In this document: positions 1-7,886 of the stretch, one piece after another | How positions within the stretch are numbered: position 1 is the first letter of the stretch | Layout of the letters: each line of letters opens with the position of its first letter | Assembly (NCBI GenBank): GCA_030652805.1 | Contig: JAUSPT010000045.1 | Location: forward strand, 1 to 7,886 | Direction of reading: 5' to 3' | Length of the DNA stretch: 7,886 bases | From: a bacterium | GTDB taxonomy: Bacteria > JAHJDO01 | Notes under the pieces: generated by a model | Database searches by the model: none | What the model saw: only the letters and a program-made list of their open reading frames with translations | Told to the model about the DNA's origin: nothing | Position numbers and translations under genes: made by a program

Positions 1-45
1 TCTTAATTCCTTCGCAGTCATTGTGATAACGCCCTTTCTCTCCAT
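1..45 (-). CDS. Transposase N-terminus (partial, runs off the left edge)
   Basis: Fifteen codons are visible, reading MERKGVITMTAKELR from the ATG at 45, still open at base 1. The start is well supported: an extended Shine-Dalgarno, AAGGAGGAGG (minus strand, 60-51), lies five bases upstream. A leader of this kind, with MTAKEL- or MSxKEL-type residues just before a helix-turn-helix, is what I recall from transposases of IS elements carrying GGGACATT-type ends. No catalytic residues are in view, so the function rests on this short match and on the IS-end context. Whether the copy is intact cannot be judged here. Confidence 0.55.
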   Translation of the reverse strand, partial: MERKGVITMTAKELR

Positions 46-124
46 AATGTCCTCCTCCTTCCTTCTGGAGAACATTGTAACCCCTCAAAGGGGACATTTT
101 TAATTTGCTAGAAAGGGACATTAT
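44..124 (-). promoter_or_regulatory. Possible RNA hairpin masking the transposase start in read-through transcripts
   Basis: On the minus strand ATAATGTCC (124-116) is perfectly complementary to GGACATTAT (52-44), which spans the end of the ribosome binding region and the first two bases of the transposase ATG. The second subterminal motif, AATGTCC at 98-92, can pair with the same site over 7 bases. An RNA that enters the element from outside could therefore fold over the transposase start, whereas one starting inside the outer repeat would keep only the weaker pairing. Blocking of read-through translation by such end structures is established for IS10 and IS50; its use here is inference. Confidence 0.4.
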
Positions 125-158
125 CATTTTGGTATTACATAGAATATGCGCTCTTACT

Positions 159-188
159 TTGACAAAAACAAACGATTTTTGTTATAGT
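159..188 (+). promoter_or_regulatory. Strong sigma70-type promoter for the YchF-like gene, predicted leaderless
   Basis: A perfect -35 box TTGACA (159-164) and a 5-of-6 -10 box TATAGT (183-188) are separated by 18 bases. Transcription would normally begin about 7 bases after the -10 box, at roughly 194-196, which is the ATG of the YchF-like gene at 195. No Shine-Dalgarno precedes that ATG, which fits a leaderless message. The promoter begins 20 bases outside the inferred IS end, so it belongs to the resident sequence. Confidence 0.7.
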
Positions 189-194
189 AGCGGC

Positions 195-1262
195 ATGAAA
201 ATAGGAATTATAGGACTTCCTCAAGTTGGCAAGAAAATTCTATTTGAAGTTCTGACACAACAAAAATCCAACACACCAGATAATTCAAGAGACATAATCC
301 CTGGCGTTGTAAGAGTAAAGGATACTAGATTTGACAAACTTGTTTCCATATATTCCCCTAAAAACGAGGTTCCTGCAACAATAGACATATCGCTTCTTCC
401 TAAAATAGAAAAGGAAACAGTATCAAGAGGAGAGGTTTTTGCAAAGATCGCAGATGTGGATGCGCTTTGCCATATAGTCCGCTCATTTGAAGATGAATCA
501 GTTTACCATGTTGAAGGTTCAATTAATCCCATTCGGGATATAGCCGCAATTAATTCCGAACTAATTCTAAATGATATGATATTTATAGAAAAAAGACTTG
601 AAAGAATAGATAAAGAGCTTTCAAGAAAAAAGGATATAATTAAAGAAAAAGATAAAGAAATACTTTTAAAACTAAAAGCCCATCTTGAGAAAGAGCTGCC
701 TCTCAGAACTATGCCTCTGAATAAAGAAGAGTTTAAACTAATATTAGCATATCAATTTATTTCTATGAAGCCGATGATAATAGTTTTGAATGTTGAAGAA
801 GAAGATATAAAAGATACGAGTCTTCTTGACTCTGTAAAGCTGAAATACAAAGATCAACAAATGGAGATAATACAAGTTTCCGTTAAGATAGAATCTGAAA
901 TAGCCTCTCTTCCAGAAGAAGAGCAAAAAGACTTTCTTTCTGAGCTTGGGATAGAAGAACCGGCAATCAATGCTCTAACAAGATCATTTTATAAAACGCT
1001 TGGATTAATATCGTTCTTTACTGTAGGCAAGGATGAAGTTCGGGAATGGATGGTTAGAAAAAATTCTACAGCTCCTGAAGCAGCAGGGGTAATTCACACA
1101 GATCTCCAGCGCGGCTTTATAAGAGCACAGGTTATTAAATACGAGGATTTAGTATCCCTTGGCACAGAAGCGAAAGTAAAAGAAGCTGGAAAATGCTATG
1201 TTAAAGGGAAAGATTATATTGTAGAAGATGGAGACATAATAGATATAAGGTTTAATGTATGA
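195..1262 (+). CDS. YchF/Obg-like protein with degenerate nucleotide-binding site (TGS/DUF933 C-terminus)
   Basis: This 355-residue protein (YchF is usually about 363) aligns along its length with the ribosome-associated ATPase YchF. The start MKIGIIGLPQVGK matches the family N-terminus, so the ATG at 195 is preferred to the in-frame ATG at 105, which would put the promoter inside the gene. Retained features are the Obg-like middle (HIVRSFED about 93-100; the helical INSELILND about 119-127), a G4-like NVEE (199-202) and the conserved C-terminal TGS/DUF933 region (FFTVGKDEVREW about 274-285; APEAAGVIHTDLQRGFIRA about 293-311; GKDYIVEDGD about 338-347). The nucleotide site is damaged: G1 reads GLPQVGKK with Lys-Ile in place of Ser-Thr after the P-loop lysine, and the DIAGLV (G3) and GEGLGN stretch is replaced by DISLLP and SRGEVF. 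It probably binds ribosomes or partners but may not hydrolyse nucleotide. A canonical ychF may exist elsewhere. It is coupled to the next gene by an ATGA overlap. Confidence 0.88.
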   Translation: MKIGIIGLPQVGKKILFEVLTQQKSNTPDNSRDIIPGVVRVKDTRFDKLVSIYSPKNEVPATIDISLLPKIEKETVSRGEVFAKIADVDALCHIVRSFEDESVYHVEGSINPIRDIAAINSELILNDMIFIEKRLERIDKELSRKKDIIKEKDKEILLKLKAHLEKELPLRTMPLNKEEFKLILAYQFISMKPMIIVLNVEEEDIKDTSLLDSVKLKYKDQQMEIIQVSVKIESEIASLPEEEQKDFLSELGIEEPAINALTRSFYKTLGLISFFTVGKDEVREWMVRKNSTAPEAAGVIHTDLQRGFIRAQVIKYEDLVSLGTEAKVKEAGKCYVKGKDYIVEDGDIIDIRFNV

Positions 1263-2104
1263 AATCAGTTCTAATTACAGGATGTTCGTCAGGACTTGGG
1301 TTGTATATGGCTGAATCCTTGCAAAAAGATGGATGGAATGTGTTTGCTACTGCAAGAAAGGAACAGGATATTGAGAATTTGAAGATCAAGGGGATTAATG
1401 CTTTTTTTCTTGATGTAACAAATTCAGAGTCCATTGAAAAACTTGTTAAATATGTTTCTGAGAAAACAAATGGGAAGCTATATGCGCTGATTAATAATGC
1501 AGGATGCGGATATTCAGGAGCTCTTGAGGATATAACAAGAGACGCTATGCGCAACCAGTTTGAAATTAATGTTTTCGGAGTGCATGAACTCACTAATCGA
1601 ATAATTCCGATCTTCCGTAAAAACAAAACAGGTCGTATTATTAATATAAGTTCTGCTGCAGGAAGGTTCAGCACTCCGTTTATGGGAGCTTATTCAGCAT
1701 CAAAGTTTGCTCTTGAAGCACTTTCTGATGCATTGCGGCTTGAGCTTAGAAACACAGGTATAAATGTCTCTATTATTGAACCAGGGCCTCTTAAAAGCGA
1801 TTTCAGCAAAAACGCCTTAGCCATCTTTCAAAATCAGGTCAATCCTCCTGAGAACAGTCATTACAAAGATATATACGAAAAAATGGGTAAATACAGACAG
1901 ACAAAAGAAACAAAAAAGAACATTCCCGGACCTGATGCTCTTTATAAAAAAGTTAAGCACGCACTGGAGAGTAAGAGACCCAAGATCAGATATCCAGTTA
2001 CCCTGTCTGCATATCTCGCCTTATATGTTCCCATAATCGTTCCAGCCAGAATTCTTGATTTCCTGACAACGATTTATTTAAACAGGAAATACGGTAAGTT
2101 GTGA
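1259..2104 (+). CDS. YbbO-like short-chain dehydrogenase/reductase (SDR)
   Basis: This is a 281-residue classical SDR, a cytoplasmic NAD(P)(H)-dependent oxidoreductase with a Rossmann fold. Visible motifs are the cofactor loop TGCSSGLG (7-14), Arg33 after the second strand (suggesting NADPH preference), LDV (51-53), NNAG (79-82), and the likely tetrad Asn104, Ser132, Tyr145 and Lys149 within YSASK. The segment IEPGPLKSDF (about 174-183) and the late RPKIRYPVTL closely resemble E. coli YbbO, reported as an NADP-dependent aldehyde reductase. A hydrophobic C-terminal stretch (about 245-273) may contact membrane. The ATG overlaps the YchF-like stop as ATGA, with TAAGG eight bases upstream, so the two are probably co-transcribed and translationally coupled. 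The substrate cannot be read from sequence; an aldehyde, ketone or retinol-like compound would fit the family. Confidence 0.9.
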   Translation: MKSVLITGCSSGLGLYMAESLQKDGWNVFATARKEQDIENLKIKGINAFFLDVTNSESIEKLVKYVSEKTNGKLYALINNAGCGYSGALEDITRDAMRNQFEINVFGVHELTNRIIPIFRKNKTGRIINISSAAGRFSTPFMGAYSASKFALEALSDALRLELRNTGINVSIIEPGPLKSDFSKNALAIFQNQVNPPENSHYKDIYEKMGKYRQTKETKKNIPGPDALYKKVKHALESKRPKIRYPVTLSAYLALYVPIIVPARILDFLTTIYLNRKYGKL

Positions 2105-2105
2105 T

Positions 2106-2537
2106 TTATAAGTCTAATTCTTCTTCTGCTTTAAAAGCGCGGGATTTTTTCTTTTCCGACTGAATTTTTTTTACTCTGAGAATTTTCTCTTTTGTCCTTT
2201 TTGATCTCTTGCGTTTCTGTCGCCTTATTTTGGCAATGCGCTTCGCTTCTTCGCTTTTCTTGCCTAGCTGAATCTGCTCTATTTTATCAGCGAGTATTCT
2301 GCGGGCTAGGAATCTGTTAAGTACCTGTGAGCGTTCTTTCTGGCATTTGACCTCAATACCTGATGGAATATGCTTAAGATAAACACATGTTGAGGTTTTA
2401 TTTACTTTCTGCCCGCCTGCGCCGCTGGAACGGACAAAGCGTTCAATGATATCCGATTCATTGATACCCAGCTGTTGCATTTTTTCATGGAGTCTTTTTT
2501 CTTTTACCTGACTTATTCCATACTTAGATAAAGCCAT
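2106..2537 (-). CDS. Peptide chain release factor-like protein with GGQ motif (ribosome rescue type)
   Basis: This 143-residue protein consists of the catalytic RF-1 domain alone. The motif SSGAGGQKVNKTSTCVYL (38-55) contains Gly-Gly-Gln at 41-43, which hydrolyses peptidyl-tRNA in the ribosomal peptidyl transferase centre. The codon-recognition domains of RF1/RF2 are absent, so it should act without a stop codon. The C-terminal part (about 93-133) is strongly basic and helical, as in ArfB, where such a tail enters the empty mRNA channel, and in the mitochondrial rescue factor mtRF-R (C12orf65). The IPSGIEVKCQKERSQVLNR stretch looks closer to the bacterial RF-like/mtRF-R group than to ArfB. 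I chose the ATG at 2537; an in-frame GTG at 2552 would add five residues, and neither has a strong ribosome binding site. Its stop lies one base from that of the convergent dehydrogenase gene, so the transcripts may overlap. Confidence 0.9.
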   Translation of the reverse strand: MALSKYGISQVKEKRLHEKMQQLGINESDIIERFVRSSGAGGQKVNKTSTCVYLKHIPSGIEVKCQKERSQVLNRFLARRILADKIEQIQLGKKSEEAKRIAKIRRQKRKRSKRTKEKILRVKKIQSEKKKSRAFKAEEELDL

Positions 2538-2566
2538 ACTATATCCATTCACTTATTATTGGTCAT

Positions 2567-2584
2567 TTATCATATTTATGATAA
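2567..2584. promoter_or_regulatory. Perfect palindrome between divergent genes, candidate operator
   Basis: TTATCATATTTATGATAA has two perfect 8-base arms around a 2-base centre. It sits in the roughly 58-base gap between the divergent starts of the release-factor-like gene (2537) and the lipoprotein gene (2596). Its size suits a dimeric regulator and its place would let one protein control both genes. It is AT-only apart from one C and one G, so chance is a real alternative. The region must also contain promoters, but I see no convincing -35/-10 pair. Confidence 0.3.
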
Positions 2585-2595
2585 CATATTGCGAA

Positions 2596-3189
2596 ATGAA
2601 TAAAAAATATAACATTATAGCTATCTTCGTTTGCGCCGCGTTATTTTTAAGCGGATGCGCCATTTTGAAACTCCCAGGACAGATAATAGTTGTTGCAGGA
2701 AAAATAGTTGTAGTAACGTTGCAAACAACGGGCAAACTGATTACAACCACCGGAAAGATTGTTGCCACAGTAGTTAAGATACCCGGTGGCAGGAAAGTCA
2801 TAAAACTTACCAAAGTAGGCAATGCCCTATTTGCCAATGCGGTTCTAAACAAGAAAGTAAAAACACAACTGGTTATTGACACAGGGTGTACTCATACACA
2901 AATATCCGCAAGAATAGCCAAAAAGCTGAAGATAAAAAAGAATGAAGGCGAAAAAGTTCTGTGTGAATTAGCAAATGGGCAGAAGGTAGAAGGCAGAGCA
3001 GTTAATATTAAAGAAATCAAAGTCGGCAAAGTAAAGGCCTATAATGTAAGAGTTGTTATTCTTGACAGAGAGATATCGGGTGAATCGGATGGACTGCTAG
3101 GCATGTCTTTTTTGAATAATTTTATTTTTAAAATAGATACTGAAAAAAGTGAATTAACTCTGGAAAAGAGAAAAAAGCCCAATAGATAA
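2596..3189 (+). CDS. Lipoprotein with a retropepsin-like aspartic protease domain
   Basis: This 197-residue protein starts MNKKYN and continues with a hydrophobic segment ending in the lipobox LSGC (Cys21), so it is probably lipidated and held in the envelope. An in-frame ATG at 2578 would add six residues but falls inside the palindrome; neither start has a good ribosome binding site. Residues about 24-65 form a repetitive Gly-Lys-Ile-Val and Thr-rich spacer (GQIIVVAG, GKIVVV, TGKLITTT, GKIVATVV). The protease domain follows: LVIDTGCTHTQIS carries the catalytic Asp-Thr-Gly at 95-97, and the hydrophobic-Gly partner motif is DGLLGMSFLNNF (about 165-176). With a single Asp-Thr-Gly it should be active only as a homodimer, as in retroviral proteases and bacterial clan AA single-domain proteins. 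The substrate is unknown. It is followed by a 126-base gap before the export operon, so co-transcription is uncertain. Confidence 0.8.
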   Translation: MNKKYNIIAIFVCAALFLSGCAILKLPGQIIVVAGKIVVVTLQTTGKLITTTGKIVATVVKIPGGRKVIKLTKVGNALFANAVLNKKVKTQLVIDTGCTHTQISARIAKKLKIKKNEGEKVLCELANGQKVEGRAVNIKEIKVGKVKAYNVRVVILDREISGESDGLLGMSFLNNFIFKIDTEKSELTLEKRKKPNR

Positions 3190-3300
3190 AAAGCTCTTTA
3201 TAAGAGTTAGTTATGAAAAGATCAGAAAAATTTCTAGTGTAAACTTTTTCTCTTTTTTCTCGTCTAACATGATAAAGTGCATACAATGAGTTCTATAAGA

Positions 3301-3308
3301 AAGGGAAG
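3301..3308 (+). promoter_or_regulatory. Ribosome binding site fixing the TolC-family start at 3316
   Basis: AAGGGAAG lies seven bases before the ATG at 3316. It decides against the in-frame GTG at 3277, which would place 13 extra residues before an otherwise standard signal peptide. Confidence 0.6.
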
Positions 3309-3315
3309 CAATAAA

Positions 3316-4590
3316 ATGTTCAGATGTATAAAGCTGGTTATTACCTTCTTGTTATTTTTTAGTTTTGCATTGTTTGAAGCTAAAGCTGAAGAAGCGCTTA
3401 CATGGGAGGCTTGCGTTAAAGAGGCAAAACAAAATCATCCTGATTTACTATCGGCACAGGAAAATTTAAAACAATCCAAAGCAGACAAATCAATAGCCAT
3501 GAGTACTATGCTGCCGCAGATAAGCGCTGATGCAAGCGACAAAAAATTAGAAACGGATGTTAAAAAAGAATACGAGGCTTCTTCATACAGCATAACAGGA
3601 AAACAATTATTATTTGACGGCTTTAAAATAGCTAATGATGTAAAGGCTGGTTCGGAAACTATAAAGGCTTCTCAATATAACTATGCAGTAACGTCTTCCA
3701 ATATAAGATTAAGATTAAAAACTGCCTTTACTGAACTTCTAAGAACCCAGAAACTTGTTCTTATGACAGAAGAGATAGCTTTGCGCAGAAAACAGAATTC
3801 GGAACTTGTAAAATTGCGTTACGAAGCAGGCAGAGAACACAGGGGTTCATTGTTGACCTCTCAAGCTGATTTAGCTCAGGCTGAATTTGAAGTTGTTCAG
3901 GCGAAAAGGAGTGTTTCTCTGGCCCAAAGACAATTAACAAAAGAATTAGGACGCAGAAAATTGGTATCTATTGAGGCAAATGGAGATTTCGGAATTACAG
4001 AGATCAATAGACAAAAACCAAACTTTGAATATTTAGCTGATAACACGATTTTCTTAAAGGAACTTATTGCTAAGAAAGAAGCGGCTAGATTTGGTTTAAA
4101 ATCTGCTAAGGCTGACTTTTTCCCTAAAGTTTACGCCAGTGCCACTACAGGAACAACTAACTCGGATTGGCTGCCGGACGAGGATACGTATGCATGGTCG
4201 GTTGGTGTAAGCGTATCTTTGCCAATATTCGAAGGCGGAAGCAGAATAGCTAAAATTTCTAAAGCCAAAGCAGGACTGAATAAGGCACAAGCGGATGAAC
4301 GAAGCGGACGAGATAGTATTATTTTTACATTAGAAGAAACATGGACAGAGTTTCAGAATGCAACGGACAGGGTCTCTGTGCAAAGCAAATATCTTGAAGC
4401 CGCTAAAGAACGGGCACAGATAGCTAATGCTCAGTATTCGACAGGACTTGTATCTTTTAATGATTGGATAATTATTGAAGATAATATCGTAAGTGCAAAG
4501 AAATCTTTTTTGAATGCTCAAGCAAATATTCTGGTAAATGAAGCTAACTGGATACAGGCAAAAGGAGGAACTCTGGATTATGAAAAATAA
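3316..4590 (+). CDS. TolC-family outer-membrane efflux channel
   Basis: The protein has 424 residues, in the usual TolC-family range. A Sec signal peptide (MFRCIKLVIT, then a hydrophobic core) ends at AKA, with cleavage likely after Ala24. The mature start LTWEACVKEAKQNHPDL is the typical opening helix of the family. Two internal repeats are visible: the first with LRYEAGREHRGSLLTSQADLAQAE (Tyr169 onward in the turn), the second with AQYSTGLVSFNDW (Tyr374-Gly377). Each holds a beta-strand pair, marked by LLFDGF in the first half and SLPIFEGGS in the second, and long coiled-coil helices. A trimer would form an outer-membrane barrel with a periplasmic tunnel for substrates delivered by the adaptor and ATPase downstream. 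The adaptor gene begins inside this gene's last 11 bases, so the three are one operon. I saw no convincing promoter in the 126-base gap upstream. Confidence 0.93.
   Translation: MFRCIKLVITFLLFFSFALFEAKAEEALTWEACVKEAKQNHPDLLSAQENLKQSKADKSIAMSTMLPQISADASDKKLETDVKKEYEASSYSITGKQLLFDGFKIANDVKAGSETIKASQYNYAVTSSNIRLRLKTAFTELLRTQKLVLMTEEIALRRKQNSELVKLRYEAGREHRGSLLTSQADLAQAEFEVVQAKRSVSLAQRQLTKELGRRKLVSIEANGDFGITEINRQKPNFEYLADNTIFLKELIAKKEAARFGLKSAKADFFPKVYASATTGTTNSDWLPDEDTYAWSVGVSVSLPIFEGGSRIAKISKAKAGLNKAQADERSGRDSIIFTLEETWTEFQNATDRVSVQSKYLEAAKERAQIANAQYSTGLVSFNDWIIIEDNIVSAKKSFLNAQANILVNEANWIQAKGGTLDYEK
4561..4568 (+). promoter_or_regulatory. Ribosome binding site for the adaptor gene, inside the TolC-family CDS
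   Basis: AAAGGAGG ends 11 bases before the ATG at 4580, a slightly long but workable spacing. It supports that ATG over the earlier in-frame ATG at 4538, whose added 14 residues would precede the membrane anchor. Confidence 0.65.
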
Positions 4591-5545
4591 GAAGTGGAAA
4601 GTTTATTCTATTTTATTAATCGTATTACTTATCATCGGCATAGTGGCAATAAGGACAAATAGAGGCAAGGTTTCTCAAGAAATTGTCAAGGTAATAACGC
4701 CAGTCTATGGCAATATTCAAAATTTTATATCAACGACCGGCACAGTACAGCCTCAAAACCGCCTTGAGCTAAAGCCGACAATCAGCGGACGAATTGAGAG
4801 TATTTTGGTTAAAGAGGGGGAAAAAGTAAAAATCGGTCAAACCCTTGCATGGATGAGCTCAACGGAAAGGGCAGCTCTTTTAGATGCCGCCAGAGCGCAG
4901 GACGAAAAAAGCATGAAATACTGGCAGGATGCGTATAAGCCTACTCCTCTGGTAGCCCCTATTGACGGAGAGGTAATTGTTAGAGCAGTTGAACCGGGTC
5001 AGACTGTTACTTCTTCTGACGCTGTGATTGTATTATCGGACCGCCTAATTGTTAATGCTCAGGTTGATGAAACCGATATCGGAAAAGTAAAGCCCGGTCA
5101 AACAGCAATCATCAGTTTAGACGCATATCCTCAGGTAAAAGTAGACGCAAAAGTTGACCATATATCCTACGAATCTAAGGTTGTTAATAATGTCACTATT
5201 TATGAAGTTGAAATTGTTCCCCAGCGGGTACCCGATGTTTTTCGCTCAGGTATGAGCGCAAACGTAAACATAGTAGAGACAAACAAAGATAATATCTTGA
5301 TCATACCTCTTGAAGCCCTCAATCGGGATAAAAAAGGCAGTTTTGTCCTTTTAAGTCAAAGCAAAGATGAAAAGTCCCTTAAGCGTGAGGTTCAACCTGG
5401 CATTTCTGATGAACAAAACATAGAAATTATCTCAGGGCTGATGCCAGAAGATAAAATAATAATTAAGACCCAGAAGTATATGCCCTCAAAAGGCACAGAT
5501 GGCGGCAGTAATCCTTTTATGCCTTCTCGTAAGAAAAAGAAGTGA
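4580..5545 (+). CDS. Periplasmic adaptor (membrane fusion protein, HlyD/MacA-like) with minimal hairpin
   Basis: This 321-residue adaptor should bridge the inner-membrane MacB-like transporter and the TolC-family channel. It has a basic N-terminus and one membrane anchor (about 8-24). The first lipoyl half includes ELKPTISGRIESILVKEGE (about 63-81), the second APIDGEVIVRAVEPGQTV (about 126-143). A beta-barrel domain (about 158-231, with VDETDIGKVKPGQ) and a membrane-proximal domain (about 232-300) follow, and the C-terminus is the basic RKKKK. The odd point is the segment between the lipoyl halves: only about 30 residues (93-121, STERAALLDAARAQ and onward) where MacA and AcrA have a long alpha-helical hairpin that docks to TolC. 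I recall related adaptors with this same short segment, so it looks like a family trait rather than a deletion. The gene overlaps its upstream neighbour by 11 bases and its downstream neighbour by 4. Confidence 0.9.
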   Translation: MKNKKWKVYSILLIVLLIIGIVAIRTNRGKVSQEIVKVITPVYGNIQNFISTTGTVQPQNRLELKPTISGRIESILVKEGEKVKIGQTLAWMSSTERAALLDAARAQDEKSMKYWQDAYKPTPLVAPIDGEVIVRAVEPGQTVTSSDAVIVLSDRLIVNAQVDETDIGKVKPGQTAIISLDAYPQVKVDAKVDHISYESKVVNNVTIYEVEIVPQRVPDVFRSGMSANVNIVETNKDNILIIPLEALNRDKKGSFVLLSQSKDEKSLKREVQPGISDEQNIEIISGLMPEDKIIIKTQKYMPSKGTDGGSNPFMPSRKKKK

Positions 5546-7506
5546 TAGAATTAAAGAATATAAACAAGACCTACAAAATTGGCGAAATAGGAGTACAGGC
5601 GTTACGTAATGTATCCATGGAGATTACTCCGGGGGAATTTGTTGCCATTATGGGTCCTTCAGGTTCCGGCAAATCAACTCTTCTTCATTTATTAGGTTTT
5701 TTAGACAAGCCTGATTCAGGCTCGTACTATTTAGGAAAAAAAGAAGTAGCGAATCTCACTGATGATGAATCAGCTATTTTAAGAAATCGTCTGGCAGGTT
5801 TTGTCTTTCAGCAATTTCATCTGCTTCCCCGAATGACTGCCTTGGAGAATGCAGAACTTCCTTTAATCTATGCTGGTAAACGTCACCTAAAAGAGAAAGC
5901 TCTACAACAGATTGAGGCGGTTGGTCTCACACAGAGAGCATCTCACAGCCCGAATGAACTTTCCGGCGGAGAACGACAACGAGTTGCCATTGCACGTTCT
6001 TTAGTGAATGAACCATTGATTATTTTTGCCGATGAACCAACAGGCAATCTTGACACAAAGAGCGGACAAGAGATTATGGCAATTTTGCAAAGATTGAATC
6101 AGAATGGTAAAACCATTGTGATGGTTACCCATGAGAAAGAGATTGCCCAGTACGCAAAAAGAATCATTTGTATGCGCGACGGTAAAATTATTTCTGATGA
6201 AAAAATTAAAACTGAGACTGAGAAGGTTTCTTCACCCTCTGTAATCATTCCATTAGAAGACATTCTATCGGAGTCACATTCAACTGTCAGAAAGGCCGAG
6301 TTCTTAGACCATATCCGACAGGCTGTTCAGGCCATATTTTCACATAAGATGCGTTCAATCCTTTCTATTCTTGGTATTCTTATCGGTGTTGCAGCAGTAA
6401 TTGCTATGCTCGCTTTAGGGCAGGGAGCAAAAGAGTCTATTTCGCAAAGATTAGCTTCTTTAGGTTCAAATCTCTTAGTTATAAGCCCCGGCTCCCGACG
6501 AACGCACGGAGTAGCTTTAGAAGCCGGAGCAATCACTCGATTTACGCTAAGAGATGCGGAGGCAATCACAAAGCTGCCAATGCTGGAAAAAGTTTCTCCT
6601 ACGGTAAGAGGTCGTGCTCAACTCGTTTATGGCAATAAAAACTGGAATACACAGGTTTACGGCACAGGAGCAGATTACGCATCCATGCGGGCGTCTATTC
6701 CTACTGTCGGCAGGTTTTTTGCAGAAGAAGAGTTACGGATGCGTCAGAAAGTGGTTTTGCTTGGGACTACTATAGTAAAAGAAGTTTTCGAAGATATTAA
6801 TCCGGTTGGCTCAACAGTCAGAATAAACCGCATAAATTTTAAGGTAATCGGTATTCTGCCGGAGAAAGGAGCAACCGGCTGGCATGACCAGGATGATCTG
6901 GTGGTTATTCCTATTACTACTGCTATGTACCGGCTTCTGGGAAAGGATTATGTGGATTCTATTGATGTGCAGGTAAAAGATATTAGTATGATGGAGAAAG
7001 CACAATCTTCAATACGCCAGCTTATTATCAAACTTCACCGTCTTGACGAAGACGATGAAAGTTCATTTCGAATTCGTAACATGGCTGAAATTCAGGAAGT
7101 TCTAGAGAGCACAACAAGGACAATGACTTTGCTTTTGGGTTCTATCGCAGCTATAGCCCTTTTAGTCGGCGGCATAGGCATTATGAACATTATGCTTGTT
7201 TCAGTAACCGAACGTACCAGAGAAATAGGTCTTCGTAAGGCAATAGGAGCACGCAGGAAAGACATACTGTCCCAGTTTCTTATTGAGTCCGTTGTTATGA
7301 CATTTAGCGGTGGAATAATTGGTATTATATTTGGAGTGGGCATAGCTTCCCTCTTGTCTTTCTTTGCAGGCTGGGCAACTAAGGTTTCTGTATCATCGGT
7401 AGTTTTGGCTACGACGTTTTCTGTTGCCGTTGGGATAGGATTCGGCTTCTGGCCTGCCCGTCAGGCTGCAAAACTCAATCCGATAGAAGCGTTAAGATAC
7501 GAATAA
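5542..7506 (+). CDS. macB: MacB-like ABC transporter, fused ATPase and permease
   Basis: The protein has 654 residues, close to E. coli MacB (648). The N-terminal ATPase domain has Walker [10 protein letters not shown] (38-46), Q-loop Gln90, the signature SGGERQ (141-146), Walker B IIFADEP (160-166), D-loop GNLD (168-171) and switch His197, so it looks catalytically intact. A charged linker (about 218-262) leads to the MacB/FtsX permease: a first membrane helix at about 270-293, a large periplasmic domain (about 295-525), then three helices near 525-555, 575-605 and 615-638. [14 protein letters not shown] (557-570) and the ending NPIEALRYE are characteristic. MacB-type pumps work by mechanotransmission, driving periplasmic substrates through TolC; these include macrolides, peptides, lipopeptides and siderophores in different hosts. 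The start is GTG at 5542, overlapping the adaptor stop as GTGA with only a weak AG-rich site upstream, which implies translational coupling. The substrate here is unknown. Confidence 0.94.
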
Positions 7507-7543
7507 AAGAGTCCCCCTTTGCCTCCGCCCTTTTATTTTGTAG

Positions 7544-7569
7544 GGGCACAATATTTTGTGCCCTTTTTT
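7544..7569 (+). terminator. Rho-independent terminator of the export operon
   Basis: GGGCACAA (7544-7551) pairs perfectly with TTGTGCCC (7556-7563) around a four-base loop and is followed by six T (7564-7569). It begins 37 bases after the transporter stop codon. Its GGGGCAC-type core also resembles a palindromic repeat seen scattered through many environmental genomes, so it may be a repeat recruited as a terminator. Confidence 0.75.
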
Positions 7570-7574
7570 CTTTA

Positions 7575-7609
7575 CGTCATTGCGAAGAATGAAATCCAAA
7601 GCAATCTCG
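7575..7609. repeat. Degenerate dispersed repeat of the GTCATTGCGA...GCAATCTCG type
   Basis: CGTCATTGCGA at the left and GCAATCTCG at the right frame a diverged middle. The ends contain the inverted pair ATTGC (7579-7583) and GCAAT (7601-7605). The pattern matches, from memory, a widespread intergenic palindromic repeat found in many copies in several bacterial phyla. Only one copy is in this window, so its multiplicity is inferred from general knowledge. It directly follows the terminator. Confidence 0.5.
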
Positions 7610-7620
7610 TTTTTTACATC

Positions 7621-7643
7621 ATTACTCAACTTGATTGAGCAAT
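7621..7643. repeat. Short imperfect hairpin in the 3' intergenic region
   Basis: ATTaCTCAA (7621-7629) pairs with TTGAGcAAT (7635-7643) around the loop CTTGA, with one A/C mismatch. No T-run follows, so it is not a clear terminator. It contains GAGCAATCC, echoing the neighbouring GCAATCTCG, and may be an eroded part of the same repeat cluster. Confidence 0.3.
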
Positions 7644-7710
7644 CCAAAAATTAAATTTATTGAGGTTTTTGGTAATTTGAGGTAGGGTAATATTAAAGTG
7701 ACTGTTCGAT

Positions 7711-7884
7711 ATGTTAGCAAGATTATTTATTTCAATAGTATGTTTAACAAGAGTTCTGCAAAATGGAGAATTAAAGGAAAAAGAAAAAGAGATAGAGAAT
7801 AAAAAAAGGCAGAAACATACATCAAAGGTAGAAAAAAGAATGTTAAAGAGATTTTCAGAAGGAATTAGACGATTTAAGACATAG
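7711..7884 (+). CDS. Doubtful 57-codon Lys/Glu-rich ORF
   Basis: An ATG at 7711 opens a 57-residue frame (MLARLFISIVCLTRVLQNGE, then a Lys/Glu/Arg-rich helix-like stretch ending FKT) with a TAG at 7882. It is not recognised. No ribosome binding site precedes it, and its lower half is simply A/G-rich DNA that would give Lys and Glu codons by chance. An overlapping frame from a GTG at 7698 (34 codons, with GAGGTAG some distance upstream) is equally plausible. Most likely this stretch is non-coding; together with the repeats just before it, it accounts for the last 317 bases, where I see nothing else. Confidence 0.15.
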   Translation: MLARLFISIVCLTRVLQNGELKEKEKEIENKKRQKHTSKVEKRMLKRFSEGIRRFKT

Positions 7885-7886
7885 TT

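Follow-up and report, generated by a model that had tools for sequence, protein, structure and literature searches.

A conserved YchF subfamily with a dismantled Mg2+ site that probably lacks canonical ATP hydrolysis

The only YchF detected in the genome studied here belongs to a conserved subfamily in which the Mg2+ site of the G domain has been lost. We put the probability at roughly two in three that these are non-hydrolyzing YchF proteins, their Mg2+/γ-phosphate site having been dismantled, which act through the TGS domain and the coiled coil; this reading is drawn from sequence comparison. YchF/OLA1 is described as a universally conserved, ribosome-associated ATPase whose influence on translation and stress is ascribed to its dependence on ATP.

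The gene is found at positions 195–1262, on the forward strand, of the window, by which we mean the whole stretch of 7,886 nucleotides that was analyzed. Its uninterrupted frame encodes a protein of 355 residues, which matches the NCBIfam equivalog profile TIGR00092 (“redox-regulated ATPase YchF”) over residues 2–355 with 312.9 bits, above the curated cut-off of 279.2 bits; two of its relatives (L005 and L008) fall narrowly below that cut-off, at 274 and 276 bits. The domain order of the YchF family is complete: the G domain is present together with a coiled-coil, helical insert (525–749; helices 112–144 and 148–165 of the predicted model) and the C-terminal TGS domain (1005–1256), which scores 129.9 bits with the Pfam profile for the YchF C-terminal domain (PF06071). 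AlphaFold2, run on ten sequences of the clade, gave a mean pLDDT of 83.8 and a pTM of 0.80, and the top matches of the model in the PDB are all YchF/OLA1 structures: OsYchF1, 8kie (YchF bound to the 50S subunit), H. influenzae YchF and human OLA1, with Z of 31.6–34.7 over 315–343 residues at 34–41% identity (fold matches include 5ee0, 8kie, and 1jal). Going by this model, the YchF fold is unchanged and the difference is confined to the chemistry of the site; the loop that carries His105 (residues 101–107) is modeled at low confidence. The gene is under purifying selection, the degenerate G domain included: among four congeners dN/dS is 0.12–0.19 for the whole gene, 0.10–0.20 for the N-terminal G-domain part and 0.055–0.10 for the TGS domain, the most constrained region.

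What has been lost is clearly defined by alignment. The P-loop (GLPQVGKKI, 213–239) retains its glycines and Lys13, and Lys14 stands in place of the Mg-coordinating Ser/Thr, at the position of Ser16 in the E. coli structure; residue 15 is Ile. The canonical G3/switch II motif, DIAGLVxGASxGEGLGN, is replaced (372–452) by ISLLPKIEKETVSRGEVF, which includes LLPKIEKET, so that Asp67 has become Leu and Gly70 Lys, and neither DxxG nor GEGLGN is present. The switch-I (G2) Thr, found in 38/38 canonical YchFs, is absent as well. Retained are Phe98 and the loop SVYHVEG with His105 (486–518), and the G4 adenine specificity motif NVEE (789–800) with Asn199 and Glu202. Phe98 and Asn199 align with Phe127 and Asn230 of hOLA1 (positions counted via the OsYchF1 alignment), to which ATP binding is assigned (summarized in PMC10144078, Table 1), and His105 aligns with E. 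coli His114 (residue 114 of 8kie), which is credited with ATP hydrolysis, Ser16 supporting the ATPase (summarized in PMC10144078). A preliminary description, made from the letters of this DNA, had reported the missing Ser/Thr, the replaced G3 and GEGLGN segments and the retained TGS region and NVEE, and all of these are borne out by the alignments, the column counts given below and the PF06071 match. It had also described the nucleotide-hydrolysis motifs as apparently lost and stated that every change hits Mg/nucleotide chemistry, which holds for the Mg2+ and γ-phosphate chemistry but goes too far for the rest, the nucleotide site being only partly erased: since the adenine-recognition residues and the E. 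coli-type catalytic-loop His persist, these losses do not imply that nucleotide is no longer bound.

The same state is widespread. Homologs with 43–94% identity were collected from GTDB contigs, from Desulfobacterota, Omnitrophota, and Spirochaetota, and from a wide bacterial sample, and 52 sequences without the P-loop Ser/Thr were found in these three phyla and in unnamed lineages: four congeneric assemblies and 48 other homologs, including one from the cultured Desulfoluna spongiiphila, share this pattern of loss. Position 14 is Ser/Thr in 0/52 and basic in 44/52 (Lys in 37, Arg in 7); Asp67 (Leu in 49) and Gly70 are each found in 0/52. Conserved across the same sequences are Gly7 and Gly12 of the P-loop (52/52) and Lys13 (48/52), Phe98 (50/52), Asn199 and Glu/Asp202 (both 52/52), Tyr/Phe104 (50/52) and His105 (50/52). 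A core of 19 sequences around the window has a replacement motif of its own, [IL]xLLPK[ILM]E[KQ]E...G[DE][IV]F, in which Glu72, Gly79, and Phe82 are each found in 19/19, with Cys92 and Tyr104 also invariant; Glu72 is not universal in the wider group (Glu in 33 and Asp in 6 of the 52). Judged from these columns, the shared pattern is conservation of a new state, neither noise nor chance. Close relatives with an intact G1 and G3 had been named as a check on the preliminary description; the close relatives, too, are without the G1 Ser/Thr and G3. Two Ser/Thr-less sequences (L115 and L120, from genomes G150 and G114) have gone further: their P-loop, GLPQAGQQE, has no Lys either, and the His loop is absent as well.

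The question of whether a canonical YchF accompanies the Mg-less form was addressed by copy number. In the genome of the window (G000, 95.6% complete), PF06071, TIGR00092, and the window protein as query agree on a single YchF, the remaining TIGR00092 matches being other GTPases matched over the G domain only. The Mg-less form is again the sole copy in the congeners G002, G003, and G004 (96, 91, and 90% complete), and no YchF was found in the congener G001 (62% complete); a search of the DNA with the canonical switch-II pattern had no match in any of these five genomes. More broadly, the Mg-less form is the sole YchF match in the genus of the window, in most of the Omnitrophota matches and in many of those from Desulfobacterota; individual absences are weak because the genomes are largely drafts, and the pattern nevertheless recurs. 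Both forms are present in ten genomes (G061, G063, G065, G240, G617, G675, G700, G710, G725, and G739), that of D. spongiiphila among them. The DNA pattern places a canonical YchF in at least 130 of 289 genomes, a lower bound, as certain copies look canonical yet have GQGLGN or GAGLGN. Some Omnitrophota (G619, G633, and G635) have two adjacent canonical-type YchF genes in tandem (L201, L202, and L203), each pair with one GKS and one GKT copy, and GQGLGN/GAGLGN variants are present in two of the three pairs.

Phylogenetic analysis was carried out with the motif columns excluded, as unrooted quick searches with SH-aLRT support only. In the first tree, the canonical YchFs (38 rows) are separated by one branch (SH-aLRT 96*) from all of the variants, and loss of the Ser/Thr needs a single change; a second tree of 116 rows gave the same two results, with support of 98* for the canonical and 91 for the Ser/Thr-less sequences. 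The neighbors of the Mg-less group on the same side of the tree, here called degSwII (for example, L030, L031, and L116), likewise lack GEGLGN and the switch-I Thr; they differ in retaining GK[ST] (31/31), Asp67 (31/31), and mostly Gly70 (26/31), so that their Mg ligands are probably intact, and His105 is found in only 19/31. These residues suggest a stepwise loss, GEGLGN first and the Mg ligands afterwards, an order that, coming from unrooted quick searches, is inferential. In a sample of 54 diverse bacterial families (genomes G005–G058), about 22 have only a YchF without GEGLGN, and most of these retain GK[ST] and Asp67.

An even shorter form was found in ten Omnitrophota genomes (loci L181–L190 in G628, G627, G642, G660, G634, G666, G658, G646, G620, and G654), where a protein of 233–234 residues, mostly starting MKI, is the sole YchF match, as the full-length form is in the genome of the window. 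Unlike the window protein, this mini-YchF lacks the P-loop, helix 1 and switch I, switch II, the His loop, and the G4 motif; like it, the protein retains the coiled-coil and TGS regions, the latter about 48% identical to full-length forms. One representative scores 117.6 bits with PF06071 and 127.9 bits with TIGR00092, far under the cut-off. It is taken as a parallel or later case of the same trend, and descent from the group of the window is only conjectural, because the mini-YchF sits on a long branch whose position in the 116-row tree is uncertain. That there is a large non-catalytic branch of YchF, in which GEGLGN, then all of the Mg ligands, and then, in some Omnitrophota, the whole site were dismantled, leaving the TGS/coiled-coil part as the sole YchF, is a proposal for which we consider the chances evenly balanced.

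The genomic neighborhood points to no partner: the surroundings of more than 20 relatives disagree, and no gene is common to them. A short-chain dehydrogenase (SDR) gene lies 3′ of ychF in the genus of the window, and a siroheme/hemA-C-D cluster takes this place in some Desulfobacterota. In the window, the ychF stop and the ATG of the dehydrogenase gene (1259–2104) share a 4-base overlap, and the two genes are likely coupled in translation; the dehydrogenase gene comes after ychF in three congeners as well. It is followed on the reverse strand (2106–2552) by a gene for a stand-alone RF-1 domain protein with GGQ, a release-factor-like rescue protein, which is near ychF in G002 and G004 as well; further along are genes for a small protein that resembles a lipoprotein and has an aspartyl protease domain of the retroviral type (2578–3189) and, consecutively, for an outer membrane efflux protein, an HlyD-like adaptor, and a MacB-type ABC transporter (3277–7506).

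As to how such a protein might work, the joint loss of the P-loop Ser/Thr, the switch-I Thr, the Asp and Gly of G3, and GEGLGN would abolish canonical hydrolysis, and we consider it likely, from these residues, that canonical ATP hydrolysis does not take place. Adenine nucleotide could be held by the P-loop backbone and Lys13 together with Phe98, Asn199, and Glu202, the basic residue at position 14, often with another at position 70, substituting for the charge of Mg2+; that nucleotide is still bound, probably without Mg2+, is a tentative suggestion to which we give slightly less than even odds. The protein would then be a non-cycling form, constitutive or gated by a ligand, working on ribosomes or tRNA through its TGS domain and coiled coil, the parts that have been tied to tRNA and ribosomes in the YchF family (PMC10144078, PMC8138138). 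Going by knowledge of the family and by TGS conservation, it would associate with ribosomes. Where it is the sole copy it would perform the YchF job, and the mini-YchFs, with no site at all, would carry this trend to its extreme.

What this reading chiefly leaves unexplained is that His105 has been kept, and residual activity finds its strongest argument here: a frequency of 50/52, against 19/31 in the variants that contain Asp67, makes some hydrolysis by a rearranged site conceivable. The protein might thus still be an ATPase whose catalytic or metal ligands have migrated, for example to Glu72, His105, or Lys14/Lys70 of the core clade; Phe98 and Asn199 are retained along with His105, Glu72, invariant with Gly79 and Phe82 in the core, might be a migrated metal ligand, and migration of catalytic residues is recognized as a caveat for pseudoenzymes (PMC10211241). 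However, Glu72 is not maintained over the 52 sequences, the Lys or Arg usual at position 14 is an unlikely Mg2+ ligand, and every standard Mg ligand is gone at once, and we regard a surviving ATPase as improbable. Somewhat doubtful is a scaffold that binds no nucleotide at all, its pocket residues being maintained for fold stability alone: the strong alteration of position 14 and switch II and the TGS domain of mini-YchFs without any site would fit this, yet the near-invariance of Phe98, Asn199, Glu/Asp202, and the P-loop Gly and Lys13 exceeds what a role in stability alone leads one to expect.

The preliminary description had suggested a regulator of the true YchF. No second YchF was found with PF06071, TIGR00092, or the DNA pattern in the genome of the window or its congeners, and a canonical copy is likewise missing from many other genomes; nor was any linkage seen between the two genes. 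A divergent YchF serving solely as a dominant-negative or heteromeric partner of a canonical one is therefore very unlikely as a general account, the ten genomes with both forms being the point in its favor, and in those ten such a role is possible. Provenance from a metagenome-assembled genome and the loss of most catalytic motifs might also raise the suspicion of a recently decaying copy or an assembly artefact; the recurrence of the pattern in congeneric assemblies and 48 further homologs, the intact frames, and the low dN/dS of the whole gene leave this with next to no probability, and a decaying pseudogene is ruled out by dN/dS and the cross-phylum clade. The preferred reading is thus a conserved, non-hydrolyzing subfamily, and the “pseudo-ATPase” of the preliminary description gains support from its conservation across phyla and from purifying selection, while non-hydrolysis itself is inferred.

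The protein shares its fold, domain order, NxxE motif, TGS domain, and the equivalents of Phe127, Asn230, and His114 with YchF/OLA1, the Obg-family ATPase (E. coli YchF, human OLA1, OsYchF1); unlike these it has Lys at the Mg-ligand position and lacks the P-loop Ser/Thr, the switch-I Thr, DxxG, and GEGLGN. With its fold conserved, its catalytic and metal residues lost, and selection maintaining it, it has the traits of a pseudo-NTPase. By analogy, the nearest concept is that of pseudoGTPases such as the degenerate septins (PMC10731463) or p190RhoGAP (PMC5593906), a functional group that has likewise kept the G-domain fold and lost catalytic or Mg motifs; these differ in being eukaryotic, in serving assembly and signaling and in being related only by the P-loop fold, and the corresponding behavior is only predicted here. 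A search of open-licence papers found no description of a Mg-site-less YchF, and a survey of ribosome biogenesis factors in 30,000 genomes reports YchF as broadly conserved, its motifs not being discussed in the passages that name it.

If YchF does include such a non-catalytic branch, the conserved cellular function of a “universal ATPase” would be achievable without an ATP cycle. Annotation by family score (TIGR00092) calls such likely non-hydrolyzing proteins ATPases, which is a warning in itself. Genomes in which the sole YchF is without its Mg site, or without any nucleotide site, are a natural experiment: they set what the conserved TGS/coiled-coil part does apart from ATP hydrolysis, and they offer proteins ready for asking which region works on the ribosome.
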